DNA of 44,615 nucleotides from Gallionellales bacterium GWA2_60_142 (GTDB lineage: Bacteria > Pseudomonadota > Gammaproteobacteria > Burkholderiales > Gallionellaceae), in assembly GCA_001801085.1 (NCBI GenBank), contig MGWR01000071.1:1-44615 (forward strand), read 5' to 3'. The notes below the pieces were generated by a model. That model worked only from the letters and a program-made list of their open reading frames with translations, did no database searches and was not told the DNA's origin. Below, one piece after another: positions 1 through 44,615 of this stretch (its first letter is position 1; each line of letters begins with the position of its first letter). The position numbers were made by a program, and so were the translations under genes.

Positions 1-1098
1 GAGCTGGGCTTTACCCACAAGAGCGATGTTCTTTCCAATCTGTCCGGTGGGATCAAGCGGGGCACGGCATGGATGGGCAACACAGAAGCCAGGGTCAAGA
101 TGGACTTGGAAAAGCTGTTGGGATGGAAGTCCACTACTGCTTACGTCCAATATCACAGCCAACTCGGCAGCAAATTTAACCGGGATTATGTCGATAGTTT
201 CGTTATCGTGGACAACATCGAGGCGAATAACACGGCCCAGTTTTTTCAGGCTTGGATACAAAAGGGCTTCTATGATGAAAGTCTGTCCGTGCTGTTCGGT
301 CTGTATGCGATAGATTCCGAGTTCTACGTCAACGACACCTCCGCTGTGTTTACCCAGACTCCTTATGGCATGGCGAATGATCTGGGGCAGTCGGGCATGA
401 ACGCTCCGCCTATCTTCCCTGTGGGAGCATTGGCGCTCCGGTTGAAATACACCTCGCAAGACAAGGGCTTCTACGCTCAATACGCGCTGACGGATGGAGT
501 GCCGGGCGACCCCAACAATCCGCGCGGCACCCATATCCAGTTGAACAAGGGCGATGGGACGCTTTCCATTGTGGAACTCGGACTCACGCCGCAACCCGAT
601 GGGGCGGATGACGGCGAATATTTCAACAAGACGGCTTTTGGCTATTGGCGCTACTCCACTCGTTTTAGCGACCTTGATCCTCTCAACCCCATACTTCATC
701 CAAGTCAGGGAGCCTATTTCCTGGCGGAACGTACGCTGATGAACGAAAAGGATCATCCGGAACAGGGATTGGCAGGCTTCGTGCGTTACGGCGTCGCCAG
801 CAAGGATATTCATCAGTCGGACTGGACTGGCAGTATAGGTCTGCGTTATCACGGCCTGATTGCCGGACGCGACGACGACATCGCAGCCATTGGCATCACC
901 GTCAGTCATGCCAGCCCAACATTTCAACGACTGAATAACAGCCTGAGCAGCGAAACAAGCACCGAAGCAACCTACCGCATACAGGTCAATCCTTGGCTTG
1001 CGGTTCAGCCCACGGTGCAATATGTCCTCCACCCGAATATGAACCCCGCGCGGCAGAACGTGTGGATCGCAGGGGCTCGTGTGGAAATCAGCTTCTAA
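1..1098 (+). CDS. OprB-type carbohydrate porin, C-terminal part
   Basis: The reading frame is open from the first base (reads ELGFTHKSDVL), so the start lies outside the window. About 365 residues are visible. They show alternating aromatic/polar strands typical of an outer-membrane beta-barrel, the segments FPVGALALRLKY and GFYAQYALTDGVPGDP seen in OprB-family (PF04966) porins, and a C-terminal phenylalanine (EISF), the usual signal for outer-membrane assembly. Family members let sugars or other small solutes diffuse across the outer membrane; the substrate here cannot be read. An internal ATG at 73 is not a credible start because homologous-looking sequence continues upstream. No partner gene follows; the downstream DNA is decayed. 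Confidence 0.8.
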   Translation, partial: ELGFTHKSDVLSNLSGGIKRGTAWMGNTEARVKMDLEKLLGWKSTTAYVQYHSQLGSKFNRDYVDSFVIVDNIEANNTAQFFQAWIQKGFYDESLSVLFGLYAIDSEFYVNDTSAVFTQTPYGMANDLGQSGMNAPPIFPVGALALRLKYTSQDKGFYAQYALTDGVPGDPNNPRGTHIQLNKGDGTLSIVELGLTPQPDGADDGEYFNKTAFGYWRYSTRFSDLDPLNPILHPSQGAYFLAERTLMNEKDHPEQGLAGFVRYGVASKDIHQSDWTGSIGLRYHGLIAGRDDDIAAIGITVSHASPTFQRLNNSLSSETSTEATYRIQVNPWLAVQPTVQYVLHPNMNPARQNVWIAGARVEISF

Positions 1099-1131
1099 GG
1101 AGCATAGGACCATGCTCATGGGGTGCGGGCG

Positions 1132-1209
1132 ATGAAACAATTGGTATTCGTCATCAGCAACATGGACTGCCAGACCGAGGGAGCGCTGATCCGCAAGCTC
1201 TCGGGGTAG
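1132..1209 (+). pseudogene. Remnant of a CadA/ZntA-type heavy-metal-binding (HMA) domain
   Basis: Twenty-five codons read MKQLVFVISNMDCQTEGALIRKLSG and end at TAG. The stretch resembles the N-terminal HMA domain of cadmium/zinc P-type ATPases and related proteins, where the motif is usually NMDCPTEEALIR followed by a longer fold. Here the usual GMDCxxC pair is not complete, the frame stops at once, and no clear continuation is found in any frame downstream. I read it as the leftover of a metal-transport gene. Similarity is judged from motif memory only. Confidence 0.45.
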
Positions 1210-1419
1210 TTGGGCTATCTGCCGCGTTTGTTCATCCAGCACATTTCCGATTCGCAGCGCGGACAGAACTCTCGAAAGTTGGTCACGGTTTGAAGGCTTC
1301 TGATGCGCCTACAGGGCCTGCTTGGGGTTTAGGAGGAACGATTTTATATTGCCAATGCGCTGGAACTAGTCCCTCATCCGAATCAAGAGCATCCCGAGAT
1401 TATTCAGAGTGACTACGGG

Positions 1420-1611
1420 ATGACGGACGGTGTTTTGCATCTCAAAGTGAGAGCTGCCACTGTCGGCTACGTGTTACGTCAGTGGATAGTAGATTGCTCG
1501 CCAAAACACAGTCTAATAGGAAAAGAATATAGGCTGTGGCTGAAGAACTATCTGGCGCTCTATGGCGTGTCTAATGCTGTCCTAGCTCCAGGATACAAAG
1601 ATCCGCGTTAG
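1420..1611 (+). CDS. Unrecognised short ORF, possibly the tail of a decayed gene
   Basis: The frame is open from 1333 (after a TAG at 1330-1332) to 1611, but the only ATG is at 1420, giving 63 residues. An AGGAGG lies at 1331-1336 with no start codon at proper spacing. The upstream in-frame residues (FYIANALELVPHPN) look as protein-like as the rest, so the original gene probably began further upstream and lost its 5' part. I do not recognise the family. Codon use is more AT-rich than in the flanking genes. A remnant is as likely as a live gene. Confidence 0.2.
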   Translation: MTDGVLHLKVRAATVGYVLRQWIVDCSPKHSLIGKEYRLWLKNYLALYGVSNAVLAPGYKDPR

Positions 1612-1628
1612 CGAAATTCTAATGAAGC

Positions 1629-1742
1629 AGTCGTAAATGGCGCTCAAAAACCATTGGAACAGTATTTACGACTTTTCTAAAGAGCAAAAGGAAAATTGCT
1701 GCTTTGGAAGTCGCGTCAAATGGCATTCCTAATTTACGACTT
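1629..1742. repeat. Tandem small palindromes built on AGTCGTAAAT/ATTTACGACT
   Basis: AGTCGTAAAT at 1629-1638 is answered by its reverse complement at 1664-1673. A second, imperfect unit begins with AAGTCG...AAATGGC at about 1709 and ends with the same ATTTACGACT at 1732-1741. Both units carry AAATGGC after the left arm. The second right arm abuts the stop codon of ftsX, which runs leftward, so the structures would lie in its 3' untranslated RNA. No T-run follows that would make a standard terminator. Confidence 0.5.
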
Positions 1743-2653
1743 TAATTGGCCGGAATAATTCGCGACAGATGCCGCGCCACCGACAACCAAGCGCCCAGCC
1801 AGCCGAGGTAGAGCGAGAACAGCAGCAGCGACAGGCTGTCGCCGGGGCTAAGAGGTTGCAGCACGAACTGGCTGGCATAGAGTTGCGACAGTTCGCCCAG
1901 CGGCCGGTTCAGCAGCAGCAGGCTGGCGCTCACGATCAGCCAGGCGGCGATGCCGCCGAATAACCCTTGCAGTGCGCCGAAATACAGGAAGGGGCGACGG
2001 ATGAAGCCGTCGGTCGCGCCGATCAGGCGAGAGACCTCGATCTCGTCGCGCTGGGTCAGGATTTGCAAGCGGATGGTGTTGAACGTCACGGCGATCAGCG
2101 CGAGGCTGAGCAGGCTGGCGAGGATCAGCACCGCGAGGCGGCCGAAGCGGAGCAGCGCTTCGAGCTTGTAAGCCCAGGCAGAATCGAGTTGCGCTTGTTC
2201 GACCCGAGGCAATCGCGCCAATTCGTCGCGCAAGGCATCCAGCGCCTGCGGCTCTGCTTGCTTGGGCGAGACGATGAAGGCATCCGGCAGCGGATTTTTT
2301 TCCAGGCTGCCGATCACGTCGGCCAAGCCGGTGCTTTGCTTGAGCTGTTCCAGCGCGCGGTCGCGCGAGATGAATTCGACGTTGGCAATCGCCTCATTTG
2401 CCTCCAACCGTCCGTGCAGTTCGGCGATGTCGCTCTCCTGCGCATTTAACGCCAAGAACAGGCTGATCTGCGGCGTGCCGGAGAGTTGCTCCACCAGTCC
2501 TTGTGCATTCTTCAGCAGCACATACATGCCGGCGGGCAGGCTGAGCGCGATGCCTATCACCAGAATGTTGAGCAGGCCGCCCACTCTGGAGGCGAACATG
2601 CGGCGCAACACGGCGCGCAAAATACCGAGGTGCCGGGCGAATGCATGGATCAT
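1742..2653 (-). CDS. ftsX: Cell division protein FtsX
   Basis: This 303-residue integral membrane protein is the permease-like half of FtsEX, which links cytoplasmic ATP hydrolysis to activation of periplasmic murein hydrolases at the septum. A cytoplasmic N-terminus (MIHAFARHLGILRAVLRRM) leads into a first membrane segment (GLLNILVIGIALSLPAGMYVLL), a periplasmic domain of roughly 120 residues, then three further hydrophobic segments, as usual for FtsX. Length is in the family range. Its ATG overlaps the ftsE stop by 4 nt (ATGA at 2650-2653), so the two are translationally coupled. It is the last gene of the vapBC-ftsEX chain. Confidence 0.95.
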   Translation of the reverse strand: MIHAFARHLGILRAVLRRMFASRVGGLLNILVIGIALSLPAGMYVLLKNAQGLVEQLSGTPQISLFLALNAQESDIAELHGRLEANEAIANVEFISRDRALEQLKQSTGLADVIGSLEKNPLPDAFIVSPKQAEPQALDALRDELARLPRVEQAQLDSAWAYKLEALLRFGRLAVLILASLLSLALIAVTFNTIRLQILTQRDEIEVSRLIGATDGFIRRPFLYFGALQGLFGGIAAWLIVSASLLLLNRPLGELSQLYASQFVLQPLSPGDSLSLLLFSLYLGWLGAWLSVARHLSRIIPAN

Positions 2654-3300
2654 TGCAACTCCCCCTGTTTTAGCGCCAACCGGCGAACCGCGCCGTCTTG
2701 CAGCACGCTCTCGTCGTGGGTGGAAATCAGCAGCGTCACGCCGACCTGGTGGAACGAACGGAAAATATCCATGATCTCGTGTGCGTACTCGGTATCGAGG
2801 TTGCCGGTCGGCTCATCGGCCAGCAGGATGGACGGGCGGTTGACGATCGCGCGCGCGATGCACAGCCGTTGCTGTTCGCCGCCGGATAAGGCAATCGGAT
2901 TCGCCTTCTCGCGCTTCAGCAGCCCCACCTTGTCCAGCGCGGCGCGCACCCGCTTCGCGTTCTCGCGATGATCGAAGCCGCAGATTTGCAACGGCAGCAA
3001 CACATTGTCGAACACGCTGCGGTCGAACAGCAGCTTGTGGTCCTGAAAGATGATGCCGAGATTGCGGCGCAGATAAGGCAGCGCCGCCCCCTTGAGCGCG
3101 CCGACGTTCTGGTTGTTCACCAGCACGCTGCCGGAATTGGGACGCTCGATACCCGCGACCAGCTTCAGCAGCGTACTCTTGCCCGCGCCGGAGTGCCCCG
3201 AGACGAACACCATCTCACCCTCGGCGATGTCGAACGAAACGTTCTTCAGCGCCTCGTAGCCGCCGGGATAGCGTTTATTGACCTGATTGAAGCTAATCAT
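2650..3300 (-). CDS. ftsE: Cell division ATP-binding protein FtsE
   Basis: This 216-residue ABC ATPase is the cytoplasmic partner of FtsX. Walker A is GHSGAGKS (35-42), the signature motif LSGGE (138-142), Walker B ILLADE (158-163) and the switch histidine H195 in STHD. The protein begins MISFNQVNKRYPGG, the standard FtsE start. The open frame extends upstream to 3663, but that part is the shadow of vapC. The start codon overlaps the vapC stop by 4 nt (3297-3300) and I see no separate promoter, so its translation appears coupled to the toxin gene upstream. In many proteobacteria ftsY sits upstream; it is absent here. Confidence 0.95.
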   Translation of the reverse strand: MISFNQVNKRYPGGYEALKNVSFDIAEGEMVFVSGHSGAGKSTLLKLVAGIERPNSGSVLVNNQNVGALKGAALPYLRRNLGIIFQDHKLLFDRSVFDNVLLPLQICGFDHRENAKRVRAALDKVGLLKREKANPIALSGGEQQRLCIARAIVNRPSILLADEPTGNLDTEYAHEIMDIFRSFHQVGVTLLISTHDESVLQDGAVRRLALKQGELQ

Positions 3301-3734
3301 TTTGTGGGTAACACAGTAACCATGCTGGGTTTCATTAGGCGGCGGAAATCCTTGTCGAAAGTGACCAGTTGCAGATGATGAGATTGGGCGGCAGCGGCGA
3401 TCCAGGCATCGGGAATTGCGTTGCCGCAGAGGCTGTGCTGCGTGCATAGCTTTTCGAATAGAAGCCATTCCTCGCCGAGCGAGGGCATGGTTACGCCGGG
3501 AGCGTCCAGCACCGCGCGCAGAAAGGCTTGCGCAGCATCGAGCGGCGTGGGCTCGACGAATACTTTCGGATGTGTTGTCAGGCGCAGAAATCCGGAAGCC
3601 ACCATGGGGAGTATCGCCAGCGGTTGACCGGCGGCGCTGTTCTCCAGCACGCGTTCCAGCCATGAAAGCGCCGGGGCATGGTGTGCATGATCTTGGCGCG
3701 ATGCGGCAATCAGAATGTTTACGTCAGGAGTCAC
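3297..3734 (-). CDS. vapC: VapC-like PIN-domain ribonuclease toxin
   Basis: The 145-residue protein begins MTPDVNILIAASRQD and carries the acidic residues of the PIN fold: D4, D109 (IPDAW) and D127/D129 (TFDKDF), which in VapC toxins bind Mg2+ for RNA cleavage. The GFLRLTTHPKVF stretch is typical of one VapC subgroup that lacks the second-helix glutamate. It is preceded by a vapB-like gene with a 4-nt overlap (3731-3734), and its own stop overlaps the ftsE start by 4 nt. The known role of the family is toxin activity restrained by the cognate antitoxin; the RNA target cannot be inferred. Confidence 0.85.
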   Translation of the reverse strand: MTPDVNILIAASRQDHAHHAPALSWLERVLENSAAGQPLAILPMVASGFLRLTTHPKVFVEPTPLDAAQAFLRAVLDAPGVTMPSLGEEWLLFEKLCTQHSLCGNAIPDAWIAAAAQSHHLQLVTFDKDFRRLMKPSMVTVLPTK

Positions 3735-3979
3735 AGCACTTCATCCGCAGCATCGAGCAGCGCGCGATGGCTGCGAGCATCGAGCACCGCCGAGCGCAAT
3801 CCGCCCTTTCCCGCATAGACCGGTAGCGCTTTGCCTTGTTGCTTTGCCGCAGCCTTGCGCGGGTGCAGGCGCAAGGCTAGTCCTTGCTCGATCAATCGGG
3901 TCAGGGTGATGTGTTCCTTGGCGGCTTGCGATTTAGCCTTGGCCAGCAGGCCATCATCCAGATTCAGTGTCGTTCTCAT
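3731..3979 (-). CDS. vapB: VapB-like ribbon-helix-helix antitoxin
   Basis: The 82-residue protein starts MRTTLNLDDGLLAKAKSQAA, the usual strand-helix-helix opening of VapB/ribbon-helix-helix antitoxins. It dimerises to bind operator DNA, while its C-terminal half (VYAGKGGLRSAVLDARSHRA) should wrap the toxin. It is the promoter-proximal gene of the chain and overlaps vapC by 4 nt. The RHH domain predicts autoregulation by the VapBC complex, which here would also govern ftsE and ftsX unless they have another promoter. Confidence 0.85.
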   Translation of the reverse strand: MRTTLNLDDGLLAKAKSQAAKEHITLTRLIEQGLALRLHPRKAAAKQQGKALPVYAGKGGLRSAVLDARSHRALLDAADEVL

Positions 3980-3995
3980 GGCTTTCTCGTCGATG

Positions 3996-4020
3996 CAGAT
4001 TTATGCATATGCTATCGCAT
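3996..4020 (-). promoter_or_regulatory. Candidate vapB operator/promoter region
   Basis: About 25-40 bp upstream of the vapB start is an AT-rich stretch with the 8-bp palindrome GCATATGC (4005-4012), inside a wider imperfect inverted repeat with GATGC/GCATC arms. Autoregulated TA operons usually carry such operators just upstream of the antitoxin. Inference from position and symmetry only. Confidence 0.3.
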
Positions 4021-4050
4021 CCGACGACGGAAAATCAATAACGATTACAG

Positions 4051-4192
4051 CCGCGCTCTACGGCGTGGAAGCCCAAGGTGTTGTTGCAAGCGGTCAAGCA
4101 TAACCTCGAGCGTTCCCGGAGGATTTTTATGTTCCAGTTGGATGCCGGGGAGTGGGTAGCTTTGAGGTCACAATCTGTGACCTCAAACGAGA
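4051..4192 (+). pseudogene. Frameshifted remnant of an ORF6N-domain gene
   Basis: Three pieces in shifting frames read LYGVEA (from 4056), VLLQAVKHNLER (4078-4113) and MFQLDAGEWVALRSQSVTSNE (about 4129-4191). Joined, they match the core of ORF6N-domain proteins (PF10543), phage- and island-borne DNA-interaction proteins whose core runs LYGVE-x-K-x-L-x-QAVKRN-x-ERFP-x-DFMFQL, then LRSQ-x-VTS. One extra C near 4074 breaks the first junction, and a compensating loss and gain of T scrambles FPEDF into SRRIF. Neither the beginning nor the end of the domain survives. Recognised from motif memory, not by search. Confidence 0.6.
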
Positions 4193-4200
4193 TGCCGGGG
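4141..4200. repeat. Perfect 12-bp-arm palindrome flanked by 10-bp direct repeats
   Basis: TTTGAGGTCACA (4161-4172) and TGTGACCTCAAA (4176-4187) form a perfect inverted repeat around ATC. GATGCCGGGG occurs directly repeated at 4141-4150 and 4191-4200. The palindrome falls on the LRSQSVTS codons of the ORF6N remnant, so part of the symmetry may come from the coding sequence. Confidence 0.55.
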
Positions 4201-4274
4201 TGGCCGATTGGTGATGCAAAGTTTTATGCAACCTGCGCATCCCGGGCCATTTCCTTCCCACATCGCCAGCAAGG

Positions 4275-4304
4275 TTGACTCGACAGAGCCAAATAGCCTA
4301 AATT
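4275..4304 (+). promoter_or_regulatory. Predicted sigma-70 promoter of the peroxiredoxin gene
   Basis: TTGACT at 4275-4280 matches five of six bases of the -35 consensus. A weaker -10 (CTAAAT or TAAATT, 4298-4304) follows at 17-18 nt. The start codon is about 40 nt downstream behind an AAGGAG at 4331-4336. No OxyR site could be identified with confidence. Confidence 0.4.
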
Positions 4305-4342
4305 GCGCCACCCAACAAAAACCAACCCCTAAGGAGACCAAT

Positions 4343-4948
4343 ATGGCCGTTCTCGTCGGTAAGCAAGCCCCTGATTTCAACGCCGTTGCCGTGATGGGCA
4401 ACAACGATATCAACGCAAACTTCAATTTCAGCAAGTACACGGAAGGCAAGTACGCCGTCCTGTTCTTCTATCCGCTGGACTTCACTTTCGTGTGCCCGTC
4501 CGAGCTGATCGCGTTCAACCACCGCCTGGAAGAGTTCAAGAAGCGCAACACCGAGGTGATCGGCGTGTCCATCGACTCCCAGTTCACCCATCTGGCATGG
4601 AAGAACACCCCCGTCGAGAAGGGCGGCATCGGCCAGGTTCAGTACCCGCTGGTCGCGGACGTGAAGCATGAGATCTGCAAGGCCTACGATGTCGAGTTCG
4701 ACGCAGCTGGCGTCGCGTTCCGCGGCTCCTTCCTGATCGACCGCGCCGGCAAGGTGCGCCATCAGGTGGTGAACGATCTGCCGCTGGGCCGCAACATCGA
4801 CGAAATGATCCGCATGGTCGATGCCCTGCAATTCACCGAAGAGCACGGCGAAGTCTGCCCGGCTGGCTGGAACAAGGGCAAGGCAGGCATGAAGGCTTCG
4901 ACGGAAGGTGTGGCCGCGTACCTGGCCAACCACGCTACCGAGCTGTAA
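4343..4948 (+). CDS. Typical 2-Cys peroxiredoxin (AhpC/Prx1 type)
   Basis: The 201-residue cytoplasmic thiol peroxidase reduces H2O2, organic peroxides or peroxynitrite. The peroxidatic Cys51 sits in FYPLDFTFVCPSE and the resolving Cys172 in GEVCPAGW, with the C-terminal tail of typical 2-Cys enzymes. Length is standard. The ATG at 4343 is preceded by AAGGAG at 7-nt spacing; an upstream in-frame extension to 4208 covers promoter sequence and is not used. It has its own promoter-like sequence and a terminator at 4970-4996, so it is probably monocistronic. No ahpF-type reductase is adjacent, so thioredoxin is a likely electron donor (inference). Confidence 0.95.
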   Translation: MAVLVGKQAPDFNAVAVMGNNDINANFNFSKYTEGKYAVLFFYPLDFTFVCPSELIAFNHRLEEFKKRNTEVIGVSIDSQFTHLAWKNTPVEKGGIGQVQYPLVADVKHEICKAYDVEFDAAGVAFRGSFLIDRAGKVRHQVVNDLPLGRNIDEMIRMVDALQFTEEHGEVCPAGWNKGKAGMKASTEGVAAYLANHATEL

Positions 4949-4969
4949 TCAGCCCCGCTGATCGCCCTG

Positions 4970-4996
4970 AAGGCCACCGTTTACGGTGGCCTTTTT
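4970..4996 (+). terminator. Rho-independent terminator after the peroxiredoxin gene
   Basis: AAGGCCACCG (4970-4979) and CGGTGGCCTT (4984-4993) form a perfect 10-bp stem with a TTTA loop, followed by more T residues to 4996. It lies 22 nt after the stop codon. Confidence 0.9.
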
Positions 4997-5077
4997 GTTT
5001 GGATATATCGTCCTCCCTGAGCGTGATAAATCGCTGCTAGAATCCGCCCCATCTCAATTTTCGGGCGGGTGCGCTTC

Positions 5078-6529
5078 ATGCTGACCGGTTTCGTCTTCCT
5101 GTATCTGATCGTTTCCATCGGCATCGGCATGTATGCGGCCACCAAGGTCCACAATGCGCGCGACTACATCACCGCCGGTCGTTCGTTGCCGCTGTACATC
5201 GTGCTGGCGATGGTGTTCGCCACCTGGTTCGGCGCGGAGACGGTGCTGGGTATTCCGGCCACGTTCATGGAGGAGGATCTCGGCGGGCTGATCTCCGATC
5301 CGTTCGGCGCGTCACTGTGCCTGATCTTGTTCGGCTTGTTCTTCGCGCGCAAGCTGTACCGCATGAACCTGCTGACCATCGGCGACTTCTACCGCCAGCG
5401 CTACGACCACAAGGTCGAGGTCATCGCCGGCATCGCCATCGCGCTGTCCTATCTCGGCTGGGTGTCGGCGCAGGTCACCGCGCTGGGACTGGTGTTCAAC
5501 GTGCTGTCCGACGGATCGATCACGCAGGCGCAGGGCATCCTTATCGGCGCGGCGGTGGTGCTGATGTACACGCTGTACGGCGGCATGTGGTCGGTGGCGA
5601 TGACCACCTTCGTCCAGATGATTGTCATCGTCGTCGGACTGATTTACATCTCGATACTGCTGGCCGACAAGACCGGCGGCGTCGCACCGGTGATCGAGCA
5701 TGCGGTGGCAAACAATAAATTCCATTTCTGGCCCGAGTTGAATGCGGTGGCGATGGTTGCTTTCATCTCCGGCCTGCTGACCATGGGCTTCGGCTCCATC
5801 CCGCAGCAGGACGTGTTCCAGCGCGCCAACGCCTCGAAGAACGAGAACGTCGCGGTGTGGGGCACGGTGCTGGGCGGCGTGGCCTATTTTCTGTTCGCTG
5901 CGGTGCCGTTGTTCATGGCCTACTCGGCCAACCTGATCGACCCGGCGCTGGTCACGCAGTGGATGTCCGAGGACAGCCAGAAGCTGTTGCCGGAGTTGGT
6001 CAAGGCGCACCTGCCGCTGTTCGCTCAGGTGGTCTTCTACGGCGCGTTGCTGTCGGTGATCATGAGCACGGCTTCCGGCACGCTGCTCGCACCTTCGGTC
6101 ACGCTGTCCGAGAACGTGCTCAAGGGCTGGATCACGCGCCGTAACCTGTCTGAGCGCAAGATGCTGGCGATGACGCGCTGGGTGGTCGGCATTTTTTCGG
6201 TGTGCGTCACGCTCTATGCGCTGTGGGCGCTGGATCACGACACCGGCATCCACCAGATGGTGGAAAACGCCTACAAGGTGACGCTGGTGCTGGCCTTCAC
6301 GCCGCTGGTAGCCGGGCTGTACTGGAAGCGCGCCACGACGCTGGGCGCTTACTGGGCGATGGGTTTGGGGCTGGCGACCTGGCTGCCGATGGAGTTCCTC
6401 GCGCCCGAGGCCGACATCCCGCCGCAATTCGCCGGCTTCCTGATGAGCATCGTCGGCATGGTGGCCGGCTCCCTGCTGCGGCAGCAACCGGAGCCTGTGT
6501 CGCACCATCTGCGCCACAGCGAACGTTAA
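5078..6529 (+). CDS. Sodium:solute symporter family (SSS) transporter
   Basis: About 483 residues with 12-13 hydrophobic segments and the SSS-family pattern in the first helices (TGFVFLYLIVSIGIGMYAA, then ARDYITAGRSLPLYIVLAMVFATWFGAETVLG). Members use the Na+ gradient to import sugars, amino acids, organic acids or similar solutes; the substrate cannot be told. The ATG at 5078 has GGGCGGG 8 nt upstream; a GTG at 5069 would add three residues. It ends only 4 nt before the Pho box of phoB, so the phoB regulatory site follows directly on the stop codon. No sensor-kinase domain is fused to it. Confidence 0.85.
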   Translation: MLTGFVFLYLIVSIGIGMYAATKVHNARDYITAGRSLPLYIVLAMVFATWFGAETVLGIPATFMEEDLGGLISDPFGASLCLILFGLFFARKLYRMNLLTIGDFYRQRYDHKVEVIAGIAIALSYLGWVSAQVTALGLVFNVLSDGSITQAQGILIGAAVVLMYTLYGGMWSVAMTTFVQMIVIVVGLIYISILLADKTGGVAPVIEHAVANNKFHFWPELNAVAMVAFISGLLTMGFGSIPQQDVFQRANASKNENVAVWGTVLGGVAYFLFAAVPLFMAYSANLIDPALVTQWMSEDSQKLLPELVKAHLPLFAQVVFYGALLSVIMSTASGTLLAPSVTLSENVLKGWITRRNLSERKMLAMTRWVVGIFSVCVTLYALWALDHDTGIHQMVENAYKVTLVLAFTPLVAGLYWKRATTLGAYWAMGLGLATWLPMEFLAPEADIPPQFAGFLMSIVGMVAGSLLRQQPEPVSHHLRHSER

Positions 6530-6532
6530 GCA

Positions 6533-6572
6533 GTGTCACAAGACTGTCATAAAACCTTCATACCCTTGCAAT
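6533..6572 (+). promoter_or_regulatory. Predicted Pho box in front of phoB
   Basis: Heptamers recur every 11 bp: GTGTCAC (6533-6539), CTGTCAT (6544-6550), CCTTCAT (6555-6561) and a weaker TTGCAAT (6566-6572). They are separated by AAGA, AAAA and ACCC. CTGTCAT is the exact PhoB consensus half-site and 11-bp spacing is the known architecture. This predicts autoregulation of phoBR. Confidence 0.75.
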
Positions 6573-6597
6573 CTCGTTTATCGGTAAAGGAGTGGCG

Positions 6598-7284
6598 ATG
6601 AAAGCGAAGGTATTGATCGTGGAAGACGAACCGGCGATTCAGGAATTGCTGGCGTTCAATGTGATGCAGGCTGGTTTCCAGGCGCTGCGCGCAGATGACG
6701 CGGAAGGCGCGTGGCAGCAGATACGTGCGTCCAAGCCGGACTTGATCCTGCTGGACTGGATGTTGCCGAACACCAGCGGCATTGTGCTGGCGAAGCAGTT
6801 GCGGGCCGACGCTGCGGCGAAGGACATCCCGATTATCATGCTGACCGCGCGAGGCGAGGAACGCGACAAGATACTGGGGCTGGAGTCCGGCGCGGACGAC
6901 TACATTACCAAACCGTTTTCGCCGCGCGAACTGATGGCGCGGATACGCGCGGTGATGCGCCGCCATGTGCCGCAGTTGCAGGAAGAATCGGTGGCCGTAG
7001 GCGGGCTGGAGTTGTTGCCGGCCGCACATCGGGTCAGTGCGGACGGGAAGAACATCGAGCTCGGGCCGACCGAGTTTCGCCTGCTGCATTTCTTCATGAC
7101 CCATGCCGAGCGCGTGTATAGTCGCGCGCAACTGCTCGACCAGGTTTGGGGTACGCAGGTGTTCGTCGAGGAGCGCACGGTGGATGTGCACATCCGCCGC
7201 CTGCGCGCCGCGCTGGAACCGCTGGGCAAGGATGGCCTGATCCAGACGGTGCGCGGAAGCGGGTATCGATTCTCGGCGAATTAA
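6598..7284 (+). CDS. phoB: Phosphate regulon response regulator PhoB
   Basis: This 228-residue OmpR/PhoB-family regulator has a receiver domain with the acidic pocket VEDEP (8-12), phospho-acceptor D53 (LLDWMLP) and the YITKPFSP lysine loop. A winged-helix DNA-binding domain follows, ending [12 protein letters not shown]. When phosphorylated by PhoR it activates phosphate-starvation genes. The ATG at 6598 has AAAGGAG 5 nt upstream; the GTG at 6592 overlaps that Shine-Dalgarno sequence and is rejected. A Pho box lies just upstream and phoR follows after 111 nt. Confidence 0.95.
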
Positions 7285-7306
7285 GTCAGGGCTTGGCATA
7301 GTAACC

Positions 7307-7331
7307 GTAGGGCGGGCGGAGCCCGACCTAC
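7307..7331. repeat. Short palindromic repeat (family A) between phoB and phoR
   Basis: GTAGGGCGGGC-GGA-GCCCGACCTAC, a hairpin with 11-bp arms and one G/T mismatch. The same arms occur at 12400-12443 and 30219-30271. It sits inside the phoBR transcript, where it could affect mRNA stability (inference). Confidence 0.75.
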
Positions 7332-7395
7332 AATAAATTCCGGTTTGGCCCGCACAGGATGAGGGACAGTCGGTCGTAATACTAGGGAGGCGGCA

Positions 7396-8691
7396 TTGCT
7401 GGATTTTTGGTTCCGGGCGAGTCAGCCCATACTGTATGGCGGCATTGTCGCCGCTGTGCTTTGGGGCGTTTTTTCCGCCACGGTCGCGTTGTTGTTCCTG
7501 CTGCTGGTGCTGCTGGCGACGATGGTTTATCGCGCGCGTCAGTTGTACAAGCTCGGGGTGTGGCTGAACGATCCCCGCATCGAGACGATACCCGAGGCCG
7601 ACGGCCTGTGGGACGAAGTGTTCGCGGCGCTGTACAAGATGGTCAAGCAGCACAAGCAGACCAAGCAGGAGCTCGCGGAAGAGTTGCAGCACATCGAACA
7701 GGCGACCGCCGCGCTGCCGGAGGGCGTGGTGATCCTGAACGACGCCAACCGCATCGAGTGGTGCAACCCGCTCGCCGGGCAGCATTTCAGTGTCGATATC
7801 GAGCGCGACTACATGCAGGACATCACTTACCTGATGCGCCAGCCGGAATTCGTCGAATATCTCGCGGAGTCGAATTTCAGCGAGCCGCTGATGATGACCC
7901 CGGCGCGTCACGACGACATGGTGCTGTCGATCAAGTTGATCCCCTACGGCGGCGACAAGCGATTGATGATCAGCCGCGACATTACCCAGCTCGAACGCAT
8001 CGAGGCGATGCGCCGCGACTTCGTCGCCAACGTTTCGCATGAATTGCGCACGCCGCTGACGGTGGTGAACGGCTATGTCGAAAACCTGCAGGACATGCCG
8101 GACCTCGCCCGCGAGGACAGGCAGCGCGCCTTGCAGTTGATGGCCGAGCAGACCCGCCGCATGGAGAACCTGGTCGCCGATCTGCTGACGCTGTCACGCC
8201 TGGAGAGCGACCAGAATCCTTTGCGGGAGGAGGCCGTGGACATGGCGGCCCTGCTCGACGAATCCTGTCGCGAGGGCATGCTGCTCAGCAACGGACGCCA
8301 TGCGCTGCGCCTCGAAGTCGCGCGCGCCTTCAATCTGGCCGGCAATCGCGAAGAGTTGCACAGTGCGTTCGGCAACCTGGTCAGCAACGCGATCCGCTAC
8401 ACCCCGGAGGGCGGAGAGATCCTGTTGCGCTGGGGCGAGCGCAGCGGGCAGCCGGTGTTCTCGGTGCAGGACAGCGGCATCGGCATCGCGCCGCAGCATA
8501 TCCCGCGGCTGACCGAGCGCTTCTACCGGGTGGACCGCAGCCGCTCGCGCGAGACCGGCGGCACCGGCCTCGGTCTGGCCATCGTCAAGCACATCGCGAT
8601 GCGCCACCAGGCCAAGCTTGAAGTATTGAGCGAAGAGGGGAAGGGTAGCACCTTCGCGCTGGTGTTTCCGGCGGGACGCGCGGCGCGCTGA
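7396..8691 (+). CDS. phoR: Phosphate regulon sensor histidine kinase PhoR
   Basis: The 431-residue kinase starts with two membrane segments (PILYGGIVAAVLWGVFSA and ALLFLLLVLLATMVY), then a charged linker, a PAS-like domain (LPEGVVILNDANRIEWCN), the phosphorylated His215 in VSHELRTPL, the N box (NLVSNAIRYTP) and the G boxes (DSGIGIAP, GGTGLGLAI). The short periplasmic part fits PhoR, which senses phosphate through the Pst/PhoU complex rather than directly. The start is a TTG at 7396, supported by GGGAGG at 7385-7390. No pst or phoU gene is in view. It is probably transcribed with phoB across the family A repeat. Confidence 0.93.
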   Translation: MLDFWFRASQPILYGGIVAAVLWGVFSATVALLFLLLVLLATMVYRARQLYKLGVWLNDPRIETIPEADGLWDEVFAALYKMVKQHKQTKQELAEELQHIEQATAALPEGVVILNDANRIEWCNPLAGQHFSVDIERDYMQDITYLMRQPEFVEYLAESNFSEPLMMTPARHDDMVLSIKLIPYGGDKRLMISRDITQLERIEAMRRDFVANVSHELRTPLTVVNGYVENLQDMPDLAREDRQRALQLMAEQTRRMENLVADLLTLSRLESDQNPLREEAVDMAALLDESCREGMLLSNGRHALRLEVARAFNLAGNREELHSAFGNLVSNAIRYTPEGGEILLRWGERSGQPVFSVQDSGIGIAPQHIPRLTERFYRVDRSRSRETGGTGLGLAIVKHIAMRHQAKLEVLSEEGKGSTFALVFPAGRAAR

Positions 8692-8752
8692 GCGGTTTTT
8701 GTAGGAGCGGCATCATTCGGGGCGGCGTCAATCAACCGCCATGCCAGTTAGG

Positions 8753-10375
8753 TTAAACCAGCGAGAAACTGACGCGTTCGTAATCGAGGCCGCGTTCGAC
8801 GCTGAAACCCATCTTGACGTCCATGGCCTCGCCGTTCAGGTGCAGCACCTCAACGACGCGGTCAGGCTGGAACCAGTCGCGCGGGACGACGAGGCTGGCC
8901 GGTATCTTGAGCGCCTGAATGGCCGGCAGGACGAAGGCCGGCACATAGCGGCTCGACACGGTCTGGTTGATGCCGGTCGCCTTCATGCTGACCGGTTCTG
9001 CCGCGCCCGGCAGGTAGCGCACGCCGATCTGCAACTGCCCGTCGCGGGTCACGTTGGCCCATGCCACTGCGCCCAGCATCAGGGATTCGGCGTCGCTGGG
9101 CCGCAGGCCGATCAACTGGTTGTAGTTTAGGCGTCCGCCGAAGGTGTCCTCGCGCGTCAGGCGCGCCCCCGAGATACTTTCGTTCTCGAACCGCCAAGTC
9201 TCCAGCGGGAAGCCCATCTCCAGCAGTTCCTTGTTGTGCGCATCCTGCAGCACGCGGCCGAAGGCCTCGATCTGCCGTTTCCCGGTGTTGCCGATCGCAC
9301 TGTCGCGGCCCGGCTGCTTGAACGGCCTGCCGGACAGATGGGCGTAGATGCCTTCCATCTTGTAGCAGACCTGCGCATGCTGCGCGACCGGGCGGCGTTC
9401 GCCGAAGCGGGTGTTGTGGCTCTCGCACCAGCACAGGTGCAGGAAGGTCAGGAACTCGATGCAGTCGCTGCTGCTGCAGTGTTCGCACAGGTTGACCTGG
9501 CGCGGGGTCTGGCCCTGCTGCAGCAGGACGGTCTTGACGCGCAGTAGTTTGGACAATGGCACCATCGCCAGATAGCGCATCGATTCGGTGTGTGTGCTGT
9601 GCGTGACCGCATGCAATCCCCGAGTGCTGGAAAGATCGACCGCCAGCGGCTGGGCGTCGCCCTTGCTGACGGTGTAGCTGTGCTCCACGGTGACGTTCCC
9701 GCTCCATTGCGTCAGCCAGTTGTCCAGCAGTTGCAACTGCGAGCGTGTCAGTTCCGCCGGGCGGGCGTAGCAGGACAGCAGCGTTTTGACGTAGATGCTG
9801 CGGCAACTGCTGCGCGGAAATTTTGCGTTCAGCGGATCTGTCACTTCGGTCGCATGGAAGTCCTGTTCCTCGGCGAAGGCGTACAGCGCATGCAATTGAT
9901 GCCAGAGCTTGGCTTCGAATTCGTAGCCGGTGCGCAGGTGCTCCAGAATTTCCAGTCCGCTGTACAGCAAACAGCGCTGGCACAGCAGCGCGCCGTGTTT
10001 CGCGAGCTGTTTGTCGCCGGCGATGTAGGCCTGCATGCATCGCTGGTAGCCCAGCACCATCGCCTGCCACAGATGCACGATGGCGACGAACACCATCAGT
10101 TCGCTCTCGTTCAGCGGCAGCGGTTTGGCGATCAGCTTCTTGGCGTAGTCGTCCTGCACGTAACCGACGGTTTCGCGCAGCAACTCCAGCGTGTTGAGAC
10201 GCTCCAGCCCGCGCATCGGATAGCGGTTGAGTTCGCCGATCTGGGTGTACAACAGGCTGTGTGCCAGTTGCAGGTTGGTCAGTTGCAGTTGGCCCAGCCA
10301 CTTGGCGCACCCCGCCGCATCCTTGAAGATCGGATCGGCGCGGTCGTCGGTCGGGTCGAGTGGCAGGGTCAGCAT
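8753..10375 (-). CDS. Conserved-looking 540-residue protein of unknown function
   Basis: I do not recognise this family. There is no signal peptide or membrane segment, so it is probably cytoplasmic. The first ~220 residues look helical (LQLAHSLLYTQIGELNRYPMRGLERLNTLELLRETVGYV). The middle has a Cys-rich stretch, CEHCSSSDC (C297, C300, C305) then CWC (C315, C317), that could hold metal. The last ~130 residues (from about 415) look beta-rich and could be a PilZ-like or other barrel, which is only a guess. It is convergent with phoR and lies 79 nt downstream of the DUF3683 gene, so it may be co-transcribed with it. Codon use is native. Confidence 0.85.
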   Translation of the reverse strand: MLTLPLDPTDDRADPIFKDAAGCAKWLGQLQLTNLQLAHSLLYTQIGELNRYPMRGLERLNTLELLRETVGYVQDDYAKKLIAKPLPLNESELMVFVAIVHLWQAMVLGYQRCMQAYIAGDKQLAKHGALLCQRCLLYSGLEILEHLRTGYEFEAKLWHQLHALYAFAEEQDFHATEVTDPLNAKFPRSSCRSIYVKTLLSCYARPAELTRSQLQLLDNWLTQWSGNVTVEHSYTVSKGDAQPLAVDLSSTRGLHAVTHSTHTESMRYLAMVPLSKLLRVKTVLLQQGQTPRQVNLCEHCSSSDCIEFLTFLHLCWCESHNTRFGERRPVAQHAQVCYKMEGIYAHLSGRPFKQPGRDSAIGNTGKRQIEAFGRVLQDAHNKELLEMGFPLETWRFENESISGARLTREDTFGGRLNYNQLIGLRPSDAESLMLGAVAWANVTRDGQLQIGVRYLPGAAEPVSMKATGINQTVSSRYVPAFVLPAIQALKIPASLVVPRDWFQPDRVVEVLHLNGEAMDVKMGFSVERGLDYERVSFSLV

Positions 10376-10454
10376 GTCTTGTTATTTCGGTGTCAGGCCG
10401 CTACTTTCCATGAGGCATGCATTCCCGTCAAGCGCGAGGCGGGGCATTGCATGC

Positions 10455-13400
10455 TCACAGCAGCACCCGCTCGATGCCGCCGTCGTTGGCGCGGGCGACA
10501 TAGTCTTCCTGCCAATTCGGGCCGAGCAAATACTTGGCCATTTCCACCACGATGTAGTCCGTGCTCGTGCCGCCGGCATCGTCGGCATAGCGGCTCAGGC
10601 CCTGGAAGCAGGCCGGGCAGGAGGTGAGTATCTTCACTTCGTCGGCATATCCGTCTCGGCGCAGATTGGCCACGCCCTTGCTTATTTCCTCTTCCTTGCG
10701 GAAGCGCACCTGGGTCGCGATGTGCGGCACGTTCATCCCGAAAGTGCCCGCTTCGCCGCAGCAGCGTTCGGTCTGCGCAATCGGCGTCGCCATCAGTTCG
10801 CTCGCCACCTTGAGCGGCGCGTGGGTTTTCATCGGCGTGTGGCAAGGATCGTGATACATGTAGCGCTTGCCTGTGGGCGTTTCCAGCTTCACGCCTTTTT
10901 CCAGCAAGTATTCGTGGATATCCAGCAAACGGCAGCCGGGGAAAATTTTCTCGAACTGGTACTTCAGCAACTGATCCATGCAGGTGCCGCAGGACACGAT
11001 CACCGTCTTGATGTCGAGGTAGTTCAGCGTGTTGGCGACGCGGTGGAACAGCACGCGGTTGTCGGTGGTGATACGGTTGCCCTTGTCTTCGAAACCGGAA
11101 GCGCTTTGCGGATAGCCGCAGCACAGGTAGCCCGGCGGCAGTACGGTGATTGCGCCGGTTTCGAACAACATCGCCTGCGTGGCGAGGCTCACCTGCGAGT
11201 ACATCCGTTCCGAGCCGCAGCCGGGGAAATAGAACACGGCTTCCGATTCTTCGTTCGTTTTACGCGGATTGCGGATTACCGGCACGATGGCGCTGTCCTC
11301 GATGTCGAGCAAGGCGCGTGCCGTCTTCGACTGCAATTTGCCGGGCAGCGGCTTGTTCACGAAGTGGATCACATGCGCGACCAGCGGCGGTTTGCCCACG
11401 GTGGCGGGCGGATGCGCCACTTGCCGGCGGAACAGCCCCAGATGTTTGGCGACCTGGTAACCCAGTCGCTGGGCTTTGTAGCTCCATTCGAACATGACCT
11501 TGCGCAGCAACTTGGTCGCGGTCGGATCGGTTGCGCCGAGATACAGCATGGACAGCGCGCTGACCGGGCTGAATTTCTTCTTGCCCTGCTTGCGCAGGAA
11601 ATTGCGCATCGCGATTGATACGTCGCCGAAGTCGATGTCCACCGGACAAGGCGTCACGCACTTGTGGCACACCGTGCAATGGTCGGCCACGTCGCCGAAT
11701 TCGTCGAAGTGCTGGATGGACACGCCGCGCCGCGTCTGTTCCTCGTACAGGAATGCCTCGATCAGCAGCGAGGTCGCCAGTATCTTGTTGCGCGGCGAAT
11801 ACAGCAGGTTGGCGCGCGGCACATGGGTGTTGCACACCGGCTTGCACTTGCCGCAGCGCAAACAGTCCTTGATCGAGTCGGAGATCTGGATCAGCTCGCT
11901 CTTTTCGAGGATCAGGCTCTCCAGCTCCATCAGGTTGAAGCTAGGCGTGTAGGCGCGTTCGAGGTTGCTGCCCTTGAGCAGCTTGCCCTTGTTGAAGCGG
12001 CCCTCGGGATCGACCTTTTGCTTGTAGGCGACGAACGGCGCGATTTCCTGTTCTTCGAGGAAGTCGAACTTGGTGATGCCGATGCCGTGCTCGCCGGAGA
12101 TCACGCCGCCCAGGTCCTTCGCCAGCTGCATGATGCGGTCCACCGCGCCGTTGGCTTCTTGCAGCATCGCGTAGTCGTCGGAGTTCACCGGGATGTTGGT
12201 GTGCACATTGCCGTCGCCCGCGTGCATGTGCAGCGCGACGAACACGCGGCTCTTCAGCACGCCCTGGTGGACGGCGTTGCACTGGTCGAGTATCGGCTGG
12301 TAGGTGCTGCCGCTGAACATCTGGCGCAGCGGCTCGCGCAGCTCGCGCTTCCACGAGGCGCGTATGGAGTGGTTCTGCAAAGCCTGGAAAACGGAGCCGG
12401 TAGGGCGGGCTTCGCCCGCCGCGTCGGGCATAGCCCGACCTACGTCCGAATCCAGATTGTCCAGCAGCCACTGCCAGCGCGCGCGCACTTCGGCGAGCAG
12501 CTGTTTCGCGGCCTGCGGGCGGTTGCCCAGCAGCTCGGCGTCACCCAGCTGTTCGTCGTCCTGGTAGCGCAGCGGCAGTTCGCCGCCGAAGAACTCGTCC
12601 AGCGCATCCAGCAGCTTCAGCTTGTTCTTCAGCGACAGCTCGATGTTGATGCGCTCCACGCCGTCGCAGTAGTCGCCCATACGCGGCAGCGGGATCACCA
12701 CGTCCTCGTTCACCTTGAACGCGTTGGTGTGCTTGGCGATCGCGGCGGTGCGCGCGCGGTCCAGCCAGAATTTTTTGCGCGCCTCGGCGGACACGGCGAT
12801 GAAGCCCTCGCCGCTTCGCAGGTTCGCCAGCCGCACGATCTCGGAGGCGGCTTTCGCCGCCGCATCGGCATCGTCGCTGACCACGTCGGCGACCAGCACC
12901 ATCTTGGGTCGGCTTCCGCGCTTGGACTTGGTTGCATAGCCGACCGCCTTCAGGTAGCGCTCGTCGAGATGTTCGAGGCCGGCGAGGAACACCTGCGAGC
13001 CGGTGCGGTTGTGCAGCAGCGTGGTGATCTCGACGATGGCGGGAACGGCCTCGCGTACTTGGCCGAAGAATTCCAGGCACACGGTGCGGGTATGTTCGTG
13101 GGCGCGATGCAGGATGAAGGTCGCCGAGGTGATGATGCCGTCGCAGCCTTCCTTCTGGATGCCGGGCAGGCCGGACAGGAATTTGTCGGTGACGTCCTTG
13201 CCCAGCCCGGCCTTGCGGAACGAGCCGCCGGCTATCGTCAGGACTTCGGGTTCGCCGTGCGGCATCTTGCCGTCGGCTTCGTAACGCGAGATGCGGAAAT
13301 GGGCATGCTCGGTGTCGTGGATCTTGCCGAGGTTGTGCTCCAGACGCTCGACCAGCATCCACAGGCCGTCTGGCGTGACCATCTTCCAGGACGCGAGGTT

Positions 13401-14279
13401 GTCCAGCGCGGTGCCCCACAGCACGGCTTTCTTGCCGCCCGCGTTCATCGCGACGTTGCCGCCGATGCAGGAGGCGTCCGCCGAGGTCGGGTCAACCGCG
13501 AACACCAGCCCGTTGGCTTCCGCCGCCTCCATCACGCGCCGCGTTACCACGCCCGCGCCGCAATGCACGGTGGCGTAGGGCGCGGTCAGCCCCGGCAGCG
13601 TCAGGCGCTCGACCGGCGACAGCGTGTCCAGCTTCTCGGTGTTGATCACCGCGGAATGTTTGGTGAGCGGGATTGCGCCGCCGGTGTAACCGGTTCCGCC
13701 GCCGCGCGGGATGATGGTCAGTTCGAGTTCGATGCAGGCGCGCACCAGATGCGCGACCTCCGCTTCCGTATCCGGGTGCAGCACCACGAACGGGTATTCC
13801 ACGCGCCAGTCGGTGGCGTCGGTGACGTGGCTGACGCGCGCCAGTCCGTCGAACTGGATGTTGTCGCGGCGGGTGATGCGGGAAAGCACGCGCAGCGCGC
13901 GGCGGCGGAGTTGCAGCGTGTGTTCGAATTCCGCGGCGAAGCGGTCGACTGCCTCGTCGGCGAGTTCAAGCAGACGCTTTACTTTGTCATTATTGCCGCG
14001 CCGTTCCTCGACCGCGTTCAGCCGGTGACGCAGCGCGCCGACCAGCGCCTCGCGCCGCTTGCGGTTGGCGAGCAGGTCGTCTTCCAGATAGGGATTGCGC
14101 GTCAGCACCCAGATGTCGCCCAGCACCTCGTACAGCATTTGCGCCGAACGGCCGGTGCGGCGCTCTTCGCGCAGCGTATTGATGATGTCCCAAGCTTCGT
14201 CGCCGAGTATGCGCAAAACGATTTCGCGGTCGGAGAACGAAGTGTAGTTGTAGGGGATTTCTCTCAAGCGTGCAGTCAT
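10455..14279 (-). CDS. DUF3683 FAD-linked oxidase / Fe-S oxidoreductase fusion
   Basis: This 1274-residue protein has several parts. Residues 1-150 match the helical DUF3683 extension known in betaproteobacteria ([20 protein letters not shown]). A PCMH-type FAD-binding domain follows ([13 protein letters not shown] near 210), then a D-lactate dehydrogenase/glycolate oxidase C-terminal domain with [10 protein letters not shown] two-cluster ferredoxin region has [11 protein letters not shown] near 800 and [12 protein letters not shown] near 865. Two CCG domains end the protein (CCGYPQS near 1055, CCGEAGTFG near 1175). It resembles membrane-peripheral D-2-hydroxyacid dehydrogenases passing electrons to quinone; the substrate is unknown. 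Residues ~612-627 are encoded by an inserted palindromic repeat. Confidence 0.9.
12400..12443. repeat. Family A palindromic repeat inside the DUF3683 coding sequence
   Basis: Outer arms GTAGGGCGGGC (12400-12410) and GCCCGACCTAC (12433-12443) enclose an inner hairpin GGGCGGGC-TTC-GCCCGCC and a second GTCGGGC-ATA-GCCCGAC. The architecture is the same as the intergenic copy at 30219-30271. The frame stays open through it, adding roughly the residues [16 protein letters not shown]. Confidence 0.85.
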
Positions 14280-14376
14280 GGTCTGCCCTGATTCGACAAG
14301 GCGCGCATTTTACCCGAATGCGGCCCGACTCTCGACCCTATGTTGTGCATGGTCTGGCGCAGATAGAATGCAGGCC

Positions 14377-14955
14377 ATGACGAAACTGCGCTCCCACGAT
14401 CCGCATATGCGGGTGTTCTTCGCGCTTTGGCCGAATGCGGCGGAGCGCGCGGCAATGGCCGTCTGGCAGCCGCCGTTGCGCAAACTGTGCGGCGGCAAGG
14501 CCATGCGCGCCGACACGCTGCATGCGACGCTGGTGTTCCTGGGCGATGTGCCCGCCCATCGGCTGGAGGCGCTGAAGCTGGCGGCGGAAGAGGTCGGGGG
14601 CGAGCCTTTCGAGTTGGATTTCGACAGTGCGCGCTATTGGGGGCACAACCATATCGCCTATGCCGCACCCTCGGTCGTGCCCGCGCCGCTGTCGCAACTG
14701 GTGCTCGATCTGGAGCAGCGGCTGCGCGCGCATCGCTTCCGTTTCGACCGTCGCGATTACAAGCCGCATGTGACGATGCTGCGTCATGCGCAGTGGAGCG
14801 ACGAGCCGCTGCCGGAGTTGCCTGAAGTGGCTTGGCGCGTGCGTGACTTTGCGCTGGTGCAGTCGCTGAGCGACGAGCAGGGCGCGCGCTACGAGGTGCT
14901 GGCGCGATTTCCGTTGGGGCGTTGCGGGCCGTTGGGTCTTCGCCGGGTGGTATGA
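14377..14955 (+). CDS. thpR: RNA 2',3'-cyclic phosphodiesterase (ThpR/LigT)
   Basis: The protein is a 2H phosphoesterase with both catalytic motifs: HATL in DTLHATLVFLGDVP and HVTM in KPHVTMLRH. The family hydrolyses 2',3'-cyclic phosphates on RNA ends and can ligate tRNA halves in vitro. The ATG at 14377 gives 192 residues; the ATG at 14407 (MRVFFALWPN) matches the usual family N-terminus equally well, and neither has a strong Shine-Dalgarno. It is divergent from the DUF3683 gene. The three genes that follow on the same strand are closely packed and may share its transcript. Confidence 0.88.
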   Translation: MTKLRSHDPHMRVFFALWPNAAERAAMAVWQPPLRKLCGGKAMRADTLHATLVFLGDVPAHRLEALKLAAEEVGGEPFELDFDSARYWGHNHIAYAAPSVVPAPLSQLVLDLEQRLRAHRFRFDRRDYKPHVTMLRHAQWSDEPLPELPEVAWRVRDFALVQSLSDEQGARYEVLARFPLGRCGPLGLRRVV

Positions 14956-15013
14956 TTTGGCGGAACCGTTGGAATGCATCGTTTCATCGGCAATGGATAC
15001 GGAGAATAAGCGA

Positions 15014-15226
15014 GTGAAAGAAGCCAAGCGGCACGGCGAGATGCGTCGGCATGCGGTCTGCGGAAGTTGTTCCAGGACCGTCAAAATCAGGGACGAGAAG
15101 GACAAGGTGGCCTGTACGTCGAGTCTGGAGATCATGCCGACCGACCATGTGTCCGACTGCGAAGATTACCTGCCGGTCGTGGCGAACGATGTCGTGAGCG
15201 TCCACGAGGACCGCGTGGCGAAATAG
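15014..15226 (+). CDS. Small four-cysteine protein, function unknown
   Basis: About 70 residues from a GTG at 15014, which has GGAG (15001-15004) at 9 nt; an ATG at 14993 would add seven residues but has no Shine-Dalgarno. The spacing CGSC-x15-C-x15-C, with a basic N-terminus (MKEAKRHGEMRRHAVCGSCS) and an acidic tail, suggests a small metal- or redox-active protein, but I do not recognise the family. It sits 15 nt before the truncated haemoglobin gene, a hint that the two may work together. Confidence 0.6.
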   Translation: MKEAKRHGEMRRHAVCGSCSRTVKIRDEKDKVACTSSLEIMPTDHVSDCEDYLPVVANDVVSVHEDRVAK

Positions 15227-15241
15227 CCGCGGGGAGCTTTT

Positions 15242-15640
15242 ATGTCGAATGAACTTAAAGTGTTGACCCATTACGAACGCATCGGCGGCGAGGCCGGTGT
15301 TCGCGCGTTGGTGCATCGATTCTACGAGCTGATGGATGAACTGCCGGAAGCCTACGGCATCCGCAAGATGCATGCGGAAAGCCTGGACGGCGCGTCCGAC
15401 AAGCTGTTCAAGTACCTCTCCGGCTGGATGGGCGGGCCGCAGCTGTTCGTGCAGGAATTCGGCGAACCCTTCCTGCGCCGACGCCATTTTCCTTTCGCCA
15501 TCGGCGAATCCGAGCGCGAGCAGTGGATGCTGTGCATGGATCAGGCTTTGAACGAAGTCGTCGCGGATGCCGAGCTGCGCCGCGAACTCTCGACCGCCTT
15601 CGCCAAGCTGGCCGACCACATGCGCAACCGCGCCGGCTGA
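15242..15640 (+). CDS. Group II truncated haemoglobin
   Basis: The 132-residue 2/2 globin has Tyr28 in HRFYELM (B10), the proximal His82 in RRRHFPFAIG (F8) and Trp95 in EREQWMLCM (G8), the marker of group II (GlbO-like). The usual short A helix and the MHAE and GGPQLFVQEFG segments are present. Proteins of this group bind O2 or NO with high affinity and are linked to O2 supply or peroxide/NO handling; the precise role here is not readable. It lies between the small Cys protein and corA (4-nt gap). Confidence 0.92.
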   Translation: MSNELKVLTHYERIGGEAGVRALVHRFYELMDELPEAYGIRKMHAESLDGASDKLFKYLSGWMGGPQLFVQEFGEPFLRRRHFPFAIGESEREQWMLCMDQALNEVVADAELRRELSTAFAKLADHMRNRAG

Positions 15641-15644
15641 CCCC

Positions 15645-16601
15645 ATGCTGCATGCCTTCGCGCTGAACAACGGTCGCCTCAATCGCGTCGAATTTGAAGA
15701 GGATGGCCTGTGCCGCGATCAGCCGGTCTGGATCGATGCGGTCGACCCGACCGAGGAAGAGCGGGTATGGCTGGAACGTACCTGCCTGCTGACGCTGCCC
15801 AATCCGGAGCATCTGCGCGACATCGAGGCCAGCGCGCGTTTCTACGAGCATGAGGACTCCCTGCATCTGCGTTCCGACTTCCTGTCCGGCACCGATAGCC
15901 ACTCCCACAGCGTGGCGGTGGCGTTCGTGCTGAAGGGGGAGACGCTGATCAGCATCCATGCCGATGACCTGCCTATCTTCCGCCTGCTGCGGATCAGGAA
16001 GACTGCCGAGTCGGGGCGTATCGAAGACTGCCGCGATGTGCTGGTCGACCTGTACGGCATGGACGTGGAATTCTCCGCCGATGCGCTGGAAAAGGTGTAT
16101 GCCGACCTGAGCAACGTGAGTCAGCATGTGCTCGACAAGCCGTTGAGCGACAAACAGGCGGGCGCGGTGCTGGCCGATATCGCCCATGCCGAACACGTTA
16201 ACGGCCGCATCCGCCGCAACGTGATGGACACCCAGCGCGCCTTGTCCTTTCTGGCTCGCAGCAAGCTGCTGACGGCAGACCAGATAGCGGAGGTGGGCCA
16301 GATCCAGCACGACATCGAATCGCTGGACGGCCATACCTCGTTCCTGTTCGACAAGATCAACTTCCTGATGGACGCGACGGTCGGCTTCATCAACATCAAC
16401 CAGAACAAGATTGTGCGCATGTTCTCGGTCGCCTCGGTGGGATTGTTGCCGCCCACGCTGATCGCATCCGTCTACGGCATGAACTTCGCCGTGATGCCGG
16501 AATTGAATTGGAAACTGGGTTACCCGTTTGCCCTGTTGCTGATGCTGCTGTCGGTGGCGGTGCCGTTCTGGATATTTCACCGCAAGGGTTGGCTGAAGTA
16601 A
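15645..16601 (+). CDS. corA: CorA-family magnesium/divalent cation transporter
   Basis: The 318-residue protein starts MLHAFALNNGRLNRVEFEED. A long cytoplasmic alpha/beta and helical funnel is followed by two C-terminal membrane helices, the first ending with the signature YGMNF (277-281), whose GMN forms the pore mouth. The CorA pentamer imports Mg2+ or, in some members, Co2+/Ni2+. The open frame begins at 15567, but the ATG at 15645, 4 nt after the globin stop, gives the family-like N-terminus. It converges on tcdA with 7 nt between stop codons. Confidence 0.93.
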   Translation: MLHAFALNNGRLNRVEFEEDGLCRDQPVWIDAVDPTEEERVWLERTCLLTLPNPEHLRDIEASARFYEHEDSLHLRSDFLSGTDSHSHSVAVAFVLKGETLISIHADDLPIFRLLRIRKTAESGRIEDCRDVLVDLYGMDVEFSADALEKVYADLSNVSQHVLDKPLSDKQAGAVLADIAHAEHVNGRIRRNVMDTQRALSFLARSKLLTADQIAEVGQIQHDIESLDGHTSFLFDKINFLMDATVGFININQNKIVRMFSVASVGLLPPTLIASVYGMNFAVMPELNWKLGYPFALLLMLLSVAVPFWIFHRKGWLK

Positions 16602-16608
16602 CGCCAGC

Positions 16609-17376
16609 CTAATTCGAGGGAGTTGATACGATGCGTTCGATGCACCATGTTGCGGCGGCGAATCCCATCGCCGCGGTGACCGTCACCGACGAGCCGTAGC
16701 CGGAACAGCTCAGGTCTCCCGTGGCGCAAGTAGTGCTGCGCTTAGACGGCTCCTCCAGATACACGCAGGCCGCGCCGAACTTGCCGTTTTTCTTCGGCTG
16801 GATGTTGTAGTCCTTGCGCAGCATGTTGCGTATGCGCGCCAGCAGCGCGTCCTGGGTGGTGCGGCCGAGGTCGTCGCAACGCAGCTTCAGCGGATCGCGC
16901 TTGCCGCCCGCCGCACCGCACACCACCAGCGGGATCTTGTTGAAACGCGCATGCACGATCAGCGCGGCCTTTACCTTCGCCTCGTCGCAGGCGTCGATCA
17001 CCGCATCGAACGCGCCCGCCGGGATCAGTTGTGTCATGTTCTCTGCGGTCAGAAAGTCGTCTATCGGCGTCACCCGGCAATCGGGATTGATGTCGCGTAT
17101 TCGCGTTTCCAGCGCACTCACCTTGGCCTCGCCCAGTGTGCTGGTGAGCGCCTGTATCTGCCGGTTCACGTTGGACACCGCGACATGGTCGAAGTCGATC
17201 AACGTGATGTTGCCTATCCCGCTGCGCGCCAGCGCCTCCGCCGTCCAGGAGCCGACGCCGCCGACGCCGACCACTGCGACGCGGGCATGGTGCAGCGCGA
17301 TGCGCGAGCCAGCGCCGTATAACCGGTCGAGGCCGCCGAAGCGGCGGTCGTGCGAGTCGTCGAGGAGATGTGTCAT
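16609..17376 (-). CDS. tcdA: tRNA threonylcarbamoyladenosine dehydratase TcdA
   Basis: The 255-residue E1-like enzyme has the nucleotide-binding loop GVGGVGSW (37-44), DFDHVAVSNVNRQ, and the C-terminal CATGDLSCSGYGSSVTVTA segment typical of TcdA (CsdL/YgdL). It uses ATP to convert t6A37 of ANN-decoding tRNAs into the cyclic form ct6A. Length and start (MTHLLDDSHDRRFGGLDRLYG) match the family. It is followed on the same strand, 49 nt upstream in coordinate terms, by a TatD-family gene whose end precedes it. Confidence 0.93.
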   Translation of the reverse strand: MTHLLDDSHDRRFGGLDRLYGAGSRIALHHARVAVVGVGGVGSWTAEALARSGIGNITLIDFDHVAVSNVNRQIQALTSTLGEAKVSALETRIRDINPDCRVTPIDDFLTAENMTQLIPAGAFDAVIDACDEAKVKAALIVHARFNKIPLVVCGAAGGKRDPLKLRCDDLGRTTQDALLARIRNMLRKDYNIQPKKNGKFGAACVYLEEPSKRSTTCATGDLSCSGYGSSVTVTAAMGFAAATWCIERIVSTPSN

Positions 17377-17425
17377 GGCGGGGATTATATCGTCGTAGGT
17401 GTGCGATTGAGCGTGTGCTGGGGCT

Positions 17426-18238
17426 TTAGCCCCTTACAGCCACGGCCTGCCCCTTGCGGGTGCATTGCGCCAGATTGGCCAATTTCGGCAGAACCTCCAA
17501 TGCATTCTCCGTGGTGGCCTGCGCAATCTCTTCGATGCTCATGCCGCGTAACTCCGCCAGCGTCTGCGCGATGCGCGGGATGTACTCGGGTTTGTTCGGC
17601 TGCCCGCGTTCGAGGAAGTCCGGCGGAATGTCAGGCGCGTCGGTCTCCAGCACGATGCTCTCCAGCGGCAAGGTTGCCGCGAGTTCGCGCAGGCGGGTGG
17701 CTCTCGAATGGGTCATCGCGCCGCCGAAGCCCAGCTTGAAGCCCTGCTTGATGAATTCGTCCGCCTGCTGGCGGCTGCCGTTGAAAGCGTGCGCGATACC
17801 TCGCACCTTGTGCTGGCGCAGGTGTTTGAGAATCACGTCCTGCGCGCGGCGGATATGCAGCAGCACCGGCAGATCGAATTCCCGCGCAAGCTTCAGTTGC
17901 TCGACGAAGAAATATTCCTGCTGTGCGCGGTCGTAATGGTCGATGAAAAAATCCAGCCCGATCTCGCCGACCGCGACGGCGTCCGGCCGCGCCAGATATT
18001 CGCGCAGCGCGAGCAGGTCGACCGGCTGAGCGCCGTCGGTATACATCGGATGGATGCCGTAGGCGGGTGCGCAGCCGGGATAGCGTTCGCATAGTTCGTG
18101 CACGATGCCGAAGTTCGCCCGCGCGACCGAGGGCACGACGATGCGGTTCACGCCGGCCGCATGCGCTGCGCTAACCAGTTCGGCCTGCGTGTCGCCGAAT
18201 TCGGCGGCGTCGAGATGGCAGTGGGTGTCGATGAACAT
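17426..18238 (-). CDS. TatD-family metal-dependent hydrolase
   Basis: The 270-residue TIM-barrel hydrolase has the TatD metal-binding residues: the N-terminal THCHLD, E in VGEIGLDFF, H in LLHIRRA, H in GIAHAFNGS and D in LETDAPDIPP. Family members act as Mg2+-dependent 3'-5' DNA/RNA exonucleases or D-aminoacyl-tRNA-type deacylases, and the subgroup (TatD, YcfH, YjjV) is not certain; the sequence is most like YjjV. It is transcribed towards tcdA and is preceded by a 300-bp repeat region. Confidence 0.88.
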   Translation of the reverse strand: MFIDTHCHLDAAEFGDTQAELVSAAHAAGVNRIVVPSVARANFGIVHELCERYPGCAPAYGIHPMYTDGAQPVDLLALREYLARPDAVAVGEIGLDFFIDHYDRAQQEYFFVEQLKLAREFDLPVLLHIRRAQDVILKHLRQHKVRGIAHAFNGSRQQADEFIKQGFKLGFGGAMTHSRATRLRELAATLPLESIVLETDAPDIPPDFLERGQPNKPEYIPRIAQTLAELRGMSIEEIAQATTENALEVLPKLANLAQCTRKGQAVAVRG

Positions 18239-18248
18239 ATGGGTTGGC

Positions 18249-18400
18249 TTGTCGTCGCTTGTAGGTTGTGTGGAGCGCCGCGATACCCAACAGTCGAATG
18301 GAAAGCATGATGGGTATTGCTACGTTAACCAGCGACTTGGCTGGCGTCGTTTGCTAGCTTAGTCGATTGGCTATGCAAAGCGCCACCCATCTACGGGCTG
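18249..18400. repeat. Cluster of palindromic repeats upstream of the TatD-family gene
   Basis: The first element, 18260-18292, runs from GTAGGTTGTGTGGAGC to GATACCCAAC, one half of the common GTTGGGTATCGC palindrome type. The second starts GATGGGTATTGC (18309-18320) and ends GCGCCACCCATC (18380-18391). Its two halves would join into a compact hairpin but are separated by the 48-bp nested element at 18326-18373. No gene is seen between 18239 and 18536. Confidence 0.65.
18326..18373 (-). repeat. 48-bp nested palindromic mini-element, copy 1
   Basis: It is the reverse complement of the element at 19666-19713 with 42 of 48 positions identical and no gaps. Its ends form imperfect 18-19-bp inverted repeats around an 11-bp centre. 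It splits a GATGGGT/ACCCATC palindrome. It is too short to code for anything and behaves like a non-autonomous insertion. Confidence 0.7.
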
Positions 18401-18429
18401 AAGTCGCTCCCACGGGGGTAGCGGTTTTC

Positions 18430-18500
18430 GTAGGAGCGGCTTTAGCCGCGAAGAGTGTGTGGAGATGCAACGTGCCCATCGCGGCTGAAGCCGCTCCTAC
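18430..18500. repeat. 71-bp paired REP-like element (family B), copy 1
   Basis: The left arm begins GTAGGAGCGGCTTTAGCCGC (18430-18449) and the right arm is its near-perfect reverse complement ending at 18500. Each arm is itself a GCGGC/GCCGC hairpin, so the pair looks like a BIME-type doublet. The 29-nt spacer differs from copy 2 (28930-29000), but the total length is the same. A half copy lies at 8701-8711 and another at about 18399-18416. Confidence 0.8.
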
Positions 18501-18536
18501 GGGGACAGCGATTTTCGATTGTCAGAGATCGAATCG

Positions 18537-19538
18537 CTAATTCATCGTCAGAATAATTTTGCCTATCATCCCGCCGGCCTCGATCAGCCTGTGCGCCTCG
18601 GCGGCCTGTTCCAGCGGCAGCCTGTGCGTGACCAGCACACCGAGTTGACCTGCCTCGACCAGCTTCGCACCTTCCTCCAGTATCCTGCGCTGGCGCACGC
18701 GTTCATCGTGCAGGTTCAGCACCTGCGGCGTGAGCATCAGTTCGAATCCCAGCGACAGATTGCGCAGCCGCGCGAGCTGTACGTCGGCTGCGGAGAGCGG
18801 TGTGGCGAGCAAGCTGACCACTTTGCCGCCGATGCGCGCCGCGTTCAGTGAGCGCAGATAAGTCTCGCCGCCGACGGTGTCGAACACCACGTCCACGCCC
18901 TTGCCCTCGGTGCAGTCCAGCGTCTCCTGCACGAAGTCCTGCTCCTTGTAGTTGATGATCTTGTCGGCATAAAGACCGCGCACCAGACCGGCCTTGCGCT
19001 CGTCGCCGACCGTGACGATGAGGTGCGCGCCGAGGTGGTGCGCCAGTTGCAGCGCGACGTGTCCGACGCCGCCCGCGGCGGCATGAATGAGTATCGTCTG
19101 CTCTGCTTGCAGGGCGGCGCGCTCGATCAGCGCCTCCCATGCGGTGATCAGCACCAGCGGGAGTGCTGCGGCATCCTGCAGGCTGAGGTTCGCGGGTTTC
19201 GCCGCGCAGTATTCCTCGTGCAGCGTGGTGTATTCGGCGTAGTTGCCCGGCTCGTCGCCCAGCCCGCCGTTGCAAAAATACACTTCGTCGCCGATCTTGA
19301 AGCGCGTCACAGCGCTGCCGATCTCCTCGACGACGCCCGCGCCGTCGCAGCCGAGAATCGCCGGCAGCTTGTCGGGATGGTAGGCGGGCTTCGCGCGCAG
19401 CTTGGTGTCCACCGGGTTCACGCCGGCGGCGGAGAGCTCCACGCGCACATGGTGAGCGGACGGCAGTTCCGGTTTCGGGATGTCGCGCAGTTGCAGTACT
19501 TCGGTGCCACCGGGCGCGGTGGCGAGTATGGCTTTCAT
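18537..19538 (-). CDS. Zinc-independent MDR / quinone oxidoreductase-like protein
   Basis: The 333-residue medium-chain dehydrogenase/reductase starts MKAILATAPGGTEVLQLRDIP. It has an N-terminal GroES-like domain (GVNPVDTKLR, LGCDGAGVVEEIG) and a Rossmann fold with AAAGGVGHVALQLA for NAD(P)H. The catalytic-zinc Cys/His set of alcohol dehydrogenases is missing, which points to the quinone oxidoreductase (QOR) branch that reduces quinones or enals. The actual substrate is unknown. It is flanked on both sides by repeat-rich intergenic DNA and looks monocistronic. Confidence 0.88.
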   Translation of the reverse strand: MKAILATAPGGTEVLQLRDIPKPELPSAHHVRVELSAAGVNPVDTKLRAKPAYHPDKLPAILGCDGAGVVEEIGSAVTRFKIGDEVYFCNGGLGDEPGNYAEYTTLHEEYCAAKPANLSLQDAAALPLVLITAWEALIERAALQAEQTILIHAAAGGVGHVALQLAHHLGAHLIVTVGDERKAGLVRGLYADKIINYKEQDFVQETLDCTEGKGVDVVFDTVGGETYLRSLNAARIGGKVVSLLATPLSAADVQLARLRNLSLGFELMLTPQVLNLHDERVRQRRILEEGAKLVEAGQLGVLVTHRLPLEQAAEAHRLIEAGGMIGKIILTMN

Positions 19539-19551
19539 AAAAATCCCCAGG

Positions 19552-19729
19552 CCGTCATTCCGGCGTAGGCCGGAATCCGGCGGGTTTATTCAACATGCAT
19601 TTAAGGTTTTGTCTCCGCATTGCGGAGGATTTTTGATTGATTGGATTCCGGCCTGATGGAACTACTAGCCATTCGACTAGGCTGTCAAACAACGTCAGCC
19701 AAGTCGCTGGTTATGCGCCGGAATGACGG
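19552..19729. repeat. Palindromic repeat family D, two inverted copies, the second interrupted
   Basis: CCGTCATTCCGGCGTAGGCC at 19552-19571, continuing GGAATCC, is one copy. An inverted copy starts GGATTCCGGCCT (19643-19654) and ends CGCCGGAATGACGG (19716-19729). The two halves of the second copy are separated by about 60 bp containing the 48-bp mini-element. The 237 bp between the MDR gene and aroC hold nothing else I can identify. Confidence 0.65.
19666..19713 (+). repeat. 48-bp nested palindromic mini-element, copy 2
   Basis: Left end TAGCCATTCGACTAGGCTG; the right end, read in reverse complement, is TAACCAGCGACTTGGCTG. These make imperfect terminal inverted repeats of 18-19 bp around TCAAACAACGT. 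It is 42/48 identical to copy 1 at 18326-18373 in the opposite orientation and interrupts a family D palindrome. Confidence 0.7.
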
Positions 19730-19775
19730 TGTGCGCTATGTTAAACTTCGCGCACTATTTTTGCGAGATAACATC

Positions 19776-20870
19776 ATGTCTGGAAACACCTTCGGCACCC
19801 TGTTCACAGTCACTTCTTTCGGCGAATCGCACGGCGCGGCCATAGGCTGCATCGTCGACGGATGCCCGCCGGGAATGGAGCTGACCGAGGCCTGCATCCA
19901 GCGCGACCTCGACCGCCGCAAGCCGGGCACCTCGCGTCACGTCACGCAGCGCCGCGAATCCGACACCGTGGAAATCCTCTCCGGCGTGTTCGAAGGCAAG
20001 ACCACCGGCACCCCCATCGCGCTGCTGATCCGCAATGAAGACCAGCGCAGCAAGGACTACGGCAGCATCGCCGAGACTTTCCGTCCCGGCCACGCTGACT
20101 ACACCTACTGGCAGAAATACGGCATCCGCGACTACCGCGGCGGCGGCCGCTCGTCCGCGCGCGAGACCGCGGCGCGCGTCGCGGCCGGCGCCATCGCGAA
20201 GAAGTGGCTGAACGAACGCTACGGCGTCGAGGTGCGCGGCTACCTCGCACAGCTCGGCGAGATCGAAGTGCCGTTCAAGAGCTGGGCCGAGCTGAACGAA
20301 GAGGGCAACAGCTTCTTCGTCGCCGACGCGAGCTACGTCGGCCAGCTGGAAGACTACATGGACGAGCTGCGCAAGTCCGGCGACTCCATAGGCGCGAAGC
20401 TATCCGTCGTCGCGAACAACGTGCCCGTCGGCTGGGGCGAGCCGGTGTTCGACAGATTGGATGCCGACATCGCCCACGCGCTGATGGGCATCAACGCGGT
20501 GAAGGGCGTCGAGATCGGCGCGGGCTTCGCCTGCGTCACCCAGCGCGGCAGCGAACACGGCGACGAACTCACCCCGGATGGTTTCCGTTCCAATAACGCC
20601 GGCGGCGTCCTCGGCGGCATCTCCACCGGCCAGGACATCGTCGCCCACTACGCGATCAAACCGACCTCCAGCATCCGCATCGAACGCGACTCCATCGACA
20701 AGGCCGGCAACCCCGTGAGCGTCTCCACCGAAGGCCGCCACGACCCCTGCGTCGGCATCCGCGCCACGCCCATCGCCGAGGCGATGGTGGCGCTGGTGCT
20801 GATGGATCATGCGCTGAGGCATAGGGCGCAGAATGGGGATGTGGTTTGCGAGACGCCGAAGATTTGCTAA
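19776..20870 (+). CDS. aroC: Chorismate synthase
   Basis: The 364-residue enzyme catalyses the last step of the shikimate pathway, EPSP to chorismate, with reduced FMN. All three family signatures are visible: [18 protein letters not shown] near the N-terminus, [19 protein letters not shown] in the middle, and [16 protein letters not shown] near the end. The ATG at 19776 ([20 protein letters not shown]) is the family start; upstream in-frame codons run into repeat DNA. plsC follows 7 nt after the stop and could be co-transcribed. Confidence 0.97.
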
Positions 20871-20877
20871 ACCACAA

Positions 20878-21531
20878 ATGAACGCTAACAGCCGCCATAA
20901 GACCAATGAGTGTGTAACCATCCCAAAGCAGTCGCTTTTCATTCGCGCGCTAAAAGCTTTATTGTCTCGCTTCGGAAAAGTCACAGTAAATGGCATTGAA
21001 CACTTGGGCGGCCCGACTGGAAAAATCGTGGTGTGCAATCACGTAGGCTGGGCTGACCCGCTGTGGGTGGGGTACTCCGCCCTGCCGTACACGTTGTACC
21101 AAATGGCAAAGAAGGAACTCTTCGAAAACCCCATTATGGGCTGGCTCGTACGGAGTGGAGGTGGCTTTCCTATCGACCGTGGCCGACCTTCTGCTGCGAC
21201 CATCAAGCAAGTGATTTTGCTCGTGCAACAGGGGAAACGCGTTCTTATATTTCCCAAGGGAACGCGTACCCGCGATCAAACCGAAGCAAAGCGCGGCGCG
21301 GCAACCATCGCTTTGCATGCTAACGCGATAATCGTTCCTGCGTATTATGAAGGGCCAGAACATATCCGGTTAATTCATCTATTTCGTCGTCCGGTTATTC
21401 ACGTCACGTTTGGTGCTCCCATCGCAACCCCACTGGGCGCCCCCGCCGATAAAGAGGCAGCGTTAAGACTGACAGCGCAACTCGATAATGCCATGAGCAC
21501 CTTAGTCAGCAGCAAGCGTAGAATGGGTTGA
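20878..21531 (+). CDS. 1-acyl-sn-glycerol-3-phosphate acyltransferase (PlsC-like)
   Basis: A 217-residue acyltransferase of the PlsC family, which acylates lysophosphatidic acid or related lysolipids at the membrane. The catalytic motif HxxxxD is in CNHVGWADPLW. The second conserved block reads FPKGTR, with lysine where FPEGTR is usual. The ATG at 20878 (MNANSRHKTNE) is preferred over 20833, which lies inside aroC. Base composition is visibly more AT-rich than aroC, suggesting a different history. The last codons and the stop fall in a repeat (ATGGGTTGAGCG), so the C-terminus may have been altered. Confidence 0.85.
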   Translation: MNANSRHKTNECVTIPKQSLFIRALKALLSRFGKVTVNGIEHLGGPTGKIVVCNHVGWADPLWVGYSALPYTLYQMAKKELFENPIMGWLVRSGGGFPIDRGRPSAATIKQVILLVQQGKRVLIFPKGTRTRDQTEAKRGAATIALHANAIIVPAYYEGPEHIRLIHLFRRPVIHVTFGAPIATPLGAPADKEAALRLTAQLDNAMSTLVSSKRRMG

Positions 21532-21640
21532 GCGTAGCGATACCCATCGAAAACCGCCGGGGGTTGCCCGGCAGCAAGTTACTTTCTTTTGCTTCCCTCC
21601 ATGTCAGGATAGTTGTCGGGCTACCCCCCGACGGTTTTGA
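21523..21640. repeat. Compound palindromic repeat after plsC
   Basis: ATGGGTTGAGCGTAGCGATA then CCCAT forms a short palindrome overlapping the plsC stop. It is followed by inverted arms of about 28 bp (CGAAAACCGCCGGGGGTTGC at 21549-21568, answered by GCTACCCCCCGACGGTTTTG at 21620-21639) around a pyrimidine-rich spacer with ACTTTCTTTTGCTTCCCTCC. The interval 21532-21707 contains no gene. Confidence 0.65.
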
Positions 21641-21707
21641 TTTGGATGTTCGATGTTGATGTCGGGTTGCGACCTACATTTCTACAAGCTCTCGCAACCC
21701 TCAGCCT

Positions 21708-22023
21708 TCACCACAAGAACCTCGCCGCCACAAACGCCGCGATCATGGAAAACGCCAAAGCTAATTTGGCCGCCGCCCCGATCACCAATCCGAGCGTCGC
21801 ACCGATACCTGCTTTGCCCGCCGCCGCCATGTCTCGCCGCGCGGAGAGTTCGCCTGCGGCAGCGCCCACGAAGGGGCCGAGCAACAGTCCCGGCAAACCG
21901 AAGAAGACGCCGACGACGGTGCCGATGGCCGCGCCCATCATGGCTCGCGGCGATGCTCCGAAATGTTTGGCCCCCAAGATGCCGGCGAGGAAATCGGCCG
22001 CGTAGGTCAGGAGCGCCAGAACG
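21708..22023 (-). pseudogene. Truncated second copy of the DUF456 membrane protein gene
   Basis: The frame encodes about 105 residues that align end to end with the C-terminal two thirds of the intact DUF456 protein at 22883-23374. Similarity stops abruptly at 22023, where the REP palindrome of the RAYT locus begins. The N-terminal transmembrane part is gone; the apparent start (MCALRGLFV) is repeat-derived. Positions 21895-22023 are identical base for base to 23070-23198, whereas the rest is clearly diverged. The similarity extends a few bases past the stop codon. Confidence 0.8.
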
Positions 22024-22047
22024 AACAACCCGCGTAAGGCGCACACC

Positions 22048-22139
22048 GTAGGGCGTCAATAAGCGTAGCGCATTGCGCCGGATGGAATCAATGTACGGCA
22101 ACACATACGGCGCAATGCGCTGCGCTTATTGCGCCCTAC
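22048..22139. repeat. Left inverted REP pair of the RAYT locus
   Basis: Copy one (22048-22080) begins GTAGGGCGTCAATAAGCG and ends GCGCATTGCGCCG. Copy two (22108-22139), read on the minus strand, begins GTAGGGCGCAATAAGCGC and ends GCGCATTGCGCCG. Within each copy, GCGCA/TGCGC-type arms can fold into a hairpin. Confidence 0.8.
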
Positions 22140-22211
22140 AACTGCCGCCCCCCCACAAATTCTGCCACTTGATGGCTGGCATCCGATATACGATTCCCCC
22201 ATACTGCCGTC

Positions 22212-22742
22212 ATGCCTGATTACCGTCGCGCCTGGCATCCGGGCGGCACTTATTTCTTTACCGTCAATCTGCTGCAACGGCAGGGTAATGATCTGCTGAC
22301 CCGGCATGTGGATTTGCTGCGCGGGGCGGTGGCGACGGTGAGGGCACGGCATCCCTTCGTTATTCATGGCTGGGTGGTGTTGCCGGAACACTTGCATTGC
22401 GTGATCGAACTTCCGCCCGATGATTCCGATTTCGCGACCCGCTGGCGGCTGATTAAGGTCGCTTTTTCCAAGGCATTGCCAAAAACCGAACGGCGCTCAT
22501 CGGTTCGCATGGCGCGCAACGAACGGGGAATATGGCAACGCCGCTATTGGGAACACTTGATTCGCGATGAGGCGGATTTTCGTGCGCATATGGATTACGT
22601 CCATATCAATCCGATCAAGCATGGCTTGGTCAAACGGCTCACGGATTGGCCGTATTCGACTTTTCACCGATTGGTCGAGCAAGGTGTTTATCCGGCGGAT
22701 TGGGCGGGCGGTTTCGAAGGGGCGCTTGGGTATGAGGATTGA
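22212..22742 (+). CDS. REP-associated tyrosine transposase (RAYT)
   Basis: The 176-residue member of the Y1/HUH family begins MPDYRRAWHPGGTYFFTVNL. The HUH-type pair is H60-L-H62 in LPEHLHCVIELP, and the likely catalytic Tyr129 is in MDYVHINPIKHGLV, followed by W-P-Y-S-T-F as in other RAYTs. These single-strand endonucleases cut and join REP hairpins and are thought to mobilise them. The gene appears intact. It is enclosed by repeats whose sequence matches no other family in the window, so they are probably its substrates (inference). Confidence 0.92.
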   Translation: MPDYRRAWHPGGTYFFTVNLLQRQGNDLLTRHVDLLRGAVATVRARHPFVIHGWVVLPEHLHCVIELPPDDSDFATRWRLIKVAFSKALPKTERRSSVRMARNERGIWQRRYWEHLIRDEADFRAHMDYVHINPIKHGLVKRLTDWPYSTFHRLVEQGVYPADWAGGFEGALGYED

Positions 22743-22743
22743 G

Positions 22744-22811
22744 ACATACGGCGCAATGCGCTTCGCTTACCTCGCAGAGGTTCTTGCACCCTCCGGGAGT
22801 TGACGCCCTAC
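22744..22811. repeat. Right REP of the RAYT locus, interrupted
   Basis: The repeat starts ACATACGGCGCAATGCGC (22744-22761), continues TTCGCTTA and resumes at TTGACGCCCTAC (22800-22811). About 30 bp separate the two parts where the left copies have none. The inserted stretch contains two small hairpins, CCTC-GCA-GAGG and CTC-CGG-GAG. Confidence 0.65.
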
Positions 22812-22882
22812 TTCCGTCATTTCCTAGCCAAGGATGGGCATATTTTTGTAGCTATCCTACAAATTACAGCCGCTCGTAACCC

Positions 22883-23374
22883 TCACCAGATGAACCTCGC
22901 CGCGACAAACACCGCGAGCATGGAAAACGCCAGGGCCAGTTTTGCGGCCGCACCGATCACCAATCCCAGCGTAGCACCTACGCCCGCCTTGCCGGCCGCC
23001 AGCATGCCGCGCCGCGCGGAGAGCTCGCCCGCGGCAGCGCCCACGAATGGGCCCAGCAACAGTCCCGGAAAACCGAAGAAGACGCCGACGACGGTGCCGA
23101 TGGCCGCGCCCATCATGGCTCGCGGCGATGCTCCGAAATGTTTGGCCCCCAAGATGCCGGCGAGGAAATCGGCCGCGTAGGTCAGGAGCGCCAGAACGGA
23201 CAGGAACGCCAATGTGCCGGTTCCGACAAAGGCGAAGTCTTCGATCCACGCGGCGAGAACCAGACCGCCGAGTATCAGGAGTGCGCCGGGTATGGCGGGC
23301 AGCACCAGGCCTGCGATTCCGACGGCGACCAGCAAGATCGCCGCAAGCCAGAGCAGGGCGGCGATCCAGTCCAT
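22883..23374 (-). CDS. DUF456-family membrane protein
   Basis: A 163-residue hydrophobic protein starting MDWIAALLWLAAILLVAVGIAGLVLPAIPG, with about four to five membrane segments and a glycine-rich core (GAAIGTVVGVFFGFPGLLLGPFVGAAAGEL), the pattern of DUF456 (PF04306). The function is unknown. The start lies 4 nt after the msbA stop, so the genes are probably one transcript. An upstream in-frame extension to 23425 overlaps msbA and is not used. A truncated second copy lies at 21708-22023. Confidence 0.85.
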   Translation of the reverse strand: MDWIAALLWLAAILLVAVGIAGLVLPAIPGALLILGGLVLAAWIEDFAFVGTGTLAFLSVLALLTYAADFLAGILGAKHFGASPRAMMGAAIGTVVGVFFGFPGLLLGPFVGAAAGELSARRGMLAAGKAGVGATLGLVIGAAAKLALAFSMLAVFVAARFIW

Positions 23375-23378
23375 TTCG

Positions 23379-25127
23379 TCAGGCCTGTCCAGCCACCGCG
23401 AACTGGATGGCATGCAGTTGCGCATACACCCCGCCCTTGGCCAGCAGTTCGCGGTGCGTGCCGATCTCGACGATCTCGCCCTTCTGCATCACGACAATGC
23501 GGTCGGCTTTTTCGATGGTGGAGAGGCGGTGCGCGATCACCAGCGTGGTGCGGCCTTGCATCAGCGTTTCCAGCGCGGCCTGCACGTGGCGTTCGGATTC
23601 GCTGTCCAGTGCCGAGGTCGCTTCGTCGAGGATCAGGATGGGCGCGTCCTTGAGGATGGCGCGGGCGATGGCGATGCGCTGGCGCTGACCGCCGGAGAGT
23701 TTCACGCCGCGCTCGCCGACCAGCGTTTCCAGCCCCTGCGGCCATTCGCTGATGAATTCCATCGCGTGCGCGGCGGTCGCGGCGGCGACGATTTCTTCGT
23801 CGCTCACTTCACGCATCTGGCCGTAGGCGATGTTCGCCGCGACGCTGTCGTTGAACAGCACGACTTCCTGGCTGACCAGCGCGATGTTGGCGCGCAGGCT
23901 GGCGAGCGTCAGGTCGTCGAGATCGTGTCCGTCCAGCGTGATGCAGCCGTCGGTCGGCGAGTAGAAGCGCGGCACCAGATTCGCCAGCGTGGTCTTGCCG
24001 CTGCCGGACGCGCCGACCAGCGCGACGCTCTCGCCGGCGGCGATGTGCAGCGAGATGTCGCGCAGGGCAGGGCGGGCATCCGCCGAATAGGAGAACATCA
24101 CCTGGTCGAAGCGCAACTCGCCGCGCACGCGGCCGACCTCGACCTTGCCCTGGTCGGTTTCGCCCTCGGTGTCCAGCAGTTCGAACACGCTCTCCGCTGC
24201 GGCCAGGCCGCGTTGCAGGTATTCGCTGACGCCAGCCAGGCGCTTCAGCGGCGCGGTCAGCATCAGCATTGCCATGATGAAAGAGACGAAGCCGCCCACG
24301 GTGGTCTCGTCGGCCTGCGATTGCAGTGTGGCGAGATAGACGATCACCGCCAGTGCCAGCGCGGCGACCATCTGCACCACGGGCACGTTGGCCGATGCGG
24401 CCGCGGCCTGCTTCATCGCGTAGCGGCGCACCCAGTTGGCGCGGTTGTTGAAGCGACTGCTCTCGTACTGCTGGCCGCCGAACAGCTTGACCACCTTGTG
24501 TGCGGACACGCTCTCTTCGATTACCTGGGTGATGTCGCCCATTGCGCGCTGCGAGTCGCGGCTGCTGCTGCGCATGCGCCGGCTGATGGTGCGGATGATG
24601 AACGCGATCACCGGGGCCATCAGCAACGTCAGCAGCGTCAGCTTCCAGTTCAGGTAAAACAGCCAGCCCAGCAGGCCGATCACGACGATAGTGTCGCGCA
24701 CCGCGATGGTCACCACCGTGGTCGCGGCATTGGTCACCTGGGTCACGTCGAAAGTCAGCTTGGAGATCAGCGAGCCGGTGGCATGGTCGTCGTAATAGTG
24801 CGTCGGCAGGCTGAGCAACTTGCGGAACATCTCGTCGCGCAGGTCCAGCACCAGCTTGTTGCCGACCCAGTTGATCGCGTAGGTGCCGACGAAGGTGGCG
24901 ACGCCGCGCACCAGAAAAATCAGGATGATGACAAACGGCACCATGCGCATCATCGCCTGATCCTTGTTCACGAAGGTGCCGTCCAGCATGGGCTTCATCA
25001 GCGCGGGCACCAGCGGTTCGGTGGCGGCGACGACGATCATGCCTAGGATGGAGACCGCGAAGACGCGCCAATAGGGTTTGACGTAGGCGAGGAGGCGGAG
25101 ATAGAGCTGGCTGCTGGTCATGTTCAT
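23379..25127 (-). CDS. msbA: Lipid A export ATP-binding/permease protein MsbA
   Basis: This homodimeric ABC exporter of 582 residues flips lipid A-core across the inner membrane. An N-terminal six-helix membrane domain (YWRVFAVSILGMIVVAATEP, then FVIILIFLVRGVATFVGTYAI) is joined to an ATPase domain with Walker A GASGSGKTT, signature LSGGQRQR, Walker B ILILDEATSALD and the switch His in IAHRLST. The ATG at 25127 was chosen; an ATG at 25121 and a GTG at 25136 are alternatives with equally weak Shine-Dalgarno sequences. It is followed by the DUF456 gene and divergent from slt. Confidence 0.92.
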   Translation of the reverse strand: MNMTSSQLYLRLLAYVKPYWRVFAVSILGMIVVAATEPLVPALMKPMLDGTFVNKDQAMMRMVPFVIILIFLVRGVATFVGTYAINWVGNKLVLDLRDEMFRKLLSLPTHYYDDHATGSLISKLTFDVTQVTNAATTVVTIAVRDTIVVIGLLGWLFYLNWKLTLLTLLMAPVIAFIIRTISRRMRSSSRDSQRAMGDITQVIEESVSAHKVVKLFGGQQYESSRFNNRANWVRRYAMKQAAAASANVPVVQMVAALALAVIVYLATLQSQADETTVGGFVSFIMAMLMLTAPLKRLAGVSEYLQRGLAAAESVFELLDTEGETDQGKVEVGRVRGELRFDQVMFSYSADARPALRDISLHIAAGESVALVGASGSGKTTLANLVPRFYSPTDGCITLDGHDLDDLTLASLRANIALVSQEVVLFNDSVAANIAYGQMREVSDEEIVAAATAAHAMEFISEWPQGLETLVGERGVKLSGGQRQRIAIARAILKDAPILILDEATSALDSESERHVQAALETLMQGRTTLVIAHRLSTIEKADRIVVMQKGEIVEIGTHRELLAKGGVYAQLHAIQFAVAGQA

Positions 25128-25238
25128 GGCGCGCACTTTAGCAGAAAAGCCGCCGGCGCTGCCGCCGCATGGCGCTTGCGGAGGGAAGGGGCGGTTCGAT
25201 GTGCTATCCTCGCCGCGAATGTTTTTTAGACGATACGC

Positions 25239-27176
25239 ATGAGATTCATACTGTTTTTATTCCTCGCATTTTCCTTGCCCGCGCAGGCCGCCCAGCCGAC
25301 ACCGACGAACGATGCCGATTTCATCGCGGCGAACGATGCGTTCCGCGCCGGTGATCGGGTCAAGCTGGCGCGTCTGGCATCGCGATTCAAAAAATCGCCG
25401 CTGGAGGTGTACATCGCGTACTACCAGTTGCGCCTCGATCTGGGGCGCGCCGACACCGGCTCCGTGCGCGCATTTCTGGATAGGCCCGAAGACACGCCGA
25501 TGATAGATCGGCTGCGCGGCGAATGGCTCAAGCTGCTCGCCGAGAGGCAGCAATGGGACGAGTTCGATGCGGAATCCCCGCGTCTGATCAACGAAGACAA
25601 CGAACTGGCCTGCCATGCGCTGCAATCCCGCAGCCGCAGCCAGCCGCAGGCCGTATTGCAGGAAGCTCGCATGTTGTTGTGGTTCAGCGGCAAAGCCCAG
25701 CCGGGAAACTGCGGTCCGCTGTTCGACGCGGCAATTGCGGCCGGCATCATCACCGAACCGGACATCTGGCAGCGCCTGCGCTTGGTGCTGGAGACCGGCA
25801 ATGTCTCGCTCGCGATGAAATTGGCCGCGAAACTGGACGATGCCGGGCTGGTCGCCTCGCTGAGGGGGGCGGCTGCCGATGCGGATCGCTATCTGGGGAA
25901 GTTGACGCTGAACAAGGAAAGCCGTGGACAGCGCGTGGCAGCGTTGTTCGCGCTGTTGCGTCTGGCCAAGCAGTCGCCCGACCTGTCCATCGCGCGCTGG
26001 GAAAAACTGGCGGCGGAATTTCCGGAAGCCGAGCAGCGTTACTACTACGGCTGGCTGGCCTACGAAGCGGCGCGCAAGCAGGATGCGCGCGCGCTGCAAT
26101 GGTATCGCGCCGCTGCCGGCGCACCGCTGAACGAACAGCAGAGCGCCTGGTGGGTGCGCTCCGCGTTGCGCGCGCAGGACTGGCCTGCGGCATTGTCCGC
26201 CATCGATGCAATGAGCCCGCGGCAGCAGCGCGAACCGGCATGGCAATACTGGAAGGCGCGCGCGCTGAAGGCAACGGGCAACCCCGCCGAAGCCGAGAAG
26301 CTGCTCGCACCGTTGAGCGCCGAATACCACTTCTACGGCCAACTGGCGGCGGATGACCTGACCGCTCCGGTGCTGAGCGCGGCCGCCCCCAACTTCAAGC
26401 CGAACGAGCGCGACATCGCCTCCATGCAAGCGATGCCAGGCATGCAGCGCACGTTGACGTTGTACCGCACCGGTCTGCGCACCGAGGCGCTGAAGGAATG
26501 GAGCTGGACGCTGCGCAACTTCAACGACCACGAGTTGCTGACCGCAGCCGAGGTCGCGCGGCGCAACGAGATGTACGACCGCGCGATCAACGCGGCAGAC
26601 CGCACCGTCAACGTGCATGACTTCAGCCTGCGTTACCTCGCGCCGTATCGCGACGCGCTACAGCCCCATATCAAGGAACAGGGGCTGGACGAGGCCTGGG
26701 TCTACGGGCTGATGCGGCAGGAAAGCCGCTTCGTCACCGCCGCGAAGTCAAACGTCGGCGCGGCCGGATTGATGCAGATCATGCCCTCGACCGCGAGCTG
26801 GATCGCGCGCAGACTGGGCCTGAAAGACTATCGCCGCTCCCTGCTGGACCAACTCGACACCAACCTCAAGCTCGGCACTTATTACATGAAGACCGTGCTG
26901 AACTGGTTCGACGACAGCCCGGTGCTGGCGTCGGCCGCCTACAATGCCGGGCCAAGCCGTGCGCGCCGCTGGCGCGGCGAGCTTCCGCTGGAAGGCGCAA
27001 TCTATGCCGAGACCATTCCGTTCGACGAGACACGCGATTACGTGAAAAAGGTGATGAGCAACACCATATATTATTCGCGACAATTCGGCGCTCCGCAAAA
27101 GTCGTTGAAGCAGCGCATGGGCATCGTCGCCGCGAAAACGCAGGACAACCAGCAGGCGATCCCCGATGAGAAGTGA
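25239..27176 (+). CDS. slt: Soluble lytic murein transglycosylase
   Basis: The 645-residue periplasmic enzyme has a signal peptide ([19 protein letters not shown]) and a long helical superhelix domain. A C-terminal SLT domain begins near residue 480 with catalytic Glu495 in GLMRQESRF, then [10 protein letters not shown] and [12 protein letters not shown]. It cleaves peptidoglycan glycan strands to 1,6-anhydromuropeptides. Length and domain order match Slt70. It overlaps the cca start by 11 nt, suggesting co-transcription of slt, cca and the EF-hand gene. Confidence 0.93.
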
Positions 27177-28410
27177 ACCCGAAATCTATTGCGTCGGCGG
27201 CGCGGTGCGCGACCGGCTGCTCGGGCTGCCGGTGCAGGACCACGACTGGGTCGTGGTCGGCAGCACGCCGGAACAGATGGAAGCCATGGGCTACCGCCCG
27301 GTTGGCAAGGATTTTCCGGTTTTCCTGCATCCCAAAACCCACGAGGAATACGCGCTGGCGCGCACCGAGCGCAAGACCGCGCCGGGCTACAAGGGCTTCG
27401 CGATCCACGCGTCGCCCGAGGTGACGCTGGAAGAAGATTTGCTGCGCCGCGACTTCACGATCAATGCCATCGCCGAGGACAATGACGGCAAGCTGATCGA
27501 CCCGCACAACGGCATCGCCGATTTGCATGCAGGCATCTTGCGCCATGTCAGCGACGCCTTCGCCGAAGACCCGGTGCGCATCTTGCGCGGCGCGCGTTTC
27601 GCCGCACGCTTCGGCTTCTCGTTCGCGCCCGAGACGCTGGCGCTGATGCGCCGCATGGTGGACAACGGCGAGGTCGATGCGCTGGTCGCGGAACGCGTGT
27701 GGCAGGAACTGGCGCGCGGGCTGATGGAACAGACGCCGTCGCGCTTCTTCGAGACGCTGCGTGATTGCGGCGCGCTGGCGCGCATCCTGCCCGAGGTGGA
27801 CGCGCTGTTCGGCGTGCCGCAGCGGGCGGACTACCACCCCGAGATCGATTGCGGCATCCACACGATGATGGTGATCGACGATGCGGCGCGCCACGGCTAT
27901 GCGCTGGAAGTGCGCTACGCCGCGCTGACGCACGACCTCGGCAAGGCGACCACGCCCGCAGACATCCTGCCGCGCCACATCGGCCACGAGCAGCGCAGCT
28001 TCGACCTGCTGAAAATATTATGCGAACGGCTGCGCGCGCCCGCCGATTGTCGCGACCTCGCGCTGCTGGTCGCGCAGTATCACAGCCACGCACACAAGGC
28101 TTTCGAGCTGCGCCCCGAGACTGTCTTCCGGCTGTTCCAGTCCACCGACGTCTGGCGCAAGCCGGAACGCTTCGGGCAACTACTGCTGGCCTGCGCATCG
28201 GATGCGCGCGGACGCACCGGCCACGAGCAGGACACTTATCCGCAGGCCGATTACTTGCTGCAACTGATGCATGAAGCACGTGCGGTCGATGCCGGAAAGA
28301 TCGCCGCCGGATGCGAGGATAAGGCTACAATCCCGGACCGCGTGCGGCAGGCGCGCATCGTTGCGATAGAATCCGCCGTCAACAATCACCGACAAACGAA
28401 AGGACAATGA
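27166..28410 (+). CDS. cca: Multifunctional CCA tRNA nucleotidyltransferase with HD domain
   Basis: The 414-residue enzyme adds or repairs the 3'-CCA of tRNAs. The nucleotidyltransferase head has [11 protein letters not shown] and the catalytic acid pair in DHDW, followed by [12 protein letters not shown] and the [14 protein letters not shown] region. The C-terminal HD domain ([18 protein letters not shown]) matches the long gammaproteobacterial/betaproteobacterial type with phosphatase and 2',3'-cyclic phosphodiesterase activity. The start overlaps slt by 11 nt, and its stop overlaps the EF-hand gene start (ATGA). Confidence 0.94.
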
Positions 28411-28895
28411 TGAAACGAGTTATATGGCTGGCCCTGATGGTCGCAAGCCCGCTGGCGATGGCGACCGAAGGTACGGTGACGCCGCAGGCAAGCGCGGCGG
28501 AGACCCCATTCGAACGCGACTTCAGCAAGGCGGATACGGATATGAACGGTGCGATCTCGCGCACCGAAGCCGAGGAGGCAAAAGCCCAGCTGCTGACCGC
28601 CAATTTCGACAAGATTGATGCGAACAGCGACGGCGGTCTGGATCGCAAGGAGATCCAGATCTTCCTGCAGACCACGATACAGAACGCAATGCGCGCGCAG
28701 CAGGAGGAATTCCTCAAGCGGCTGAAGACGGCCGACAAGAACAAGAACGGCAAACTGACCAAGAAGGAACTGGCTTCGGCAAAGGACAAGCTGCCGGGAC
28801 TGGAGAAAAACTTCGACGCCATCGACGGCAATCGCGACAAGTCGATCACGATGGAAGAAATCTCCGCCTACGCGCGCGCGAACCAACCGAAGTAA
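28407..28895 (+). CDS. Exported four-EF-hand calcium-binding protein
   Basis: A 162-residue protein with a signal peptide ([19 protein letters not shown]) and four 12-residue EF-hand loops beginning at D43 ([12 protein letters not shown]), D71 ([12 protein letters not shown]), D110 ([12 protein letters not shown]) and D140 ([12 protein letters not shown]). The fourth loop has K where Gly is usual at position 6, so its Ca2+ binding may be weaker. It is probably periplasmic. Its start overlaps the cca stop by 4 nt. The cellular role is unknown; such proteins are often Ca2+ buffers or sensors. Confidence 0.85.
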
Positions 28896-28929
28896 TCAAG
28901 CTACGCCGTCTAACGGAGAGCTCCCCTTG

Positions 28930-29000
28930 GTGGGAGCGGCTTTAGCCGCGATAAGCCGTGTAGCGAATGTCGAAGAAATCGCGGCTAAAGCCGCTCCCAC
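28930..29000. repeat. 71-bp paired REP-like element (family B), copy 2
   Basis: The arms begin GTGGGAGCGGCTTTAGCCGC (28930-28949) and end GGCTAAAGCCGCTCCCAC at 29000. They are the family B arms with one compensated change (A to G on one side, T to C on the other) that keeps the pairing. The length equals copy 1 exactly; the spacer is different. It lies between the convergent ends of the EF-hand gene and midA and could act as a bidirectional RNA hairpin. Confidence 0.8.
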
Positions 29001-29030
29001 AAATGCATCCTGCCTGAATGGATTTTGGGA

Positions 29031-30185
29031 TCAAAGCAGCCTGCTCAAGTCACCTCTGGCGAACCCGCACAACGGGTTCGCCATTTCTTTGCTCAGCGCG
29101 ATCACCTTGAACAGCTCGCCCATTTCCGCCGGGCTGGTGAGTTTCTGCAACTGCGCGGACAGCGGCTGGTAGTCGCGCAGGTTTTCCGGATCGCGCTCCG
29201 CCATGAAATCGGCGATGCCGCAGTTCAGCAAAAAGAACGCCTGCGTGGTGTAGCCCAGCAACTCCAGCCCGGCGTCGATGCCGCACTCGGCGGCATCGGT
29301 GAAGTTCACATGCGCGGTGATGTCCTGCAGGCCCGGCAGGAAGAACGGATCGTCGTGCGCATAGTGGCGGTAGTGGCACATCAGCGTGCCGCTGCTGCGC
29401 TGCGGATGATAAAACTCGCGCGCGCCGAAGCCGTAGTCGATGAACAGCAGCGCGCCTTGCTGCAACCGTTGCGCGAGGCTGTTGATTAGCCCGCGCTGTG
29501 CGAGGCAGATCTCGCTGAGGTAGCCGTCCGGGACATCGATACGCTGCACAGCCTGCAGCAGCTCCGGATCGGCTATCGGCCTATCCTGCCAGCAGAAGCC
29601 GGCCTCGTTCACGACGATGCCGCGCTCGGCCGGCCCGCCCTCGCGCCAATGCACCAGATGCACCGGCAGTGCATCCAGCACCTCGTTGGCGACCATCGCG
29701 CCGGCGAATGTCTCCGGCAACGCATCCAGCCAATGCACGCGCCCGGCCAGATGCGGCAACCGTTCGCGCAGTAACGCCTGCTGGCGTTCGCGCAGGTCGG
29801 CACTGACTTCTAGGATGGAATAGCTCTCCGGCAGGCTGCCTATGCGCTCCAGCTCGGCCAGCATGTCCGCCGCGAGCTTGCCGCTGCCCGCGCCCAGCTC
29901 CATGACATGCGGCGCGCTCTGCTCCATGATTTCTGCGACCTGGCGCGCAACCGTCCGCCCGAACAACGGCGAGAGTTCCGGCGCAGTGATGAAGTCGCCC
30001 GCGTCGCCAAACTTGTGCGCCCCCGCGGTGTAATAGCCCAGGCCCGGCGCATACAGCGCCAGCTCCATGTAGCGCGCGAACGTTATCCAGCCGCCTTGGG
30101 CCGAGATGTCGGCGCGGATTAGATCGGCTAGTTGCGCGCTGTGTTGTGCGGCTTCGGGGGCAGGGAGAGGCAGATGAGCGGACAT
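29031..30185 (-). CDS. MidA/NDUFAF7-family SAM-dependent methyltransferase
   Basis: The 384-residue protein belongs to the DUF185/MidA family (PF02636). It has the signature WITFARYMELALYAPGLGYY, then DFITAPELSPLFG, and the SAM-binding glycine loop in VMELGAGSGKLAADML. Later VANEVLDALPVH and FIDYGFG are family motifs. The mitochondrial relative NDUFAF7 methylates an arginine of complex I; a comparable protein-methylation role is plausible here but unproven. It is divergent from the pteridine reductase gene. Confidence 0.9.
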   Translation of the reverse strand: MSAHLPLPAPEAAQHSAQLADLIRADISAQGGWITFARYMELALYAPGLGYYTAGAHKFGDAGDFITAPELSPLFGRTVARQVAEIMEQSAPHVMELGAGSGKLAADMLAELERIGSLPESYSILEVSADLRERQQALLRERLPHLAGRVHWLDALPETFAGAMVANEVLDALPVHLVHWREGGPAERGIVVNEAGFCWQDRPIADPELLQAVQRIDVPDGYLSEICLAQRGLINSLAQRLQQGALLFIDYGFGAREFYHPQRSSGTLMCHYRHYAHDDPFFLPGLQDITAHVNFTDAAECGIDAGLELLGYTTQAFFLLNCGIADFMAERDPENLRDYQPLSAQLQKLTSPAEMGELFKVIALSKEMANPLCGFARGDLSRLL

Positions 30186-30218
30186 GGTCGGGTATAATTC
30201 GAACGATTTTCAAAACAT

Positions 30219-30271
30219 GTAGGGCGGGCTATGCCCGCCGGAATGCGGCAGTCGGATGTAGCCCGACCTAC
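30219..30271. repeat. Family A palindromic repeat, intergenic copy
   Basis: The outer arms GTAGGGCGGGC (30219-30229) and GCCCGACCTAC (30261-30271) enclose an inner GGGCGGGC-TAT-GCCCGCC hairpin. It lies between the divergent midA and pteridine reductase starts and shares its design with the copy at 12400-12443. Confidence 0.8.
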
Positions 30272-30301
30272 AACGTAACGGGGAGTGTAGTGGAGAGTGC
30301 G

Positions 30302-31042
30302 ATGCAAGGCAAAGTAGTGCTGGTGACCGGAGGGGCGAAGCGCGTCGGTGCGGCGATCTGCCGCCGTCTGCACGCGGCCGGTGCTAGCGTCGCGATCCAT
30401 TACCTCAGTTCCGCGCAACAGGCGCAGGAACTGCAAGACGAACTGAACGCGGCATGCCCGAACAGTGCCGCCGTGTTCCAGTCCGACCTGCTCGATGTCG
30501 CGGCATTACCGCAACTGGTCGAGGCCACAATCGAAAAATTCGGGCGACTGGATGCGCTGGTCAACAATGCTTCCAGCTTCTACGCGACGCCGCTGGCGGA
30601 AATCGACGAGCAACAATGGATCGACCTGCTCGGTACCAACCTGAAAGCGCCGTTGTTCCTCGCACAGGCCGCGGCGGACGAGTTGCGCCGCCGTCACGGG
30701 GCTATCGTCAATATCGTCGATATCCATGCCGAACGACCGATGCAGGGCCATCTGCTGTACAGCGTCGCCAAGGCCGGACTGGTCGCGCTGACCAAGGGCC
30801 TGGCGCAGGAGATGTCGCCGCAGGTACGCGTCAATGCCGTCGCACCCGGCGTGATCGTCTGGCCGGAAGGCGGAGATTGGGACGATGCCGAGCGCCGACG
30901 CAAGATCGTCGCGCATACCTTATTGAAGCGCGAAGGCGAACCCGACGACATCGCGCGCACCGTGCAGTTTTTACTGAACGACTCGCCCTACATCACCGGA
31001 CAGGTGATCGCGGTCGATGGCGGTCGCTCCATCAACATCTGA
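30302..31042 (+). CDS. Pteridine reductase-like short-chain dehydrogenase (FolM-like)
   Basis: The 246-residue SDR starts [20 protein letters not shown]. The GGAKRVG cofactor loop with Arg in place of the usual Gly-x-Gly is typical of PTR1/FolM pteridine reductases using NADPH. NNASSFY follows, with the active-site Tyr/Lys in [16 protein letters not shown] and a C-terminal VDGGRSI. The likely reaction is reduction of dihydropteridine or dihydrofolate. The start at 30302 has GGAGAG upstream. ttcA begins 8 nt after the stop, so the two form an operon. Confidence 0.85.
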
Positions 31043-31050
31043 AGAAACCC

Positions 31051-31905
31051 ATGAACGACAACATCCAACCCATCCACTTCGAACACCACTCCACCAACTT
31101 CAATCGTCTCAAGGGGCGGCTGGAAAGCGCGGTCGGCAAGGCCATCGGTGACTTCAACATGATCGAGCAGGGCGACACCGTGATGGTGTGCCTGTCCGGC
31201 GGCAAGGATTCCTACACGCTGCTCGACATCCTGCTGACACTGCGGAAGCGCGCGCCGATAGATTTCAAGATCGTCGCGATGAACCTCGACCAGAAGCAAC
31301 CGGGCTTTCCCGCCGACGTGCTCCCGAACTACCTGAAGAACCTCGGCATTGAACACCACATCGAGACGCAGGACACCTACTCCATCGTCAAGGAGAAGAT
31401 TCCCGAGGGCAAGACCACTTGCTCGCTGTGCTCGCGCCTGCGCCGCGGTATCATCTACAAGGTCGCTGGCGAGTTGGGCGCGAACAAGATCGCGTTGGGC
31501 CACCACCGCGACGACATGGTGGAGACGCTGTTCCTGAACATGTTCTTCGGTGGCAAGCTGAAGGCCATGCCGCCCAAGCTGGTCACCGACAAGGGCGACC
31601 ATGTGGTGATACGCCCGCTGGCCTATTGCGCCGAGAAGGACATCGCCCGCTACGCGCGCGGCATGGAGTTTCCCATCATCCCGTGCAACCTGTGCGGTTC
31701 GCAGGAGAACCTGCAGCGCCAGAACATCAAGCAGATGCTGCACGACTGGGAGCGCCAGTATCCGGGCCGCACGCAGACCATCTTCACCGCGATGCAGAAC
31801 GTCAAACCGTCACATTTGCTGGACGGCGAGCTGTTCGATTTCAGGGGCATCAAGGTCGGCGATGCGGTGGCCGAGGGAGACATCGCCTTCGATATGGGGG
31901 AATAG
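31051..31905 (+). CDS. ttcA: tRNA 2-thiocytidine biosynthesis protein TtcA
   Basis: The 284-residue PP-loop ATPase thiolates C32 of some tRNAs. The ATP-binding SGGKDS is at 49-54. Two CxxC pairs are visible, CSLC (C124, C127) and CNLC (C212, C215), which bind the Fe-S cluster and sulfur in TtcA. Length is typical. The ATG at 31051 is the family start ([13 protein letters not shown]). The longer open frame upstream is the shadow of the reductase gene. Confidence 0.95.
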
Positions 31906-31980
31906 CGTTCACACCCCAGATTGTTCCGCCGGGGAATAGGCGTTAGCATTGCTCAACGGATGTAGCTCGGGAGACGCATC

Positions 31981-32547
31981 ATGAACGGCAAACAGAAGAT
32001 CGCGTTATGGGCGGGACTGGTCAACCTGGCGGTGATGTTGCTGTTTCCGCCATTCGACTCGTTCTCGTTTACCGACACAAAATCGCTGGTCTTCGCCGGC
32101 TTCCAGTTCGCGTTCTCCGGCGAGAGTAACGAGATAATCAATCAGGACGTGCTGTTTCTCGAAATCGTCGTGCTGCTGGTCAACGTCGGCGTTGCCTGGC
32201 TGCTGTTGCGCGACACCAGGAATATGCTCATCGCCGAACGCCGCCTGAATTACCAGAACGCGATCCTGTTGATGATCGCCGCGAACCTGACCATCATCCT
32301 GCTGTTCCCGCCGTTCGAATACTTCTATGCGATCACTAACGCGGTGCTGCCAACCTTCCAGGGCTTTTACTTCATCTTCTCCGCCGGACCGGCGCTGACT
32401 ATCGTCACGCCGATACTCTATCTGGAGGTGATGTTCGTGCTGTTCAACGGCGCGGTCCTGTGGCTGCTGTTCCGCAAAAAGAAACAGAAAATGCTAACGC
32501 CAAAAGAGGCGATGGAACTGATGCGCGAAATCAGGCGCAAGGGCTGA
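31981..32547 (+). CDS. Membrane protein of unknown function made of two repeats
   Basis: This 188-residue protein has about four membrane segments in two matching halves. Half one is NLAVMLLFPPFDSF (15-28) with INQDVLFLEIVVLLVNVGVA (53-72), then WLLLRD. Half two is NLTIILLFPPFEYF (102-115) with IVTPILYLEVMFVLFNGAVL (141-160), then WLLFRK. The tail is charged and basic. I do not recognise the family. The start has CGGGAG about 9 nt upstream. Its 3' end overlaps the convergent yhcH gene by 17 nt. Confidence 0.75.
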   Translation: MNGKQKIALWAGLVNLAVMLLFPPFDSFSFTDTKSLVFAGFQFAFSGESNEIINQDVLFLEIVVLLVNVGVAWLLLRDTRNMLIAERRLNYQNAILLMIAANLTIILLFPPFEYFYAITNAVLPTFQGFYFIFSAGPALTIVTPILYLEVMFVLFNGAVLWLLFRKKKQKMLTPKEAMELMREIRRKG

Positions 32548-32989
32548 CCGCGACCTTGAAAATCACCTTGCGCACCATGCCGCTAGATACCAGCGGGGCG
32601 TGCGCATCCTCCGGGAAGAAAATGCAGAAGTGATCCGGCGGCACGGCCACCCACGACGCGGGCGCATCGTGGAAGAACCGGATGTCCCGATCCTCGCTAT
32701 GCTCGCTCACCGGATTAAAACAATCCGCCAGCGGCTTCCAGCCCATCTGCTCGTCCCCCTCCAGCACCAACTGGATATCGATGTACTTACGGTGCGCTTC
32801 CAGCCGCGCCACCTCCTTCGTCTTGCCCGGTACCAGTTCCACGATGGCGAACAGGTCCTCGCCGACGATGGGATAGCGCCCCGGCGCGAGCGCGTACAGG
32901 TCGGTGTCGCGGATGTAGTCGAATGCTCGCTGAAACAGCGGGTGCAGCGCGGCGTAACGGGAGGACTGGGAGAGAGCGGAGAGGATCAT
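32531..32989 (-). CDS. YhcH/YjgK/YiaL-family protein (DUF386)
   Basis: A 152-residue cupin-like beta-sandwich protein with the family pattern VPGKTKEVARLEAHRKYIDIQLVLEGDEQMGW, then FFHDAP and FCIFFPEDAHAP. The conserved His/Glu residues (AHRKYIDIQ, EDAHAP) can bind metal. In E. coli, YhcH and relatives sit in sugar and sialic-acid gene clusters with roles in sugar-acid isomerisation; no such cluster is present here, so the function is open. It overlaps the convergent membrane gene by 17 nt and precedes nothing co-oriented within 17 nt except the protease gene upstream. Confidence 0.88.
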   Translation of the reverse strand: MILSALSQSSRYAALHPLFQRAFDYIRDTDLYALAPGRYPIVGEDLFAIVELVPGKTKEVARLEAHRKYIDIQLVLEGDEQMGWKPLADCFNPVSEHSEDRDIRFFHDAPASWVAVPPDHFCIFFPEDAHAPLVSSGMVRKVIFKVAVSPCA

Positions 32990-33006
32990 GAATAGGTTCG
33001 GATTGA

Positions 33007-33483
33007 TTAATCGTTGATAGCCCGGATGGTCATCGTTCCTTTATACAGACGCACGTCCATCCTGTTCAAAAATGACATGCCCAACAGCATATCTCCTTCA
33101 AGATTCGGAGTGATGATCGCCGCGACATCCGTTTCCTCTATCCCGCCCAGTTTCACGCTGTCCAGACGGGTCATGTAAGCGACCGTAGCGCCATTCGCGG
33201 TCTGCGTTCTGATGGCATGCGTACTATTGATGCCCAGCCTGTCTGCCAAACGTTGCGAGATTGCCACATCGGTGGCTCCCGTATCGATCAGCGCGGGGGT
33301 CTTGGTTCCGTTGATGAAAGCATCCGCCCGGTAATGTCCGCTCAAATCCCGTTGAAGAGTCACTTCCGCGCTACCGCTCAATTTGTCGGCAGTATTCGGA
33401 TGCACTTTCGAATCGAAAAAATAAAACAATCCGCCCGCCAGCAAAAGCCAGATGAGAGATATGCCTATGGTTTTGAATTTCAT
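33007..33483 (-). CDS. Membrane-anchored retropepsin-like aspartic protease
   Basis: A 158-residue protein of the TIGR02281/retropepsin-like type. It has an N-terminal membrane anchor (IGISLIWLLLAGGLFYFF), a linker, then a single aspartic-protease lobe with catalytic D67 in ALIDTGATDVAIS and the flap region GATVAYMTRLDSVKLGG. The second hydrophobic-Gly motif is MLLGMSFLNRM. Such proteins act as dimers with the active site outside the cytoplasm. The ATG at 33483 with AGGACAG upstream is preferred to the longer frame from 33537. The target is unknown. Confidence 0.85.
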   Translation of the reverse strand: MKFKTIGISLIWLLLAGGLFYFFDSKVHPNTADKLSGSAEVTLQRDLSGHYRADAFINGTKTPALIDTGATDVAISQRLADRLGINSTHAIRTQTANGATVAYMTRLDSVKLGGIEETDVAAIITPNLEGDMLLGMSFLNRMDVRLYKGTMTIRAIND

Positions 33484-33544
33484 ACTGTCCTGTAAAACCG
33501 TGCTGCCCGTATTCCGAAAGCGGCATCCGGGCAGCACGAGTCTA

Positions 33545-34090
33545 TCAGCGTTCCGGCAACATCCGCGTCAGCGTGTTGTCGCGTTTGATGAAGTGGTGAT
33601 GCAGCGCGGCGGCTGCATGCAGGCCGATGAGGTAATAGCCGGTCGTGCCGACGAATTCGTGCACTTCCTTGATCTGTTTCGCGAGCTCCTTGTCGGGCGC
33701 GATCAGCGGGGGAAGTTCCAGCCCGAAGAACGGGATCACTTTGTCCGATGCGCTAAGCAGCAACCAGCCGCTGATCGGCATGCCTATCATCAGCGCATAG
33801 AGCGCCAGATGCAGTAGTTTGGCCGACAACTGCTGCCATGCCGCCGGCTCCGGATTGATCACGGGCGTGGGGCCGGACAGGCGCGCGGCGATGCGCAGCC
33901 AGACCAGCGCGAACACCAGCATGCCCAGCATGAAGTGCCAGGTCTTCAATGCCTCGCGCGGATCGCTGCCTTTTTCGAACAACTCGCGCAGTTCGATCGT
34001 GCCGTACACGGCGACGAACAACAGCAGCATCAGCCAGTGGATGCCGACGGTAAGCGAGCCGTAGCGGGCGGTGGTGTTTTCCCAGTTCAT
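33545..34090 (-). CDS. Cytochrome b561-family protein
   Basis: A 181-residue four-helix membrane cytochrome b. Candidate haem-ligand histidines are H18 (VGIHWLMLLLF), H52 (KTWHFMLGML) and those of the last helix (IGLHAAAALHHHF). The bacterial family transfers electrons from quinol to periplasmic acceptors such as superoxide or partner haemoproteins. It stands alone between the protease gene and trhP. No partner haemoprotein or YceI-like gene is adjacent. Confidence 0.9.
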   Translation of the reverse strand: MNWENTTARYGSLTVGIHWLMLLLFVAVYGTIELRELFEKGSDPREALKTWHFMLGMLVFALVWLRIAARLSGPTPVINPEPAAWQQLSAKLLHLALYALMIGMPISGWLLLSASDKVIPFFGLELPPLIAPDKELAKQIKEVHEFVGTTGYYLIGLHAAAALHHHFIKRDNTLTRMLPER

Positions 34091-34172
34091 CGTTGGTCTC
34101 CTGATTCCTATGGGGTTTGCCGAACCTCTCCGACAGGAAACAACACCCCGGGTTCAGCCGGATTACAAACGC

Positions 34173-35510
34173 TTACAAAAACCTCGCCACCATCCCGTTA
34201 GCCAACTCGCCCTGCAACGGTATCTGCACGCGATGCCCGCTGCCGGGTGCGACGGTAATCGCCGCGCCTTCGAGGCTCTTCATCTCCTTCAGCTCGACGA
34301 TGCTGTTGCCGGAAGGATGGATGATCTCCAGCCTGTCGCCGACAGAGAATTTATTCTTCACGTCGATCTCGGCCATGCCGTTGGTACAGCTCACGATGTC
34401 GCCGACGTATTGCTGGCGGAAGCTCTCGGAGTGGCCGCGCATGTAGTTCTGCTGTTCGTGCGTGTGGTGCCGTTCGTAGAAGCCGTCGGTGTAGCCACGG
34501 CTCGCCAGCGCATCCAGCGCGCCCAGCAGTTCCAGATTGAACGGGCGACCTTTGACAGCATCGTCTATGGCCTGACGATACACCTGCGCGGTGCGCGCCA
34601 CGTAGTAGATGGACTTGGTGCGGCCTTCGACCTTGAGCGAGTCCACACCTATCTTCACCAGCCGCTCGACATGCTCCACCGCGCGCAGATCCTTGGAGTT
34701 CATGATGTAAGTGCCGTGCTCGTCTTCCAGTACCGGCATCAGCTCGCCCGGATGATCCTTGCGCGAAATGACATATACCTTGTCCGCCATCGGATGACGG
34801 GGCTGCGAGCCGCAGTCGGACAGCGGGCTCTCGCTCAGCGCCTTGTCGAAATCGAAGTCGATTTTCTGAATGTCGCCGGTGCCGTCTTCGGCTGCGTTAT
34901 CCACCTTGTAGTCCCAACGGCAGGAGTTGGTGCAGGTGCCCTGGTTCGCATCGCGGTGGTTGAAGTAGCCGGACAGCAGGCAGCGGCCGGAATAGGCGAT
35001 GCACAGCGCGCCGTGGATGAACACTTCGAGTTCGATGTCCGGGCATTGCTGGCGGATTTCCTCGATCTCGTCCAGCGACAGTTCGCGCGACAGGATCACG
35101 CGCGACAGGCCCAGCGATTTCCAGAATTTCACCGCCGCGTAGTTGACGGTGTTGGCCTGCACCGATAGGTGTATCTCCTGCTCCGGCCAGCGCTCGCGCA
35201 CCATCGCGATCAGGCCGGGATCGGCCATGATGAGCGCGTCCGGCTGCATCGCGATGACCGGCTCCATGTCCGCCATGTAGGTCTTCACCTTGGCGTTGTG
35301 CGGCATCAGGTTGCTGGCGACGAACAGCTTCTTGCCCAGCGCATGCGCTTCCTGGATGCCTATGCCCAACTCCTCCAGCCTGAATTCGTTGTTGCGCGCC
35401 CGCAGCGAGTAGCGCGGTTGTCCGGCGTACACCGCGTCCGCACCGAAGGCGTAGGCGGTGCGCATCTTGTCGAGGGTGCCGGCAGGAAGAAGAAGCTCGG
35501 GAGCTTTCAT
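34173..35510 (-). CDS. trhP: U32-family tRNA hydroxylation protein TrhP (YegQ type)
   Basis: A 445-residue member of peptidase family U32 beginning MKAPELLLPAGTLDKMRTAYAFGADAVY. The U32 signature ELEVFIHGALCIAYSGRCLLSGY is followed by the Cys cluster CTNSCRW. In E. coli the orthologue works in prephenate-dependent 5-hydroxylation of U34 in certain tRNAs. A longer frame to 35798 overlaps metF and is rejected. The start overlaps the metF stop by one base (TGATG), making it the last gene of the SAH-riboswitch unit unless a separate promoter exists. Confidence 0.9.
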   Translation of the reverse strand: MKAPELLLPAGTLDKMRTAYAFGADAVYAGQPRYSLRARNNEFRLEELGIGIQEAHALGKKLFVASNLMPHNAKVKTYMADMEPVIAMQPDALIMADPGLIAMVRERWPEQEIHLSVQANTVNYAAVKFWKSLGLSRVILSRELSLDEIEEIRQQCPDIELEVFIHGALCIAYSGRCLLSGYFNHRDANQGTCTNSCRWDYKVDNAAEDGTGDIQKIDFDFDKALSESPLSDCGSQPRHPMADKVYVISRKDHPGELMPVLEDEHGTYIMNSKDLRAVEHVERLVKIGVDSLKVEGRTKSIYYVARTAQVYRQAIDDAVKGRPFNLELLGALDALASRGYTDGFYERHHTHEQQNYMRGHSESFRQQYVGDIVSCTNGMAEIDVKNKFSVGDRLEIIHPSGNSIVELKEMKSLEGAAITVAPGSGHRVQIPLQGELANGMVARFL

Positions 35511-36340
35511 CACAAGCCTAACCGCTTGCAGAGTTCCCGCGATGGGCCGGCTTGGTTCAGCGTGTAGAAGTGCAAGCCCGGCGCGCCGCCTGCCAGCAGC
35601 TTCTCGCACAACTGGGTAACCACGTCGAGGCCGAACGCCTGCACCGACTCGTTGTCGTCGCCGTAGCCTTCCAGCGTCTTGCGCATCCAGCGCGGAATCT
35701 CCGCGCCGCACATGTCGGAGAAGCGCGCTAGCTGCGAATATTTCACGATGGGCATGATGCCGGGCACGATGGGCGCGGTCACGCCCAGCTTGCGGCATTC
35801 GTCGACGAAATAGAAATAGCTGTCGGCGTTGTAGAAATACTGGGTGATCGCGGAGTTCGCGCCCGCGGCGACCTTGCGCTTGAAGTTAGCCAGATCGTCG
35901 CGCGCCGATTTCGCCTGCGGATGGAACTCCGGGTAAGCCGCGACTTCGATGTGGAAGTGTTCGCCGGTCTGCGCGCGGATGAACGACACCAGTTCATTCG
36001 CGTACTGGAATTCGCCTATGCTGCCCATGCCGGACGGCATATCGCCGCGCAGCGCGACGATGCGCTTCACGCCCAGTTGCTGGTAGGTCTGCAACAGGCT
36101 GCGGACGTTGTCGCGCGTCGAACCGACGCAGGACAGGTGCGGCGCGACCTGAAGAGCTTCGGCCTTGATCTGGCGCACGGTCTCCAGTGTGCGCTCCTGG
36201 GTGGAGCCGCCCGCACCGAAGGTGACGGAGAAGAATTCCGGATTCAGCGCCGCGAGCTGCTTGCGCGTCGCAGCCAGTTTTTCCATGCCCTCCGGTGTCT
36301 GCGGCGGGAAGAATTCGAAACTGAAAAGTGGTTTGTTCAT
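35510..36340 (-). CDS. metF: Methylenetetrahydrofolate reductase
   Basis: The 276-residue FAD enzyme reduces 5,10-methylene-THF to 5-methyl-THF for methionine synthesis. The family N-terminus MNKPLFSFEFFPPQTPEG is clear, with VTFGAGGSTQERT and RGDMP further in, and an ITQYFYNADSYF segment. The ATG at 36340 overlaps the holin-like gene stop by 4 nt; an in-frame upstream extension is not used. It is the third gene behind the SAH riboswitch, which fits with raised methyl-donor supply when SAH builds up. Confidence 0.95.
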   Translation of the reverse strand: MNKPLFSFEFFPPQTPEGMEKLAATRKQLAALNPEFFSVTFGAGGSTQERTLETVRQIKAEALQVAPHLSCVGSTRDNVRSLLQTYQQLGVKRIVALRGDMPSGMGSIGEFQYANELVSFIRAQTGEHFHIEVAAYPEFHPQAKSARDDLANFKRKVAAGANSAITQYFYNADSYFYFVDECRKLGVTAPIVPGIMPIVKYSQLARFSDMCGAEIPRWMRKTLEGYGDDNESVQAFGLDVVTQLCEKLLAGGAPGLHFYTLNQAGPSRELCKRLGL

Positions 36341-36690
36341 GATTTTCTCAAAAGCTGTTGAGCGGCGGCAGAGAGCCCCCACGAGATGATGCTGTACAGC
36401 GCTGCGCCGAGCACGCCGAACCAGAAGCCGTCGACGACGAAGCCCTTGAGCACGGAGCCGACGAACCAGAACAGCAGGCCGTTGATCACGAAGATGAACA
36501 GGCCCAGCGTCAGCAACGTGACCGGCAGGGTCAGCAACAGCAATAACGGACGGATCAGCGTGTTGACCAGTCCGAGGAAGAACGCGGCGATCATCGCATC
36601 GACGAAGCTGTCGAGATGTATGCCCGGGACGAAGTTCGCCACGGTCAGCAACGCCAGCGCATTCAATATCCAGATCAGCAGCAGTCTCAT
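36337..36690 (-). CDS. Small four-helix membrane protein (phage holin superfamily IV / YvlD type)
   Basis: A 117-residue hydrophobic protein, MRLLLIWILNALALLTVANFVPG onwards, with four membrane segments and the GLVNTLIRPLLLLLTLPVTLLTLGLFIFVINGLLFW pattern of PF04020 proteins (key blocks NTLIRPLL and FIFVING). Despite the family name no phage genes are near, and its role is unknown. It lies between ahcY and metF, an arrangement I recall from other betaproteobacteria. It overlaps metF by 4 nt and is separated from ahcY by 83 nt containing a terminator-like hairpin. Confidence 0.88.
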   Translation of the reverse strand: MRLLLIWILNALALLTVANFVPGIHLDSFVDAMIAAFFLGLVNTLIRPLLLLLTLPVTLLTLGLFIFVINGLLFWFVGSVLKGFVVDGFWFGVLGAALYSIISWGLSAAAQQLLRKS

Positions 36691-36716
36691 CGATCTCTCT
36701 TTCGAAGCTACATGGT

Positions 36717-36756
36717 AAAACGCCGCTCCACCGGCGAAACTCGCAGGGGAGCGGCG
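36717..36756 (-). terminator. Terminator-like hairpin between ahcY and the holin-like gene
   Basis: On the minus strand CGCCGCTCC (36756-36748) pairs with GGAGCGGCG (36729-36721) over an 18-nt loop and is followed by TTTT. The loop is large and the T-run short, so partial termination is more likely than full; it could lower expression of metF and trhP relative to ahcY. Confidence 0.55.
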
Positions 36757-36773
36757 ATCAGATGCGCGCTCGA

Positions 36774-38186
<1,413 letters not shown>

Positions 38187-38216
38187 GAGCAAGCTCCATT
38201 CATAAAGGTTAATGAA

Positions 38217-38285
38217 TGGGTGCCGTTTGGACATCCGAGCCTGGCGGGAATTGGACCTTCGAACCGCTGCAGCACCCCTCGGAGG
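38217..38285 (-). promoter_or_regulatory. SAH riboswitch
   Basis: Read on the minus strand, the element holds CCGAGGGGTGCTGCAGCGG (38282-38264), a variable hairpin, CCAGGCTCGG (38244-38235) and AACGGCACCC (38227-38218). These are the conserved blocks of the SAH-sensing riboswitch (RF01057). CCGAG can pair with CTCGG and GGGTGC with GCACCC. It ends about 30 nt before the ahcY start. In this class SAH binding turns expression on. Confidence 0.88.
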
Positions 38286-38291
38286 GGGCGG

Positions 38292-38297
38292 ATTATA
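38292..38297 (-). promoter_or_regulatory. Perfect -10 box upstream of the SAH riboswitch
   Basis: TATAAT on the minus strand lies about 7 nt before the first riboswitch base, so transcription should start at the 5' edge of the aptamer. No good -35 (TTGACA-like) is visible at 17 nt. Confidence 0.6.
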
Positions 38298-38323
38298 ACG
38301 CAAAACTGCCCGTGGACGGCGAG

Positions 38324-39553
38324 CTACCAGGGCGCCACTGTCATGCCGCTCCACAGCGCCTGCGTGTCGTGAATGTCCCACTCGGCCGGGTCTTCGTGGG
38401 AAAGTATCTTGTCCTTGCAGGCCGGCTTGGACAAGTCCAGCAATTCCGGTTGTATCCTGGCGTTCGACTTGATCGAGAAGAACACCATCACTATCGGCTT
38501 GAGCAGGGACTGTGCGGTCTGCTCGACGACCACGCCCAGATGGTCCGACTCCAGCCTGACCAGCGAGCCGATCGGATAGATGCCGATGCTGCGCACGAAG
38601 GCCTCGAATATGCGCGGGTCGAAGTGCCCTTTGCTCCACTCGGCCATCTTGCGTATCGACTCGGCCGGCTCCCAGCCGTTTTTATACGGGCGGTTGGAAG
38701 TGATCGCGTCGTACACGTCGCACACCGCGCCCATCTTGGCATAAAGGGAAATCTCCCCGCCGGCCAGCCCGTTCGGGTAGCCGCTGCCGTCCATTTTTTC
38801 GTGATGGTGCAGACAAACATCCAGCGCGACTTCACCGATGCCCTTGCCGCCCAGCAGCATCCGGTGGCCCTCGACCGGATGGCTTTTCATCGTATCGAAC
38901 TCCGCCTCGGTCAGCTTGCCCGGCTTGTCGAGTATGGCTGCCGGAATCATCATCTTGCCGACATCGTGCAGCAGACCGGCCAACCCCGCCTGCCGCGTCT
39001 GCTGATCGTTGAACCCCATCGTCCGCGCCAGCGCCACCATCAGTGCGCACACCGCGACCGAATGCATGTAAGTGTATTCGTCCTTGTTCTTAAGTCGCGC
39101 CAGACTGATCAGCGCGCCTGGATTGCGCATCACCGAGGTGGAGATTTCCTCGACGATGGGCAATGCATCGCCGACATCCAGTGCCTTGCCCATGCGCGCT
39201 TCGTGGAACATCGAAGCGACGGCCTGTTTGGATTGGGAACATATCTTCACCGCGCGCGCCGCTTCCTGCGCGATGCCGGCGCGTGGTTCGGGCTTTCCCG
39301 GGCTGTCTACATGCGCGAGCGCGGCATCGACCTCGGCCGCAACCACATCCGTGGTGACTCCCCCCTCGACATCCTGTCCCTTGAGCGTGTCTATCCACAT
39401 TTCCTTGAGGCCGCTGTCGTGTATCGCCTGCAAGTCCTTCGGATCGTCGAGCAGAAACGCGCCTCGCAAGAAGGGATGCTCCATCCACGAGCCGCAAAAC
39501 TCATGGATATACATGCCCAGCCGCAGTTGTTGGATCGAAATTCGTTTCAGCAT
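38324..39553 (-). CDS. HD-GYP domain protein, probable c-di-GMP phosphodiesterase
   Basis: The 409-residue protein has an N-terminal DUF3391-like domain ([19 protein letters not shown]) and a C-terminal HD-GYP domain. Metal-binding H196-D197 is in LLHDVGKM, followed by KSHPVEGH and [15 protein letters not shown], which includes the variant GYP motif. Such enzymes hydrolyse cyclic di-GMP and affect biofilm and motility. No membrane segment is seen, so it is cytoplasmic. It is transcribed away from gpsA with 135 bp between them and stands apart from the ahcY promoter. Confidence 0.9.
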
Positions 39554-39688
39554 GGCCGGTGGCTTACATGGAAGATAGCCGGATTCTATCCGGGAAACGG
39601 CTTTCCGTTCTGCTCAACATCATGCGTACCAAGTGGAGCGGCCAACTGAGGTTTCCAGGTTCAAGCGGTGCGAACGAAAGACGGGCGC

Positions 39689-40693
39689 TTATGCTCTCGG
39701 GTCGCCGTCGAACTCCTGGGTCGGCGCGCGGCTCAGCAAGTCGGCGATCACATCGGCGACCGGCACATGCTCGTAGATGACGCGATAGACGCCTTCGCAG
39801 ATCGGCATTGCAACATCCAGACGCTGCGCGAGTTGATGCACTTCGCGCACGGTGTAAACGCCTTCGGCAACATGCCCAAGGCGGCGCAATATCTCCGGTA
39901 AATCGTGGTGCTGCGCAAGAAGCAGACCGACCTGCCGGTTGCGCGACAGATCGCCGGTGCAGGTCAGGATCAGGTCGCCGACGCCGGACAGACCGCTGAG
40001 CGTCTCGCTACGCCCGCCCAGCTTCAATCCCAGCCTGGCGATCTCGGCCAGCCCCCGCGTCAGCAACGCGGCGCGGGCGTTGTGCCCCAGCCCCATGCCG
40101 TCGCAAATACCTGCCGCAATCGCCATCACGTTCTTCACCCCGCCGCCGACTTCGACGCCGACCACGTCGCTGCTGGCGTAGATGCGCAGGTGAGCGTGGT
40201 GCAGCGCCAGCGCGGTATCGCGTGCGAACTCTTCGTCGGATGAGGCTAGCGTCAGCGCGGTAGGCTGGCCGCAAGCGACCTCCTGCGCGAAGCTGGGACC
40301 GGACAACACGCCGTGGCGGAATCGTGTCGGCAACACTTCGGCGACCACCTGGTGCGGCAGCAGCGATGTCTCCGCCTCGAAGCCCTTGCACAGCCAGAGC
40401 ACGCCGAAGCTGCCGGACGACTGCGCCAGTTGCTGCAGGATGGAGCGGAAGCCGGCGGTCGGCACCGCGACGATAGCCAGTTCGGCATCGGCCAGCGCGG
40501 CGGAAAGATCGGAGCTCAGTTCGAGACCGGCGGGCAGCGGGATGTCCGGCAGGTAGCGCTTGTTGCAGTGTTCCTCGCGCATCGCCGCGACCTGGGCGGC
40601 ATCGCGCGCCCACAGCGTGACGCGGTGGTTCGCAGCCAGGCTGATCGCGAGCGCGGTGCCCCAGGCGCCCGCGCCGATGACGACGATGTTCAT
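39689..40693 (-). CDS. gpsA: Glycerol-3-phosphate dehydrogenase [NAD(P)+]
   Basis: The 334-residue enzyme reduces dihydroxyacetone phosphate to sn-glycerol 3-phosphate for phospholipids. The N-terminal NAD(P) loop is GAGAWGTALA (7-16); VLSGPSFAQEVA, then GGGVKNVMAIAAGICDGMG with the catalytic Lys, and GDLILTCTGDLSRNRQVG are family motifs. The ATG at 40693 follows the SH3 gene by 4 nt. The order secB, SH3 protein, gpsA on one strand, with grxC and a rhodanese upstream, resembles the yibN-grxC-secB-gpsA cluster of E. coli, with an extra gene inserted. Confidence 0.95.
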   Translation of the reverse strand: MNIVVIGAGAWGTALAISLAANHRVTLWARDAAQVAAMREEHCNKRYLPDIPLPAGLELSSDLSAALADAELAIVAVPTAGFRSILQQLAQSSGSFGVLWLCKGFEAETSLLPHQVVAEVLPTRFRHGVLSGPSFAQEVACGQPTALTLASSDEEFARDTALALHHAHLRIYASSDVVGVEVGGGVKNVMAIAAGICDGMGLGHNARAALLTRGLAEIARLGLKLGGRSETLSGLSGVGDLILTCTGDLSRNRQVGLLLAQHHDLPEILRRLGHVAEGVYTVREVHQLAQRLDVAMPICEGVYRVIYEHVPVADVIADLLSRAPTQEFDGDPRA

Positions 40694-40697
40694 ATTG

Positions 40698-41147
40698 CTA
40701 TTCGCCCCACACCTCGGTGCTCCGCACATAGCCGGTTTCGCCGTCGCGGTGGCGCACCTTGACCCAGCCGGTGCCGGTGGATTCGATGCGTTCCAGCGCA
40801 ACCTGCTGGCGCACCTGGAACACTACCGGCGACGAGAAGTCGGCCGCGCTCCGGACATCGAGCAGCGGCGACAGCGCAAACACGTAACGCGTGTTGCTCA
40901 ACGATTTTTTCTCGACCCAGTACAGGCTGCCGGAGCGGTCGCGCACCTTGATCCAATTATTCAGCACGACCACCTGCTCGAACGGCATGTGGCGGTTCAC
41001 GACGAACAGCTTCTTCGCCTTCAGCGAGGGTGCGTCGTAGAGTATTGCGCTGTCCTCGGTGACCGACACATAATCCACCGCGTGCGCCGCGCCGCTGCCG
41101 CAGAGCAGCAGAAACAGCGCGAGCGAACGTAGCGGGGCAGCGAACAT
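40698..41147 (-). CDS. Exported protein with two SH3-like domains
   Basis: A 149-residue protein with a signal peptide (MFAAPLRSLALFLLLCGSGAAHA) and two bacterial SH3-like repeats: DSAILYDAPSLKAKKLFVV up to WVEKKSL, then DVRSAADFSSPVVFQVRQQV up to GYVRSTEVWG. Such domains often bind peptidoglycan or proteins in the periplasm. It lies between secB (1 nt gap) and gpsA (4 nt gap), so is surely in their operon. The specific role is unknown. Confidence 0.85.
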   Translation of the reverse strand: MFAAPLRSLALFLLLCGSGAAHAVDYVSVTEDSAILYDAPSLKAKKLFVVNRHMPFEQVVVLNNWIKVRDRSGSLYWVEKKSLSNTRYVFALSPLLDVRSAADFSSPVVFQVRQQVALERIESTGTGWVKVRHRDGETGYVRSTEVWGE

Positions 41148-41148
41148 T

Positions 41149-41625
41149 TTAGTGGGTGGTAGCGGGTGTCGCAGCAGCGGCCTGCGCCTGCTGTTGCTTC
41201 TGCTGCTGGTACAGCACGTCGAAGTTGATCGGGTTCAGCAGCACTGGTGCGAATCCGGCGCGCACCGCGACGTCGGAGACCACTTCGCGCAGATACGGGA
41301 ACAGGATGTTCGGGCACATCACCGCGAGGATGGGCTCCATCTCTTCGGCCGGAATGTTGCGCATCTGGAAGATGCCGGCTTGCTTCGCCTCGATCAGGAA
41401 CATCACTTTCTCGCCGACCTTGGCGGTCACGGTCGACGTAACAGACACCTCAAACACGCCGTCATCGATGGAAGCGGCCTGAGTGGCCAACTGCACGTCG
41501 ATCTGCGGATTCTCGCGCTCCAGGAAAATCTGCGGCGCGTTGGGTATCTCCAGCGAGAGATCCTTCACATAGATTTTTTCCATGTTGAACAGGGGCTGGG
41601 TGTTTTGCTGCGCTGCTTCGGTCAT
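41149..41625 (-). CDS. secB: Protein-export chaperone SecB
   Basis: The 158-residue tetrameric chaperone keeps preproteins unfolded and delivers them to SecA. Recognisable stretches include NMEKIYVKDLSLEIPNAPQ, FLIEAKQAGIFQMRNI, and CPNILFPYLREVVSDVAVRAGF, followed by LLNPINFDVLY. The Gln/Ala-rich tail is typical. It is 32 nt downstream of grxC. Start MTEAAQQNTQ has a good AAGGAG-like site upstream. Confidence 0.96.
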   Translation of the reverse strand: MTEAAQQNTQPLFNMEKIYVKDLSLEIPNAPQIFLERENPQIDVQLATQAASIDDGVFEVSVTSTVTAKVGEKVMFLIEAKQAGIFQMRNIPAEEMEPILAVMCPNILFPYLREVVSDVAVRAGFAPVLLNPINFDVLYQQQKQQQAQAAAATPATTH

Positions 41626-41657
41626 GATTTCTCCTTGTTAAAATTATTCTGCAAAAA

Positions 41658-41915
41658 TTATCCGGTCAGTAATTGGTCCAGCTTGCCGGCCCGGTCTAGC
41701 GCCGCCATGTCGTCGTACCCTCCGACATGATGCTCGCCGATGTAAATCTGCGGCACGGTACGACGTCCAGTTTTCTCGGTCATCGCGATGCGCAACTCGG
41801 GCTGCAAATCGACGCGTATCTTCTCGATCTCCGTGACACCCTTGCGCTGCAATAACTGCTCGGCGCGCACGCAGTAAGGGCAGACTTCGGTGCAATACAT
41901 CACGACTTTTGTCAT
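41658..41915 (-). CDS. grxC: Glutaredoxin, GrxC type
   Basis: An 85-residue glutathione-dependent disulfide reductase with the dithiol active site CPYC (C12, C15) in TEVCPYCVRAEQLL, the cis-proline TVPQIYIG, and the GGYDD glutathione-binding motif. Two consecutive ATGs (41918 and 41915) are available; the second is 5 nt from GGAG and fits better. The start overlaps the rhodanese stop. Clustering with secB and a rhodanese is conserved in many proteobacteria. Confidence 0.94.
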   Translation of the reverse strand: MTKVVMYCTEVCPYCVRAEQLLQRKGVTEIEKIRVDLQPELRIAMTEKTGRRTVPQIYIGEHHVGGYDDMAALDRAGKLDQLLTG

Positions 41916-42325
41916 CATTTCTCCACCGGCAGCTTGCCCTTTTGCCAAGCGATCATGCCGCCCGCCAGATTGTAGACTTCGGAAAAGCCCTGCTTGCCCA
42001 GCATCGCGCAGGCATTGGCGGAACGGGCACCGCTGCGGCACACGACGACGATGGGTTTCGCGCGATACTTTTCCAGCTCGCCGATGCGCTCGTGCAACTT
42101 GCCCAGCGAAATCAGCTTGGCGTTCAGCACATGGCCGGATTTGTATTCGACCTCTTCGCGCACATCCAGCACCAGCGCGTTCTTGTGGTTGATGAGCTGC
42201 GTCGCGGCGATGCAATCGACTTCTTTGATGCCGCGGATGCGGTTGCCGAACATCGACCAGAACAGCATCATGCCGCTCAGAAATGCGATGGAGATAGGGA
42301 AAATATTATCGGTGACGAACTGCAC
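41915..42325 (-). CDS. Membrane-anchored rhodanese-domain protein (YibN-like)
   Basis: A 136-residue protein with one N-terminal membrane segment (NIFPISIAFLSGMMLFWSMF) and a single rhodanese domain with the active-site Cys96 in VVVCRSGARS. LDVREEVEYKSGHV and NLAGGMIAWQKGKLP are typical rhodanese blocks. It probably handles sulfur transfer at the inner membrane; the acceptor is unknown. It overlaps the PglL-like gene by 20 nt upstream and grxC downstream, so it belongs to the grxC-secB-gpsA transcript. Confidence 0.92.
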   Translation of the reverse strand: MQFVTDNIFPISIAFLSGMMLFWSMFGNRIRGIKEVDCIAATQLINHKNALVLDVREEVEYKSGHVLNAKLISLGKLHERIGELEKYRAKPIVVVCRSGARSANACAMLGKQGFSEVYNLAGGMIAWQKGKLPVEK

Positions 42326-44120
42326 TTGCGTACTCCTGTTCTTTTTGGAGGGCGAATTCTAGCAGAGCGGCGTAGCGCGCGGGCTCCTTCTCCGCCAGCG
42401 ACTCCAACTGCCGGCGCGTGGCGTCGAATTCGGACGGATACGACCAGATCGCCTGTTCCATCGCCGCGCGAGCCTGCTGCGGCATATCGTTCTGCGCCAG
42501 CAACAATGCTTGGCGATAGACCACATGGCCGACCGGCACGAAACGCATTACTCTGGAATTTAGTTCCAGCTTGTCGCGCTTGCGGTCTTCGCCGACCTCT
42601 ATCATCGAGCTCATGAACAGTTCGGCATAAGGCGATAGCAGCGAACCACCGTGGATCGCGACCAGCCCATCGCGCACGCGCGTGAAGGAAGTCTGGTCGG
42701 CTGCCGACGCCGGACGCATGCGCAACACCTGCTCCAGTTGCACATAACTGATGCGCAACTGGAGCAGCGTCAGCAAGCCCAGCAACAACATCGCCGCCAC
42801 CGATAGCCGTCCCACTGCGCGCAACTCCAGTCGATAGCGGGTCTCGTCCAGCGCGCCGAGCAGGATCGCGGCGACCGCGACGAAATAGGTGTACCACAAC
42901 GGATATTCGAGCAGGCTATGGATCGCCAGCACGCCCAGCGCCGCATAGCCCCACCAATGCGCGGCGTCTGGCGTTGCGCGGCGCAGGCCGTTCAGCCACA
43001 TCGCCAGCGCGACGAACAGTACCAGCAAACCGGCGACACCGGACTCTACGGCCAACTGGAACACCAGATTGTGGGCGTTGTTGTACAGCCCCTGTATGTT
43101 GTCCGGCTGCAACACCGGCAGCATCTGCAAGTGATGGAATGCGAACTGCCCGAACCCGACACCCAGCCAAGGTGCCTGGCCGAATATCAACCAGGATTCT
43201 CGCCACAGGTACAGACGGATGCCGCCGCTCACATCCGCGCCGAACAGCCGCTGCATGGTATCGATGCTGCCGCCTGCACCGGCCATGAACGGCAGTTGCA
43301 CCAGCAGATGCATCGCACCGAAACCGGCGAGCAGCAGCAGGCTGTAACGCAACAGCGGACGCTGCGCCGCATCGCGCCGGCTCCACCATGCGGCGAGCGC
43401 GCCCATCATCAACAGGTATAGCCAGGTGCTGCGCGAACCGCTCAGCGTCATGGTCAGCAGCATGGGCAGCGCCAGCAGCGCCGCGTAACGTCCCTTGAGT
43501 CCGAGCTGGTGCAGCAGCCCTAGCGAAATCAATCCGAGCGCGATGTAGTTCGCGAAATGATTCGGTTGCGCGAGATTGCCGAACAAGCTGGAAGAGATCT
43601 TGGCGACGATCACCGTATCGAATGGCGTGGACCAGTGGAAGTGCTGGAGCACGCCGATAGCCGCACTGATTTCCGCACCGACCAGCAGGGCAATCGCCAG
43701 CGTCTGCGCCAGTCGCGCAAAGCCAAAAATATCGCGCAGCCACGCGCCCAACATCATCAGCAAAGCCGCGAACAGCAGGTACAAGGAATACAGCAGCGCC
43801 TGGTCGAAATAGACCATCTTGCCCAGCGCCAGTTGCAACAGCGCAATGGCGGCCAGCCCGACCGGCAACTGCGCGATACGCGGAATCTCCGGGCGCACCC
43901 AGTATTCGCGCCCGACCAGCAGCGTCAATGCGCCCACGCCCAGAAGCGCGCTCCACCACTCCTGATAGAAGGTGGTCAGTGGATACCGGTGGACATAGTG
44001 CAGAAACGGGAAAACCCACATCAACCCGACCAAGGTCAGGCTGATGTGGGTCCAGTTCAACTGGTGCAGCCGTACCGACTGCAGCGCGTTTCTCAGCAAG
44101 AACTGCCCTTGACGCCGCAT
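42306..44120 (-). CDS. O-antigen ligase / PglL-like O-oligosaccharyltransferase
   Basis: The 604-residue protein has about 12 membrane segments and a C-terminal soluble region of some 120 residues rich in helices (AMEQAIWSYPSEFDATRRQLESLAEKEP), the layout of the Wzy_C/PglL_A group. Conserved features are GNLAQPNHFANYIALGL and the periplasmic loop with NNAHNLVFQLAVESG, whose His is needed in PglL and WaaL relatives. These enzymes transfer lipid-linked glycans to pilin or other proteins, or to lipid A. No pilin gene is visible. The start overlaps the DUF2892 gene by 28 nt. Confidence 0.85.
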   Translation of the reverse strand: MRRQGQFLLRNALQSVRLHQLNWTHISLTLVGLMWVFPFLHYVHRYPLTTFYQEWWSALLGVGALTLLVGREYWVRPEIPRIAQLPVGLAAIALLQLALGKMVYFDQALLYSLYLLFAALLMMLGAWLRDIFGFARLAQTLAIALLVGAEISAAIGVLQHFHWSTPFDTVIVAKISSSLFGNLAQPNHFANYIALGLISLGLLHQLGLKGRYAALLALPMLLTMTLSGSRSTWLYLLMMGALAAWWSRRDAAQRPLLRYSLLLLAGFGAMHLLVQLPFMAGAGGSIDTMQRLFGADVSGGIRLYLWRESWLIFGQAPWLGVGFGQFAFHHLQMLPVLQPDNIQGLYNNAHNLVFQLAVESGVAGLLVLFVALAMWLNGLRRATPDAAHWWGYAALGVLAIHSLLEYPLWYTYFVAVAAILLGALDETRYRLELRAVGRLSVAAMLLLGLLTLLQLRISYVQLEQVLRMRPASAADQTSFTRVRDGLVAIHGGSLLSPYAELFMSSMIEVGEDRKRDKLELNSRVMRFVPVGHVVYRQALLLAQNDMPQQARAAMEQAIWSYPSEFDATRRQLESLAEKEPARYAALLEFALQKEQEYASAVRHR

Positions 44121-44305
44121 TTAGCGAGGATGTTATTCAGCGGGCAGATCTGGGTGAAGCCGCTCTGGAACAGGTTCAGACCGACGAAGGCGGTGAAGAA
44201 CAGAAAGTACTGGCTTGTAAACAGCGGGCTGGCTTCGACGCCCAGCGCCAGCGACAACATGACGAAGAAACCTGCGACGATACGGACGATACGTTCTGCA
44301 TTCAT
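44093..44305 (-). CDS. DUF2892 (YgaP-like) small membrane protein
   Basis: A 70-residue protein beginning MNAERIVRIVAGFFVMLSLALG with two membrane helices and the C-terminal CPLNNILAKCGVKGSSC, as in the DUF2892 domain (found alone or fused to rhodanese domains in YgaP). C-x10-C and a final Cys suggest thiol or metal chemistry. The ATG at 44305 has AAAGGAGCA just upstream. The gene overlaps the PglL-like gene by 28 nt, and the presence of a separate rhodanese protein nearby may be relevant. Confidence 0.88.
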   Translation of the reverse strand: MNAERIVRIVAGFFVMLSLALGVEASPLFTSQYFLFFTAFVGLNLFQSGFTQICPLNNILAKCGVKGSSC

Positions 44306-44349
44306 TTGATGCTCCTTTAAGGTTGGTAATTTTACATTGGAATACGAGC

Positions 44350-44427
44350 GTAGGGTGGGCACGTTCTTTGTGCCCACGCGTTTATCCGTTCGCATGCCGC
44401 GTGGGCACATGAACGTGCCCACCCTAC
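44350..44427. repeat. Long inverted repeat GTAGGGTGGGCACG...CGTGCCCACCCTAC
   Basis: GTAGGGTGGGCACGTTC (44350-44366) pairs with GAACGTGCCCACCCTAC (44411-44427), a perfect 17-bp pair. Inner arms GTGCCCACGCG and CGCGTGGGCAC add a second paired segment around the centre. The right arm includes the stop codon of the RND gene. Confidence 0.85.
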
Positions 44428-44615
44428 AATTTCTTGTACAGCGTGGCGTAGTACAGCACCGGGATCACCACCAGCGTCAGCAAGGTGGAGACGAGGATGC
44501 CGAATATCAAGGCCAATGCCAGGCCGTTGAAGATCGGGTCGTCGAGGATGAACAGCGCGCCCAGCATCGCCGCCAGCCCGGTCAGGATGATGGGCTTGGC
44601 GCGCGCCGCGGCCGC
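44424..44615 (-). CDS. RND-family efflux transporter, C-terminal end (partial)
   Basis: Sixty-three codons in the minus frame read up to the window edge: AKPIILTGLAAMLGALFILD, then DPIFNGLALALIFGILVSTL and LTLVVIPVLYYATLYKKL. These are the last membrane helices of an AcrB/CusA-type resistance-nodulation-division pump subunit, which exports drugs or metals with the proton gradient. The 5' part lies beyond the window. The terminal TAG at 44424-44426 is contributed by the palindromic repeat, so the C-terminus may differ from relatives. Confidence 0.85.
   Translation of the reverse strand, partial: AAAARAKPIILTGLAAMLGALFILDDPIFNGLALALIFGILVSTLLTLVVIPVLYYATLYKKL

Follow-up and report, generated by a model that had tools for sequence, protein, structure and literature searches.

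Hairpin repeats of 54 to 60 nucleotides with two alternative 5' tails in Gallionellaceae: a candidate family of non-autonomous mobile elements

Two related elements in the window

The window, i.e., the whole stretch of DNA analyzed here, comprises the 44,615 nucleotides of contig MGWR01000071.1 of Gallionellales bacterium GWA2_60_142. It contains two copies of a small hairpin element that we file as a REP-like or IS200-like hairpin repeat. Both copies are intergenic and both interrupt another short repeat. The features concerned are given below; those listed with no model score were read from the sequence, and the two halves of the type A host were delimited by the flank-rejoin test as well.

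18309..18325, minus strand: half of the type B host palindrome (GATGGGT...)
18326..18381, minus strand: type B element, 56 nt (model R2, E = 8.9e-16; this copy is included in R2), consisting of an 8-nt 5' tail, GCTTTGCA (18374-18381), and a 48-nt hairpin (18326-18373)
18382..18394, minus strand: other half of the type B host repeat, with a GTAG tag
19552..19578, minus strand: uninterrupted copy of the A-type host repeat (CCGTCATTCCGGCGTAGGCCGGAATCC), sharing its intergenic region with the type A element
19643..19654, plus strand: type A host repeat GGATTCCGGCCT^GCGCCGGAATGACGG, left half
19655..19714, plus strand: type A element, 60 nt (model R1, E = 1.7e-17; this copy is included in R1), consisting of an 11-nt 5' tail, GATGGAACTAC (19655-19665), the hairpin (19666-19713), and a final T (19714)
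19715..19729, plus strand: right half of the host repeat GGATTCCGGCCT^GCGCCGGAATGACGG

A preliminary description had presented the two copies as one 48-bp palindromic element inserted into two unrelated palindromes. The similarity on which it was based holds: once reverse-complemented, 18326-18373 matches 19666-19713 gaplessly at 42 of 48 positions (88% in a repeat search), and a BLAST search of the genome recovers the 48-nt pair at E = 1.1e-10. The flanking half-palindromes are likewise present, with GATGGGT (18309-18315) and ACCCATC (18385-18391) at the first site and GGATTCCGG (19643-19651) and CCGGAATGACGG (19718-19729) at the second. As the inverted repeat shared by the two sites ends at 48 nt, segmental duplication is excluded. 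However, the 48-bp unit corresponds only to the hairpin core that the sites share; the mobile unit is longer and differs between them, and the pair represents not one element but two types, with tails A and B and different target rules. The imperfect inverted repeats described at the ends of the unit exist, but they are really the two arms of a single hairpin with a 2x1 internal loop. We agree with the earlier observation that the element is unlike the inverted repeat adjoining the RAYT gene of the window.

At the first site, 18309-18325 and 18382-18394 together form a GTAG-tagged REP-like repeat, with GTAG on the minus strand at 18391-18394. At the second, the flanks rejoined with one T give 27 gapless matches to uninterrupted repeats, and the final T at 19714 is formally a possible 1-nt target duplication. 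When the type B copy is folded together with its tail and three bases of the host, the lowest-energy structure is not the family hairpin, and the hairpin assignment of this copy therefore rests on alignment. A search of Rfam over 17500-20500 returned three matches up to an E value of 10, none of them at the elements, which therefore match no Rfam family above its gathering score.

A dispersed family with one hairpin and two tails

Covariance models were built for type A from 19 copies of the same genome (R1) and for type B from 14 sequences, including the window copy (R2). In the genome itself, a 2.34-Mb assembly of 71 contigs with 80.5% completeness, R1 found 46 matches at E values up to 1, of which 42 had E < 0.001. 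BLAST of the second site with its flanks yielded 56 matches; E was < 0.003 for 39, and several of the weaker ones cover the host repeat only. The copies inspected in this genome carry different flanks and thus constitute a dispersed family, so that the proposal of mobility by insertion, rather than by duplication of flanks, is upheld.

The covariance-model search of relatives that had been suggested at the outset found matches in 59 of the 61 genomes of the same genus and none in 40 sampled genomes of 40 other genera (one each). Match numbers within the genus vary from 0 to at least 101, the maximum coming from the B model, which in that genome also picks up A copies; the best 54 candidates per genome were scored with R1 and the best 93 with the B model, and these copy numbers are therefore lower bounds. 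In a class-wide sample, for which the best 14 candidates were scored per genome so that presence is again a lower bound, at least 5 of 369 genomes had a match, including the genome studied here. The others carry single copies in other families. Three of these four foreign copies are in short palindrome-like intergenic sites, whereas the fourth (L343) has no clear site of this kind; one, from a complete genome (L341), shows a compensatory change in the second stem. Among the matches listed, 117 stretches have the hairpin pattern. By the labels of their assembled genomes, 65 belong to Gallionella, Gallionellaceae, or Gallionellales and 3 to Candidatus Ferrigenium, and the remainder to Nitrosomonadales and other proteobacteria, including Sideroxydans, Sulfuricella, Thiobacillus, Sulfuricaulis, and Burkholderiaceae. 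The plasmid and phage collections gave zero matches at an E value of 0.01, and three IMG/VR contigs match the element.

For the anatomy of the family, copies in the fetched DNA were kept if their outer arms fitted a loose pattern (374 copies). The genome sets drawn on overlap in part; exact duplicates were removed, but a single insertion event may underlie several copies in related genomes. The two tails of the window recur in 343 of the 374 copies (241 A and 102 B), and the 31 copies with other tails are excluded from the A and B counts. Type A has the layout YT | GATGRAACWAC-hairpin-T | and measures 60 nt, or 54 nt when the hairpin tip is short (GCCCGCAAGCGGGC). The layout of type B is A or G | GCTTTGCA-hairpin |, with a length of 56 nt, and the family as a whole ranges from about 54 to 60 nt. 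From its foot, the hairpin consists of TAGCCA (6 bp, one of them a G.T wobble), a 2x1 internal loop, CGACT (5 bp), a mismatch, and a variable tip, with a loop that is often AAANNAC. A hairpin with the 2x1 internal loop is the lowest-energy fold of most of the copies folded. The 3' end is ...GGTTAT with the A tail and ...GGTTA or ...GGTCA with the B tail. Thus, tail, target base, and 3' end change together, while the hairpin is common to A and B; both internal-loop subclasses, T/C and C/T, are found with both tails (207 and 28 copies for A; 69 and 30 for B). A few copies lack a tail (L105 and L212). Five half-matches (L114, L070, L129, L167, and L174) were considered as long autonomous versions and rejected, since they look like elements split by other insertions.

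Pairing in the stems is supported by covariation. In the 19 A copies of the model, 7 of 16 pairs are altered on both sides, and the covariation score is 0.223, versus 0.084 for shuffled partners and 0.008 to 0.055 for slid partners; the count of pair types in these copies was no better than in shuffles (63 of 500). In the larger set of 333 A and B copies (10 of the 343, of unusual length, were excluded), every one of the 11 stem pairs is intact in 329 copies or more, a number in which the loose outer-arm pattern favors pairing of the outer stem. Whole pairs are exchanged at three positions (A-T in 296 and G-C in 33; C-G in 282 and T-A in 47; G-C in 299 and C-G in 31). Further, the third stem pair is G.T in 326 of the 333 copies. 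As this pair can form only in the tail-first strand and has been kept, we take the tail-first strand to be the folded one.

A G-U-type pair and a recurring AAANNAC loop would also suit RNA, and we therefore considered an RNA-level element, in which an RNA copy of the hairpin would return to DNA at YT sites or purines. This seems very unlikely: tail-less copies, which 5' truncation should produce, are few, and inspection by eye of clusters of the open reading frames (ORFs) near the copies revealed no recognizable reverse transcriptase.

Junctions, target bases, and host repeats

Occupied and empty targets can be compared directly, as the preliminary description had proposed. For each copy, the flanks were rejoined and a gapless match across the junction was sought in the rest of the fetched DNA. 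Uninterrupted counterparts were found for 118 of 200 A copies when one T was kept, versus 23 with two T, 10 with no T, and 5 with shuffled partners. For B, the plain join matched in 63 of 102 copies; a join with one A added matched in 18, a join shortened by one base in 5, and shuffled flanks in 11. Rows with no T at either end and nested rows had been removed beforehand from the A set, and a few of the 118 matches fall within the same locus. Random YT sites in the same loci had a repeat counterpart in 117 of 600 and 106 of 594 cases, and part of this background is due to homologous genes among the loci. Counterparts of random YT sites are thus rarer than those of A junctions, indicating that repeats are preferred hosts; given this background, 118 of 200 is an enrichment and not proof for each copy. 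In addition, homologous uninterrupted sites were found for two copies: the A copy in L328 aligns with L388 over 600 bp at 85% identity, gaplessly at the junction, and the copy in L006, from the same genome as the window, aligns with the uninterrupted L139 over 357 bp at 78%, the base before the junction in the empty site being C and not T.

The bases at the junction depend on the tail. Before A copies the base is T in 236 of 241 when one extra base is permitted before the 11-nt tail and in 214 of 241 when it is not, with C at -2 in 186 of 241, so that the A target is mostly YT. Before the 102 B copies it is A in 77, G in 20, T in 3, and C in 2, and the same rule is seen in the 73 B copies whose loci were fetched afterwards by means of the B model (A 58, G 13, T 2). 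Mutual information between flanks and element columns was dominated by nested copies. Target duplication is absent in both types or amounts to at most one base.

In most A and B copies alike, the left flank formally shares one base with the right end, as would be expected of a double-strand MITE whose transposase duplicates 1 bp (T or A) of the target. Like MITEs, including small palindromic ones, the family is non-autonomous and dispersed. In contrast to MITEs, however, it has no terminal inverted repeats: neither GATG...TTAT nor GCTT...TTA, its two pairs of ends, forms an inverted repeat, the tail lies outside the palindrome, and the duplication is 0 to 1 nt. The G.T pair is strand-specific, and no longer copy with the same ends was recognized. 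Further, the 25 largest clusters among 685 ORFs within 500 bp of elements, inspected by eye, showed no recurrent mobile gene. We therefore regard a MITE as an unlikely explanation.

More than half of the tested insertions are in other dispersed repeats, namely, CGTC- and GTAG-tagged REPs and other intergenic repeats. Palindromic hosts, as in the preliminary description, are present at both window sites, but elsewhere some A copies have gone into plain tandem repeats or into dispersed repeats of other kinds. The B hosts include the loops of GTAG-tagged REPs; at L384, an uninterrupted GTAG REP, GTAGGATGGGTTGAGCGCAGCGATACCCATC, of the same kind as the B host in the window, adjoins a filled one. 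A GTAGG or CCTAC tag is near 37 of 102 B copies versus 21 of 241 A copies, and a CGTC-type tag is near 16 of 241 A copies versus 1 of 102 B copies. Six-base inverted arms span the junction in 54 of 102 B copies (shuffled, 14) and in 69 of 241 A copies (shuffled partners, 32). In folded flanks, the junction falls in a hairpin loop in 47 of 102 B copies and 76 of 241 A copies, versus 25% of random positions; shared descent possibly inflates these loop numbers. A sites are not more unpaired than nearby YT sites but less so (0.47 versus 0.56 unpaired, p = 0.002).

Members of the family also occupy one another, in numbers that shared descent may again have inflated. Sixteen A copies are nested at the foot of another family copy (ACT^AGCC), and these are mostly of the C/T hairpin subclass (13 of 16, versus 15 of 225 elsewhere; Fisher p = 1.6e-11), while six B copies are nested in the loop of another family hairpin. 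Two-hairpin forms (L101, L109, L117, L184, and others) were considered as the left and right ends of an IS200-like element; this was rejected, and we read them as nested copies, because their junctions agree with the insertion of one A copy into a second one at ACT^AGCC.

An immobile regulatory or terminator hairpin, recurring because it is useful, would explain the strongly conserved structure and the intergenic position of both window copies. The clean junctions of uninterrupted host repeats already contradict it, as do the nested copies and the range of 0 to 101 matches across the genus, leaving it extremely improbable. Instead, clean junctions, a target rule, and covarying stems together argue for non-autonomous hairpins that are mobile and insert into REPs as well as into one another.

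Mode of mobility and relation to known systems

IS200/IS605 elements and REPs are processed by Y1 HUH proteins, and the family fits this logic in its junctions, its single-strand polarity, and its fixed 5' target. In IS200/IS605 elements, as described in PMC8266576 and PMC6006769, strand-specific hairpins are combined with duplication-free insertion 3' of a fixed target. The family resembles the ends of these elements and their derivatives in its bulged hairpin, its strand specificity, and its insertion 3' of a short fixed sequence, here one or two bases, with no target duplication. It differs in having one hairpin per unit instead of two subterminal ones, and no tnpA carrying the ends of the family was found at 30 Y1_Tnp loci.

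These 30 fetched loci (PF01797; 21 of the genus and thus part of its Y1 genes) contained zero elements within up to 1.5 kb on each side, and PF01797 counts showed no clear correlation with element counts (rho = 0.27, p = 0.11, 37 genomes). IS91 (Y2 HUH) was rejected as a partner because it is too rare: Y2_Tnp (PF04986) occurs in 21 of the 61 genomes and is absent from five element-rich ones (G016, G025, G046, G049, and G055).

Another candidate is RAYT, in which case the elements would be REPs moved by a genome-encoded enzyme, i.e., an ordinary REP-RAYT system with an unusual repeat. RAYT (NF047646) matches occur in 53 of the 61 genus genomes, 43 of which are above the family cut-off, and their number shows a weak rank correlation with that of the elements (rho = 0.39, p = 0.002; 61 genomes, lower-bound counts). 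RAYT proteins cut at CT or CA, selected by a GTAG guide, according to PMC8266576, and insertion of A copies 3' of CT with no duplication matches this cleavage dinucleotide. Near RAYT genes (90 loci), B copies were found at three, all inside GTAG repeats adjoining the gene, and an A copy within 500 bp at one (L255, 246 bp); no RAYT gene with an element on both sides was seen among them. A small RAYT cluster among the ORFs near copies stems from RAYT loci that had been fetched on purpose. However, two genomes with at least 59 element matches each (G022 and G046, 83% complete) have no PF01797 or NF047646 match, as is also true of G048 (28 element matches, 95% complete), whereas G023 and G001 have three RAYT matches and yet 0 or 3 copies. 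The lack of a clear correlation for PF01797 also speaks against this explanation, as do the B target, A or G, which is neither CT nor CA, and the hairpin 5' foot, which has no GT[AG]G. On balance, we find the ordinary REP-RAYT system doubtful.

The family shares with GTAG and CGTC REPs, and with REP, BIME, and REPIN arrangements, the small size, dispersal, high copy number, imperfect palindrome, and unpaired motif beside the stem, as well as the occurrence as singles, pairs, and groups. It differs in its 54 to 60 nt with an 8- to 11-nt 5' tail, in one hairpin having two tails with different target bases, in itself inserting into GTAG- and CGTC-tagged repeats, and in having no RAYT linkage beyond single cases. 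The 5' foot of its hairpin reads mostly C(T/A/G)AC for type A copies and TGCA for type B copies, with no GTAG or CGTC tag in either; GTAG occurs in part of A only, on the opposite strand and the 3' side. Set against the CT of RAYT-mobilized REPs, the junctions differ between the types: mostly YT, commonly with C at -2, for A, and A or G for B. As neither a GTAG foot nor RAYT linkage was found, we do not class the family as a GTAG-REP.

Complete IS elements that target REPs, such as IS621 and IS1397, are about 1 kb or more in length and have their own transposase. The family likewise uses REPs as insertion hosts, but with 54 to 60 nt and no gene. IS elements inserting into REPs are already in print (PMC1525189 and PMC11208160), as are REPs inside palindromes, namely, GTAG-23 in T. 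roseum, CGTC-1 dimers in H. neapolitanus, and GTAG-15 dimers in A. variabilis (PMC3733652). The same paper states that CGTC REPs have no dedicated transposase and lists S. lithotrophicus as a CGTC-positive species; it names neither Gallionella nor Sideroxydans in full. The earlier statement that no described family is like this one consequently holds only in part: both kinds of nesting had been published (REPs within palindromes in PMC3733652, IS elements in REPs in PMC1525189), whereas a hairpin family with a tail-coupled target was not found in the open-access literature searched. The same literature yielded nothing linking Gallionella with repetitive extragenic palindromic elements and nothing on transposable elements and repeats of Gallionellaceae.

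The orientation of copies relative to replication, considered because IS200/IS605-type elements would show a lagging-strand bias, was called by eye with the terminus assumed opposite dnaA and gave a mixed picture. In G040, 19 of 26 A-like rows agree with replication (p = 0.029; the B model, too, matches three of these 26), as does 1 of 6 B-like rows (hairpin-only match), and on the ori contig of G027 (C5), 3 of 8 A rows agree. A weak GC-skew proxy was positive for 115 of 213 copies (sign not significant), with a mean of 0.010 (t-test p = 0.018).

As no enzyme was found, single-strand mobilization in trans is kept as the best, unproven reading. We give about even weight to a family of very small, non-autonomous mobile hairpins driven in trans by HUH/Y1-like single-strand mobility, i.e., by the logic of REPs or IS200/IS605. 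One strand, tail first, would fold into the hairpin; a copy would be cut out or copied and then joined just 3' of a short target, with a duplication of none or at most one base. The A tail (GATGRAACWAC) would join after YT and the B tail (GCTTTGCA) after A or G; the tail probably helps to choose the target, and the mobilizing enzyme would act in trans.

A more elaborate version, which we put forward tentatively, is that of a modular, programmable-like single-strand parasite of parasites, in which the hairpin would be passed between 5' tails and the tail, as a guide, would set both the target and the 3' terminus. With tail A, insertion would then be directed to YT sites of repeats, those of the CGTC type and others; with tail B, it would be directed to purines within loops, both those of GTAG-REPs and those of hairpins of its own family. 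No guide-target base pairing fitting both tails could be drawn.

In this family, REP-sized DNA hairpins parasitize REPs and one another, and many filled and uninterrupted sites are on offer for comparison. With two tails on one hairpin and different targets for each, the family constitutes a natural experiment on target choice in single-strand transposition, and it bears on whether REP-like elements spread in genomes in which no RAYT is detected.

Composite repeats and tail-less copies

The two hairpin types, A and B, which share a hairpin and are distinguished by their 5' tails, were also observed within a larger dispersed repeat, one arm of which holds A and the other an inverted copy of B or of a B-like element (fetched loci L010, L012, L087, L202, L207, L309, and L310). 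The spacing from A to B was ~60 to 140 bp at the loci where it was measured, and a form of this repeat without B is present in L324. Copies in L105 and L212 have no tail, and their target is also apparently short by ~4 nt; these copies are possibly one-sided deletions or products of another joining mode.

Sequences inserted in or abutting the hairpins

In L303 and L307, an A copy near position 1500 (minus strand) is interrupted at GACT^AAGC by a second hairpin, the sequence of which is unlike that of the family hairpin and the tail of which is of the same kind (GATGAAACCAC). Given this like tail, a wider superfamily may be definable by tail type. Separately, a AAGTCNGACAGGCTGCTAG-like sequence adjoins broken elements in L129 (1-131) and L167 (5712-6050) and is repeated in opposite orientations in L168. 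It looks like an insertion sequence end that inserts into the hairpins.

Neighboring repeats, the RAYT gene, and genomes without matches

Other features of the window
18427-18504, GTAGGAGCGGCTTTAGCCGC-type repeat pair in inverted order, beside the B copy
22212-22742, RAYT gene (profile NF047646, E=1.5e-59)
28927-29003, GTAGGAGCGGCTTTAGCCGC-type repeat pair in inverted order, elsewhere in the window

Rfam microRNA matches at the first repeat pair were weak and fell under their gathering scores. The RAYT gene is surrounded by an inverted repeat (22057-22084, 22104-22131, and 22745-22769) that is unrelated to the A/B element, and is bracketed by two 300-nt stretches (21682-21981 and 22857-23156) that are 86% alike, so placed as if it had inserted between tandem gene copies.

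Neither the A nor the B covariance model had any match in two sampled genomes of the same genus as the source, G023 (99% complete) and G036 (91% complete), which together constitute a natural contrast set in seeking the enzyme proposed to move these hairpins in trans.
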